DNA of 43,319 nucleotides from Oscillospiraceae bacterium. GTDB lineage: Bacteria > Bacillota > Clostridia > Oscillospirales > Ruminococcaceae. The position numbers were made by a program, and so were the translations under genes. How positions within the stretch are numbered: the first letter of the stretch is position 1; each line of letters opens with the position of its first letter. The notes under the pieces were generated by a model. The model was not told the origin of the DNA, did no database searches, and saw nothing but the letters and a program-made list of their open reading frames with translations. The stretch spans positions 1 through 43,319 of the forward strand of contig JAEELE010000099.1 of NCBI GenBank assembly GCA_016288755.1. The letters are read 5' to 3'. Below, in pieces: positions 1 through 43,319 of the stretch.

Positions 1-111
1 ACGACCGCCGCAAGCGAGACATCGACCGGGTCTGCTCTCACGGACACGACGGCATTCCCGGCGGAACCGGCGCAGACTGAGGCCACAGCGAAAGGAGCGG
101 ACGGCGCATGA
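1..111 (+). CDS. 3' end of an unknown gene with a Thr/Ala/Ser-rich C-terminus (partial)
   Basis: Frame 1 is open from the window edge to a TGA at 109-111, encoding 36 residues rich in Thr, Ala, Ser and Glu. The stop overlaps the ATG of ruvX as ATGA, a typical translational coupling, and the ruvX ribosome binding site (AAAGGAG, 91-97) lies inside this frame. Both make a real coding end more likely than chance, although the other two forward frames are also open over much of this short stretch. The composition resembles the Thr-rich tails of the proteins at 10443-11129 and 38652-40058, which are membrane-anchored. The function cannot be read from this fragment. Confidence 0.5.
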   Translation, partial: TTAASETSTGSALTDTTAFPAEPAQTEATAKGADGA

Positions 112-539
112 TCATATTCGGCGTTGATTTCGGCGATGTGCGCACAGGCTGGGCAGTCTGCGGCGAATCGGAGATGATGGCATCGCCTGCGGGCGTGCTG
201 ACCGAGCGCAGATTTGACGTCTGTGCCGGGAAGACCGCAGAAGCCGCCGTGCAGGCGGGCGCAAAACTGATCGTGGTCGGGCACCCGAAGAATATGGACG
301 GCAGCCGCGGACCGCGTGCGCAGCTCTGCGAGGAATTTGCCGAAAGGCTGCGCGTGCTGACCGGACTGCCGGTCGAGCTCTGGGACGAGCGCTGCACGAC
401 CGTCACGGCGCACCGCTATCTCAACGACACCAACACGCGCGGGAAGAAGCGCAAGGCGGTCGTCGACGCAGTCGCCGCAACGGTCATTCTCGAAAGCTAT
501 CTGGATTACCGCAGAAACACCGGGAAAACCGGCAAATGA
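108..539 (+). CDS. ruvX: RuvX/YqgF family putative Holliday junction resolvase
   Basis: The 143-aa product has the RNase H-like fold signature of the YqgF/RuvX family: GVDFG near residues 5-9 with the first acidic residue D7, VVGHPKNMDGS near 56-66, LWDERCTTVTA near 91-101 with D93/E94, and VVDAVAATVILESYL near 118-132 with D120. Length matches the family (about 140 aa). The family is described as a nuclease acting on branched DNA or in 16S rRNA 5'-end maturation; which role applies here cannot be told. AAAGGAG at 91-97 supports ATG 108, which overlaps the stop of the upstream partial gene. The stop at 537-539 directly abuts the stop of a convergent small gene on the other strand. Confidence 0.9.
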   Translation: MIIFGVDFGDVRTGWAVCGESEMMASPAGVLTERRFDVCAGKTAEAAVQAGAKLIVVGHPKNMDGSRGPRAQLCEEFAERLRVLTGLPVELWDERCTTVTAHRYLNDTNTRGKKRKAVVDAVAATVILESYLDYRRNTGKTGK

Positions 540-713
540 TCAGTGCAGGATATCGGAAATGCTGTCAAAGACCGCGCCCAGCGCGTGCACGGCTTTGACC
601 GTTCTGCGCCTGAGCCGCGATTTTTCGCTGCCGGTCGCCGCAGAGACCAGATATCCGACCATGCCTGCCGCAGCACCGACCGCGAGACCCTTGGTGATCG
701 CCTGAAGCTGCAT
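540..713 (-). CDS. Small 57-aa Ala/Gly-rich protein with a possible membrane segment
   Basis: On the minus strand an ATG at 711-713 opens a 57-codon frame ending in TGA at 540-542. It is preceded by GAAAGGAGCGATCACA, a strong ribosome binding site about 9 nt before the ATG. The product starts MQLQAITKGLAVGAAAGMVG, followed by a stretch of small and hydrophobic residues up to about residue 27, then a basic patch (SEKSRLRRRTVK, about 29-40) and a hydrophobic tail. This looks like a single short membrane or membrane-associated helix with a cytoplasmic basic side, somewhat like small YtxH-type proteins, but I do not recognise the family. It converges on ruvX with no base between the two stop codons and is divergent from trmL. 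Confidence 0.6.
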   Translation of the reverse strand: MQLQAITKGLAVGAAAGMVGYLVSAATGSEKSRLRRRTVKAVHALGAVFDSISDILH

Positions 714-775
714 TGTGATCGCTCCTTTCCTTCGGGGATACTGTTATTTTTTCACGGAGCGCCCGACAAATACAC

Positions 776-801
776 GGCAAATCTATCATGCGTGATTTGC
801 C
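776..801 (+). promoter_or_regulatory. 8-bp hairpin just upstream of the trmL ribosome binding site
   Basis: GGCAAATC (776-783) and GATTTGCC (794-801) form a perfect 8-bp stem with a 10-nt loop. It ends directly before the trmL Shine-Dalgarno. It could be an operator or leader hairpin for trmL. No T-tract follows, so a terminator is unlikely. Confidence 0.35.
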
Positions 802-814
802 CGAAAGGAAATCT

Positions 815-1366
815 ATGTCAAAATTACATCTGGTCCTCGTCGAGCCGCGCATCCCGCAGAATACGGGCAGCATTGCGCGCACCTGTGCAGTGACCGGCGC
901 AGTGCTGCATCTGGTGCACCCGCTCGGCTTTTCGATCGACGACGCAAAGCTCAGACGCGCCGGGCTCGATTACTGGGACAAGCTCGAGATCCATCACCAC
1001 GGTGATCTCGAAGCGTTTTTTGCGGAATATCCGCAGGCGCAGGGCAGCCCCGACCCCTTTTTCTACTTCACCGCAAAGACCGGCACGCTCTACACCGAGG
1101 TACAGTATCCGGATGAGTGCTTTCTGCTCTTCGGGCGCGAGGACCTCGGGCTGGATGACGCGATACTGGCGGCACACCCCGAGCGCTGCGTGCGCATCCC
1201 GATGCGGGAGACACTGCGCTGCCTCAATCTCTCAAATTCTGTTGCCGTCGCCGCCTATGAGGTGCTGCGACAGCATGATTTCGCCGGGCTCACCCGCGAC
1301 GGCAGATATGCAAAGGCGGGCTGGGAGCCGGCAGAACCGCGAGCATTTGACATAAGTCAAACCTGA
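815..1366 (+). CDS. trmL: tRNA (cytidine/uridine-34-2'-O)-methyltransferase, TrmL (SPOUT family)
   Basis: The 183-aa product begins MSKLHLVLVEPRIPQNTGSI and matches the short SpoU/TrmH-like methyltransferases that modify the wobble base of tRNA-Leu. Family marks are IPQNTGSIART near 13-23, LFGREDLGL near 105-113 and the trefoil-knot region VRIPM...LRCLNLSNSVAVAAYE near 126-149, where S-adenosylmethionine binds. Length fits (about 155-185 aa). ATG 815 is chosen because GAAAGGAAA lies about 6 nt before it; the in-frame ATG at 788 would add a non-conserved stretch and lacks a binding site. It heads a co-directional run with degV (16-nt gap), a Dabb protein and an unknown. Confidence 0.92.
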   Translation: MSKLHLVLVEPRIPQNTGSIARTCAVTGAVLHLVHPLGFSIDDAKLRRAGLDYWDKLEIHHHGDLEAFFAEYPQAQGSPDPFFYFTAKTGTLYTEVQYPDECFLLFGREDLGLDDAILAAHPERCVRIPMRETLRCLNLSNSVAVAAYEVLRQHDFAGLTRDGRYAKAGWEPAEPRAFDISQT

Positions 1367-1382
1367 TTGGAGGAAATGAGAA

Positions 1383-2270
1383 ATGCGAAAGCAAATGATC
1401 CGGCTGATGACCGATTCCGTCAGCGATATCACAAAGGAGCAGGCAGAATCGCTCGGCATCCGGCTGCTGTGCATGCCGATCACTGTCGACGGCAAGCCCC
1501 TGCGCGAGATTGAGGATTTCACCAAGGAGGAATTCTACCCGATGATCGAAAATTCACGGGAATTCCCCTCGACCGCGCAGCTCACGCCGTTTGAGATCGC
1601 CGAGGCATACGAGAAGCAGGCAGCAGAGGGCTGCACCGACCTGATCTTCGTGACGATCGGCTCCGGCGGCTCGGGCACCTATGCCAACGCCTCAGCCGCG
1701 CGTCAGACCTATTACGACGAGCACCCCGACGCGGCAAAGCGCATGCGCATCCATCTGGTCGACGGGCGCAACTACACCGCGACCTACGGCTATGCCGTGA
1801 CCGAAGCCGCAAAGATGCTCCGCCGCGGCGCCGGCGTGCCGGAGATCACTGATTTTCTCGAGGACTGGTGCACCCATGCCGGGCTCTATTTTGTCCCGAT
1901 GACGCTGAAATATGTCAAGCGCTCCGGGCGCGTCAGTGCGGCTGCGGCATTTGCGGGCGAACTGCTGGGTCTGAAGCCGTTCTGCCGCATCGTCAACTGC
2001 AAATCGACCGTGCTCCAGAAGATTCGAGGCGAGCAGGCGATCATCCCGAAAATGGTCGAGACTGTCAAGGCGGATATCCAGCCGCACACTCCGTACATCG
2101 TCATGCAGGGCAAAAACCAGAAGCTCGCGCAGGATTTCGGCGCGGCACTGACCAAGGCACTGGGCTATCCGCCCGCCGCCTACTGGAGCATCGGCGCGGC
2201 GATCTGCTGCAATGCCGGTCCCGACGTGGTCGGCTTTGTCATCAAGCGCACCGATGCCGCAGCAGAATGA
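1383..2270 (+). CDS. DegV family fatty acid-binding protein
   Basis: The 295-aa product is a full-length DegV protein. Visible marks are TDSVSDI near 10-16, STAQLTP near 63-69, the glycine-rich IGSGGSGTYANA near 92-103, and the C-terminal GAAICCNAGPDVVGF, corresponding to the family's usual G-x-HTGPG region. Related proteins (FakB) hold an acyl chain and present it to a fatty acid kinase; no kinase gene is in this window, so the partner is unknown. GGAGG at 1370-1374 supports ATG 1383. It follows trmL by 16 nt and is followed by a 76-nt gap with a fragment of the intergenic repeat family. Confidence 0.9.
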   Translation: MRKQMIRLMTDSVSDITKEQAESLGIRLLCMPITVDGKPLREIEDFTKEEFYPMIENSREFPSTAQLTPFEIAEAYEKQAAEGCTDLIFVTIGSGGSGTYANASAARQTYYDEHPDAAKRMRIHLVDGRNYTATYGYAVTEAAKMLRRGAGVPEITDFLEDWCTHAGLYFVPMTLKYVKRSGRVSAAAAFAGELLGLKPFCRIVNCKSTVLQKIRGEQAIIPKMVETVKADIQPHTPYIVMQGKNQKLAQDFGAALTKALGYPPAAYWSIGAAICCNAGPDVVGFVIKRTDAAAE

Positions 2271-2346
2271 GAATTAGAGGTTGGCGGTGAGAGGTTAGAA
2301 GTAAAGGTGACGGAACAACTCCTCACTTCTCACTCCGAACTACAAC
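2271..2346. repeat. Partial copy of the purine-rich intergenic repeat family
   Basis: The gap holds GAGGTTGGCGGTGAGAGGTT, followed by AGAAGTAAAGGTGACGGAAC and AACTCCTCACTTCTCAC. These match the ends of elements at 3464-3602, 12364-12517, 27432-27656 and 33936-34031. The central GCGGTATC core of the family is absent. Confidence 0.6.
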
Positions 2347-2359
2347 AGGAGGTTTGTCG

Positions 2360-2668
2360 ATGATTCACCACATTGTTCTGTTCCGCCTTGCCGACAAGAA
2401 CGGCAAAACCGCCGCGGAGTGGGCTGCCGAGGGCAAAATCCGCGCCGAATCGCTCCGTCAGACCGTGCCGGGCGCGGAGACGCTGCAGGTCTTTGTCAAC
2501 AGCCCCGACGCGGATGCGGGCAATTATCACCTGATGCTGCACGGCACCTTCGCGGACATGACCGCGCTGCATGATTACGCCGTGCACGAAAAGCATCTGG
2601 AATTTGTCGCGTTTATCAAGTCAGTGCTCGCCGAAAACGGCAGAGCCTGCATTGATTATACAGAATAA
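2360..2668 (+). CDS. Dabb (stress-responsive alpha/beta barrel) domain protein
   Basis: The 102-aa product begins MIHHIVLFRLADKNGKTAAE, the classic start of Dabb-domain proteins. Its second half carries NYHLMLHGTFADMTALHDYA, then VHEKHLEFVAFIKSV and a terminal ACIDY, also typical of the family. These small dimeric ferredoxin-like barrels have varied or unknown roles. AGGAGG at 2347-2352 is 7 nt before ATG 2360, favouring it over the in-frame TTG at 2354. It lies between degV and the unknown gene at 2682 (13-nt gap), so the three are probably co-transcribed with trmL. Confidence 0.88.
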   Translation: MIHHIVLFRLADKNGKTAAEWAAEGKIRAESLRQTVPGAETLQVFVNSPDADAGNYHLMLHGTFADMTALHDYAVHEKHLEFVAFIKSVLAENGRACIDYTE

Positions 2669-2681
2669 GGAGGATTCAGGT

Positions 2682-3389
2682 ATGGACAAGATGACAAACA
2701 TCGAGGTCTGGGTGCCCGAGAAATATCTCGACACGGAGAGCTATGCCCCGGAGACGCCCGGCATCTACCGCGACCTGAAAAAGAACGCATTCTGCATCAG
2801 CGTTGCGGCAGACGTCATGCCGCGCTATCCGCTGCGCCCGGTCATGGAGCACTTTCACCTGCGCTTTCCCGGGCACGAGGGCGATGTGCACGCTGCGGCG
2901 GTCAACGGCAAAAAGCGCAAGGTGATCGAGCTGGTGACCGGCGATCTGAAGGAGGATTCGCTGAAGGCGATCCGGACCTTTGCGACGATCGACGGAAAGA
3001 CCGTCGTCAATTACTATCTCAGCGGCTTCGATGTGGTCTGCACACTGTTCGGCGAGGCAAACTGCACGATCAACGGCAAGCCGGTCGAGGCACTGGTGCT
3101 CGGCGCACGCTGCGACTACTTTGGCGATTATTCGCCCTTTGACATGTACGATTCCGAGCGGGAGCTGATCCGGCAGTTTACGGACGGCAGTGTGCTGGAA
3201 TTCCCGCAGATCTCCGAGAAGGCGCGCATCCGCGGCATCATCGCGAAGAAGGATTTTCTCTATCTCAATTATCTGGAAAAGAATGTCAACAAGGCGCTCG
3301 TGTTCAATGCGCAGGGCTTTTACAAGCTGCTGGCAGGCGAGGACCTCGAGGACGAGGTCGTGCACGGACAGTTCAAGGACCCGCAGTGA
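2682..3389 (+). CDS. Conserved-looking hypothetical protein, 235 aa
   Basis: The product begins MDKMTNIEVWVPEKYLDTES and is a soluble, well-mixed globular sequence without a signal peptide or membrane segment. I do not recognise a family. Visible features are a basic hydrophobic strand KKRKVIELVTGDL near residues 71-83, an aromatic and acidic patch DYFGDYSPFDMYDSERELI near 146-164, and an acidic end (LAGEDLEDEVVHG). ATG 2682 follows GGAGG with a 10-nt spacing, so the frame's extension further upstream, which overlaps the Dabb gene, is not used. It is last in the trmL-degV-Dabb run and is followed by a strong terminator. GC content and codon use match its neighbours. Confidence 0.75.
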   Translation: MDKMTNIEVWVPEKYLDTESYAPETPGIYRDLKKNAFCISVAADVMPRYPLRPVMEHFHLRFPGHEGDVHAAAVNGKKRKVIELVTGDLKEDSLKAIRTFATIDGKTVVNYYLSGFDVVCTLFGEANCTINGKPVEALVLGARCDYFGDYSPFDMYDSERELIRQFTDGSVLEFPQISEKARIRGIIAKKDFLYLNYLEKNVNKALVFNAQGFYKLLAGEDLEDEVVHGQFKDPQ

Positions 3390-3401
3390 AGTGAATCACA
3401 C

Positions 3402-3443
3402 AAACAGCCCTTCCGGTTTCAGACGCCGGAAGGGCTGTTTTTT
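3402..3443 (+). terminator. Rho-independent terminator after the trmL operon
   Basis: AAACAGCCCTTCCGG (3402-3416) pairs perfectly with CCGGAAGGGCTGTTT (3426-3440), a 15-bp stem with a 9-nt loop, and runs into six T residues ending at 3443. It begins 12 nt after the stop of the unknown gene at 2682-3389. Confidence 0.93.
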
Positions 3444-3463
3444 GATCCAGTCACGAGAGAGGA

Positions 3464-3602
3464 GAGGGAAAGAAGCGCGGTATCACTGCGCGATTCTGAA
3501 TCAGCAGGACCTCATGCAGCAGCCTTCGGTTCAGCGGCGAACATGAGGATAACGGGACAACTCCTCACTCCTCACTGTTCACTCCTCACTCGACCGCCTG
3601 CC
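3464..3602. repeat. Intergenic repeat element, copy with GCGGTATC core
   Basis: Between the terminator and the ArsC-like gene lies GAGAGAGGAGAGGGAAAGAA, then GCGGTATCACTGCGCGATTC with TGAATC, a GTTCAGCGGC stretch, GATAACGGGACAACTCC and a TCACTCCTCACTGTTCACTC run. The order core, TCAGCGG, ATAACGGRACAACTCCTCAC is the same as in the copies at 12364-12517 and 27432-27656. No gene is seen in this stretch. Confidence 0.7.
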
Positions 3603-3619
3603 TGCTGCCTTCTCTCTGC

Positions 3620-3961
3620 TCACTCCGCCTCGACCCACTGCTTCCACACGGCAGCCGCCTCCCCGACGGTCGCGGCTCTGCCGTTGCGCACGATCGGCGT
3701 GCGGAGCATGTCGGGCTCCTCGAGCAGCTTCTCGAACTGGGCGTCGGGCAGCAGATATTTCCACAGCGGATAGCTTTTGTGCTTTTCGTCGACCAGCTTC
3801 TCCAGCCCGCCGACTGCCTGCACCACGCTCTCGAGCTCGCGGCGGCTCATGCCCTTCTGCCGCAGGTCGACCGACTGAAATTTCACGCCGCGCTCCTTGA
3901 AAAAGCGCTCCGCCTTTTTCGTGTCAAAGCACTTCGGCTTTCCGAAAATCTGAATATTCAC
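3620..3961 (-). CDS. ArsC/Spx-like thioredoxin-fold protein
   Basis: The 113-aa product begins MNIQIFGKPKCFDTKKAERF, with a thioredoxin-fold start and a single cysteine, C11, at the position of the ArsC/Spx active site. The conserved cis-proline region is RTPIVRNG (T88-P89), followed by WKQWVE at the end; the size is normal for the family (110-130 aa). There is no CxxC as in Spx, and the N-x-x-C-G-T-S loop of true arsenate reductases is replaced by KPKCFDT, so arsenate reduction is doubtful; a YffB-like reductase or regulator is as likely. A GAAAGGAGCGCAT-type site precedes the ATG. It follows the PBP gene by 18 nt and is probably in the same operon. Confidence 0.8.
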   Translation of the reverse strand: MNIQIFGKPKCFDTKKAERFFKERGVKFQSVDLRQKGMSRRELESVVQAVGGLEKLVDEKHKSYPLWKYLLPDAQFEKLLEEPDMLRTPIVRNGRAATVGEAAAVWKQWVEAE

Positions 3962-3979
3962 GCAGATGCGCTCCTTTCC

Positions 3980-5995
3980 TCAGCCGAGCTTCGAGCCGAT
4001 CACGGTCTCCGGGTAATATTCCGCAAAGAGCTCGAGGATTTGTTTCACCATGTATTTCGCATTCTTGCCGCCCTCGATCATGCCGCAGAAGGCGATCTCG
4101 GGATTCTCCGCGGGCGCGTAGCCGATGACGAACGAATCGGTGCCGCGCGGCGACTGCGGCGTGCCGGTCTTGATCGCAACGTCGAAGCCGAGCTTGTTCA
4201 GATCGTATTCCGCAGGCATGGCGGTCTGTGCCGCGCCGATCATGCCCTCCTCGATCACCTTGTAGACATCGTCGCTGGTGAGCTCGATGCGCGCGACGAC
4301 CTCGGGCTCCTTGACCGCATGCAGCTGCGTCATCGTGTTGTTCCAGCTTGACTGCACCAGATGCGGACGGTAGCGCACGCCCTCGTTCGCGATGGTCGAT
4401 GCGACGGTCGCCATTTGCAGCGGCGTAACCTGCACCTCCGACTGCCCGATCGCAGCCTGCAGCAGATTGCCGATATACCACGGGATGCCGAGCTTTTCGT
4501 AGGTCTCCGGGCATGCGAGATAGCCGCCGCTGTCGCCCGATTCAAGCCCGAGCGGGCTTCCGAGCCCGTAATATCTCTCATATTCGAGCAGGCGGTCGAG
4601 CCCGAGACGCTGTGCCAGCTCGTAGAAATAGATATTGCAGGAGACGGTCAGTGCCTTCGAGGCGTTGATATAGTGGTGCTCGCCGGTGCAGTGCACGACC
4701 GTGTCGATGAATTTGTAGTTGCGCGCGCAGTAGAAGCTCGTGTTTTTGGTGACGACGCCGGTGTTGAGCCCGGCGGTCGCGGTGATCGTTTTGAAGGTCG
4801 AGCCCGGACGGTAGAGCCCGTCCGTCGCGCGGTTGACCAGCGGGGTATTCTTCGTTTCGGCGACGGCACTGTAGTCCGCGAGCAGATCGCTGAGATTATA
4901 GGTCGGCAGCGTCGCCATTCCGAGCACGGCGTTGTCCTTCGGGTCGAGCGCGACGATCGCGCCGCAGAAGGCATTGCGGCAATCCTTCTCCGTTGCGCGC
5001 AGATGCGCACAGTAGTCCTTCAGGATCGCCTGCAGACCGGTCTGAAAGCCGCTGTTGACCGTGAGCTGCACGGTCTCGCCGCCGACGGGCTCCTCGGTCA
5101 CGCGCACTGAGCTGACCTCGCCGTTTGTCACAGTGATCTGACGGGTGCCGTTTTTGCCGCGCAGCTGCGATTCGAGCGCGAGCTCCAGCCCCGTTTTGCC
5201 GACATAGTCCGAGAGCGCATAGTCGCCGCCGGAATCGCGGAGATTCTGATATTCCTCGCGCGAATAGATCGGACCGACATAGCCGATCTCGTGCGGGATG
5301 ACGTCGCCGCGGACGACCTCGCGGGTCGCCTCCTCGACGATATTGACGCCCCTGAGCCTGACGCGGAGCTCCTTGATGCGCATGACGAGCTCCAGATCAA
5401 TGTCGTTCGCGAAGTAGAAGACATTGGACATGGAGAAGCCGCGCAGGAGCATCTCGTAGCGCAGCCCCGCGATCAGCCGCCGCTCCGACTGCGAATAGCT
5501 GTCGGCGATCTCATAGTCCGAGATCAGCTTGTCGACGCAGTTTTCTGCGGTCGCATAGCGGTTGACGTTCAGCAGCGTCTTCATCGCCTCGACGTCGCTG
5601 TCGCGCTCGGCTTCAAAGGTGTAGGGCACAGTCTGCGAGACCGGCATGGTCTCGTTCCATCCGTAGCCCGCCTCGCGCAGGATCTTGGCGGTCTGCAGCA
5701 GGATCTCGTTGCCTGCCGCGTGATCGCTCGGGAAATACGCCTTCTCGATGATGAGCTGATAGCCGATCTTGTTCGAGACGATCGGGTCGCCCGCCGCATC
5801 GACGATATCGCCGCGGGTCGCGGGGATCACCTGCGAATAGACGACCTGATTCGTCGGCTTGCCGCTTAATTCGCCCGCCTCTGCGATGCGCAGGGTTATC
5901 AGCCGCCAGACCGCCAGCGCCGCTGCGAGCAGCACGAGCACGATCAGAAAGCTGTTTCGTATCAGCTCGGAGAGCTGCCGGAAAAATTCCTTCAT
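3980..5995 (-). CDS. Class B penicillin-binding protein (PBP2-like transpeptidase)
   Basis: The 671-aa product builds peptide crosslinks in the cell wall. It has a short cytoplasmic start, one membrane helix (about 15-36), a PBP dimerisation domain with ATRGDIVD near 59-66, and a transpeptidase domain with all three motifs: STFK at 399-402 (nucleophile S399), SCN at 452-454 and KTG at 609-611. Length fits MrdA/PBP2 or SpoVD-type enzymes; there is no C-terminal PASTA domain, favouring an elongation or division PBP over SpoVD. The ATG at 5993-5995 (MKEFF) has GGAGG 10 nt upstream; the longer frame to 6127 would cross the promoter. mreBCD and rodA are not adjacent. A perfect-looking SigA promoter lies at 6060-6088. 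Confidence 0.9.
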   Translation of the reverse strand: MKEFFRQLSELIRNSFLIVLVLLAAALAVWRLITLRIAEAGELSGKPTNQVVYSQVIPATRGDIVDAAGDPIVSNKIGYQLIIEKAYFPSDHAAGNEILLQTAKILREAGYGWNETMPVSQTVPYTFEAERDSDVEAMKTLLNVNRYATAENCVDKLISDYEIADSYSQSERRLIAGLRYEMLLRGFSMSNVFYFANDIDLELVMRIKELRVRLRGVNIVEEATREVVRGDVIPHEIGYVGPIYSREEYQNLRDSGGDYALSDYVGKTGLELALESQLRGKNGTRQITVTNGEVSSVRVTEEPVGGETVQLTVNSGFQTGLQAILKDYCAHLRATEKDCRNAFCGAIVALDPKDNAVLGMATLPTYNLSDLLADYSAVAETKNTPLVNRATDGLYRPGSTFKTITATAGLNTGVVTKNTSFYCARNYKFIDTVVHCTGEHHYINASKALTVSCNIYFYELAQRLGLDRLLEYERYYGLGSPLGLESGDSGGYLACPETYEKLGIPWYIGNLLQAAIGQSEVQVTPLQMATVASTIANEGVRYRPHLVQSSWNNTMTQLHAVKEPEVVARIELTSDDVYKVIEEGMIGAAQTAMPAEYDLNKLGFDVAIKTGTPQSPRGTDSFVIGYAPAENPEIAFCGMIEGGKNAKYMVKQILELFAEYYPETVIGSKLG

Positions 5996-6059
5996 TGGTT
6001 TGCTGCCTCCGGAAAATATCTCGGGCACGGCTTTCTGTCTGCACGCCGTATCCCATTCT

Positions 6060-6088
6060 AGTATACAACTTTTCGCGGGGATTGTCAA
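6060..6088 (-). promoter_or_regulatory. SigA-type promoter of the PBP gene
   Basis: On the minus strand TTGACA (6083-6088) is followed after exactly 17 bp by TATACT (6060-6065). Transcription would start near 6053, about 58 nt before the start codon. The -35 box lies in the loop of a 9-bp inverted repeat, TTTCGCGGG/CCCGCGAAA (6071-6079 and 6092-6100), which could bind a regulator or fold as a hairpin. Confidence 0.85.
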
Positions 6089-6103
6089 CCGCCCGCGAAA
6101 TGA

Positions 6104-6137
6104 GAATCCCCGCAGCTGCATGCGCACAACTGCGGGG
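6104..6137 (-). terminator. Hairpin between the lipoprotein gene and the PBP promoter, candidate terminator
   Basis: CCCCGCAG and CTGCGGGG around 6108-6137 form an 8-bp GC-rich stem with a 14-nt loop just after the stop of the lipoprotein gene. The following bases on the minus strand (ATTCTCATTT) are only moderately T-rich, so termination may be weak. Confidence 0.55.
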
Positions 6138-6157
6138 TTTCGTTTCTGAATTGTCAG

Positions 6158-6880
6158 TCAGCTGATATGCACAGCGCACAGATAGACCTTTGTGCCGCTC
6201 TCCTGCTCGACCTGCTTCTCATAATGGCTGGATTGGTCAAAATAGCCGACCTTCGCGGTGTGTGTGCCGTTCATGCTGACGAAACGGCTGGCTGCATTGT
6301 TCGCCGTGATCTCCGTATCTCCGAGCGCCTGCCCGAGCGCGGCGAAGAGCGCAGAAAACTCCGCGTAGTAGTCGGCAGAGGCATCGCCCTGCGTCACGAG
6401 CTGCGCATAGGTCTCCGCAGCGGTCTTTCCGCCGGCTGCCTCCGAGGTCGGATAGCTCTCAAAGGCGAGCTTGACGCCGAACGGGAGCGTATTGCTGCTG
6501 TCGGTGCCGTCAAACCGGACACCCTCGCGGAACCGGAACAGCTTTTCATAGCCCGCTCTCATGCCGTCCTGCTGCGGAATCAGGTCTTCGGGCTCCCCGC
6601 GCAGCGGCAGATTCTCCAGCAGATATTTCTCCGCTTCCTCGCTGCTTTTCTTGTTCAGGCTTTCGGCGAGCACCTCGGCGACCGTTTTGATGCTGACGGA
6701 ATTTTCGTCCGCCCTGCTGTCTGCCGGGGCTTCGCTCTCCGCCGCAGCACTGCTTTCCGCCGCCGACGCGGCTGTATCCGTCTTTGAACCGGCACTGCCG
6801 GAGCTTTCCCTGCTGCCGCAGCCGGTCAGCAGGCACGCCATCATCGCCGCCGCGGTGAGAATCACAGAAGCACGTTTCAT
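6158..6880 (-). CDS. Putative lipoprotein, 240 aa
   Basis: The product starts with a lipoprotein signal, basic MKR, a hydrophobic core and the lipobox L-T-G-C with the lipidated cysteine at C21. A low-complexity linker rich in Ser, Ala, Glu and Thr runs from about 22 to 65, spacing the folded part from the membrane. The remaining 175 residues form an unrecognised globular domain with the sequences GEPEDLIPQQDGMRAGYEKL and ASRFVSMNGTHTAKVGYFDQ. It is likely an outer-face lipoprotein of a Gram-positive cell, function unknown. It is transcribed separately from the PBP gene, whose promoter lies in between, and is preceded by a 17-nt gap to the unknown gene at 6914. Confidence 0.78.
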   Translation of the reverse strand: MKRASVILTAAAMMACLLTGCGSRESSGSAGSKTDTAASAAESSAAAESEAPADSRADENSVSIKTVAEVLAESLNKKSSEEAEKYLLENLPLRGEPEDLIPQQDGMRAGYEKLFRFREGVRFDGTDSSNTLPFGVKLAFESYPTSEAAGGKTAAETYAQLVTQGDASADYYAEFSALFAALGQALGDTEITANNAASRFVSMNGTHTAKVGYFDQSSHYEKQVEQESGTKVYLCAVHIS

Positions 6881-6913
6881 GTTTGCACATCCTGGTTGTT
6901 CAGAATCCTGTCA

Positions 6914-7342
6914 TCAAGCGGTGATCTCCGCCGTGATATGTGCGGGGTCGGAAATATCAAAGCGCCAGATCTCGCCGGAGGCATTCTCCGCGAGAATATG
7001 GCAGCCGTGCACCTCCAGCCCGATGAACGGTCTCGCGAAATCAAAGCTCGCGACAAACACCGAACGCCCGGGGGCGAATGCCATCACAAAGCCGAGGTCT
7101 GCCGTGTCGGTGCGGACCGTGCCGCAGATGACACGTCCGCCGACTGCCGGGAGCTGCGCCTCTGCGTGAATCTTCGTTTCATATTTGCCCGCCTCGCGCG
7201 GCGGTGCAAAGCGCCCGAAGCTGCCGGTTTCCGTGAGCGTGCGGTCGCCCTTTGCGTCGCTTTCGACGGCATAGCGCCGCAGTGTCATGTCGCCCTGCCA
7301 GATGCCGTTCAGAACCGGCAGACCGTGCGGGTCAAGTGCCAT
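6914..7342 (-). CDS. Hypothetical protein, 142 aa
   Basis: The product begins MALDPHGLPVLNGIWQGDMT and has no signal peptide or membrane helix. It is rich in predicted beta-strand stretches (KYETKIHAEAQLP, VGGRVICGTVRTD, GFVMAFAPGRSVFVASFDFA), suggesting a small beta-sandwich or barrel. I do not recognise the family. The ATG at 7340-7342 has GGAGG 8 nt upstream and defines the start; the frame stays open further upstream through repeat sequence that is clearly not coding. The gene lies between hisS (109-nt gap) and the lipoprotein gene and may be co-transcribed with both. Confidence 0.65.
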   Translation of the reverse strand: MALDPHGLPVLNGIWQGDMTLRRYAVESDAKGDRTLTETGSFGRFAPPREAGKYETKIHAEAQLPAVGGRVICGTVRTDTADLGFVMAFAPGRSVFVASFDFARPFIGLEVHGCHILAENASGEIWRFDISDPAHITAEITA

Positions 7343-7352
7343 AGGTAAACCT

Positions 7353-7425
7353 CCGATGAAATGAGAAATAAGAAGTGAGAAATGCGCAGCCTTTCCGAGG
7401 TAGGAGGGAGGAGGGAGCAGGCGGT
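7353..7425. repeat. Purine-rich intergenic repeat, short variant
   Basis: Between hisS and the 142-aa gene lies GAGAAATAAGAAGTGAGAAA and then GTAGGAGGGAGGAGGGAGCA. These are the same degenerate short tandem units found at the ends of the larger elements at 12364-12517 and 27432-27656. The GCGGTATC core is missing. Confidence 0.55.
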
Positions 7426-7451
7426 CCGCCGCTTGCATTCCCGCACCGCGC

Positions 7452-8744
7452 TCAGCCGCCGAACTGATCTGCCAATGAGATTTCGGTGAAATCCGCGGTG
7501 ATATTCTCAGCCGTATCGAGCCGGACGGGCTTCTGCTCGCCGGAATCCATATTTTTCAGCCTGCCTGCGCCCTTTTCGAGCTCATCGGAGCCGAGCACCA
7601 GCAGATATTTCGCGCCGAGCTTGTTGGCGTATTTCATCTGCGACTTGAACGGACGCCCGACCAGATCGAACTCCGCACGCACGCCCATATCGCGCAGTGC
7701 GGCGGCAAGCTGCATCGCCTTCTGCGTGCCCGCTGCCTCCATCGGCGCGAGATAGACCTCGCAGCGCGCGGGCTCCATGAATTCGCAGCCCTGCGCCTCC
7801 ATCGTGAGGATCAGACGCTCCAGTCCCATGCCGAAGCCGAGCGCCGGGACCTGCTGTCCGCCGAGCTGCTCGATCAGCCCGTCATATCTGCCGCCCGCAC
7901 AGACCGTGCCCTGTGCGCCGATGCTCGTCGTGATGAACTCGAACACGGTCTTGGTGTAGTAATCCAGCCCGCGCACGATCTTCGGGTTGATGACGAATTC
8001 GACGCCCATTGCCGTCAGCGCGGACTTGACTGCCTCGAAGTGCTCCGCGCACTCCTCGCAGAGATATTCGAGGATGACCGGCGCGTCCTTTGCGATCTCG
8101 CGGTCCTCGGGGCTCTTGCAGTCGAGCAGGCGCATGGGGTTGCGCACGAGCCGCTCCTGACAGGTCGGGCAGAGCTGCTCTTTGTGCGGCTCAAAATACG
8201 CTCTGAGCGCCTCCTGATATTTTGCGCGGCACTTCGGGCAGCCGATGCTGTTGAGGTTCAGCACGACGTCTCTGAGGCCCACGCGGTCGAGCACGGTCTT
8301 GCCCAGCAGAATGACCTCTGCGTCGGCATAGGGGGAGGCGGCGCCTGCCATCTCGACGCCGAACTGGTGGAATTCGCGCAGACGTCCTGCCTGCGGGCGC
8401 TCATGCCGGAAGCACGAGAGCTGATAGAAGACCTTCTGCGGCAGCGCCTCGGCGAGCATGCCGTTCTGGAGCATGGCGCGGATGGTGCCCGCGGTGCCCT
8501 CGGGGCGCAGGGTATACTGCGTCTCTCTGGCGATGACCGAATACATCTCCTTCTGCACGACGTCGGTGGTCTCGCCGACAGAGCGCTGGAAGAGCTCGGT
8601 CGATTCAAAGGTCGGCACACGGATCTCGGAGAAGCCGAAGCTCTGCGCGACCTCGCGGGTCACGCGCTCGACGGTGTGCCACTTGTGTATGCGCTCCGGC
8701 GTCACATCCTCGGTGCCGTTCGGACGCTTCAAATAGTTTGCCAT
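7452..8744 (-). CDS. hisS: Histidine--tRNA ligase
   Basis: The 430-aa product is a full-length class II HisRS that charges tRNA-His. It starts MANYLKRPNGTEDVTPERIH. Motif 2 is CFRHERPQAGR near 111-121, the histidine-specific loop GLDYYTKTVFE is near 259-269 and motif 3 is GFGMGLERLI near 303-312. It carries the CPKC (169-172) and CPTC (192-195) cysteine pairs seen in some Firmicute HisRS proteins. A C-terminal anticodon-binding domain follows from about 330. ATG 8744 is preceded by GAAAGGATTC; the in-frame extension to 8798 is not conserved. aspS, the usual Firmicute neighbour, is not adjacent. I looked for a T-box in the 242-nt leader and did not find a convincing one. Confidence 0.95.
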   Translation of the reverse strand: MANYLKRPNGTEDVTPERIHKWHTVERVTREVAQSFGFSEIRVPTFESTELFQRSVGETTDVVQKEMYSVIARETQYTLRPEGTAGTIRAMLQNGMLAEALPQKVFYQLSCFRHERPQAGRLREFHQFGVEMAGAASPYADAEVILLGKTVLDRVGLRDVVLNLNSIGCPKCRAKYQEALRAYFEPHKEQLCPTCQERLVRNPMRLLDCKSPEDREIAKDAPVILEYLCEECAEHFEAVKSALTAMGVEFVINPKIVRGLDYYTKTVFEFITTSIGAQGTVCAGGRYDGLIEQLGGQQVPALGFGMGLERLILTMEAQGCEFMEPARCEVYLAPMEAAGTQKAMQLAAALRDMGVRAEFDLVGRPFKSQMKYANKLGAKYLLVLGSDELEKGAGRLKNMDSGEQKPVRLDTAENITADFTEISLADQFGG

Positions 8745-8774
8745 AATTCTGAATCCTTTCCGAATCATGAGAAA

Positions 8775-8890
8775 TGAGCCCGGAGCCCGGGCGGGCAATT
8801 TCCTTCGGGTACTTTTTTGCGAAGTCTCCCCGTATCACGCAGCATGCGGCGCGAAAGCACCCTCTGACAGGGCTGTGCGCCCGGCGTCCG
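8775..8890. repeat. GC-rich intergenic element (pair with 18368-18480)
   Basis: The hisS leader region contains CCCGGAGCCCGGGCGGGCAA, then TTTCCTTCGGGT, TTTTTTGCGAAGTCTCCCC and GGCGCGAAAGC. A diverged copy with the same order is upstream of purA at about 18368-18480. No gene is seen in 8745-8939. Confidence 0.5.
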
Positions 8891-8939
8891 GAGCAGGGGA
8901 GCAGCAGGAATCCGCTGCACAATCATTTCTCTCATTCTC

Positions 8940-8973
8940 AAATAGAATTGCCCCTTCGCGTGAAAGGGGCAAT
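8940..8973 (-). terminator. Rho-independent terminator after the methylglyoxal synthase-like gene
   Basis: On the minus strand ATTGCCCCTT pairs with AAGGGGCAAT (10-bp stem, 7-nt loop, 8947-8973) and is followed by TCTATTT. It lies 13 nt after the stop of the gene at 8987. Confidence 0.85.
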
Positions 8974-8986
8974 CTTGCGTTGCGTA

Positions 8987-9394
8987 TCACATGACCGGAT
9001 TCCCGATCTCACGCCAGTCCAGGTCTCCGCGCTCGAGCGCGAGAATCAGCGCCTCAGCCGTAGCAATATTGGTCGCGACGGGCACATTGTGCACATCGCA
9101 GAGCCGGAGCAGGTTGAGGTCGGTGGGATTGTCGGAGTTCTTCGAGTTGATCGGGTCGCGGAAGAAGAGCAGCACATCGATCTCGTCGCAGGAAATGCGT
9201 GCGGAGATCTCCTGCCCGCCGCCCTGCGCGCCGCTGAGAAAGCGCTTGATCGGCAGTCCCGTTGCCTCTGCGACCTGCTTTCCGGTTGTTCCGGTTGCGC
9301 ACAGGTGATGACGGCTGAGTACAGCCTTATAGGCGGTGCAGAACTGGATCATCAGCTCCTTCTTGGCATCGTGGGCAATCAGAGCAATCGTCAT
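8987..9394 (-). CDS. mgsA: Methylglyoxal synthase-like protein with altered active site
   Basis: The 135-aa product aligns by eye over its whole length with methylglyoxal synthase, which converts dihydroxyacetone phosphate to methylglyoxal. It keeps H8-D9, the phosphate-binding TGTTG (34-38), FFRDP (77-81) and [12 protein letters not shown]. However, the usual GGDQQ is GGGQE here, so the residue matching catalytic Asp71 of the E. coli enzyme is Gly60, and the H98 position is a serine (about S87). The activity may therefore be lost or changed. A GAAAGGAATGACTGGAAT-type site precedes the ATG. It is downstream of the MinD-like gene by 62 nt and is closed by a strong terminator. Confidence 0.82.
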
Positions 9395-9456
9395 ATTCCA
9401 GTCATTCCTTTCTGTTTCGTAGTATTAGTAGGTTTGTTCTGTAACAGTGTCAAAAA

Positions 9457-10197
9457 TCAGCCGATCTTGACGGTCAGCGGTGCATTCTCGCCGCGCAGTC
9501 TGCGGGAGATCGCGTCGAATGCCGCAAGGCTCGGTGCGGTCGAGGGGATCGGCTCGCCCTTGCCCGTTGCAATGACAAGCTGGTAGTCCTCGGGGATGAC
9601 ACCGATGAGCTGCACACCGATCGTGTCGATGATCTCGTCGAGGTCACGCACGAGCTCGGCACCGATCGCCTTCTTGCTGACCTTGTTGATGATCAGTCTC
9701 TGGCGGCGGTTGCCGCGCGCATAGAATTCATCGGACATCATCTGTGCATCGCGCACGCAGATCGGGTCCGGCGTCGTGACGACGAGGATCAGGTTTGCCT
9801 GCTCCACGATGTCGAAGACGTGGTTGTTGATGCCTGCGCCGGTGTCGATGATGATGTAGTCGTAGTATTTGCGGACGGAACGGCAGATATCAATGATCTG
9901 CTCGACCGTGACCTGCGTGAAGGGGTTCTTCGGTGCACAGAGCACATAGAGGTTTGCTGCCATCGGCACTCTCGCGACCGCGTCGAGCGCTGCGACCTTT
10001 CCGTCGAGCACGTCGCTCAGGTCATACTTGATCTGCCCGGTCATGCCGAAAATGATGTCGATGCAGCGCAGACCGAAGTCGAGCTCGATGATGAGCGTGC
10101 GGCTGCCCTGCTTTGCGAGCGTGTAGCCGATGCCGGCGCAGATGGAGGATTTACCGGTGCCGCCCTTTCCGGAGGTCACCGCAATCATTTTTGACAT
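9457..10197 (-). CDS. minD: MinD/ParA-like septum-site ATPase
   Basis: The 246-aa product has the deviant Walker A GKGGTGKSS at 10-18, ELDFGLR near 38-44 corresponding to the D-x-GLR switch of MinD, and YIIIDTGAGI near 114-123 for Walker B. MinD recruits MinC to block division near the poles. Neither minC nor minE is nearby, and the C-terminus (RRLRGENAPLTVKIG) is not the usual lysine-rich amphipathic membrane-binding helix, so it may be a MinD relative with another role. A GAAAGGAGCATT-type site precedes the ATG, and a SigA promoter lies at 10296-10323. It is probably co-transcribed with the methylglyoxal synthase-like gene downstream. Confidence 0.82.
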   Translation of the reverse strand: MSKMIAVTSGKGGTGKSSICAGIGYTLAKQGSRTLIIELDFGLRCIDIIFGMTGQIKYDLSDVLDGKVAALDAVARVPMAANLYVLCAPKNPFTQVTVEQIIDICRSVRKYYDYIIIDTGAGINNHVFDIVEQANLILVVTTPDPICVRDAQMMSDEFYARGNRRQRLIINKVSKKAIGAELVRDLDEIIDTIGVQLIGVIPEDYQLVIATGKGEPIPSTAPSLAAFDAISRRLRGENAPLTVKIG

Positions 10198-10295
10198 AAA
10201 ATGCTCCTTTCAATGCCGCCCCGGGACGGGGAATGTCAGCATAGTTAGTCTGGATCAACACATGCAGCCGCAAAGAGCCGCACGCGGTCTCTTAT

Positions 10296-10323
10296 ATTAT
10301 ACCACAAATGGCAGATTTGTCAA
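10296..10323 (-). promoter_or_regulatory. SigA-type promoter of the minD-like gene
   Basis: On the minus strand TTGACA (10318-10323), a 16-bp spacer ending TTTGTGG, and TATAAT (10296-10301). The start point would fall near 10289, leaving a leader of about 90 nt. Confidence 0.85.
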
Positions 10324-10442
10324 ATCCCTTTTTGCAAAAACGCGAAAGATTGTTAGGAATGTGATATTTCATGAACCGGATTTGTGCACTTTGACTATAA
10401 CCTATTCCGGTTTTTCCCGCAAAATCTCTGCGAGGGACGGAT

Positions 10443-11129
10443 TCAGGGCTGCGCGGCGGTCATCACGACGGTGTTGAGGGTCGTCTGCGTCTGCTCCGTG
10501 ACCGCCGGAGCCGTCGTCAGAGAGGTCTGCGGAGCGGTCGAGACCGTGTCCGCAATGACGACGCTTTTGATCGCGCTGCGGAACATCTCGTAATAGCCCG
10601 GGAAGGTCTCGGCGTGGCTCTTGCAGGTGATGATATAGGTCTCGTTGTCCTTGATCATGACGCCGGTCAGGCACTCCATCACCTGCTTTGCATCGGGCGC
10701 GACGATCGCATAGCGGAACTGGAGCATTTTGCAGAGCACGCCGTTGACGTCGACGGTCTCCTCCTTGACGAGCGTGTACTCGTCCGCGGTGCTCTCATAC
10801 TGCTTTTTCATGTTGTCGGCGTAGCGGTCGAGCTGCTCGCCTGCGATCACGAGCTTTTCACCGGTGACGATGATCGAGGCATCGCGGAAGACGTAGTATT
10901 TGTCGAACGCCTTGGAGCCGGTCTCCGAAAAGCCCGCGGGCACCTGCATGCTGAATTTCTCCGGCATGACCGCGGGGACGAGCACCTGCTCCGTGACCTG
11001 CGCGATCTCCGATCCCGTACTGCTCTCGCCGGTGTTCTTCCGATTTTTCGACGCGGCGGAGAAGGCGACGCCGAGCACGACGACCGCGAGCACGGCGATC
11101 AGTGCGGTGCCGATCAGCTTGTTTGACAT
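10443..11129 (-). CDS. Membrane-anchored or secreted protein with Thr-rich tail, 228 aa
   Basis: The product starts MSNKLIGTALIAVLAVVVLG, an uncleaved or poorly cleaved N-terminal membrane anchor (about 5-24), then a Ser/Thr linker (about 28-45). A globular domain from about 50 to 195 includes VPAGFSETGSKAFDKYYVFR and LCKMLQFRYAIVAPDAKQVM; its layout recalls DcrB/PsbP-like lipoprotein domains but I cannot confirm this. The last 35 residues are Thr-rich (TAPQTSLTTAPAVTEQTQTT). ATG 11129 has GGAAGGAGCGACTGAT upstream; the longer frame reads into rnpB and is rejected. It stands alone downstream of rnpB, separated by that gene's terminator; no promoter was pinned down. Confidence 0.7.
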   Translation of the reverse strand: MSNKLIGTALIAVLAVVVLGVAFSAASKNRKNTGESSTGSEIAQVTEQVLVPAVMPEKFSMQVPAGFSETGSKAFDKYYVFRDASIIVTGEKLVIAGEQLDRYADNMKKQYESTADEYTLVKEETVDVNGVLCKMLQFRYAIVAPDAKQVMECLTGVMIKDNETYIITCKSHAETFPGYYEMFRSAIKSVVIADTVSTAPQTSLTTAPAVTEQTQTTLNTVVMTAAQP

Positions 11130-11149
11130 ATCAGTCGCTCCTTCCAAAC

Positions 11150-11182
11150 GAAGTGAAAAGCCGATGCGCTGCCGCATCGGCT
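11150..11182 (-). terminator. Terminator of rnpB
   Basis: On the minus strand AGCCGATGCG pairs with CGCATCGGCT (11159-11168 with 11173-11182) around a 4-nt loop and is followed by TTTTCACTT. Confidence 0.85.
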
Positions 11183-11189
11183 CATGACG

Positions 11190-11560
11190 TGACCAGACCT
11201 GTAAGCCGGGTTCTGTGCAGAATACCGTGAAGATACCCTGTGCAGCCATTTATCTAGGCGTACCGTCGCCGGCACGCTCAAGCCGCCTCTGCAAACGGTC
11301 CGCCGAGCAGACGTTATGACCGCTTGCACCAATCAGCGTTGCATCGGACAGGGTTTACACAGCAGCATATTCTCATATGCTCTGGTGGGCTCTTACCCCG
11401 CCTTTCCACCGTTACCGCATCCGTGAGGACACGGCAGTCTCATCTCTGTTGCACTAGCCCTGGAGTCGCCTCCGGCTGCCGTTAGCAGCTGCCCTGCTCT
11501 GTGATGCCCGGACTTTCCTCGTCAGCTGAAATCGCTGCCGCGGCTGCTCAGTCTGCTCAC
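11190..11560 (-). ncRNA. rnpB: RNase P RNA
   Basis: The minus strand carries the two universal ends of bacterial RNase P RNA: GAGGAAAGTCCGGGC (complement of 11506-11520) and ACAGAACCCGGCTTA (complement of 11202-11216), which pair to form P4 and the core. In between are GGTAACGGTGGAAAGGCGGG and GGTAAGAGCCCACCAG, the expected central conserved stretch. The RNA cleaves the 5' leader of precursor tRNAs with the RnpA protein. The 5' end at about 11560 is set by the promoter at 11567-11595 and the 3' end by the terminator hairpin at 11159-11182. Exact mature ends are inferred. Arrangement looks like the A type rather than the Bacillus B type, not tested by folding. Confidence 0.95.
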
Positions 11561-11566
11561 ATTCCT

Positions 11567-11595
11567 ATTGTACCACATTTTTGCCCGCTTGTCAA
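11567..11595 (-). promoter_or_regulatory. SigA-type promoter of rnpB
   Basis: On the minus strand TTGACA (11590-11595), exactly 17 bp ending AATGTGG, and TACAAT (11567-11572). Immediately upstream is the palindrome AACGGGG-AAT-CCCCGTT (11594-11610), which overlaps the -35 edge. Confidence 0.88.
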
Positions 11596-11683
11596 CGGGG
11601 AATCCCCGTTTCATGTGTCCTTTTCCAGCACAAAGGTCATATATCCGCCCGCCTGTGACACGGTTTTCCGCTCATGCCCGCTG

Positions 11684-12343
11684 TTATTCCTTCACGCCGT
11701 ACTGCTCACGGTAGGCAAGCATCTGCGGGAGATATGCCTTTCCGTCGACCACGCCTTCCTCGATCGCTGCAATGATATCGCTGACGGTGACGATCGAACA
11801 GACGTCGATGCCGAATTCCGCCTTGACCTCCTGCACGGCGGATTTCTCGCTCGTGAGCCCCTTTTCCTGCCGGTCGACCGTGATGACCATGCCGGTGATG
11901 TTCACATCCGCGACGGCTTTGAGCTTGGGGTAGACCTCTCTGAGTGCCTTGCCCGAGGTCATCACATCCTCGATCAGCACGACCTTTGTGCCGTCCTCGA
12001 GCTTCGAGCCGACGATCATGCCGCCCTCGCCGTGGTCCTTGACCTCCTTGCGGTCGTAGGCATAGCCGACCTCGATGCCGTGCTCGCGGTAGAGTGCGAT
12101 CGCCGCGGCAGCCGCCAGCGGGATGCCCTTGTAAGCCGGACCGAAGAGCACGTCGGCTTCGAGCCCGTGCTCCTGCATGCAGGCGGCGTAATATCCGCCG
12201 AGACGGCAGAGCTGCGCGCCGGTCTTATAGTTGCCGGTGTTGATGAAATAGGGCGCCCTTCTGCCCGATTTCAGCGTGAATTCGCCGAAGGTCAGCACGC
12301 CGCATTCGGTCATGAACTTGATGAATTCCTCTTTGTAGGTCAT
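11684..12343 (-). CDS. pyrE: Orotate phosphoribosyltransferase
   Basis: The 219-aa product joins orotate to PRPP in UMP synthesis. It shows the PRPP-binding motif VVLIEDVMTSGKA near 121-133, FGPAYKGIPLA near 67-77, which is the substrate loop of the family, and AYDRKEVKDHGEGG near 95-108, the flexible catalytic loop with its lysine and histidine. Length is normal. ATG 12343 is preceded by GGAAGTATCACT. It stands apart from other pyr genes, lying after mutY with a 156-nt gap filled by a repeat element, and before rnpB. No PyrR site or other pyrimidine-dependent leader was found. Confidence 0.95.
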   Translation of the reverse strand: MTYKEEFIKFMTECGVLTFGEFTLKSGRRAPYFINTGNYKTGAQLCRLGGYYAACMQEHGLEADVLFGPAYKGIPLAAAAAIALYREHGIEVGYAYDRKEVKDHGEGGMIVGSKLEDGTKVVLIEDVMTSGKALREVYPKLKAVADVNITGMVITVDRQEKGLTSEKSAVQEVKAEFGIDVCSIVTVSDIIAAIEEGVVDGKAYLPQMLAYREQYGVKE

Positions 12344-12363
12344 AGTGATACTTCCTTTCTTTT

Positions 12364-12517
12364 TTGCGTGAGGAGGGAGGAGGTGCGGTATCGCATGTTT
12401 GCAAGCAAACTACGCGATGGATTCTGAACGGGGCTTCGCCGCAACCCCAGTTTTCAGCCGTCGTTTCAGCGGCAGAAGTGAAGATAACGGAACAACTCCT
12501 CACTCCTCACTTCTCAC
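12364..12517. repeat. Intergenic repeat element with terminal inverted repeats, mutY/pyrE copy
   Basis: The element starts with GTGAGGAGGGAGGAGGTG and ends with a CTCCTCACTCCTCACTTCTCAC-like array, which is the inverse complement in style. Inside are GCGGTATCGCATG, ACGCGATGGATTCTGAA, TTTCAGCGGC and GATAACGGAACAACTCCTCA. It overlaps the 3' end of mutY, whose last codons are read from the terminal repeat. Confidence 0.75.
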
Positions 12518-13540
12518 TACGTACTCTTCCGGCAGACAGATGCGGAATGCGGTCGGGAGGGCGGTCTCGCAGCCGAGCTGCTCTGCGGTCACCCATGTGA
12601 ACCGCTCCGGCATATTCGTGCAGAGGATATGCGCACATGCCATATGCCATTCAATATGCGTAAATATGTGCTTTTTCTGCCGTGTCGACAGCATTTCGCA
12701 TGTGCCGGTGCCCCAGTCTGCGATCGCGTCGAGCGCCTCCTGCGCGCGCAGCCTGCCGTCGAGATGCGGCAGCTCCCAGAGCCCAGCCAGCAGACCGGTT
12801 TCCGGGCGCTTCTGCAGCGCAATGCGGTCGCCGCACTGCAGAATGAACACGGTGTATTCCTCGATTCTGCGTGCTTTTTTCGTCTTCCGCACCGGGTATT
12901 CCGACGCCGTATCGGTGCGGTGCGCCTCGCAGCCCTCCCGCAGCGGACACTGTGCACAGTGCGGGGCGCCGTTCGGGACGCAGACCGTCGCGCCCAGCTC
13001 CATGAGCGCCTGCGTGAGCATGCCGCAGTCCTCGCATCGGCGATAGACCGCGCGGAGCTGCTCGCGGATATCGCGTCTGACAGCCTGATCGTCGGTGCAG
13101 CGGCTGTCGCCCTTGAGCCTTGTCCAGACGCGGAGCACATTGCCGTCGACGGCGGGCTCGGGGAGGTCAAAGCAGATCGATGCGATTGCACCGGCGGTGT
13201 AGTCGCCGATGCCGGGCAGCGCACGGATTTCCCCGTAGGTACGCGGAAATTCGCCGCTGTGCTTCTCCGTGATGACCTGTGCGGCTCTTTGCAGATTGCG
13301 CGCGCGGGAATAGTAGCCGAGCCCCTCCCAGAGCTTCATCAGCGTGTCGGGCTCGCATGCGCTGAGCGCCCGGATATCGGGCAGCGCCGCGAGAAAGCGC
13401 GCATAATAGGGCTTGACCGCCTCGACGCGGGTCTGCTGGAGCATGATCTCCGAGAGCCAGACGCGGTAGGGGTCCTTGTTTTCGCGCCACGGCAGCGCGC
13501 GGTGATTCTCCGCAAACCACTCCAGCAGCGCTTCCTGCAA
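12500..13540 (-). CDS. mutY: A/G-specific adenine DNA glycosylase
   Basis: The enzyme removes adenine opposite 8-oxoguanine. Counting from a TTG start at 13538-13540 it has 346 aa: catalytic glutamate in SEIMLQQTRV (E31), helix-hairpin-helix LPGIGDYTAGAI (about 108-119) with catalytic Asp in PAVDGNV (D132), and the iron-sulfur cysteines C187, C195, C198 and C204 (one residue longer in the first spacer than in E. coli). A NUDIX-like MutT domain follows from about 220. GGAGG is 10 nt before the TTG; the GTG at 13547-13549 overlaps the previous stop but is only 1 nt from GGAGG, and ATG 13609 lies too far into the upstream gene. The last six codons come from the repeat element. Confidence 0.9.
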   Translation of the reverse strand: MQEALLEWFAENHRALPWRENKDPYRVWLSEIMLQQTRVEAVKPYYARFLAALPDIRALSACEPDTLMKLWEGLGYYSRARNLQRAAQVITEKHSGEFPRTYGEIRALPGIGDYTAGAIASICFDLPEPAVDGNVLRVWTRLKGDSRCTDDQAVRRDIREQLRAVYRRCEDCGMLTQALMELGATVCVPNGAPHCAQCPLREGCEAHRTDTASEYPVRKTKKARRIEEYTVFILQCGDRIALQKRPETGLLAGLWELPHLDGRLRAQEALDAIADWGTGTCEMLSTRQKKHIFTHIEWHMACAHILCTNMPERFTWVTAEQLGCETALPTAFRICLPEEYVVRSEE

Positions 13541-13545
13541 GGGGC

Positions 13546-13914
13546 TCACTCCTCCGGTGCCGGTCCCGCCGAGAGCACGGCATGGATCCGGTAGTCGTAG
13601 CACAGGCACGGCAGATACACTCCCATGCAGTCAAAATGCGCGATGCGCAGCCTTGTCACCTCGCCGGAGACCTCCAGCACGGCGTCCGGGTCTTCGAGAT
13701 AGGGTGTCAGATCGACGTCGGATGCCACGAGGATGCTGCTTTTGGAATCCTTTGCCGCGGCGTAATAGGTGCCGTCTGCGCGCTGCTTTGTAAAGCCGGA
13801 AAGCCGCAGTGTGCGCTTGTTCGCATAGCACGGCAGATAAATGCCGGCTGCGGCAGCGATCAGCAGGATCGCCCCCGCCGGGAGCATCAGGATCTTTTTC
13901 GCCTTCGTTTTCAT
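13546..13914 (-). CDS. Small membrane-anchored protein, 122 aa
   Basis: The product starts MKTKAKKILMLPAGAILLIA with a basic head and one membrane helix (about 7-26), followed by an extracellular part of about 95 residues. That part has two similar-looking beta stretches, TLRLSGFTKQRADGTYYAAA and LEVSGEVTRLRIAHFDCMGV, and two cysteine-containing segments near the end (FDCMGVYLPCLCYDYR). I do not recognise the family. ATG 13914 has GGAG 10 nt upstream; the frame beyond it is not conserved-looking. The gene follows the unknown at 13931 by 16 nt and its stop lies 5 nt from the proposed mutY start, so it sits in a glnN-unknown-this-mutY run. Confidence 0.68.
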   Translation of the reverse strand: MKTKAKKILMLPAGAILLIAAAAGIYLPCYANKRTLRLSGFTKQRADGTYYAAAKDSKSSILVASDVDLTPYLEDPDAVLEVSGEVTRLRIAHFDCMGVYLPCLCYDYRIHAVLSAGPAPEE

Positions 13915-13930
13915 ACTGTCACATCTCCGT

Positions 13931-14683
13931 TCAGAACCACGCATCCTGCTTCTGAATCTGAAAATCCGCGCCGAGCTCCTGCGATGCCTGCACATATAGC
14001 GTATCTGCCCTTGCGTTGAGCGCAGCAAACTGCTGCGGGGTCAGCCGCGGGCGATCGTACGGGTGCTCGGGCGATTTCAGCGCGATATAGTCGGCATACA
14101 GCGCATGAACTGCCGCAGCGGTCTCCGGTGAGACCGGCAGCTTCTCCGGCGGGATCCGGTAGCCGAAGCGCTCCTCTGCGGCGCAGCTCCAGCTGAAAAA
14201 GTATCCCTTGTCGGGGCAGAAGGTGAGCAGATAGCGCGGGGTGTGCAGCTCACCGCGTGTATGGCGGAATTCGTCGAGCGCCGTGCGAATGAGCGCCTGC
14301 GGGCTCATGCCCTTGGACTGCGCATACGCCTTGATATCGGCGATTTTTTCCTTGGTGCTCTCCAGCACGAGCGTGTCGTATTCTTCGGCATCCTTCCGCC
14401 GGAGCTCTTCCAGCATCTGAATCTGACCGCAGATACGCTCAATATATTCCGCAAGCGTGTCCTCGTCAAACCAGCCGCTTTTCCGGTCAATCTCATAGAG
14501 CTTCTCAAAGCCGTAATGCGCAATCAGAAAATACCAGCCGTCTGCGGTGATATATGCGTCAAGAATCTGGCAGTAATCGAACACATGCTCCAGCTTCTCC
14601 GGGTCCGTGAGCTCCTCTGCGGTGTATTCCCGGTAGCTCCCGCCGGGAACTCCGGGGCAGCAGTGATAAGCAAGCAGCTTCAT
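13931..14683 (-). CDS. Hypothetical protein coupled to glnN, 250 aa
   Basis: The product begins MKLLAYHCCPGVPGGSYREY and is soluble. Around residues 84-125 it has a charged helical stretch (RICGQIQMLEELRRKDAEEY) suggestive of coiled coil; the C-terminal third has GYFFSWSCAAEERFGYRIPP and RLTPQQFAALNARADTLY. No family is recognised. Its ATG lies only 2 nt after the glnN stop and no Shine-Dalgarno is visible before it, so it is probably translated by ribosomes that finish glnN. That tight link suggests, but does not show, a role tied to glutamine synthetase or nitrogen state. It is followed by the 122-aa membrane protein and mutY. Confidence 0.7.
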   Translation of the reverse strand: MKLLAYHCCPGVPGGSYREYTAEELTDPEKLEHVFDYCQILDAYITADGWYFLIAHYGFEKLYEIDRKSGWFDEDTLAEYIERICGQIQMLEELRRKDAEEYDTLVLESTKEKIADIKAYAQSKGMSPQALIRTALDEFRHTRGELHTPRYLLTFCPDKGYFFSWSCAAEERFGYRIPPEKLPVSPETAAAVHALYADYIALKSPEHPYDRPRLTPQQFAALNARADTLYVQASQELGADFQIQKQDAWF

Positions 14684-14685
14684 CG

Positions 14686-16791
14686 TCAGATGTTATACAG
14701 GATTTCGGAATAGCACGGGAATGGCCACTTCTCCTGCGGCACAAGCACCTCAAGCGCATCTGCCGTCGTGCGCATGCGCTCCATTGCAGGCACGACCAGA
14801 CTGCGGTATGCCTGTGCGGTCGCGATCGTGCCCTCGGCGCGCGCAGCCGCGTCGATCTGCTCGCGCAGGTCGCCGATCGCGTCGTAGAGCGCAGCGGTCA
14901 GGTCGCTGATCTTTGCGGCAAGCTCCTCCTCCACGCGCGCATGGATGCGGATTTCGTCGAAGAGGCGGTGCTTTAAGTCAATCGAATCCATCAGCTCCTT
15001 GGTGTAGGAAATGACGGCGGGCAGAATCTTCTTGCGCGCCATGTCGAGCATGGTCTTTGCCTCGATGCCGACGGTCTTGCTGTAGTTCTCGAGCAGGATC
15101 TCCTTGCGCGAGGTGATCTCCGCGCCGGTCAGCACCTTCTGCTCCTCAAAAATCTGCACGAACTCCGGTCGGTCATACTGCATCAGTGCCTCGACCGTCG
15201 AGGGGTAATTCGGCAGACCGCGGCGGCGGCATTCGTCGAACCACTCGTCGCCGTAGCCGTTGCCGTTGAAGATGATGTCCCTGTTCTCGCGGATGGTGCG
15301 CACGAGCAGCTCATGGAGCGCGCTGCGGAAGTCCGCCGCCTGCTCGAGCTCCTCGCAGAAGCCGGTGACGACCGACGCAAAGACCGTGTTCATCACGAAA
15401 TTGAAGCAGGAGATCGAATCGGCAGAGCCCAGCATACGGAATTCAAACTTGTTGCCGGTGAATGCCATCGGCGATGTACGGTTACGGTCGGTCGCATCCT
15501 TGCGGAACTGCGGGATCGCATCGACGCCGAGATTGAAGCGCTCCTTGCCGTTTGCATCGAGCGGCTTGCCCTGCTCGATCGCGTCGAGCACGCGCTGCAG
15601 GTCGTCGCCGACAAAGACCGAGATGACGGTCGGGGGTGCCTCGTTGCCGCCGAGACGGCAGTCGTTGCCCGCGGAGGCGGACGAGAGACGCAGCAGCGGC
15701 GCGTATTCCTTGACGCCCTTCAGGATCGCGCAGAGCGTCAGCAGGAAGATCATGTTGTCCTGCGGGGTGTCGCCCGGGTCGAGCAGATTCTGCCCGTCGT
15801 CGGTCGAGAGCGACCAGTTGTTGTGCTTGCCCGAGCCGCTGATGCCCGCAAAGGGCTTCTCGTGCAGCAGGCAGACCAGCCCGTGCCGGAGCGCGGTCTT
15901 CTTCATCAGTTCCATCGTGAGCTGATTGTGGTCTGCGGCGATATTCGACGTGGTGTAGACCGGGGCGAGCTCGTGCTGCGCCGGTGCGACCTCGTTGTGC
16001 TCGGTCTTCGCGTAGATGCCCAGCTTCCAGAGCTCCTCGTCGAGCTCGCGCATGAAGTCGGAGACACGCTGCGTCAGGTTGCCGAAATAGTGGTCGTCCA
16101 TCTCCTCGCCCTTCGGAGGCATGGCACCGAAGAGGGTTCTGCCCGTGAGGATCAGGTCCTCGCGCGCATCGAAGCTGGATTTGTCGATCAGGAAATACTC
16201 CTGCTCGGGTCCGACATTGGTCAGCACGCGCTGCACGCGGTCATTGCCGAAGAGACGCAGCATCCGCACGGAGGCGCGGGAGACCGCCTCCATTGAGCGC
16301 AGCAGCGGGGTCTTCTTGTCGAGCACCTCGCCCGTGTAGGCGACAAAGCCGGTCGGGATGCAGAGGGTGCGGTCCTTGATGAACGCATCGGAGGTGGGGT
16401 CCCATGCGGTATAGCCGCGCGCCTCGAAGGTCGCGCGCAGACCGCCCGAGGGGAACGACGACGCATCGGGCTCGCCCTTGATGAGCTCCTTGCCGGAGAA
16501 TTCGAGGATGACGCCGCCGCCCTTGGGTGTGAGGAATGCGTCGTGCTTTTCGGCGGTGATGCCGGTCATTGGCTGGAACCAGTGCGTGTAGTGGGTGCAG
16601 CCCTTGGAGACCGCCCAGTCCTTCATGGCGCCCGCGACGACATCTGCGGCATCGCGCGGGAGGGGCGTGCCAAGTCTGCGGGTCGACATGACCGCCTCAA
16701 AGACCTTGCGCGGCAGCCGGTTCGCCATCACATGCTCGTTGAACACATTGTCGGCGAAATAGGTGTCGGGCGTTCTGAGATTCTCTTCCAT
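14686..16791 (-). CDS. glnN: Glutamine synthetase type III (GlnN)
   Basis: The 701-aa product is the long GSIII form that makes glutamine from glutamate and ammonia with ATP, common in Bacteroidetes, Ruminococcus and cyanobacteria. Visible marks are [21 protein letters not shown] near 66-86, [12 protein letters not shown] near 190-203 (metal-binding glutamates), [15 protein letters not shown] (ammonium/ATP site), [19 protein letters not shown] with metal and substrate residues, and a helical C-terminal extension typical of GSIII. Length matches the family (about 690-730). The ATG at 16789-16791 is separated from its GGAGG by a hairpin (see 16789-16831). A promoter of the CCCATTGC class lies at 16865-16893. 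The unknown gene at 13931 follows after 2 nt. Confidence 0.96.
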
Positions 16792-16831
16792 TTCTTGCTC
16801 GTATCCCGGGGTATTCGGGGGATACGCCTCC
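16789..16831 (-). promoter_or_regulatory. glnN ribosome binding site split from its start codon by a hairpin
   Basis: GGAGG (complement of 16827-16831) is 35 nt from the ATG, too far for normal initiation. Between them CGTATCCC and GGGATACG (16819-16826 with 16800-16807) form a perfect 8-bp stem with an 11-nt loop. The stem begins at the base next to GGAGG and ends 8 nt before the ATG, so folding would bring the two to normal spacing. Confidence 0.7.
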
Positions 16832-16864
16832 TTTCAGTTGCATTCGGATGATGCATGACACCTT

Positions 16865-16893
16865 ATTATAGCACATTCTCCTGAAAAAAGCAA
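16865..16893 (-). promoter_or_regulatory. Promoter of glnN, CCCATTGC class
   Basis: On the minus strand CCCATTGCTTTTTT (TTGCTT at 16888-16893), a 17-bp spacer ending AATGTGC, and TATAAT (16865-16870). The whole block is nearly the same as the one upstream of the dCMP deaminase gene at 30401-30429. Confidence 0.85.
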
Positions 16894-16929
16894 TGGGAGA
16901 ATGCGCAAAGAAGTTTCCGCTGCCGGACA

Positions 16930-16966
16930 AATGAAGCCGGTATCCCCGAAGGAATACCGGCTTTCA
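16930..16966 (-). terminator. Candidate terminator of purA
   Basis: AAGCCGGTAT (16934-16943) pairs with ATACCGGCTT (16954-16963), a 10-bp stem with a 10-nt loop, 25 nt after the purA stop. The T-run on the minus strand is short (CATTTG). Confidence 0.65.
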
Positions 16967-16987
16967 TGATGTTCCGTTGATCTGCGT

Positions 16988-18262
16988 TCAGCGATAGATC
17001 ATATCGCTGCGCTTGGGACCGGTCGAGATCATCGTGATCGGGCAGTCGATCAGCTTCTCGACGTATTCGACATAATCCTTTGCAGCCTGCGGGAGCTCGT
17101 CCCACTCGGTGATGCCCATGATATCGGTCTTCCAGCCGGGCACCTTCTCGTAGACCGGCTTTGCCATATCGAGGCGGTCGCCGCTCGGGAATTCGGTTGT
17201 GCGCACGCCGTTGATATCATACGCGACGCAGACCGGAATCTCGTCGAGATAGCCCAGCACGTCGATCAGCGAGAGCGCGACATCGGTCGTGCCCTGCATC
17301 GCAACGCCGTATCGGGTCGCAACGGCATCGAACCAGCCCATTCTGCGCGGGCGTCCGGTCGTTGCACCGAATTCGCCGTCAGAGCCGCCGCGGTGACGGA
17401 GCACATCTGCTTCCTCGCCGAAAATTTCAGTCGTGAAGGGACCTGCGCCGACGCAGGAGGAATATGCCTTGACGACGGTGATGACGCGCCGGATCTCGTG
17501 CGGGGGCAGGCATGCGCCGACTGCGCCGTAGCCTGCAAGCGTCGAGGAGGAGGTCGTCATCGGATAGATGCCGTTGGTGATATCGCGCAGTGCGCCGAGC
17601 TGCCCCTCGAGCAAAATGGATTTGCCGTCCGCCACTGCCTGACGCATCAGCGAAGCCATATCGCAGAGATAGGGCTTGACATATTCGCCGACCTCCCGGA
17701 GATAGGCGAGGATTTCGGCGGGCTTGAGCGGCTCTGCATCGGGATAGAGCCCGGCGATGGTCGCATTCTTGATCGTGCAGACGCGCTCGACCTTCTCCTC
17801 AAGATTCTGATTATAGAGCTCTGCGAGCTGGAAGCCGATCTTCATCGCCTTATCGGAATAGTGCGGAGCAATGCCGGACTGCGTCGAGCCGAAGCTGTGC
17901 TTTCCGAGGCGCTGCTCCTCCAGCTTGTCAAAGAGCACATGATAGGGCATCACGAGCTGTGCACGGTCGGAGATGCGGACATCGGGTGCGGGGACGCCGC
18001 CGGCTTTCAGTGCGTCGAGCTCCTTTTTGAACGCCTCGGCATTGAATGCAGCACCCGGACCGATCAGGTTGACGGTGCCCTTCTGGAAGACACCGGACGG
18101 CAGGATGTGCAGGACATACTTTCCGTACTCATTGATGATGGTGTGACCGGCGTTTGCGCCGCCCTGAAACCGGATGACAAAATCGGCATTCTCGGCAAAG
18201 ACGTCTGTCAGCTTGCCCTTGCCCTCATCGCCCCAGTTTCCGCCTACGATTGCAGTAACCAT
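16988..18262 (-). CDS. purA: Adenylosuccinate synthase
   Basis: The 424-aa product joins IMP and aspartate with GTP, the first step to AMP. It has the P-loop-like GGNWGDEGKGK (7-17) with catalytic D12; most family members have Q where this has N9. GGANAGHTI carries catalytic H40, STLAGYGAVGACLPP and GGSDGEFGATTGRPRRMGWF are the IMP and loop regions, and KTDIMGITEWDELPQAAKDY leads to the GTP-binding C-terminus ending STGPKRSDMI. Length is normal. AAAGGA lies before ATG 18262. A SigA promoter is at 18339-18367 and a hairpin follows the stop. It stands alone, away from other pur genes. Confidence 0.95.
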   Translation of the reverse strand: MVTAIVGGNWGDEGKGKLTDVFAENADFVIRFQGGANAGHTIINEYGKYVLHILPSGVFQKGTVNLIGPGAAFNAEAFKKELDALKAGGVPAPDVRISDRAQLVMPYHVLFDKLEEQRLGKHSFGSTQSGIAPHYSDKAMKIGFQLAELYNQNLEEKVERVCTIKNATIAGLYPDAEPLKPAEILAYLREVGEYVKPYLCDMASLMRQAVADGKSILLEGQLGALRDITNGIYPMTTSSSTLAGYGAVGACLPPHEIRRVITVVKAYSSCVGAGPFTTEIFGEEADVLRHRGGSDGEFGATTGRPRRMGWFDAVATRYGVAMQGTTDVALSLIDVLGYLDEIPVCVAYDINGVRTTEFPSGDRLDMAKPVYEKVPGWKTDIMGITEWDELPQAAKDYVEYVEKLIDCPITMISTGPKRSDMIYR

Positions 18263-18338
18263 AGCTTTGCATTGTTCCTTTCTGTTTGAAGGTCAATCTT
18301 GGGGGCACTGCACCGGATGCGCAGCCATACCCTTCCTT

Positions 18339-18367
18339 ATCATACCACAAATCCGTTATTCTGTCAA
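18339..18367 (-). promoter_or_regulatory. SigA-type promoter of purA
   Basis: On the minus strand TTGACA (18362-18367), exactly 17 bp ending TTTGTGG, and TATGAT (18339-18344). No PurR box was recognised nearby. Confidence 0.85.
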
Positions 18368-18480
18368 GCCGCCCGGAGCCCGGAGCCCGGGCTGGCGATT
18401 TGGCTCCGCGAGCCGTTTTGCATTCTCACCCAATTTGCGTAACTGCACGGCGCTGAACGCGCCTTCTGTGGCGTGATACT
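18368..18480. repeat. GC-rich intergenic element (pair with 8775-8890)
   Basis: CCCGGAGCCCGGGCTGGCGA, then TTTGGCTCCGCGAG, GTTTTGCATTCTCACCC and GGCGCTGAACGCG follow the same order as the hisS-leader element. The match is partial and was judged by eye. Confidence 0.45.
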
Positions 18481-18485
18481 CCCAA

Positions 18486-18575
18486 AATTAGGAAAGAAGA
18501 AAGAATAAAGAATAACGAATAAAAAATAATGGCGGTATCCGCTTCGCGGATGGATTTGAATGGGGCTCCGGGCGC
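18486..18575. repeat. Intergenic repeat element, partial copy with GCGGTATCCGC core
   Basis: A tandem A-rich run (AAAGAATAAAGAATAACGAA) leads into GCGGTATCCGCTTCGCGGAT and GGATTTGAATGGGGC. The core is the same as in the 27432-27656 element read on the other strand. The GGAACAACTCCTCAC end is missing. No gene is seen in 18290-18586. Confidence 0.65.
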
Positions 18576-18586
18576 GCGCCGGAGCC

Positions 18587-19045
18587 TTATTCCAGTGCGC
18601 GCAGGCGTTTGACCGCCTCGATCTCCTCAGGTGCGGTCACGCCGTCGCTCTCCGTGATGATATCGCAGATCAGGTGCAGCAGCTCGAGATAGGCGTCCGC
18701 CAGCTTCTCGCTGGTCGTGCGCAGCCGCGCAAGGCTGCCCTCAAAATGCGCATCGAGCGATTCCCCGAGGGAGTCGCTGCTGTCGTGCCAGACCTCCGCA
18801 AGCTCCTCCGGTGTGTATTCAAACCCGAAGCAGCGGTTGAGGAACTCCGCCTCCTTCTCCGTGACCCTGCCGTCTGCCGCGATCAGGCGGATGACCGCGC
18901 CGGTCAGCTCCAGCTCGAAATAGACGTCCATTTCGCCGTTGATCTCGGTGTCCCATTCGTCCGCTTCTTCAACGGCGTCGCAGCTCAGCAGGAATTTCTC
19001 CCACTTCAGCTTAAAGCTCTCTGTCAGTTTTTCCAGATTATGCAT
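18587..19045 (-). CDS. TerB-like protein, 152 aa
   Basis: The product is helical and acidic. It carries LTGAVIRLIAADGRVTEKEA near 47-66, the calcium-like acidic loop of the TerB fold (AADGxVTxxE), and a second similar site LICDIITESDGVTAPEEIEA near the C-terminus. TerB-like domains occur in stress and tellurite-resistance proteins and in many proteins of unknown role; here no other ter gene is present. It has no signal peptide, so it is cytosolic. It lies 51 nt after the GH13 gene on the same strand and ends the glucan gene run. Confidence 0.72.
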   Translation of the reverse strand: MHNLEKLTESFKLKWEKFLLSCDAVEEADEWDTEINGEMDVYFELELTGAVIRLIAADGRVTEKEAEFLNRCFGFEYTPEELAEVWHDSSDSLGESLDAHFEGSLARLRTTSEKLADAYLELLHLICDIITESDGVTAPEEIEAVKRLRALE

Positions 19046-19096
19046 GTGAAATACCTCCGTTTATGATGACCGGACATGCCGGCGGATTCCGTTTGT

Positions 19097-20971
19097 TTAC
19101 AGCTCGACCTTGACTGCCACAAAGCCGTAGGGTGGCAGAATGACCTCATTGCCCTCGATCTGCCCGTGCACGGTGTCGAACATCGTATAGCGGTCGGTGA
19201 AGGGCGTTTTGTCCACGTCAAAGCGGATCTCGCGGTCGGAGCGGTTCAGCGCGATGACCATTGCCTTTCTGCGCTGCTCGCGGTAGCGCGCAAAGACGAT
19301 ATAATCGTCGTTCAGCGTCAGGAATTTCAGGCTGCCGTCGATGAACACCTTCGACAGATGGCGGATGCGCGAGAGTTCCCGCGTATATTCGATCAGCTCG
19401 TGATCCTCGCGCCCCCACGGGTAGCAGCGGCGGTTGAAGGGGTCGCCGTAGCCGTCCAGACCGGCTTCGTCGCCGTAATAGATGCTCGGCACGCCCGGCA
19501 GGAAGAACTGCAGCACCATCGCGCACATCAGCTTCTTTTTGCCGATCGCATACTGCTGCGGATTGAGCCGGCGTTCTGCCATCCAGTCCTTGTTGTGCCC
19601 GTGCGAGGGCTCGCCGCCGAAGACCGTGATCGCGCGCTCGATATCGTGCGTCGAGACGAAATTCATCAGCACGTCGACGACGCATTTCGGATAATTCTCG
19701 AGGATGGTCATGATCTGGTTGCGGAAGTCATAGGGGCTGCACCCGCCGAGAAACTGCATGATCGCAGTGCGGAAGGGGTAATTCATGACCGAATCGAGCT
19801 GATTGCCCAGCAGATAGCGCCGCTTGATGCCGTAAGCCTCCTTGGTCGAGGCATCCTCCCACACCTCGCCGATCACGATATGCTCGCCGTCGGCGCGCTT
19901 GACACAGTCGTGCAGGCGGTCGAGAAAGGCGTCGGGCAGCTCGTCGGCGACGTCGAGGCGGAAGCCCGCTGCGCCGAGGCTCATCCAGTATTCGAGCACG
20001 CCGCCGCGCCCGGTGATATAGTCCGTGTATTCGGGCTGGTTCTCGTTGACATTCGGCAGCGTGTCGATGCCCCACCACGCCTCATAGGTGTCGGGGTAAT
20101 GCTGGAAGGTGTACCACTTGAAATAGGGGCTGTTCGGGGAGTTGTAGGCGCCCTCGGTGTCGTAGCGCCCGAACTTGTTGAAATAGATGCTGTCGGCGCC
20201 GGTGTGCGAGAACACGCCGTCGAGAATGACCTGCATGCCGTGGCGCGCCGCCTCGGTGCAGAGCCGCTGGAAATCCTGATTGGTGCCGAGCAGCGGGTCG
20301 ATTCTGCGGTAGTTTGCGGTGTTGTAGCGGTGATTCTCGTGCGCCTCAAAGATCGGGTTGAGATAGATGCAGGTGACGCCGAGCGATTCGAGATAGGGCA
20401 GCTGCTGCACGATGCCCTCTAAATCGCCGCCGAAATAGTCGTTGTTCCAGACATGCCCGTTCTGGTCGGGCTTATACCACGGCGTGCCGTACCAGTCGTC
20501 GCGGAGCACGCGGTCATTCGGCACATTGTCATGCGGCAGACCGCTTTTGCAGAAGCGGTCGGGGAAGATCTGATACATCACGCCGCCCTTGAGGAATGCC
20601 GGCGTTTCAAATGCCTCGTCATAGACCGTGAGTTGAAAGAGATCGCCGTGCCCGTCGACGCCCTCGTGACAGGCAGCCTTTTTGATATAATGCCACTGCC
20701 CGCCGGCGATGAAGGAGAAATAGTAATAATGCACGCCGGGGATCTTCGCGGAGGCAGTTGCGGAATAATACACATCTCCGCCGCTTTCATAGACAGTGTT
20801 CATCGGAATAAACTGTTCCTTCATGCCCGGGCGGTAGAGCACGAGCATGGGGTTGGAATCCAGCCCTGCCGATTTCGGCAGGCAGATCGTAAAGGTACAG
20901 GGCTCATTCTGACGGAGCGCCCCGAATATCGATTTGTAGGCGCGGTCCCAGCTGTCATAGATACGTCGCAT
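19097..20971 (-). CDS. Cytoplasmic GH13 alpha-glucan hydrolase (neopullulanase/maltodextrinase type)
   Basis: The 624-aa product has an N-terminal beta-sandwich domain (about 1-120), then a GH13 barrel starting VMYQIFPDRF (131-140). The four family regions are DGVFSHTG (251-258), GFRLDVAD with nucleophile D340, VIGEVW with acid/base E369, and FVSTHDIE (438-445) with H442-D443. A beta C-terminal domain ends YGFVAVKVEL. It has no signal peptide, so it acts on imported maltodextrins, pullulan fragments or stored glycogen-derived chains. ATG 20971 is 8 nt after GGAG; the nearby ATG 20977 is too close. It lies between a membrane protein and the TerB-like gene, 1.1 kb from glycogen phosphorylase. 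Confidence 0.9.
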   Translation of the reverse strand: MRRIYDSWDRAYKSIFGALRQNEPCTFTICLPKSAGLDSNPMLVLYRPGMKEQFIPMNTVYESGGDVYYSATASAKIPGVHYYYFSFIAGGQWHYIKKAACHEGVDGHGDLFQLTVYDEAFETPAFLKGGVMYQIFPDRFCKSGLPHDNVPNDRVLRDDWYGTPWYKPDQNGHVWNNDYFGGDLEGIVQQLPYLESLGVTCIYLNPIFEAHENHRYNTANYRRIDPLLGTNQDFQRLCTEAARHGMQVILDGVFSHTGADSIYFNKFGRYDTEGAYNSPNSPYFKWYTFQHYPDTYEAWWGIDTLPNVNENQPEYTDYITGRGGVLEYWMSLGAAGFRLDVADELPDAFLDRLHDCVKRADGEHIVIGEVWEDASTKEAYGIKRRYLLGNQLDSVMNYPFRTAIMQFLGGCSPYDFRNQIMTILENYPKCVVDVLMNFVSTHDIERAITVFGGEPSHGHNKDWMAERRLNPQQYAIGKKKLMCAMVLQFFLPGVPSIYYGDEAGLDGYGDPFNRRCYPWGREDHELIEYTRELSRIRHLSKVFIDGSLKFLTLNDDYIVFARYREQRRKAMVIALNRSDREIRFDVDKTPFTDRYTMFDTVHGQIEGNEVILPPYGFVAVKVEL

Positions 20972-21133
20972 GAACATTGCTCCTTTCAGATTCAGTCTTT
21001 GCACAGAACGGGGTACATATACGGCAGCGGATTGCGGAACGGCAGGAACATCAGGCTGCCGTCAGGGGAAGCGCCAAGAAAAGAAGGTGCTGCTTTGTCA
21101 TACCGGATCATCCTATGCCGGGCTTTGCCCGTG

Positions 21134-21928
21134 TCATACCAGATCCATCATCACGGGGATGAACTGCATGATCAGTGCCGCCAGCATTCCGAAGATGATG
21201 GAAGCGTAGCAAAGCACTTTATTATTGCTGTAGTGTGTGGAGAGGAATTTCAGGCTCCTGCTCGGGTGCTGCTTCGAGAACAGAGGCTGACACACATAAT
21301 GCACCGTTCCGATCAGATAACCCAAGCCGAAATCCAGAACGAAAGCGATTATGAAAAACGACGCAATGCCGAGCAGCAGACGCAGCACCAACAACAGCAC
21401 AGGCATCACGATACAGGTGATGAGTCCCTTTTCAAAGTAGGCATACAGAATGAGCCCGTCTGCGATGCAGGGAGAGAACACCACGATACAGATCAGGAGC
21501 TTCCGAAAAAAGCCGCTGCATCCGCTGAAGACTTCGCCGGGACCTGTCCAAAAGGATACGGGAGTGCCGGAATCAGCCCATACGGTATCCTCGCTATCCG
21601 CCCGATCGAGGAGAAAAGAGGCGAACAGCCCGTACATAACAGGGACCAGAAGAATCAGCACAATCGCCGTCACCACGCCGCAGAGCACGATGCCTGTCAT
21701 TTCGCCCGGATGCGTCAGAAAGCGGAAGAGGCAGCGAAAATAAGCAGCCCAATAGCTTCGGAACACATGATCCTGATCGGGCAGCTCGCCGACGAGCAGA
21801 TCAATTTCGCTGACAGGCGCCGTTGTTGCTTCGGCAAAGGCGGGCACCGCGCAGACGCGGAAGAGCAGAAGCGGCAGAACCAGCACCGTCAGGAGGCGCA
21901 GTGTGTGCCTATATTTTTTCACAGTCAT
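21134..21928 (-). CDS. Multi-pass membrane protein with signal peptide, 264 aa
   Basis: The product begins MTVKKYRHTLRLLTVLVLPL with a hydrophobic core and a likely cleavage after AFA near residue 33. Four or so further membrane segments are visible: GIVLCGVVTAIVLILLVPVM, LLICIVVFSPCIADGLIL, CIVMPVLLLVLRLLLGIASF and a final CYASIIFGMLAALIMQF. No known family is recognised. GAGGG sits directly before the ATG at 21926-21928; a GTG 6 nt further in (21920-21922) has better spacing and may be the true start. It lies between the glycogen phosphorylase terminator and the GH13 gene (162-nt gap). Confidence 0.7.
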   Translation of the reverse strand: MTVKKYRHTLRLLTVLVLPLLLFRVCAVPAFAEATTAPVSEIDLLVGELPDQDHVFRSYWAAYFRCLFRFLTHPGEMTGIVLCGVVTAIVLILLVPVMYGLFASFLLDRADSEDTVWADSGTPVSFWTGPGEVFSGCSGFFRKLLICIVVFSPCIADGLILYAYFEKGLITCIVMPVLLLVLRLLLGIASFFIIAFVLDFGLGYLIGTVHYVCQPLFSKQHPSRSLKFLSTHYSNNKVLCYASIIFGMLAALIMQFIPVMMDLV

Positions 21929-21940
21929 CCCTCGATTCCG

Positions 21941-21978
21941 TAAAAGAAAATGCGGGCGATTGCCACCAACCGCCCGCA
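21941..21978 (-). terminator. Terminator of glgP
   Basis: On the minus strand TGCGGGCG pairs with CGCCCGCA (21971-21978 with 21951-21958) around a 12-nt loop and is followed by TTTTCTTTTA. It lies about 85 nt after the glgP stop. Confidence 0.85.
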
Positions 21979-22027
21979 CTCACACATTGTTATTTTTGTA
22001 TTGCGGCTACAGCAGCGCTGCCGAATC

Positions 22028-22056
22028 CTCCCAATTCCGCATTCTGCATTCCGCAT
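22028..22056. repeat. Short tandem ATTCCGCATTCTGC repeat
   Basis: AATTCCGCATTCTGCATTCC followed by GCAT forms about three degenerate 8-bp units between the glgP stop and its terminator. The style matches other short tandem arrays in the window. Confidence 0.5.
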
Positions 22057-22061
22057 GATCT

Positions 22062-24446
22062 TCAAAGATGCCAGATGTTCTTCGCATACTCGGTGACAGC
22101 GCGGTCGGCGGAGAAGATGCCTGCGCCTGCGATGTTGTTGAGGCTCATGCGCGCAAAGCGGTGCTTATCCGCATAGCACTGTGCTGCATAAGCCTGCGCG
22201 GCGCGGTAGCTGTCGAAGTCCGCGAGCACCATATAGGGATCGACGGTGCGCAGCGACTGCGCGATCTCCGGGAAGCTGATATCGTTGATGCCGTGCTGAA
22301 TACGGTCGACGCAGGCACGGATGATGCCGTGATTGTTGCAGATATCCTGCGGACGGTAATGCGGCTTGCGGGAGTTGACCTCCTCGGTCTTCATGCCGAA
22401 GATGATGATGTTTTCATCGCCTGCGGCGTCCTTGATCTCGATATTTGCACCGTCGAGCGTACCGATCGTGACAGCACCGTTGAGCATCAGCTTCATGTTG
22501 CCCGTGCCCGAAGCCTCGGTGCCCGCGAGCGAAATCTGCTCGGAGAAATCGGAAGCCGGCATCAGCAGCTCGGAGAGCGTGACGCAGTAATTCTCGAGGA
22601 AGACGACCGACAGCTTATCCTTGATCTTCGGGTGGCGGCGAATCTCCTCGGAGAGCGCCCAGATCATCTTGATGATCTGCTTTGCGAGATAATAGCCCGG
22701 GGCTGCCTTTGCCGCAAAGATATAGGTCTTCGGCGCGAAATCCATATCCGGATTTTCGAGCAGCATCAGGTAATCCGCGAGGATGTTGAGCGCATTGAGG
22801 TGCTGGCGCTTGTATTCGTGCAGACGCTTGACCTGCACGTCGAAGGCGCCGTCGGGATTGAGGATGATGCCGTTCTTCGCCTTGACATACTTGGCAAACT
22901 CCTCCTTGTTTTTGCGCTTGACAGCCGTCAGCTTGTCGAGCACTTCGGCGTCATCCTGGAACCGGCGCAGCTTTTCGAGCTCAGAGGCGTTCTTGAGGAA
23001 GCCTGTGCCGATCGTGTCGCGCAGGAGCTGCGTGAGCCCCGGGTTCGACTGATACAGCCAGCGGCGGTAGGCGATGCCGTTGGTGACATTCGTGAACTTC
23101 TCGGGCGTGTCGCAGAATTCATCGTGGAAGACGCGCTCCTTGATGATCTCGGAGTGCAGCTTGGAAACGCCGTTGACGCTGTGCGATGCCGCGACGCAGA
23201 GGGTCGCCATGTGGATCATGTTGTCCTGAATGATCGACATGCGGGTGGTCAGCTCGCTGTTGCTGGTCTTCTCGAAGATGCGTGCGCAGTAGCGGTTGTT
23301 GATCTCGACGATGATCGAGAAGATGCGCGGGATGACTCTGCGCACAAGGTTGATATCCCACTTCTCGAGCGCCTCAGCCATGACCGTGTGGTTGGTGTAG
23401 GCGAAGACTCTGGTGGTGATATCCCATGCCTTATCCCAGCCGTAGCCGCAGTCGTCGAGCAGAATGCGCATCAGCTCGGGGATGGCGAGCGTCGGGTGGG
23501 TGTCGTTGATATGGATCGCGACCTTGTCGGCGAGGTTGTCGAGCGTGCCGTAGACGCTCATGTGGTTGTTGACGATATCGCCGACTGCCGCCGCACAGAG
23601 GAAATACTGCTGACGCAGGCGCAGCGACTTTCCCTCGAGATGGTTGTCGTTGGGGTAGAGCACCTTCGAGATCGCGTTTGCGATGGAATTCTGCGCCAGT
23701 GCCTTGGAGTAGTCGCCCTGATTGAACATCGCCATATCGAAGCTCGGTGCCTTTGCCGCCCACAGTCTCAGCACGGAGACCGCGTTGGAGCCGTAGCCCG
23801 AGACATACATGTCATAGGGGATCGCGGTGACGGTCGAGTAGTTGACATGGGAAACGTGGTGATACTGCTGATCCCAGTATTCCTCGAGATCGCCCTCGAA
23901 GTGGACCTCGATCGCCTGCTCGGGTCTGGGGTCGAGCCAGACCTCGCCGCCGGGGAGCCAGTTGTCGGGGAGCTCGGTCTGCCAGCCTTCCTCGAGCTTC
24001 TGCTTGAAGATGCCGTACTCATAGCAGATCGAGTGACCGGTCGCCGGGTAGCCCGTGGTCGCGAGACCGTCGAGATAGCATGCGGCGAGACGCCCCAGAC
24101 CGCCGTTGCCGAGACCCGCGTCGGGCTCGTAGTCGTAGATGCGGTCGAGCTTGATGTCAAATTTCTTGAGAAACTTCTCGATATCCTCAGCCAGCTCGAG
24201 ATTATACAGGCTGGTTTTGAGGGAACGTCCCATGAGGAACTCCATCGAGAGGTAGAAGATCTGCTTCTCGCCGGTGGAATTGACATGGTTCATGAACTTC
24301 TGACGCTTGGTTCTCATCAGCTCGCAGATGACGGAGGAGAGTGCCAGATAGATCTGCTTGTCGCTTGCCTCGTCGGGCGTGACGTTGAACTGTGTCTGCA
24401 GGCGGTTCAGGAAATCCTGCGTGACCTTTTCGGAAAATTTGGACAT
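22062..24446 (-). CDS. glgP: Glycogen phosphorylase
   Basis: The 794-aa product releases glucose-1-phosphate from glycogen or maltodextrins. It has the N-terminal EKQIFYLSMEFLMGRSL, the substrate region LGRLAACYLDGLATTGYPAT, and the pyridoxal-phosphate site EASGTGNMK with the Schiff-base lysine at about K652, followed by LMLNGAVTIGTLDGANIEI. Length is normal for bacterial GlgP. ATG 24446 (MSKFSEK) has GGAG 8 nt upstream; the frame stays open to 24872 but that stretch crosses the promoter. Transcription starts near 24566, giving a leader of about 120 nt. No glgA, glgB or glgC genes are in the window. GH13 and a membrane protein follow on the same strand past a terminator. Confidence 0.96.
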   Translation of the reverse strand: MSKFSEKVTQDFLNRLQTQFNVTPDEASDKQIYLALSSVICELMRTKRQKFMNHVNSTGEKQIFYLSMEFLMGRSLKTSLYNLELAEDIEKFLKKFDIKLDRIYDYEPDAGLGNGGLGRLAACYLDGLATTGYPATGHSICYEYGIFKQKLEEGWQTELPDNWLPGGEVWLDPRPEQAIEVHFEGDLEEYWDQQYHHVSHVNYSTVTAIPYDMYVSGYGSNAVSVLRLWAAKAPSFDMAMFNQGDYSKALAQNSIANAISKVLYPNDNHLEGKSLRLRQQYFLCAAAVGDIVNNHMSVYGTLDNLADKVAIHINDTHPTLAIPELMRILLDDCGYGWDKAWDITTRVFAYTNHTVMAEALEKWDINLVRRVIPRIFSIIVEINNRYCARIFEKTSNSELTTRMSIIQDNMIHMATLCVAASHSVNGVSKLHSEIIKERVFHDEFCDTPEKFTNVTNGIAYRRWLYQSNPGLTQLLRDTIGTGFLKNASELEKLRRFQDDAEVLDKLTAVKRKNKEEFAKYVKAKNGIILNPDGAFDVQVKRLHEYKRQHLNALNILADYLMLLENPDMDFAPKTYIFAAKAAPGYYLAKQIIKMIWALSEEIRRHPKIKDKLSVVFLENYCVTLSELLMPASDFSEQISLAGTEASGTGNMKLMLNGAVTIGTLDGANIEIKDAAGDENIIIFGMKTEEVNSRKPHYRPQDICNNHGIIRACVDRIQHGINDISFPEIAQSLRTVDPYMVLADFDSYRAAQAYAAQCYADKHRFARMSLNNIAGAGIFSADRAVTEYAKNIWHL

Positions 24447-24572
24447 TGCTTGACTCCATTCTCCGGTATGCATATGGAATCTGACGGACCCGCACCCCGT
24501 GCGCGGGAGCTGCTGCCGGCATACCGGACTGTACGGCAGCAATTTGTTGTGAAGGGATGCACATACGCTCTT

Positions 24573-24601
24573 ATTATACCCGATTTTGCAGGAAAAAGCA
24601 A
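24573..24601 (-). promoter_or_regulatory. Promoter of glgP, TTGC plus T-tract class
   Basis: On the minus strand CTATTGCTTTTTCCTGC (TTGCTT at 24596-24601), a 17-bp spacer and TATAAT (24573-24578). Confidence 0.82.
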
Positions 24602-24956
24602 TAGCCGAAATTGACAAAAAAACGACATGATTTCCGGTGAATAGACGAAAACGGCACTGCTTTGCCGTCATTTTGCACAAACCGAGCGCCGGTTCTTGCA
24701 GCAAACTGACGAATTTCGCAGAATTCTTGCTGCTTTGCAGCCGCAGCGGCGGGGGAGCGGTTTTCCGGTGAAATTGTGCGGAGCGCGGGCGAAAAGATTT
24801 GTTTTGCGTCTCGCTCCATGTGTAAAGCGATACCGTGAATCTGCACAAATGCGGAGGCAAATCCGAGCGCATAATCAGATGATGCTACAAAGTTTCGGAA
24901 ATGCTGTTATTCCGCGCACCGGTTTTGCCATCCCGGTTGACAGAGGGCAAAACACG
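24602..24956. other. 355-nt gap between glgP promoter and the ABC operon, no gene seen
   Basis: No convincing coding frame is seen on either strand; long open frames here are extensions of glgP or of the small peptide frame without start signals. TTTCCGGTGAA occurs twice (near 24631 and 24763), a possible direct repeat. I found no good plus-strand promoter for the ABC operon. Confidence 0.4.
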
Positions 24957-24971
24957 AAAGGAGCGATGCCG

Positions 24972-25058
24972 ATGAACCGCAAAACAAAAACGCCCGTTCT
25001 GACCGTCCGGCGCGATCTGACGCGCTGTGCATGCACGGAAGCGGGTGACGGCGGATGA
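24972..25058 (+). CDS. Tiny peptide (28 aa) coupled to an ABC transporter operon
   Basis: AAAGGAG at 24957-24963 is 8 nt before ATG 24972, and the frame ends in a TGA that overlaps the ATG of the permease gene at 25055 (ATGA). The peptide is very basic in its first two thirds (MNRKTKTPVLTVRRDLTR) and ends CACTEAGDGG with two cysteines. Two readings are possible: a small functional or leader peptide, or a remnant of a permease gene, because LTVRRDLTR resembles the start of the second permease (LSLMRSELTR). Translation is supported by its signals but not shown. No modifying enzyme genes are nearby. Confidence 0.45.
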   Translation: MNRKTKTPVLTVRRDLTRCACTEAGDGG

Positions 25059-25864
25059 TCAGGCTGACCAACCGCCGGCTCGGCTTTCTCACCGCGGCGG
25101 TCGTGCCGGTGATGTATCTGCTGCGGGTGACGGACGATGAGGAAAAGCAATCATATTTCAGGATTCTGCTGAACGGTCTGCTCAGCAAGGCGAACTGCAC
25201 CGCAGGGGGAATGGTATATTCCTCCGACCTGTGGTTCACGATCCTGATTCCGCTGCTGATCGCCGTGCCCTTTCTCTTCCCGCTGGAGGATGCCCTGCAG
25301 GGCGGCTGCTGGCGGCTCCAGGTCAGCCGGACGGGCATCCGCGGCTTTCTGCTGCGGTCGCATCTGTCAAATCTGCTCGCGGGCAGCAGCTTTGTCACAA
25401 TGGGCTATGCCGCCTTTGTGCTGCTGTGTTACATCTGTCTGCCGAATCGATTTGATTTCAACTACGACACCGGCGAGGTGATCTATTACCGCACCTTGCC
25501 CGATCTCGCAGAGCTCGGAGGGATTCTGCTGCGGCTGCTGACATTTGCGCTTGCCTGCGCGCTGACCGCGTCCTTCTGCATGCTGACGATGCAGCTCACA
25601 AAAAACAAGTTCCGCGGCATCGGCATCCCGATGATCCTCAATTATCTGCTGGACACGCTTTCGGGCAAGCTGGTCGTGCAGACTGTGCCCTTTGACAACC
25701 GCTGGGAGCTGCTCTCGCCCTCCGCGCTGCTGTCCAATACGGACGCATGGTTTTCGCGCACTTTTTCAGCGCCGTTATGGCTGCTCTATGCCGGTGTGCT
25801 GCTGCTGATTCTCCTGCTGAATGCCGCCTCCGCCGCACTGATGAAAAGGAGGGTACGCTGGTGA
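25055..25864 (+). CDS. ABC-2 type transporter permease, first subunit
   Basis: The 269-aa product starts MIRLTNRRLGFLTAAVVPVM and has about six hydrophobic segments: 9-24, LWFTILIPLLIAVPFLF, SSFVTMGYAAFVLLCYICL, GGILLRLLTFALACALTASF and a C-terminal LLYAGVLLLILLLNAASAAL. A short ribosome-binding-like stretch (GGTGACGGCGG) precedes the ATG, which overlaps the stop of the tiny peptide. Its stop overlaps the GTG of the next permease. With the two genes downstream it would form an exporter or a self-protection pump of the two-permease, one-ATPase kind seen with some antimicrobial peptides; the substrate is unknown. Confidence 0.75.
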   Translation: MIRLTNRRLGFLTAAVVPVMYLLRVTDDEEKQSYFRILLNGLLSKANCTAGGMVYSSDLWFTILIPLLIAVPFLFPLEDALQGGCWRLQVSRTGIRGFLLRSHLSNLLAGSSFVTMGYAAFVLLCYICLPNRFDFNYDTGEVIYYRTLPDLAELGGILLRLLTFALACALTASFCMLTMQLTKNKFRGIGIPMILNYLLDTLSGKLVVQTVPFDNRWELLSPSALLSNTDAWFSRTFSAPLWLLYAGVLLLILLLNAASAALMKRRVRW

Positions 25865-26709
25865 AACGACTGTCACTCATGCGCTCGGAGCTGACCCGCT
25901 GGCTGCGCTCCGATAAGCAGATGCTGCTCGCGGTCACGCTGATCTACAGCACTTCCTATATCCTGCTGCCGCTGCGCGAAATATCCGCATATTTCAGGGA
26001 GTCGCTCAATCTGTTCGAGGGCTTTCTCACTTTGCTCGGCAACGGCTTCTCCATGATGGTCGTCGTGCTGGTCTATCTATTCCTCATCATTGATTATCCC
26101 GACCTGACCGGCAATGCGCTCTTTGTGATCGCAAGGCTTGGGCGGAAGCGCTGGCTGCGGAATCAGCTCGCATTTGTGTATCTGACATCGGCGTTCTATC
26201 TGCTGGCGGTGTTTCTGTTTTCGCTGCTGCTCACGGGCGATCTCTCCTTTGTCGCAAACGGCTGGAGCAATACGATGCGGCAGCTCCTCACCGAGAGCAA
26301 CGCCGATCTGCGCACACAGAACATGCTTGCCGTGCTGCATGAATCCATCCAGAATTATTACCGCCCCTACGAAGCAATGTGGAAAAGCACACTGCTGATG
26401 TTTTTGCAGATCACGCTGTTCGGGCAGCTGCAGATCTGCCTGACGGTGCGGTTCAATAAGCTCGCAGCGGTGTTTGTCAATCTGTTGATTGTGTCGGCGG
26501 GCGCGCTTTTCTGGAATGCGCGGCACTGGGCACAGTGGTTTTTTCCGATTTCCAATGCGACCGTCGGCTGGCATCACGCGGCATTTTTCAATCAGGAGAT
26601 TTTTCCGCTCTGGGGCTCCGCACTCTATCTGATCGCCGGAAATCTTCTTCTGCTGCTCTATTCCGGTTACTGTGCAAAGCGCTGTGACTTTATGCTCGGG
26701 AGGAACTGA
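25861..26709 (+). CDS. ABC-2 type transporter permease, second subunit
   Basis: The 282-aa product starts at GTG 25861, 8 nt after GGAGG, and the start overlaps the stop of the first permease. About six membrane segments are seen, for example MLLAVTLIYSTSYILLPL, SMMVVVLVYLFLIIDYP, LAFVYLTSAFYLLAVFLFSL, STLLMFLQITLFGQLQICL and LYLIAGNLLLLLYSGY. It is a core transport subunit expected to pair with the first permease. No family more precise than ABC-2 permease can be read. The ATPase gene follows after one base. Confidence 0.75.
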   Translation: MKRLSLMRSELTRWLRSDKQMLLAVTLIYSTSYILLPLREISAYFRESLNLFEGFLTLLGNGFSMMVVVLVYLFLIIDYPDLTGNALFVIARLGRKRWLRNQLAFVYLTSAFYLLAVFLFSLLLTGDLSFVANGWSNTMRQLLTESNADLRTQNMLAVLHESIQNYYRPYEAMWKSTLLMFLQITLFGQLQICLTVRFNKLAAVFVNLLIVSAGALFWNARHWAQWFFPISNATVGWHHAAFFNQEIFPLWGSALYLIAGNLLLLLYSGYCAKRCDFMLGRN

Positions 26710-26710
26710 A

Positions 26711-27370
26711 ATGATTACGGTACAGAATCTACAGCTGACGATCAAAAAAACAGAGATACTCAAAGGCATCTCCGTCACATTTGAAAAGGGGAAAATACAC
26801 GGCCTGATCGGCAGAAACGGCAGCGGCAAAACGATGCTGATGAAGTGCATCTGCGGGTTTGTCCGCCCGACCGCCGGTACAGTTATCGTCGCGGGCAAGC
26901 ATATCGGCAAAGACTGCGACTTCCCCGAATCGGTCGGCATCATCATCGAGACACCGGGATTTATCCCGTATTATTCGGGGTATCGCAATCTCAAGCTGCT
27001 TGCCGACCTCAACCGCAAAATCGGCAAGGAGGAGATTCGCGCCGCCATGCAGAAGGTCGGGCTCGACCCCGATCTGAAGCGCCATGTGCGGAAATATTCC
27101 CTCGGCATGCGGCAGCGGTTGGGGCTTGCACAGGCGATCATGGAGAATCCAGACCTGCTGATTCTTGACGAGCCGATGAACGGCCTCGACAAGGAGGGTG
27201 TCGCGGATATGCGGCAGTATCTGCTTGATCTCAAAGCTCAGGGCAAGACCATTCTGATCGCGTCGCATTCCGCGGAGGATATTTCTGTGCTTTGCGATAC
27301 CGTCTGCGAGATGGATAAGGGTGTACTGACGCCGCTGGAGGGCTGGGCATCGGCGGAGACCGGTGCGTGA
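26711..27370 (+). CDS. ABC transporter ATP-binding protein
   Basis: The 219-aa product powers the two permeases encoded just upstream. It has a Walker A GRNGSGKT (34-41), signature SLGMRQRLGLAQ (130-141), Walker B LLILDEP (149-155) with the catalytic glutamate, and H-loop IASHSAE near 184-190. The Q-loop region is TPGFIPYYSGYRNL. Size and motifs match the ATPases of ABC-2 exporters, including those that give resistance to antimicrobial peptides. AGGAACTGAA precedes ATG 26711, one base after the permease stop. It ends the operon; the next promoter (27386) begins 15 nt after its stop. Confidence 0.9.
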   Translation: MITVQNLQLTIKKTEILKGISVTFEKGKIHGLIGRNGSGKTMLMKCICGFVRPTAGTVIVAGKHIGKDCDFPESVGIIIETPGFIPYYSGYRNLKLLADLNRKIGKEEIRAAMQKVGLDPDLKRHVRKYSLGMRQRLGLAQAIMENPDLLILDEPMNGLDKEGVADMRQYLLDLKAQGKTILIASHSAEDISVLCDTVCEMDKGVLTPLEGWASAETGA

Positions 27371-27385
27371 TTTTGCGCGCCCCCA

Positions 27386-27414
27386 TTGCGTTTTCCGCCG
27401 CCCCGTGCTATAAT
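27386..27414 (+). promoter_or_regulatory. Promoter upstream of the ADP-ribosyltransferase-like gene, CCCATTGC class
   Basis: CCCCCATTGCGTTTTCCGCC (TTGCGT at 27386-27391), a 17-bp spacer ending CCGTGC, and TATAAT (27409-27414). Transcripts would begin near 27421 and carry the repeat element at 27432-27656 as a leader of about 285 nt. Confidence 0.82.
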
Positions 27415-27431
27415 ATAGACAATCCTTCCTT

Positions 27432-27656
27432 CAGAATCGATTGTGAGGCAGGAGGGAACAGGTGGGAAGTCGAGTTAGGAGTGAGGAGTTGTTCCGTTCT
27501 CCGGGTTTTTCCGCTGAAACGGCGGGCGCACAGCGGTGCATTCTGAATCATCCGCGAAGCGGATACCGCCGTTATTCTTTCTTCTTTTGCCCGCCCATCA
27601 CTTCACATTCCGTATTCACCTCCTCCCTGCTCCCTCCTGCCTCTTCCCTGAAATGA
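27432..27656. repeat. Intergenic repeat element with 13-bp perfect terminal inverted repeats
   Basis: GAGGCAGGAGGGA (27445-27457) is perfectly complementary to TCCCTCCTGCCTC (27631-27643). Inside, on the minus strand, are AAAGAAGAAAGAATAACGGC, GCGGTATCCGCTTCGCGGAT, a GTTTCAGCGG stretch and GAACGGAACAACTCCTCACT. The order is that of the 12364-12517 and 3464-3602 copies. It lies between a promoter and the gene at 27704. Confidence 0.78.
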
Positions 27657-27703
27657 AGCAGCGCCTGTTCTGAAACGGGCGGAAAGAAAACGGAGGTATC
27701 TGC

Positions 27704-28468
27704 ATGAACAAAGACGTTCTGCGCCGCGCGGTGCGGTATTACGAGGGCGACATTCCCGCCTGTGACCGGGACGACCCGTTCTGGGGCGACCCCCGCGCCT
27801 ATATCAGCATCAATGCGCTGCTCTACGGCGGTCTGCGCACGGAGCGGCTGCGCATCCGCGAGGGAAAGCGGCTCAATCCGGCGTTTTTCGCAGATACGGA
27901 GCGGCTGTTCAGCCTGTTCCGCGCGCTGCTCGCCGCTGCCGGCACCGGACGCCGTACCGAGCCGACAGAGGGCTTCCGGGTCGAGCGCGCTGAGGATTTT
28001 GCGGCATACGCAGAAACGGGGGAGACCTGTGCCTTCGTCTCGACCTGCATGAGCGGCTTTCTCCCCGCATACGGCGACAAACGCGGCATTGTGCTGCTGC
28101 AGTGGGAGATTCCCGCGCAGACGCCCTGCATCATCTTCCGGGAGCTGCTCCCCGATTATGCGAAATCTGCCGAGGATGAGCTGCTGCTGCCGCCGTTTCT
28201 GCGGTTTTCGTGCACAGAGCGTGCGCTTTCACCGCAGGAGCGCCGCATCACCGATATGGAGGGGAATCCGCCGCAGCATGTCTTCGTGCTGACCGCGGCG
28301 GGCATGTCACCCGGCAGCGGCGAATCTGCCGGACTGCCCGAGCCGCCCGCATGTGCCGCGGCGGTCTGGGCACAGCTCAATGCCGGCGCAGAGCCTGACC
28401 CCGCCGATGCCGCCGCATATATTTCATGGAAGGCGGCGTTTCAGCAGGCACTGCGGACAGCGGGCTGA
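27704..28468 (+). CDS. ADP-ribosyltransferase-like protein (R-S-E signature)
   Basis: The 254-aa product shows the order of marks typical of R-S-E ADP-ribosyltransferases: an early DPRAYISINALLYGG (29-43), the usual Y-x-x-I-N-x-x-L helix; an arginine in GFRVERAED (R92 or R94); FVSTC at 111-115 for the S-T-S strand; and EDE at 157-159 followed by LLLPPF, the E-x-E catalytic turn. Such enzymes move ADP-ribose from NAD to a protein, nucleic acid or small molecule. The third residue of STS is Cys here. No signal peptide is present, so it would act inside the cell or be delivered by other means. GGAGG precedes ATG 27704. No antitoxin or ADP-ribosyl hydrolase gene is adjacent. Confidence 0.65.
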   Translation: MNKDVLRRAVRYYEGDIPACDRDDPFWGDPRAYISINALLYGGLRTERLRIREGKRLNPAFFADTERLFSLFRALLAAAGTGRRTEPTEGFRVERAEDFAAYAETGETCAFVSTCMSGFLPAYGDKRGIVLLQWEIPAQTPCIIFRELLPDYAKSAEDELLLPPFLRFSCTERALSPQERRITDMEGNPPQHVFVLTAAGMSPGSGESAGLPEPPACAAAVWAQLNAGAEPDPADAAAYISWKAAFQQALRTAG

Positions 28469-28475
28469 CGCTCTA

Positions 28476-28512
28476 AAAGAAAAAAGAATAGAGAATAAAG
28501 AAGAAAGAATCA
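28476..28512. repeat. A-rich tandem GAATAAAGAA repeat
   Basis: AAAGAAAAAAGAATAGAGAA followed by TAAAGAAGAAAGAAT matches the A-rich arrays of the elements at 18486 and 27432. It lies directly after the stop of the ADP-ribosyltransferase-like gene. Confidence 0.5.
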
Positions 28513-28545
28513 TGTGTCCGCTGCACGGAAGAATCCGAACAACAA

Positions 28546-28590
28546 ACGACCGTCGCCCGCACTGCATGGCAGCGCTTGGGCGGCGGTCGT
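28546..28590 (-). terminator. Terminator of ksgA, possibly used by both convergent genes
   Basis: ACGACCGTCGCCC (28546-28558) pairs with GGGCGGCGGTCGT (28578-28590) with one mismatch. On the minus strand it is followed by TTGTTGTT; on the plus strand by GTCTGTTTTG. Confidence 0.78.
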
Positions 28591-28604
28591 GTCTGTTTTG
28601 CTGT

Positions 28605-29459
28605 TCAATCGCGCAGTGCAGCCTCGAGCTGCAGCAGGGTCTCCAGCCCGATCTGCTCAAAGCGGACGGTCTCGGGCAGACCGCATTCCGCGAGCGCCGC
28701 GGCGATCTGCTCCTTCGGCAGCGACAGCCCGCTTGCCAGTGCGTTGAGCGCGGTCTTGCGGCGCTGTGCAAAGCCCGCCTTGACGATCCTCAGCACGCTG
28801 CGCAGTGTTTCAGGCGTGCAGATCGGCTCGGCATACGGTGTGATGCGGATGACCGCGGAATCGACCTTCGGCGCGGGATAAAACGCCTCCCGCGGCACAT
28901 GGAAGAGCAGCTCTGCCTCGCCCCGCAGACGCACCGCTGCCGTCACCGCGCCCGCTGCACGGGTGCCCGGCTCGGCGCAGAGCCGCTCCGCCGCCTCCTT
29001 CTGCACCATGACCGTGATGCTGCGGAGCCTCGCTTCGGATTCGAGCAGATGCATGAGGATCGGGGAGGTGATATAATACGGCAGATTCGCGCAGACCGTG
29101 ACCTCGCGCCCGGGGAATTGCTCTGCGATCAGCGCCGCCGGGTCCGCCTTCATGATATCCTGCCAGAGCACCGTGATATTGTCAAAATCGGCGAGTGTCT
29201 CTTGGAGCACGGGCTGCAGGCGCCGGTCGAGCTCCACGGCGGCGACCCTTTCGGCGCGCAGCGCGAGCTGCTGTGTCAGCACGCCGAAGCCCGGTCCGAT
29301 CTCGAGCACGCCGCACGCTCTGTCGGGAATGCCGTATTCGGCGATCGCCGGGCAGACCTCCGGGTCGGTCAGGAAATTCTGCCCCAGCCCCTTGGAAAAC
29401 GAAAAATCATAGCGCTGTGCAAGCGCGCGGATGACCCGCAGATCAGTCAGCTCAAGCAT
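28605..29459 (-). CDS. ksgA: 16S rRNA (adenine-1518/1519-N6)-dimethyltransferase
   Basis: The 284-aa product dimethylates two adjacent adenines near the 3' end of 16S rRNA. It has KGLGQNFLTD near 23-32, the S-adenosylmethionine loop LEIGPGFGVLT near 52-62, ELDRRL for the acidic ribose contact, and the catalytic NLPYYI near 125-130. A helical C-terminal domain with PAPKVDSAVIRI follows. GGAG lies 7 nt before ATG 29459. It follows the SIMPL gene by only 4 nt and both are likely one transcript, ended by the strong hairpin at 28546-28590. Confidence 0.95.
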   Translation of the reverse strand: MLELTDLRVIRALAQRYDFSFSKGLGQNFLTDPEVCPAIAEYGIPDRACGVLEIGPGFGVLTQQLALRAERVAAVELDRRLQPVLQETLADFDNITVLWQDIMKADPAALIAEQFPGREVTVCANLPYYITSPILMHLLESEARLRSITVMVQKEAAERLCAEPGTRAAGAVTAAVRLRGEAELLFHVPREAFYPAPKVDSAVIRITPYAEPICTPETLRSVLRIVKAGFAQRRKTALNALASGLSLPKEQIAAALAECGLPETVRFEQIGLETLLQLEAALRD

Positions 29460-29463
29460 GGGC

Positions 29464-30081
29464 TCACTCCGCCGGTTCGGTCAGCCACGCGATATTGACA
29501 TGCTTTTCGATGCGGATGACCGGATTCTGCAGACGGTCGGACATAAAGCTGCCGCACACCATGTCTGCACATTTTGCCATGCGGAGCATCGGGGCATTCT
29601 CAGGGAAATCGAGCTCAGCAGAATCGGCGCCGGTGATGCGCATGCCCATCGCCTCGGCGAGCAGCTCCGCCTTCGCACGGGAATCCGCGACTGCCGCCTT
29701 CAGGACGTCCTTTTCGGCTTCGGCGCGGGTCGAGAGCAGCGATTCGAGTGAATACTCGGTCTGTTCGGCACTCTCGAGCACCTCGGTGATGCGGCGCAGC
29801 GTAGTGAGCGAGCCGGGGATCACCGCCGTGACCGACTTGGTGAAGCTGAACCGCACCTCCTCGCCGTAGCTGCGGCGGACGCCCTCATCGCCGAGGGTGA
29901 GCTCCTCCGGCTCGAGCCCGATGCGCTCTGCCAGCGCGGTGAGCAGCCGCTCGATGTAGGCGTGCCCGTTCCGGACGGCGTGCTGCGAATCCTTCGCCTC
30001 GCAGCTCACGGTGATGTGCAGCCGGAAGCTGTCCGCTGCAAATTCCTTCTGTGCAGAGCCCTGCACTCTGATCGTTCCCAT
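29464..30081 (-). CDS. SIMPL domain protein (DUF541 family)
   Basis: The 205-aa product begins MGTIRVQGSAQKEFAADSFR, which matches the family's first strand (I-x-V-x-G...A-D). The heptad-like region SLESLLSTRAEAEKDVLKAA followed by DSRAKAELLAEAMGM is the central helical pair typical of SIMPL proteins, followed by the last strands. Many members are periplasmic or surface proteins, but this one has no signal peptide, so it is cytosolic. The function of the family is not settled. GAGGTGTCAAT precedes the ATG. It is followed after 4 nt by ksgA. Confidence 0.85.
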   Translation of the reverse strand: MGTIRVQGSAQKEFAADSFRLHITVSCEAKDSQHAVRNGHAYIERLLTALAERIGLEPEELTLGDEGVRRSYGEEVRFSFTKSVTAVIPGSLTTLRRITEVLESAEQTEYSLESLLSTRAEAEKDVLKAAVADSRAKAELLAEAMGMRITGADSAELDFPENAPMLRMAKCADMVCGSFMSDRLQNPVIRIEKHVNIAWLTEPAE

Positions 30082-30149
30082 ATTGACACCTCATTTCCGG
30101 GCAGTGCCCGGTTCCGTTTTAGGGAAACACTGATTAAAGTGCCTCCGGC

Positions 30150-30335
30150 GGATTGATATTGGGGACTCCGTCCCCAAACCCCTGCCAGAGGGATAGTATC
30201 CCTCTGGACTCCCGATGCAGTGGAAATAAAGAAAATGCGTCATTTTTTCATAATGGGATTCTCAAGGGTCATGTGTCCCAACGCTTCGCTAGGCGTGGCG
30301 CGGGGCAGAGCCGCGCATATGCATTGCGCAGCAAT
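30150..30335. repeat. Hairpin-rich intergenic repeat (GGGGACTCCGTCCCC family)
   Basis: The 384-nt gap between the SIMPL and dCMP deaminase genes has no gene. It holds GGGGACTCCGTCCCC (30161-30175), CCAGAGGGA-TAGTA-TCCCTCTGG (30185-30207), and ATGGGATTCTCAAGGGTCAT followed by GTGTCCC (from 30253), then further GC-rich hairpins. ATGGGATTCTTAAGGGACTA recurs at 31012, after the dCMP deaminase gene. Confidence 0.6.
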
Positions 30336-30400
30336 GCGATTGAATCAGCGGTTCCTTTACTCCCATGAGACGCATCTGCCGGTTTTCACACATTCTCCCA

Positions 30401-30429
30401 TTGCGTTTTTGCGCCAAATGTGCTATAAT
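30401..30429 (+). promoter_or_regulatory. Promoter of the dCMP deaminase gene, CCCATTGC class
   Basis: ATTCTCCCATTGCGTTTTTG (TTGCGT at 30401-30406), a 17-bp spacer ending AATGTGC, and TATAAT (30424-30429). It is nearly the same as the glnN promoter over more than 40 bp. Confidence 0.88.
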
Positions 30430-30465
30430 GGAAAAAAACGTCCACAACCGTCAAAGGAGGCAGCT

Positions 30466-30960
30466 ATGGAACGCAGAGACAAGATCAATTACTATCTGGA
30501 TATCGCCGAGGCAGTCTGTGCGCGGAGCACCTGTCTGCGGCGCAAATTCGGCGCGATCGTCGTGAAGAATGACGAGATCATCTCGACCGGCTACAACGGC
30601 GCGCCCCGCGGACGCAGAAACTGCTCCGACATCGGCGTGTGCTACCGCGCCAAGCTCGGCGTGCCCCGCGGTCAGCGCTATGAGCTCTGCCGCAGCGTCC
30701 ATGCCGAGGCAAATGCGATCATCAGCGCAGCCCGTGCCGACCTGATCGGCTCGGAGCTCTATCTCGCCTGCCATGACGCCGAGACCGGAAGGCTCGACGG
30801 CGCGGTCGAGCCCTGCTCCATGTGCAAGCGCCTGATCCTCAATGCGGGCATCGAGCGGGTCTATATCCGCGACGATGCCGACCGATATTCGGTCATCGAG
30901 ACCGCCGTCTGGATCGACAATGACGATTCGCTCGGCGACACTGCCCCCGAGGGATATTGA
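30466..30960 (+). CDS. dCMP deaminase family protein (ComEB-like)
   Basis: The 164-aa product has the zinc deaminase motifs HAEANAI with H79 and E81, and PCSMCKRLI with C117 and C120. KFGAIVVKNDEIISTGYNGAPRG-type sequence near 27-49 is the usual substrate side of the family, and the size is right for deoxycytidylate deaminase, which makes dUMP for thymidylate. The match with Bacillus ComEB is by family only. AAGGAGG lies 7 nt before ATG 30466. It has its own promoter and stands alone between two hairpin-rich intergenic regions. Confidence 0.88.
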   Translation: MERRDKINYYLDIAEAVCARSTCLRRKFGAIVVKNDEIISTGYNGAPRGRRNCSDIGVCYRAKLGVPRGQRYELCRSVHAEANAIISAARADLIGSELYLACHDAETGRLDGAVEPCSMCKRLILNAGIERVYIRDDADRYSVIETAVWIDNDDSLGDTAPEGY

Positions 30961-31010
30961 GATATAGGAATCAACAGCCCCGATCCCGTATTTACACCGC
31001 TTTTCGTCGT

Positions 31011-31066
31011 TATGGGATTCTTAAGGGACTATGTCCCTTAAGCGGGGCATGGGGCAGCGCCCCATC
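31011..31066. repeat. Hairpin-rich intergenic repeat, second copy, likely bidirectional terminator
   Basis: CTTAAGGGAC and GTCCCTTAAG (31020-31029 with 31033-31042) form a perfect 10-bp stem with a 3-nt loop, and ATGGGGC and GCCCCAT (31049-31055 with 31059-31065) a 7-bp stem. They lie between the convergent dCMP deaminase and HD genes. No T-run follows on either strand. Confidence 0.55.
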
Positions 31067-31095
31067 ATAAATCCATCGGAGATACCTCTGCTCCA

Positions 31096-31716
31096 CTAAT
31101 TCAGGATCGCGAGCGCCGTGCGGTATTTCGCACGCCATTTCGCAAGCTGTTCGTCGGAGACCGTTCCCGGCAGAATGCGGCTCTCGTCCGTATTGTGATG
31201 CAGGTCGGCGAGCTTGACCGCGCGTGCGTCGGGGTGTTCCCGCAGCCGCGTGACATATGCAGCATAATCCTCCCCGTGCGCGTGCGTGAGCAGCCTGAGC
31301 ACTGCCATGACGCGGGCGGGGAATTGTTCTGCCAAGTCATCCAGCGTGACTGCCGTATCCTCTGCCACATCGTGCAGAAGCGCCGCAGCCGCCGTGAATT
31401 CGTCCTTAAGCTCTGCGGCGACATGCGCCGGGTGCAGGATATAGGGCATCCCGGTGAGGTCGCGCTGCCCGTGGTGCGCCTGCTCGGCGGTCTGCGCTGC
31501 CGATACGGTCAGCGGCGTGACCGGAAAGCCCGGGTCAGCAGTGTCGAGCACGGCAAAATCTGCGGAAAACGCCCCGATCGCCGCCTGCTCGGTCTGAGCC
31601 GCGTCTGCGTGTGCCGCCGCACAGAGGATGTACGGGATACCGTCAGCGCGGGCTTTCCCGAACAGCCGCGCGGCTGCTGCCTGCGCCGCCTGAACGGTTT
31701 TGAGCGTATAGATCAT
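31096..31716 (-). CDS. HD domain protein related to (p)ppGpp hydrolases
   Basis: The 206-aa product has an HD metal-dependent phosphohydrolase domain of the RelA/SpoT hydrolase kind: AHHGQRDLTGMPYILHPAHV near 80-99, LLHDVAED with H115-D116, and KLADLHHN near 168-175. The first 70 residues are Ala-rich and not part of the family; the synthetase and regulatory domains of RelA/SpoT are absent, so it could be a small alarmone hydrolase or another HD enzyme. Its ATG overlaps the VanZ stop (ATGA), so it is co-translated with the VanZ gene. It is last in the rsmD-coaD chain. Confidence 0.82.
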   Translation of the reverse strand: MIYTLKTVQAAQAAAARLFGKARADGIPYILCAAAHADAAQTEQAAIGAFSADFAVLDTADPGFPVTPLTVSAAQTAEQAHHGQRDLTGMPYILHPAHVAAELKDEFTAAAALLHDVAEDTAVTLDDLAEQFPARVMAVLRLLTHAHGEDYAAYVTRLREHPDARAVKLADLHHNTDESRILPGTVSDEQLAKWRAKYRTALAILN

Positions 31717-32255
31717 GGAAACAGCTCCTCCGGTTCGCGCTGCTCCTGCCGTCTCCGGTACAGGTGCAGAATGCCGAGCACGGTCAGCGTGCCGAGCAGC
31801 GCGCCGGAGAAGTCGATCATCACGTCGCGGAGCTCACAGCTGCGTCCGGGCACAAAGCGCTGATGCAGCTCGTCGGTCGCGGCATAGCAGAGCGCGGCAA
31901 GCGGCGGCAGCCAGACCCGGGTATACGGGGGCGACTGCCGCTCCGTGTGCCGGACACGGAATGCTGCCGTCAGCAGCCCGCCCAGCACCGCATATTCACT
32001 GAAATGCCCGAGCTTGCGGAAGAACGTGTGCCATTTTTCCAGCAGCAGCCGCTTTTCCCGCGCGCCCATGCTGTCCCAGTCGGGGGTGAGCCACGAGAGC
32101 AGCTTTGCCAGCAGCCCGCTGCTCAGGCTGCTCGATTCCTCCGAATTCTGCGCGGACATGCAGAAGATCAGCACCATCCATGCGATGCTCAGCACGATCA
32201 GGATCTGCACGCCGCGGCTCTGTCTGCGGAACAGCTCTGTCAGCGCTTGTCCCAA
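31713..32255 (-). CDS. VanZ family membrane protein
   Basis: The roughly 180-aa product has membrane segments at ILIVLSIAWMVLIFCM and in LPPLAALCYAATDELHQRFV, and the family motif RKLGHFSEYAVLGGLL followed by TDELHQRFVPGRSCELRDVM and IDFSGALLGTL. VanZ proteins are membrane proteins of uncertain role, first seen with glycopeptide resistance; no other van gene is here. The start is taken as TTG 32253-32255, 8 nt after GGAG, which overlaps the end of the upstream coiled-coil gene by 16 nt; the longer ATG at 32396 would overlap that gene heavily. Its stop overlaps the HD gene start. Confidence 0.82.
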   Translation of the reverse strand: MGQALTELFRRQSRGVQILIVLSIAWMVLIFCMSAQNSEESSSLSSGLLAKLLSWLTPDWDSMGAREKRLLLEKWHTFFRKLGHFSEYAVLGGLLTAAFRVRHTERQSPPYTRVWLPPLAALCYAATDELHQRFVPGRSCELRDVMIDFSGALLGTLTVLGILHLYRRRQEQREPEELFP

Positions 32256-32752
32256 TTTGCACGCTCCTTCTGAAGCTGTGCGAGCACCTCGCGCATCTGC
32301 GCCTCGGTCTGCTTCATGGCGTCGCGGATATTCGCCTCGGTCGCTGCGAGCGACTGCGCGACGAATGCCGCCGTCGCCTGTTTGGTCTCGTCGCACTTGG
32401 TCTTGGTGCGCGAGAGTGCCTCGTGCGCGTTCTTCTTCGCCTCCGAGACGATCGCAGACTCCGAGACCATTGCCTTTGCGCGCTGCTCCGCCTCCTTGAC
32501 GACGGTCTTTGCACGGTCCTCCGCATCGCGGATCACGGATTCGGCGTTTGCCTGCGCCTCCTTCATGATGCGGTCGCAGTCATAGTCGATGGTCTGTGCG
32601 CGCTTCATCTCCTTCGGCATCGCAAGGCGGATGTCGTTGACCAGCTCGCGGAGCCGGTCGCCGTCGATGACAATTTTGTGCGCCGCGAGCGGGAATGCCT
32701 TGGAATGCTCAAGCATGTCATCCATTTCATCGAGAATATCAAATACGTTCAT
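32240..32752 (-). CDS. Coiled-coil protein, 170 aa
   Basis: The product begins MNVFDILDEMDDMLEHSKAF and after about residue 55 is one long charged helix, rich in Ala, Glu and Lys (CDRIMKEAQANAESVIRDAE, KEAEQRAKAMVSESAI, AKKNAHEALSRTKTK). Such sequences look like ATP synthase b/E stalks or DivIVA-like scaffolds, but neither is certain. It has no signal or membrane segment. Its ATG overlaps the coaD stop (ATGA) and it lies upstream of VanZ. I know that such coiled-coil genes are found beside coaD in Clostridia from general memory only; the role is unknown. Confidence 0.7.
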   Translation of the reverse strand: MNVFDILDEMDDMLEHSKAFPLAAHKIVIDGDRLRELVNDIRLAMPKEMKRAQTIDYDCDRIMKEAQANAESVIRDAEDRAKTVVKEAEQRAKAMVSESAIVSEAKKNAHEALSRTKTKCDETKQATAAFVAQSLAATEANIRDAMKQTEAQMREVLAQLQKERANWDKR

Positions 32753-33342
32753 GTGTTCTCATCCTTTCCGATTGTTTTGGCAAATTGCTGTACCTGCGTC
32801 AGCAGGCGTGTGCGCGTTTCGGCGTCGACTTCGCTCGGCTTGCGGGGACGCTTCAGACGCGCCTCTATCGCCGGCAGGATCTCTGCCGGAACAAAGCTGG
32901 AGATATCACCGCCCAGTGCGGCGATCTGCTTGACGATGCTGGAGCTGAGATACATATTTTCCGCAGCCGTCGTCAGAAAAACGGTCTCTGCCTCCGGGCA
33001 GAGCTTTTTGTTGCCCAGTGCCATCTGGAACTCGTATTCAAAGTCGGTGACGGCGCGCAGACCCTTGACGATCGCATCGGCGCCGACGCGCCTGACATAA
33101 TCCGCGAGCAGCTCATCCTCGAGAATGTCGATCACGACATTGCTGTATCCTTCCGTGACCTTTTCGATCAGCAGCAGGCGCTCGGTGAGCGTGAAGGCGG
33201 GGCTTTTTTCAAGGTTGGTCGAGACCAGCACGATGACGCGGTCAAAGAGCTTGGAGGCGCGGCTGATGATGTCGAGATGCCCGAACGTGACCGGATCAAA
33301 GCTGCCCGGGCATACCGCGATGCGGCGCTCTGTCGTGGACAT
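32749..33342 (-). CDS. coaD: Phosphopantetheine adenylyltransferase
   Basis: The product joins 4'-phosphopantetheine and ATP to dephospho-CoA, the fourth step of coenzyme A synthesis. Starting at ATG 33342 (MSTTERRIAVCPGSFDPVTF) it has 197 aa, with GSFDPVTFGH (13-22), the nucleotide-binding HxGH-like motif, VGADAIVKGLRAVTDFEYEF, and the C-terminal LSSSIVKQIAALGGDIS. It is about 35 residues longer than usual because of a tail from about 160, which has RLKRPRKPSEVDAETRTRLL. GAAAGGA is 9 nt before ATG 33342. It follows rsmD by 31 nt and overlaps the coiled-coil gene start. Confidence 0.93.
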   Translation of the reverse strand: MSTTERRIAVCPGSFDPVTFGHLDIISRASKLFDRVIVLVSTNLEKSPAFTLTERLLLIEKVTEGYSNVVIDILEDELLADYVRRVGADAIVKGLRAVTDFEYEFQMALGNKKLCPEAETVFLTTAAENMYLSSSIVKQIAALGGDISSFVPAEILPAIEARLKRPRKPSEVDAETRTRLLTQVQQFAKTIGKDENT

Positions 33343-33373
33343 GGCTGTCATTCCTTTCGTAACCCGCACGCGG

Positions 33374-33922
33374 TCATTCCTCGGTTTCGGGCGCGCGGTA
33401 GATACTCACTGTTATTTTACCATATTTCTTCTGTCTTTGCAAGTCAAATCCGAGGATTTTCTCAGGCAATTCCAGCTCGGGCTCGTGCTCGCAGACCATA
33501 ATGCCGAATTTTGACATATGCTCCGCCAGCGCGGGCAGGATTCTCTGCAGGATGCCGTTGCGGTAGGGCGGGTCGAGAAAGGCGATGTCGAATTCCTCCC
33601 GGCAGCGCTGCAAATACGCAAATGCGTCGGTTTTGAGGATAACGGCGTTCTCACTGAAGCCGCACGCGCGGACATTCTCGGAGATACAGGCGATCGCCTC
33701 CGCGTCGGTGTCGAGCAGGGTCGCATGTCTTGCCCCGCGGCTCAGCGCCTCGATCGCCATCTGTCCGCTGCCGGCAAAGAGGTCAATGACCTTTGCGCCG
33801 GAAAAATCAAACTGGATCGCCGAACAGACCGCCTCCTTGACCTTGTCGGTCGTCGGGCGGGTGTCCAGCCCCTGCGGCGTCACGAGCTTTCGCCCGCGCG
33901 CCGAACCTGTGATCACACGCAT
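33374..33922 (-). CDS. rsmD: 16S rRNA (guanine-966-N2)-methyltransferase
   Basis: The 182-aa product modifies G966 of 16S rRNA. It starts MRVITGSARGRKLVTPQGLD, has the TRPTTDKVKEA stretch near 21-31, SAM-binding DLFAGSG (47-53), and the N6-adenine-type catalytic DPPY (117-120). Length is normal. GGAAAGGATTGTTTATCT precedes the ATG at 33922. It heads the rsmD, coaD, coiled-coil, VanZ, HD chain. Near the end, codons of GFDLQRQKKYGKITV form a possible promoter for coaD (TTGCAA, 17 bp, TAAAAT, 33415-33442). Confidence 0.93.
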   Translation of the reverse strand: MRVITGSARGRKLVTPQGLDTRPTTDKVKEAVCSAIQFDFSGAKVIDLFAGSGQMAIEALSRGARHATLLDTDAEAIACISENVRACGFSENAVILKTDAFAYLQRCREEFDIAFLDPPYRNGILQRILPALAEHMSKFGIMVCEHEPELELPEKILGFDLQRQKKYGKITVSIYRAPETEE

Positions 33923-33935
33923 AGATAAACAATCC

Positions 33936-34031
33936 TTTCCGGTTAGAGGTTAGAAGTGAGAGGGTAGAGGTCAGACGCTGGAGGTTAGAAGTGAGGAGGC
34001 GGGAGGTAAATGCAGCTTCTAACCCCTAACT
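33936..34031. repeat. Intergenic repeat element with 15-bp imperfect terminal inverted repeats
   Basis: GTTAGAGGTTAGAAG (33942-33956) is complementary, with one mismatch, to CTTCTAACCCCTAAC (34016-34030). Between them are further GAGGTTAGAAGTGAGGAGGC-like units. The right end overlaps the last codons and the TAG stop of the deaminase gene. Confidence 0.72.
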
Positions 34032-34648
34032 TCCAGCAGCGCATTGACGATCTGCTCTGCGGTGAAGTCGCTGCATGCACGCGCTGCAAGCATGCCGGAG
34101 CCGACCAGCGCCCGCGCTGCCGCAACGCCCTTGGGGTTGCGCTCGGAGAAGGACGTCAGAATTTCGTTCAGGCGTGCTTCGTCCTTCTGCTGCAGCAGCT
34201 CGCGGATCGCCTGCATCCCGCGCTGGATATCGCCGAGCACAGGGTCTGCCCACTCCACGCTGATCTGCTTTGCCGCGAGAAACGGGTGCATTTTGAGCAG
34301 CCCCATCGCGCCGCCGAAGCTGTCCGGCGCGGCGATCACAAACCGCCGGATGCCGCCCATCACGCAGGTGCCCATGCACATGACGCAGGGCTCGAGCCCG
34401 GCATAGAGCGTATAGCTGTGCAGATCGGGAAATCTCTGCGTGTCGAGCGCCGCGACCGCCTCATTCTCGGCATGTGCGGTCTTGGGATTCGGGACGGTGC
34501 GCTCGCCGGTGCGGTTGCGCCCCTCGGAGAGGATATGCCCCGCGTCGTCGGCAATGACCGCCGCGATCGCACGGCTGCCCATGCAGACCGATTCCCAAGC
34601 CAGCGTAAAGACCCGCTGCCAGCAGGGCGAAAGTTCAGCAAATTCCAT
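34019..34648 (-). CDS. Nucleoside deaminase, CDA fold
   Basis: The 209-aa product has the zinc deaminase motifs HAENE with H59 and E61, and PCVMCMGT with C88 and C91. TadA-like proteins that make inosine in tRNA are shorter (about 150 aa) and have a different core; this one has about 60 extra C-terminal helical residues and may act on a free base or nucleoside. The TTCTAACCCCTAAC repeat end supplies its final Val-Arg-Gly codons and stop. No strong ribosome binding site is seen before ATG 34648; it lies 3 nt after the stop of the amidohydrolase remnant, so it may be read by coupling. Confidence 0.8.
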   Translation of the reverse strand: MEFAELSPCWQRVFTLAWESVCMGSRAIAAVIADDAGHILSEGRNRTGERTVPNPKTAHAENEAVAALDTQRFPDLHSYTLYAGLEPCVMCMGTCVMGGIRRFVIAAPDSFGGAMGLLKMHPFLAAKQISVEWADPVLGDIQRGMQAIRELLQQKDEARLNEILTSFSERNPKGVAAARALVGSGMLAARACSDFTAEQIVNALLEVRG

Positions 34649-34651
34649 CGC

Positions 34652-34855
34652 TCAGCCCTCTGCGCACAGCGGCGCATGCCCGTCAAAAAAGCCAGGGCAG
34701 AGCCATTTTCCGCTGACATCGCAGACAGAATCTGCGTCAGCCTCGGTATAATCGCCGACACCGAGAATGCGGTCGCCGCCGATCAGCACATTCTGTGCGG
34801 TCAGCTCGCCGGTGAACACATTGACCGCGGTGCCGCCCCTGAGCAGCAGCTTCAT
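34652..34855 (-). pseudogene. Truncated adenine deaminase/amidohydrolase, N-terminal fragment (67 aa)
   Basis: The reading frame encodes only the N-terminal beta-sandwich part of an adenine deaminase-like amidohydrolase: NVFTGELTAQNVLIGGDRIL and SGKWLCPGFFDGHAPLCAEG. The full family (about 580 aa) continues here with the metal-binding H-x-H and the catalytic barrel; this frame stops 8 residues after the first histidine. The sequence up to that point is uninterrupted. A GAAGGACGGGACC stretch precedes ATG 34855. Most likely a large internal or 3' deletion removed the rest and joined it to the deaminase gene that starts 3 nt further on. Confidence 0.65.
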
Positions 34856-34926
34856 AATCGGTCCCGTCCTTCTGGCATACGCTCATTTCAGAGAGCTGTC
34901 TACTTCATCCCTTATGGTCGCCTGTT

Positions 34927-35976
34927 TCAGTAGAGCGATTTCATCTCCGCGATCTTCCAGCTGCCGTCCTCATAGACGAGCCGGAACACCATCTCCTCAT
35001 ATTCCGGGTAATCGAAGAAATCGTCGTCCTTGCGCCAGTGCACCGTGACATTATAGGTCAGCGCGCTGTCCTCAGACTTGTCGAGTCGGTTGAGCTCGAC
35101 ATAATCCAGCAGCACATTGTCGCCGTAGCCCGTGGCGGTCCAGAGATAGCCGTCTGTTTCCTGATGGTAGCAGTAGTCAAAGTCGTCGGGAAATGCCTTT
35201 GCAAAGTAAATGTGATACTCCTCACGCAGCTTTGCGATCGTCTTTTTGGGCGTGAGCTTCTCAAAGCCCTCCTCGTTCGTCCTGCCCGTGCGATTCAGAT
35301 TCGGCACGCCGCCCTCGCGGTGAAAGTCATTCACGAGCCGCATGCCCTGGTAGTAGAGGATCGAGCCGAGTGCGACGCGGTTTTCCATGCTCAGTGTTTC
35401 GGGCTTCTCCGTGCAGACGCAGTTGACGTATTCCGCGAGCATATAGCCCTCATCGCTGCCGCTCTTGACCTTGAGCCAGCGGTCTTCATAGCTGTAGATG
35501 CTGCCGGTCAGCACGATGCCCTCGACCTCGAGCTCGGTGCCGTCCTTGATCAGTTTGATCTTTTTGCCGGAGGTGCTCGGCTCGGCGCGCATGTTGAGCC
35601 CGTCGGGTGCCGTCACGGTGCCCTTGCAGCGGATCGGCAGCACCTGTTCAATCCGGAAGTAATTGCTGAAAGCGACCGGCTCATCGCTGATTTCCGGGGC
35701 GGTCTGCTGTGCCGCAGTCGTCGTTGATGCGGCGGTCGTCCGGCTGTCGCCGGTCGTGACGGCAGCGGTCGTTGTGGTGCCGGCTGCGTCGGTCGTGGTT
35801 TCCGCCAATGCATCGGTCGTGGTTTCTATTCCGCCGGTCGTCGTTTCGGCGGACTGCGCCGCGGGTGTTGTTTCGGGCTTTGATTCTGCGGCGGAGCTGC
35901 CGGCATCGGCACATGCGGTGAGGAGCAGTGCAGCGGCGGCAATGCAGCAGATTCTGTTGCGTTTGTGAAACATCAT
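34927..35976 (-). CDS. SH3b-domain lipoprotein with Thr-rich linker
   Basis: The 349-aa product has a lipoprotein signal with L-T-A-C and cysteine C22, then a long linker (about 25-90) with TTT, TTTT and TTTD blocks. A bacterial SH3-like domain follows: GTVTAPDGLNMRAEPSTSGK near 118-137 and DRWLKVKSGSDEGYMLAEYV. The last 150 residues (SMENRVALGSILYYQGMRLV to WKIAEMKSLY) look like an NTF2-like or sensor domain but are not recognised. It likely sits on the outer face of the membrane and binds wall or sugar ligands. GAGG is 10 nt before ATG 35976. A promoter lies at 36043-36071. Confidence 0.78.
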   Translation of the reverse strand: MMFHKRNRICCIAAAALLLTACADAGSSAAESKPETTPAAQSAETTTGGIETTTDALAETTTDAAGTTTTAAVTTGDSRTTAASTTTAAQQTAPEISDEPVAFSNYFRIEQVLPIRCKGTVTAPDGLNMRAEPSTSGKKIKLIKDGTELEVEGIVLTGSIYSYEDRWLKVKSGSDEGYMLAEYVNCVCTEKPETLSMENRVALGSILYYQGMRLVNDFHREGGVPNLNRTGRTNEEGFEKLTPKKTIAKLREEYHIYFAKAFPDDFDYCYHQETDGYLWTATGYGDNVLLDYVELNRLDKSEDSALTYNVTVHWRKDDDFFDYPEYEEMVFRLVYEDGSWKIAEMKSLY

Positions 35977-36042
35977 AATAATACATCCTCTTTTCTGTGG
36001 CAGTATTGGTGTGCGATTGCTATGGATATTCTCCCAACTTAT

Positions 36043-36071
36043 ATCATATCACATTTTCCGGAAAAAGACAA
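36043..36071 (-). promoter_or_regulatory. Promoter of the SH3b lipoprotein gene
   Basis: On the minus strand TTGTCTTTTTCC (TTGTCT at 36066-36071), a 17-bp spacer and TATGAT (36043-36048). The T-tract after the -35 box resembles the CCCATTGC class. Confidence 0.72.
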
Positions 36072-36197
36072 GGCATCTGCAAAAAAAGATGTTCTCCCGG
36101 CGGCGTGAACGGCGCTCCGGAAAACGGCGGGGATTTCCGTGCAGCTTCGGTATATTGTCATTTCAGCAGGGCATTTCTATGAAATTTCAGTTACCCA

Positions 36198-36226
36198 TTG
36201 CATTTTTTGCCCGCTTATGGTATAAT
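36198..36226 (+). promoter_or_regulatory. Promoter of pcrA, CCCATTGC class
   Basis: TTACCCATTGCATTTTTTGC (TTGCAT at 36198-36203), a 17-bp spacer ending TTATGG, and TATAAT (36221-36226). The start point would be near 36233, giving a leader of about 65 nt. Confidence 0.85.
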
Positions 36227-36298
36227 AAAGTAGTATTGCCGGAAATCCGGTCAGTAGAAAACCCCAATCGGCAAACGGAACGGAGTCTAACAATTCTC

Positions 36299-38647
36299 AT
36301 GCAGATTTCACCCCAGATCAAACAGCAGGCACTGACGGCATATCTGACCTCACTCGGGCTCAATCCTCCGCAGCAGGAGGCGGTGCGCACCGTCGAGGGA
36401 CCCGTCAGCGTGCTTGCGGGCGCGGGCAGCGGCAAGACCACTGCCATCGTCAACCGCATTGCCTTCATGATGCGCTTCGGCAACGCCTACTACGGCGAGA
36501 CGCCGCCGCCCGCCGACGAAGCGGACGCGGAATATCTCGCCCGGGTCGCTGACGGAACGCTCCCCCCCGATGCCGACCGGCTCGCGGAGCTTCTCGGCTT
36601 TGCCCCGATCCCCGGCTGGCGCATCCTCGCGATCACCTTCACCAACAAGGCTGCCGCAGAGCTCAAAGCCCGTCTCGCCGCCATGCTCGGCGATGCAGCG
36701 GGCGATGTCTGGGCGGCGACCTTTCACAGCGCATGTGTCCGCATCCTGCGGCAGCACATCGACCGCCTCGGCTACGACAGCGCCTTCACGATCTATGACG
36801 CCGACGACGCCCAGCGCGTCACGGCAGCCGTCATCAAGGAGATGGGGCACGGCGTCACCGAAAAGACCTTCCCGCCGAAGGTCATCTCCTATGAGATCAG
36901 CCGGGCAAAGGACAGGCTCATCACGCCGGAAGCCATGCTCGCTGAGGCGCAGGGCGATTACCGCGGCACGACCGTCGCGAAGATCTACGCCGCCTATCAG
37001 CAGCAGCTCAAAAACGCCAACGCGCTGGATTTTGACGATATCATCATGCTGACCGTGCAGCTCTTCCGGCAGTGCCCGGATGTGCTCGACAAATATCAGA
37101 GCCGCTGCCGCTATCTGCTCGTTGACGAGTATCAGGACACCAACCCCGCACAGTATGAGCTGATCCGCCTGCTCGCCGAAAAGCACCGCAATCTCTGCGT
37201 GGTCGGCGACGACGATCAGAGCATCTATAGTTTTCGCGGCGCGACCGTCGAGAATATTCTATCTTTCAAGACACAATTTCCGGACTGCAAGGAAATCAAG
37301 CTGGAACAGAATTATCGCTCGACGCAGCCTATCCTTAATGGTGCAAACGAAGTTATCCGCCATAATCAAGCGCGAATGCCCAAAACACTCTGGACTGCAA
37401 TTGAAGGCGATGTTGAGGTACGCAAGTATACCGCTCTCGACCAAGATGATGAAGCTCGGTTTGTGGCAGATGCCATAGTCAGAGGGATTAAGAAAGGCGG
37501 ACATTACCGAGATTATGCCATTCTTTACCGAACACATGCACTGTCGAATGCGCTGGAACGGCGATTCTCGTTAGCGAATATACCTTATCGTGTCTTTGGC
37601 GGACTTCGCTTTTTTGAGCGAAAAGAAATCAAAGATGTAATCGCATATATGTGTGTAGCCAATAATCCGGGGGATACGCTTCGTTTTCAGCGAATCATCA
37701 ACGAACCGAAACGAGGCATCGGCACACAAACATTAAAAAACATCCTTGATATATCGGCGGATTTACACATGACACCACCGGAAGTCTTGCGTGAAGCAGA
37801 TTCATTTCCTGTTTTGCGGCAGCGTGTTGGCATACTTCAAGAAACCGGAGCGATGTTTGAAGAATTGGCGGATGCCGCTTTAGAACTGCCTTTAGATGAA
37901 TTTTACGATTTCTTGCTTGATATAACCGGCTACAAAGAAATGTTGGAGAACGAAGGCGCTGAAAGTCAAACACGCCTTGAGAATATCGAGGAATTGAAAT
38001 CCAGTATTCTTGCCTATATTGAGCAAGCGACACGTGAAGAGGAAGAACCTACACTAAACGGCTTTCTCGAAGAAATCTCACTGTATACAGATCAGGATCG
38101 CGCTGATGAATCAACAGACGCCTTAACGCTCATGACAGTTCATTCCGCAAAGGGACTTGAATTTGAATGTGTATTTCTGGTTGGCATGGAGGAAGAAATA
38201 TTCCCGAGTCGCCAAAGCATAGCCAACGGTGAGATTGAAGAAGAAAGGCGTCTTGTATATGTCGCGATCACTCGTGCCAAGCGGCGTCTATATATCACGA
38301 CGGCACTTAAACGAACAATCTTTGGACGCAGCGTAAGAGGCATTCCATCTAGGTTCCTGAAAGAAATGGGACAGTATTTGGTTGATTTTAAGGGCGACAC
38401 CCCGCACCGGGCATCCGGCAGCGCAGCGATGCAGAAGCCGCTCCGCAGCACGGCGGTCACGGGCAGGGAAAAGCAGTCCGCGCCGGTGCAGCTCTCCGTG
38501 GGCGACCGCGTCAGGCACATGACCTTCGGCGAGGGCACGCTGCTCTCTGTCACCCCGATGGGCGGCGACAGTCTGCTGGAGATCGCCTTCGACAGGGTCG
38601 GCACAAAGAAAATCATGGCGAATTTCGCCAGAATCCGAAAGGTCTGA
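36299..38647 (+). CDS. pcrA: UvrD/Rep family DNA helicase (PcrA-like), mosaic gene
   Basis: The 782-aa product is a superfamily 1A 3'-5' helicase for DNA repair and replication restart. Motifs in order: QQEAV, Walker A AGAGSGKTT (40-48), AITFTNKAA near 110-118, DEYQDTNP, VVGDDDQSIYSFRGA, QNYRSTQPIL, VHSAKGLEFECVFLVGMEEE, and RRLVYVAITRAKRRLY. A stretch near 59-104 is about 40 residues longer than usual. A C-terminal extension with VGDRVRHMTFGEGTLLSV is the RNA polymerase-binding domain of PcrA. From about 37250 to 38395 (residues 318-699) codon use turns sharply AT-rich (CGA, TTA, CTT, ATA), though the frame is unbroken. ATG 36299 has CGGAG 13 nt upstream. Confidence 0.9.
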   Translation: MQISPQIKQQALTAYLTSLGLNPPQQEAVRTVEGPVSVLAGAGSGKTTAIVNRIAFMMRFGNAYYGETPPPADEADAEYLARVADGTLPPDADRLAELLGFAPIPGWRILAITFTNKAAAELKARLAAMLGDAAGDVWAATFHSACVRILRQHIDRLGYDSAFTIYDADDAQRVTAAVIKEMGHGVTEKTFPPKVISYEISRAKDRLITPEAMLAEAQGDYRGTTVAKIYAAYQQQLKNANALDFDDIIMLTVQLFRQCPDVLDKYQSRCRYLLVDEYQDTNPAQYELIRLLAEKHRNLCVVGDDDQSIYSFRGATVENILSFKTQFPDCKEIKLEQNYRSTQPILNGANEVIRHNQARMPKTLWTAIEGDVEVRKYTALDQDDEARFVADAIVRGIKKGGHYRDYAILYRTHALSNALERRFSLANIPYRVFGGLRFFERKEIKDVIAYMCVANNPGDTLRFQRIINEPKRGIGTQTLKNILDISADLHMTPPEVLREADSFPVLRQRVGILQETGAMFEELADAALELPLDEFYDFLLDITGYKEMLENEGAESQTRLENIEELKSSILAYIEQATREEEEPTLNGFLEEISLYTDQDRADESTDALTLMTVHSAKGLEFECVFLVGMEEEIFPSRQSIANGEIEEERRLVYVAITRAKRRLYITTALKRTIFGRSVRGIPSRFLKEMGQYLVDFKGDTPHRASGSAAMQKPLRSTAVTGREKQSAPVQLSVGDRVRHMTFGEGTLLSVTPMGGDSLLEIAFDRVGTKKIMANFARIRKV

Positions 38648-38651
38648 TAAC

Positions 38652-40058
38652 ATGACGACAAACAATACCGCATCACAGGGCGCCGTCCGCACGGACGGAG
38701 AGGAGCAGGCAGTCAGCGTGCTGCAAGCCTTCCGCGAAATGATGGACACCAAGGCGGCGAAGGCGATCCTCTTTCTGCTGCAGTTCATCGGCTCGCTCTT
38801 CACGCTGTTCTATCTGAAGGGCGTCGTGCTGTTCGCCTATAACAGCCTGTTCTTCCGGCTGGATATCCCCGAGGAGGCGTCCTCGAGCTATGCCGTTGCC
38901 GTGACCTTCACCTGCATCGGCTGGGGCGCGCTCATGCTCTTCACCCGCCGGCAGATCGTCACGCGGCTGGTCATTATGCTCTGCATGCCGCTCTATTTCC
39001 CGATCTTCCTGTTCAATTATCAGCATCTCTGCCTGATCGTGCCGCTGGGCATCTTCATCGCGGTCACCTATCTGGCGAGCGGCACGGGCGAGGGCGTCAA
39101 GACCATTCTCGGCGCCGTGTGGCTGATGTTCTATGTGGTCGGCGCGTTCGTGTTCCTCGCGGTGCAGAGCGTGCTGCAGCCCGCGGTCTCGGAATTCACC
39201 GTCGAGCGCGGCGTTTCCAAGGCGGGGAATTACCGTTATTCGATCGTCGAGGTCAATGACCGCGCAGACGGTCACACCTATGTCTCGATCGAGCCGAACA
39301 CCTACGATATCAGCTACGACCGCTCCAAGTGGTACGCAAAGGGCTACGAAAAGACGATCTATCTGTCCCGCCCGCGCACCGAATTCACCACGGACTGGGA
39401 GATCGAGTCCCGCGCGGATATCACCCGCGAGCTGCTGATGATCAACCCGCGCATGGAGTTCACGCTCAATGCAAAGCAGATGAAAACGCTCGGGCTCGAT
39501 GCCGAATTCAAAAAGGAATATGAGGTCGGCGACCTCGGGCGCAGCGCGCGCCGCAAGCTCGGCATCGCGATCCAGAAGGACCTCGACCTGCTCGGGCAGA
39601 CCCCCGAGGCGCAGGGGCTCAAGCTCTACAAGGCTGACGACACGATCACGCTGAGCTTCGCGCAGATGGAGACCGCCGGGCTGACGATCAGTCAGGACGT
39701 GCGCCTCTCCAATCTCTCCGACGAAAACCTCGCAGCCCTCGGCGTGCCGGAGCAGTGCGACGTGCTCTCCGTCAACGGCAAGGTCGTCTTCCGGCAGTAT
39801 ATCGCGGTGCTCGAGTGCATCTATGACACCGACAACCGCAGCCTGACCGCCTTCCTTGAACCGAACACGCTGCCGGAGATCGTTGACCCGAAGAATATCC
39901 CGCCGGTCCCGGAGCGCCGCGGCGGTCTCTACAGCGAGAGCAGCACAGCGCCCGCCGAGACCACGACCGAGACGACGGAGACCACCGTGACCACAGAGAC
40001 CACCGAGGAGACGACGACCGTCACGACAAAATCCCGCCGCCGCGGCGCTGCGGCTTAA
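38652..40058 (+). CDS. Multi-pass membrane protein with Thr-rich tail, 468 aa
   Basis: The product starts with a soluble MTTNNTASQGAVRTDGEEQA, then about five membrane segments between 38 and 180 (for example AILFLLQFIGSLFTLFYLKG, LVIMLCMPLYFPIFLFNY, LCLIVPLGIFIAVTYLA, ILGAVWLMFYVVGAFVFLAV). A 260-residue outer or inner soluble part follows, with YVSIEPNTYDISYDRSKWYA and LSVNGKVVFRQYIAVLECIY. The end is a run of Thr and Glu (TTTETTETTVTTETTEETTT) and a basic tip KSRRRG. No family is recognised. It follows pcrA by 4 nt without its own strong binding site, so it shares that transcript. Confidence 0.72.
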   Translation: MTTNNTASQGAVRTDGEEQAVSVLQAFREMMDTKAAKAILFLLQFIGSLFTLFYLKGVVLFAYNSLFFRLDIPEEASSSYAVAVTFTCIGWGALMLFTRRQIVTRLVIMLCMPLYFPIFLFNYQHLCLIVPLGIFIAVTYLASGTGEGVKTILGAVWLMFYVVGAFVFLAVQSVLQPAVSEFTVERGVSKAGNYRYSIVEVNDRADGHTYVSIEPNTYDISYDRSKWYAKGYEKTIYLSRPRTEFTTDWEIESRADITRELLMINPRMEFTLNAKQMKTLGLDAEFKKEYEVGDLGRSARRKLGIAIQKDLDLLGQTPEAQGLKLYKADDTITLSFAQMETAGLTISQDVRLSNLSDENLAALGVPEQCDVLSVNGKVVFRQYIAVLECIYDTDNRSLTAFLEPNTLPEIVDPKNIPPVPERRGGLYSESSTAPAETTTETTETTVTTETTEETTTVTTKSRRRGAAA

Positions 40059-40133
40059 AACACGGCACCGAGCGCGGGGCTCCCGCGTGTGCAAATAAAC
40101 AGGCTGAAAAGGGCTATATTAAATAGTACGGCG

Positions 40134-40161
40134 GTGCGGGCGGATGCAGGTCTGCCCGCAC
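40134..40161 (+). promoter_or_regulatory. 8-bp hairpin in the xylB leader
   Basis: GTGCGGGC (40134-40141) and GCCCGCAC (40154-40161) form a perfect stem 15 nt before GGGAGG. It could be an operator or fold in the leader. The upstream TATATTAAAT (40115) is a possible -10 box, but no good -35 was found. Confidence 0.35.
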
Positions 40162-40189
40162 ACAGCCTGCAAAAAAGGGAGGTTTCACA

Positions 40190-41713
40190 ATGAACTACTA
40201 TCTCGGCGTTGATATCGGCACCAGCGGCACAAAAACCGTGCTCTTCGATGTGCAGGGGAATGTGATCGCCTCGAAAACAGAGGAGTATCCGCTCTATCAG
40301 CCGCAGAACGGCTATGCGGAGCAGGAGCCGGCAGACTGGGCAAATGCCGTGCTGCACACCATTGCTGCGGTGATGCAGAAAAGCGGTGTGGAAAAAAGCG
40401 ACGTCAAGGGCATCGGGCTCTCCGGGCAGATGCACGGGCTTGTCATGCTCGACAGGGACAACAACGTCATCCGTCCGGCGATCATCTGGTGCGACCAGCG
40501 CACTGCGAAGGAGTGCGAGGAGATCACGGAGCGCGTCGGGGCGGAGCGGCTCATTGAGATCACCGCGAACCCGGCACTGACGGGCTTCACCGCGTCGAAG
40601 ATTCTGTGGGTGCGCAATCACGAGCCCGAAAACTACGCAAAATGCGCGCATATCCTGCTGCCGAAGGACTACATCCGCTTCATTCTCACCGGCGAATATG
40701 CGACCGAGGTCTCCGACGCCTCGGGCATGCAGCTGCTCGATGTGCCCGGGCGCTGCTGGTCCGATGAGGTGCTGCAGAAGCTCGGTATTGACAAGGCGCT
40801 GCTCGGGAAGGTCTACGAGTCGCCGGAGATCACCGGCACACTGACCGCCGAGGCTGCCGCGAAAACCGGTCTCTGCGAAGGGACGCCGGTGGTCGGCGGT
40901 GCGGGCGACAATGCCGCAGCCGCGATCGGCACGGGCGTCGCCTCCGACGGAAAGGCGTTCACGACGATCGGCACGAGCGGCGTGGTTTTTGCGCACAGCT
41001 CGCAGATCTCGATCGACCCCAAGGGCAGAGTGCACACCTTCTGCTGCGCGGTCCCCGGCTGCTGGCATGTCATGGGCGTGACGCAGGCTGCGGGGCTCTC
41101 GCTCAAGTGGTTCCGCGACAACTTCTGCGCAGCCGAAATGCAGACCGCCAAGGGCATGGGCGTCGACGAATACTATTTAATGGACAAGGAGGCTGAGCAG
41201 TCGCCGATCGGTGCGAACAGACTGCTCTGGCTGCCCTATCTGATGGGCGAGCGCACGCCGCATCTCGATGCAAACGCAAGAGGCGTGTTCTTCGGGCTCT
41301 CGGCGATGCATCAGAAGCGCGATCTGCTCCGCGCGGTCATGGAGGGCGTCACCTATTCGCTCCGCGACTGCCTTGAGGTCTTCCGCGAAATGGAGATCAC
41401 GGTCGACAGCATGATGGCATGCGGCGGCGGCGGTTCCTCTCCGCTGTGGCGGCAGATGCTCGCCGATCTCTTCGGCTGCCCGATCCAGACGACCAGATCG
41501 AAGGAGGGTCCCGCGCTCGGCGTCGCGATCCTCGCAATGGTCGGTACGGGCGCCTACAGCTCTGTTCCCGAAGCCTGTGCCGCGCTCATCGGCACCGACA
41601 AGACCTGCATGCCGGATGCGGACGCCGTGCCGGTCTATGAGGAATATTATCAGCTCTACCGCGAAATCTACCCGCAGCTGAAGGGGCAGTTTGCCAAGCT
41701 GGCTGCACTTTGA
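40190..41713 (+). CDS. xylB: Xylulokinase
   Basis: The 507-aa FGGY-family sugar kinase phosphorylates D-xylulose to feed the pentose phosphate pathway. It begins MNYYLGVDIGTSGTKTVLFD with the phosphate loop, has SGQMHGLVMLD near 80-90 and IIWCDQRT near 100-107, which are xylulokinase-specific, GGAGDNAAAAIGTG near 236-249 with catalytic Asp, GERTPHLDANARGVFFGL, and ADP-binding ACGGGGSSPLWRQMLADLFG. Length is normal. GGGAGG is 9 nt before ATG 40190. xylA and xylose transport genes are not adjacent. DUF1292 genes follow after 14 nt. Confidence 0.95.
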   Translation: MNYYLGVDIGTSGTKTVLFDVQGNVIASKTEEYPLYQPQNGYAEQEPADWANAVLHTIAAVMQKSGVEKSDVKGIGLSGQMHGLVMLDRDNNVIRPAIIWCDQRTAKECEEITERVGAERLIEITANPALTGFTASKILWVRNHEPENYAKCAHILLPKDYIRFILTGEYATEVSDASGMQLLDVPGRCWSDEVLQKLGIDKALLGKVYESPEITGTLTAEAAAKTGLCEGTPVVGGAGDNAAAAIGTGVASDGKAFTTIGTSGVVFAHSSQISIDPKGRVHTFCCAVPGCWHVMGVTQAAGLSLKWFRDNFCAAEMQTAKGMGVDEYYLMDKEAEQSPIGANRLLWLPYLMGERTPHLDANARGVFFGLSAMHQKRDLLRAVMEGVTYSLRDCLEVFREMEITVDSMMACGGGGSSPLWRQMLADLFGCPIQTTRSKEGPALGVAILAMVGTGAYSSVPEACAALIGTDKTCMPDADAVPVYEEYYQLYREIYPQLKGQFAKLAAL

Positions 41714-41727
41714 AAGGAGTAAATCAA

Positions 41728-42006
41728 ATGGAAGAAATGAACAACAACATCACCCTGACTGACGAAGAGGGCAACGAGATCAACTGCGAAATGCTCGATA
41801 TGATCGAGTACGAGGGCAAGACCTATGCCGTTCTGGGCATGGAGGGCTCCGAGGAGACCGGCGAGGTCGCGATCATGGAGTATGTGTTCGGCGATGATGA
41901 CAGCGACAGCGACGACCTGATCTCCGTCGAGGACGAGAAGGTCCTCGATGCCGTGCTCGATCTGTTCATCGCCCGCTACGAGGAAGAGGACGGAGACGCG
42001 GAATAA
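41728..42006 (+). CDS. DUF1292 family protein, first of three
   Basis: The 92-aa acidic product has the family's order: ITLTDEEGNEINCEMLDMIE, YEGKTYAVL, then a C-terminal FIARYEEEDGD. DUF1292 proteins are small beta-rich proteins of unknown role, common in Firmicutes and often beside ruvX or mltG. AAAGGAG is 9 nt before ATG 41728; the in-frame ATG at 41710 lies on that site. It overlaps the next gene by one base (TAATG), so the three are read together. Confidence 0.9.
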   Translation: MEEMNNNITLTDEEGNEINCEMLDMIEYEGKTYAVLGMEGSEETGEVAIMEYVFGDDDSDSDDLISVEDEKVLDAVLDLFIARYEEEDGDAE

Positions 42007-42248
42007 TGGACGGTGACAGCACCGTTCTGACCGACCTTGCCGGCAGGAGCTGTCTTCTGCTCGGCAGGGTCACCGTGCAGGGCGCGGACTACGCCGTCGT
42101 GATGCCGGAGGACAGCGACACCGAGGCACAGATCGTGCGTCTGCTGCCCGGCGGGCGCTGCGAGGAGGAATCCGACGACGAGATACGCAGCGCGGTTTTT
42201 GAGCAATTTTTACTGACCCGAAGCGACCTGTTTGATTTTGAGGAATAG
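42006..42248 (+). CDS. DUF1292-like protein, second of three
   Basis: The 80-aa product begins MDGDSTVLTDLAGRSCLLLG and carries the VQGADYAVVMPED stretch and a terminal LTRSDLFDFEE that matches the general plan of the other two, though the N-terminal half has diverged. It starts on the last base of the previous stop codon (TAATG) and ends 2 nt before the third gene, giving a tight polycistronic unit. No function is known for the family. Confidence 0.75.
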   Translation: MDGDSTVLTDLAGRSCLLLGRVTVQGADYAVVMPEDSDTEAQIVRLLPGGRCEEESDDEIRSAVFEQFLLTRSDLFDFEE

Positions 42249-42250
42249 CA

Positions 42251-42514
42251 ATGGATGAGACACTCATCACGCTGACGGACGAGCGCGGCGCAGAGGTTCG
42301 CTTTGCGCTGCTCGACGTCATCGAATATGAAGGCGACGATTACGCCGTGCTCTACCCCGCCGACGAGGAGTCGGATATGTTTACGATTCTGCTCGCGACC
42401 CCCGACCCCGCCGACCCGGAGGACTATTTCTTCGAGGGCATCGAGGAGCAGGAGACGATCGACGCAGTCTTTGCGCGGTTCAGGACCCGTCACCCTGAGA
42501 TTTTCGAGGAATAA
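42251..42514 (+). CDS. DUF1292 family protein, third of three
   Basis: The 87-aa product begins MDETLITLTDERGAEVRFAL and shows the standard family order: LTDERGAEVRFALLDVIEYE, GDDYAVLYPADE, and FRTRHPEIFEE at the end. It is closer to the first copy in its N-terminal half and resembles the second in its end. It follows the second gene by 2 nt and precedes the TraX gene by 1 nt, in which GAGGAATAAC may serve as the ribosome binding site. Confidence 0.88.
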   Translation: MDETLITLTDERGAEVRFALLDVIEYEGDDYAVLYPADEESDMFTILLATPDPADPEDYFFEGIEEQETIDAVFARFRTRHPEIFEE

Positions 42515-42515
42515 C

Positions 42516-43313
42516 ATGGAACACAACGGCACGCTGCCGAAATATAAGGTGCTCAACCGCGATGCGGTCAAATATCTCGCGATTCTGCTCATGTTCATCG
42601 GACATGCGTTTTCGTGGTGGTATCTGATCCGCGAGCCGGGCTATGACATGACGCTGCTCCCGTTCTGGGAGCAGGCGCTCATGCAGATCGCGGTGTTCTG
42701 CCCGCCGGTCATGTTCTTCATGATCGCGGACGGCTACAGATACACCCGCGACCGCAAAAAATACGCGCTGCGGCTGCTGCTCTTTGCGCTGATCACGCAG
42801 CCCTTTGAATGGCTCCTCTTTCAGCCGATACACGGCTGGTGGGGCGGCAATGTGATCTTCACGCTGTTCTGCTCGCTGCTGGCGCTGATCGTCTGGGAGC
42901 AGGACTGGAGGCTGCCGCTGCGGCTGCTCGCAGTTGCCGGCATCATCGCCGTCAATCTGCTGTCAAAATCGGAGTGGTACGGCTTTGCGGAGGTGACGGT
43001 CATCTGTCTGCACGCCTTCCGCGAAAAGCCGAAGCTGCGGCTGCTGTCTTACGCGCTGATCTTCGCGGTAAACTGCGGCATCATGGCGCTGCTCGGCTAT
43101 GCGGATGCGGCGCGCCCGGTCTGCGGGTATCTCTCGCAGGCGGTGGGCTTCGCGGCGATCATGGCGGCATATGCCTGCATGACCGTATTCTATAACGCGA
43201 AAAAGGGCAGGCATCCCGTTTTCGCAAAATGGTTTTTCTATGCCTTTTATCCGGCACATTATCTGATCATCTTTCTGATCGAACGCTTTACACGCGAACG
43301 GAGGTACTTATGA
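42516..43313 (+). CDS. TraX family membrane protein
   Basis: The 265-aa product has about seven membrane segments and family marks YLAILLMFIGHAFSW near 20-34, MIADGYRYTRDRKKYALRLL and a C-terminal FYAFYPAHYLIIFLIERF. TraX of F plasmid acetylates pilin, but most chromosomal members have unknown acyltransferase-like roles. GAGGAATAAC lies before ATG 42516, one base after the third DUF1292 stop. Its TGA overlaps the ATG of a further gene, at 43310. Confidence 0.88.
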   Translation: MEHNGTLPKYKVLNRDAVKYLAILLMFIGHAFSWWYLIREPGYDMTLLPFWEQALMQIAVFCPPVMFFMIADGYRYTRDRKKYALRLLLFALITQPFEWLLFQPIHGWWGGNVIFTLFCSLLALIVWEQDWRLPLRLLAVAGIIAVNLLSKSEWYGFAEVTVICLHAFREKPKLRLLSYALIFAVNCGIMALLGYADAARPVCGYLSQAVGFAAIMAAYACMTVFYNAKKGRHPVFAKWFFYAFYPAHYLIIFLIERFTRERRYL

Positions 43314-43319
43314 GAGAGG
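43310..43319 (+). CDS. Start of a following gene (partial, 3 codons seen)
   Basis: ATG 43310 overlaps the TraX stop (ATGA) and has GGAGG 5 nt upstream (43300-43304). Only Met-Arg-Glu is visible before the window ends. Its product cannot be told. Confidence 0.5.

Follow-up and report, generated by a model that had tools for sequence, protein, structure and literature searches.

A PcrA/UvrD-type helicase gene at a native locus

The window, by which we mean the whole 43,319-nt stretch analysed (Oscillospiraceae bacterium, contig JAEELE010000099.1), carries a helicase gene (L001) whose product has the same domains, in the same order, as PcrA/UvrD-type SF1A helicases (UvrD-helicase, UvrD_C and PcrA_UvrD_tudor) (Table 1). 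Pfam scores were 285.6 bits for UvrD-helicase (cut-off 23), 253 bits for UvrD_C (cut-off 25.6) and 47.8 bits for the Tudor domain (PF21196, cut-off 23.9). The NCBIfam PcrA equivalog TIGR01073 was the top hit of 18 families, with 806 bits; because this is below its curated cut-off of 911.2, we use the label PcrA/UvrD-type. Residues 105–782 align with the solved PcrA structure 1pjr (601 bits). The window gene differs from other helicases of this type in its sub-cut-off PcrA score, in an insert of about 40 residues (query 60–104 versus 4 in 1pjr) and in the composition of the block described below. The insert is common to the aligned genus relatives.

The downstream neighbour is conserved at 25 of 25 relatives' loci (tblastn), indicating that the helicase locus is native. 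The upstream neighbour was found in 0/25 of the relatives' flanks, which extend for at most 1.5 kb.

Table 1. Features of the helicase locus, other features of the window and the second helicase gene with a composition switch.
Feature	Position	Strand	Basis or remarks
PcrA/UvrD-type helicase gene (L001)	36299–38647	+	782 residues; frame open over 782 codons
N part, motor domain 1, codons 1–318	36299–37252	+	Host-like codon usage; Pfam UvrD-helicase 94–328
Insert of about 40 residues	36476–36610		Absent from 1pjr but for 4 residues
34-base identity to L014	37196–37229	+	Exact match at the left edge of the block
AT-shifted block, codons 319–697, motor domain 2 (UvrD_C)	37253–38389	+	Changepoint fit; codon-usage likelihood; UvrD_C 333–669
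Linker and C-terminal Tudor domain	38390–38647	+	Host-like codon usage; PcrA_UvrD_tudor at residues 734–781
Downstream gene, 468 aa, no Pfam family	38652–40058	+	tblastn against relatives' loci; Pfam scan
Glycogen phosphorylase gene	22062–24872	-	
pcrA of genome G881/G119 (L064)	contig JAGAWT010000028.1		Water deer omasum MAG, genus g91, same family

An AT-shifted block spans the second motor domain

GC3 is not flat across the gene. A two-changepoint fit returned a block at codons 319–697 with a GC3 of 0.389 inside and 0.826 outside, and a likelihood ratio of 158.8 (155.9 in the 170-gene comparison below), compared with a maximum of 21.0 in 200 codon permutations. In 40-codon bins, GC3 was 0.72–0.90 over codons 1–320, 0.38–0.50 over codons 321–680 and 0.70–0.93 thereafter (0.93 in codons 721–760, then 0.77), and the lowest bin in a 1-kb profile of the window (37001–38000) lies within the block. 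The original prediction had placed the switch at 37250–38395, which is right within the uncertainty of the edges.

The 2-lnL intervals of the edges are codons 306–320 on the left and 696–699 on the right. A codon-usage likelihood, which took seven GC-rich genes of the own genome and block codons 356–690 as references, put the right switch at codon 697 and the left at codon 343. On the right, the edge is pinned down to within a few codons (38384–38395). The left edge is fuzzy; as the codon-usage curve is flat over about codons 310–345, it is placed only as a range (codons 306–345, 37214–37333), which we take to be motif III to motif IV of the helicase. The edges of the block coincide with domain edges, with UvrD_C inside it and the Tudor domain outside. 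In an alignment of 26 genus genes there is no gap at the left edge, while the right edge sits in a poorly conserved linker whose length varies in many rows.

The AT-rich codons named in the original prediction are all present: the block holds 8 CGA arginines, 12 CTT, 6 TTA and 7 TTG leucines, 7 ATA isoleucines and a TCT-AGG pair. The frame is also unbroken, as that prediction stated, with all 782 codons open and no gap relative to 25 relatives around the left edge. Base frequencies at the fourfold sites of the block are close to equal (A.29, C.24, G.21, T.25), as after randomisation, and CGN arginines far outnumber AGR (28 to 4), as in four relatives compared; both features would fit local fast evolution in place, a reading that involves no exchange and in which the interior would have mutated at a higher rate, and more towards AT, than the ends. 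The fact that the edges follow domain borders argues against that reading. Strand-specific C-to-T hypermutation was ruled out, since C and G both drop at the fourfold sites of the block.

General codon heterogeneity of the genome was also rejected as an explanation. Among 241 ORFs of at least 150 codons in 368,467 bases of the own genome (the window and 20 further stretches), the helicase gene ranked first for an internal GC3 switch; the runner-up was a gene for a GDSL lipase, with a score of 80.5.

In the GDSL-lipase gene (L071:13095-14708; G000:C28:93095-94708), the first approximately 225 codons have a GC3 of 0.41 and the remainder 0.79. The AT-rich part contains no Pfam domain and is perhaps an added domain.

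The block is absent from relatives, with one similar case in another genus

The genus set comprised 30 genomes including our own, and the helicase gene was found in 26 of the 29 relatives (25 whole, one partial). None of these 26 genes has an AT-shifted block, in agreement with the earlier expectation that it would not be shared by all relatives. Among 170 distinct pcrA genes, the GC3 switch score was 155.9 for L001, 70.2 for L064 and no more than 24.3 for the other 168. All of these genes come from the family except L065 and L066, and L205, L242 and L243 were left out. The set is non-random, consisting of best matches, the genera of L001 and L064, and 30 genes picked for low block scores, one of which was L064 again. 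The helicase GC3 switch is therefore not unique to the window gene, as L064, from another genus of the same family, also has one.

As a control we scored uvrB, for which 90 loci were fetched and 88 were readable. No block was detected in any of the 88 (maximum 20.0; 11.1 in the own genome and 4.2 in the genome of L064), although uvrB is about 130 codons shorter than pcrA and the control hence slightly less sensitive. A difference of 2/170 pcrA versus 0/88 uvrB could arise by chance.

One further pcrA, L233 (G227:C5:46992-49253), has a GC3 of about 0.2 throughout (bins 0.07–0.35) and is 44 % identical to the window protein. AT-rich members of pcrA thus exist in the family, but far from the window genus.

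In L064, GC3 is 0.57–0.78 over the first 80 codons, 0.15–0.42 over codons 81–720 and 0.60–0.65 at the end. The best block spans codons 94–699 (left 83–112, right 696–719), which map to residues 94–692 of the window protein (right 689–705), such that the right edges of the L064 and L001 blocks overlap while the left edges do not. L064 ranked first of 97 sampled ORFs in its own genome (72.5, next 28.4), and 14 other pcrA genes of its genus were flat (maximum 17.6; 15 of 20 genomes matched, including its own). Of 232 interior columns without variation among 12 mates, L064 breaks 26 (mates 0–8), and of 38 such columns in the ends it breaks 2. These data do not show faster change inside the L064 block, as the interior/end identity ratio of 1.236 is within the range of the mates (1.145–1.391). 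In the tree the L064 interior falls within its own genus, where L192 is its sister (support 98). Composition, right edge and an apparently native genealogy are what L064 and L001 have in common. They share two broken columns (317 and 324), too few to build on.

The block falls within its own genus but has a long branch and little codon memory

Trees of 32 rows were computed separately for the N part and the block. In the best trees L001 stands beside L004 and L005 in both parts, with support of 94/84 in the N part and 74/18 in the block; the corresponding genomes are also the nearest by purA (G023 for L004, 90 %; G018 for L005, 89 %). The AU test rejected a position of L001 outside the rest of the genus in both the N part (p 0.038) and the block (p 0.023, at a cost of 14.8 lnL). 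Among placements within the genus, L001 with L017 was rejected for the block (p 0.0017), and those with L016, L018 and L027 stay (0.51, 0.45 and 0.26). For the N part, L016 and L018 were rejected (0.030 and 0.026), and L017 and L027 stay (0.23 and 0.14). L001 shares five residues almost only with L004 and L005 in the block (nine control pairs, 0–4) and two in the N part (0–2), and it keeps 34 of 41 genus-typical columns in the N part and 17 of 24 in the block.

These data suggest that the nearest kin of the block belong to its own genus, with the sister species placed nearest by the best tree, at weak support. Since the best trees of the two parts agree, the trees do not show a foreign donor, and because the block and the L064 interior both join their own genus, neither would derive from a distant group. 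This agreement is also what fast evolution in place would give, as is the position of the AT-shifted L064 interior; the ordinary identity ratio of L064 runs counter to that reading. Differing trees for the separate parts had been foreseen in the original prediction. The parts do differ in composition and in branch length, although not in the best topology.

From the N part to the block, the end branch of L001 lengthens from 0.23 to 0.68, more than in any other of the 32 rows (next gain, 0.16), and the block/N ratio of mean identity to the genus is 0.828 for L001 versus 0.889–0.954 for the other 25 rows. Synonymous codon sharing in the N part gave z 3.3–5.3 for 20 of 25 relatives and 0.3–2.4 for the other five, and in the block z lay between −0.4 and 2.9 for all 25. 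Codon memory in the block is nearly lost, which, if the gene had evolved in place, would need a long time or a very high rate.

In a 48-row set, L001 breaks 9 of 122 conserved columns in the block and 0 of 108 in the N part (other genus rows 0–4 and 0–2). In a 166-row family set it breaks 3 of 185 (other rows: median 1, maximum 16). Decay of the block was rejected on account of these three breaks among 185 family-wide conserved columns. A longer branch combined with ordinary family-wide conservation is expected of a working copy that spent time elsewhere.

No donor was found beyond the genus

A search with the block among 396 family genomes (own included) returned six other genus members at the top (59–66 %), followed by the next genus at 58 %. 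Further afield, among the matches listed, identity was at most 56 % in 245 genomes of the order and at most 50 % in 245 of the class. A donor outside the genus was therefore rejected, as the family, order and class sets gave no closer match among those listed and the AU test speaks against it. Neither the plasmid records nor the phage records contained a sequence that reaches 60 % to the block (best 48.9 and 53.3 %, respectively, among the matches listed); viral contigs gave 46 % at best, and two further viral searches returned no match. On this basis a phage, plasmid or viral donor was rejected, the best value among the matches listed being 53.3 %. With the block inside the genus, the source would be either a close lineage or a copy on another replicon, and we infer that the incoming copy came from an AT-shifted close lineage or was kept on another replicon.

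The own genome contains AT-rich tracts that resemble integrated elements, among them one of about 50 kb (G000:C28:1-51000, L067–L069), mostly 37–49 % GC (49–55 % at 21–24 kb) versus 51–65 % beyond. Most of its genes lie on one strand, and it encodes a distant UvrD-like helicase (33 % identity over 108–431). It is probably an integrated mobile element. The tract was rejected as the obvious source of the block because the arginine codons differ (AGA 113/252 in the tract versus AGA+AGG 4/32 in the block).

Replacement of the UvrD_C half by recombination is the preferred explanation

We consider it probable (about 0.64) that homologous recombination replaced the UvrD_C half of the gene (codons about 319–697) by that of a diverged copy. 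That copy would have evolved for long in an AT-shifted background, in an unsampled close lineage or on an AT-rich replicon, and the crossovers would lie in the DNA of motif III–IV on the left and, on the right, where the linker to the Tudor domain begins. A long stay in such a background, then replacement, would account for both the abrupt edges and the shifted composition, and for codon memory being lost while conserved sites are kept. Recombination is the best mechanism because the edges are sharp, the frame is intact, the block is absent in 26 relatives and the downstream neighbour is the same. Homologous replacement by a divergent donor was the original proposal; its mechanism remains the most likely one, whereas the divergence of the donor holds only in part, the nearest kin of the block being apparently its own genus.

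The DNA at the two edges gives a mixed picture. At the left edge, 34 bases are identical to L014 and end where the sequence starts to depart (motif III). This is the longest exact match among 89 pcrA loci and possibly marks the left recombination site, or a place for an assembler mis-join, although its length alone is not special, since a control stretch of the N part has a 30-base match. On the right, no exact match to the 89 loci exceeds 14 bases (controls: 20 inside the block, 30 in the N part). Exchange with a distant donor would be unexpected at this edge, which fits neither exchange nor a mis-join well unless the parents were close there.

An assembly chimera, in which the ends of the own gene were joined to a middle from an AT-richer genus member in the same sample, is unlikely, yet it is the alternative that survives best. 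The genome is a draft of 141 contigs with 4.1 % contamination, and the 34-base identity offers a place for a join. Three relatives have partial pcrA ends near the block edges: a second partial copy in G017 (G017:C141:6-983) stops at residue 325, which lies at contig base 6; a match in G026 (G026:C93:5752-6714) ends at residue 316, with an open frame of 325; and the contig of L192 ends 20 bases past a frame that stops near the right edge. Assemblies may therefore break there, and these ends represent either assembly-breaking conserved DNA or real strain variation. The MAG of L064, too, appears to be among the MEGAHIT/IDBA-UD assemblies that a passage of PMC8199421 describes, although the label RGIG, which the L064 contig title gives for this water-deer MAG, does not occur in that text. 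However, a chimera would require the assembler to mis-join twice at a distance of 1.1 kb, keeping the frame both times and returning to the original genome, and to have done so in L064 as well; matches between the right edge and the 89 loci are at most 14 bases long; and none of the 88 uvrB loci of this family, most of them likewise from multi-contig genomes, showed a block.

Somewhat more doubtful is a round trip, in which a copy of the own gene drifted on an AT-rich mobile element and then converted the chromosomal gene back. It would account at once for the block's native genealogy and AT composition, its longer branch and its sharp edges; relatives of the gene occur in plasmid and phage records, and the own genome has the AT-rich tract with its distant UvrD-like gene. 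Against this, identity to the block is below 60 % throughout the plasmid and phage records, the helicase on the tract is just 33 % identical, and the arginine codons of the tract are unlike those of the block.

A more speculative reading, to which we give little credence, is that the helicase core of pcrA, and not the Tudor tail, is recurrently renewed by an undescribed process, either hyperevolution confined to this region or repeated conversion from a concealed copy on an element. It is prompted by the AT-shifted interior, own genealogy and same right edge in two genera, and by the faster change of the window gene; that the L064 data show no such faster change makes it less likely. Least credible of all is fast evolution in place without exchange, as we know of no mechanism by which a mutation bias would be restricted to 1.1 kb and end within a few codons.

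Precedents and consequences of the proposed replacement

Intragenic replacement is a known kind of event. Mosaic aminoglycoside-resistance genes, as presented in part of PMC4437187, likewise have a gene part replaced in frame by a diverged homologue; here, in contrast, a housekeeping motor gene is affected, the block appears nearest to its own genus, and neither a donor nor a selection is known. Lateral transfer of gene fragments in prokaryotes is similar in that the transfer unit is smaller than a gene (excerpts of PMC3212841), but the edges of the window gene lie at domain borders and the composition is strongly different. Among the open-licence papers listed in literature searches, none was a report of a mosaic pcrA.

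The hybrid protein would presumably work as an ordinary PcrA/UvrD helicase with its Tudor tail left native. In Bacillus PcrA, the Tudor tail binds RNA polymerase. If the exchange is true, diverged alleles of a core helicase can trade this motor half while all motifs are kept and the tail stays native, and an exchange within a genus that is plainly visible in composition can escape notice when only gene trees are used. Neutral exchange is our default. Selection on either half would nevertheless be conceivable, given that RNA polymerase is contacted by domain 2A as well as by the Tudor domain, that MutL binds 2B (PMC8318588) and that ICEBs1 uses host PcrA (PMC3542172). Escape from a phage inhibitor, raised in the original prediction, is speculative, and none of the present observations hints at it. 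Two pcrA cases versus none in 88 uvrB, which chance might also yield, would mark pcrA for the study of what drives exchange, with mobile elements that depend on host PcrA as a candidate driver.

Elsewhere in the window, the glycogen phosphorylase gene is matched in most relatives only from residues 60–141 onward, and in 15 of 29 relatives the matched stretch contains in-frame stops. Its start has probably been over-called, or a conserved leader precedes the frame.
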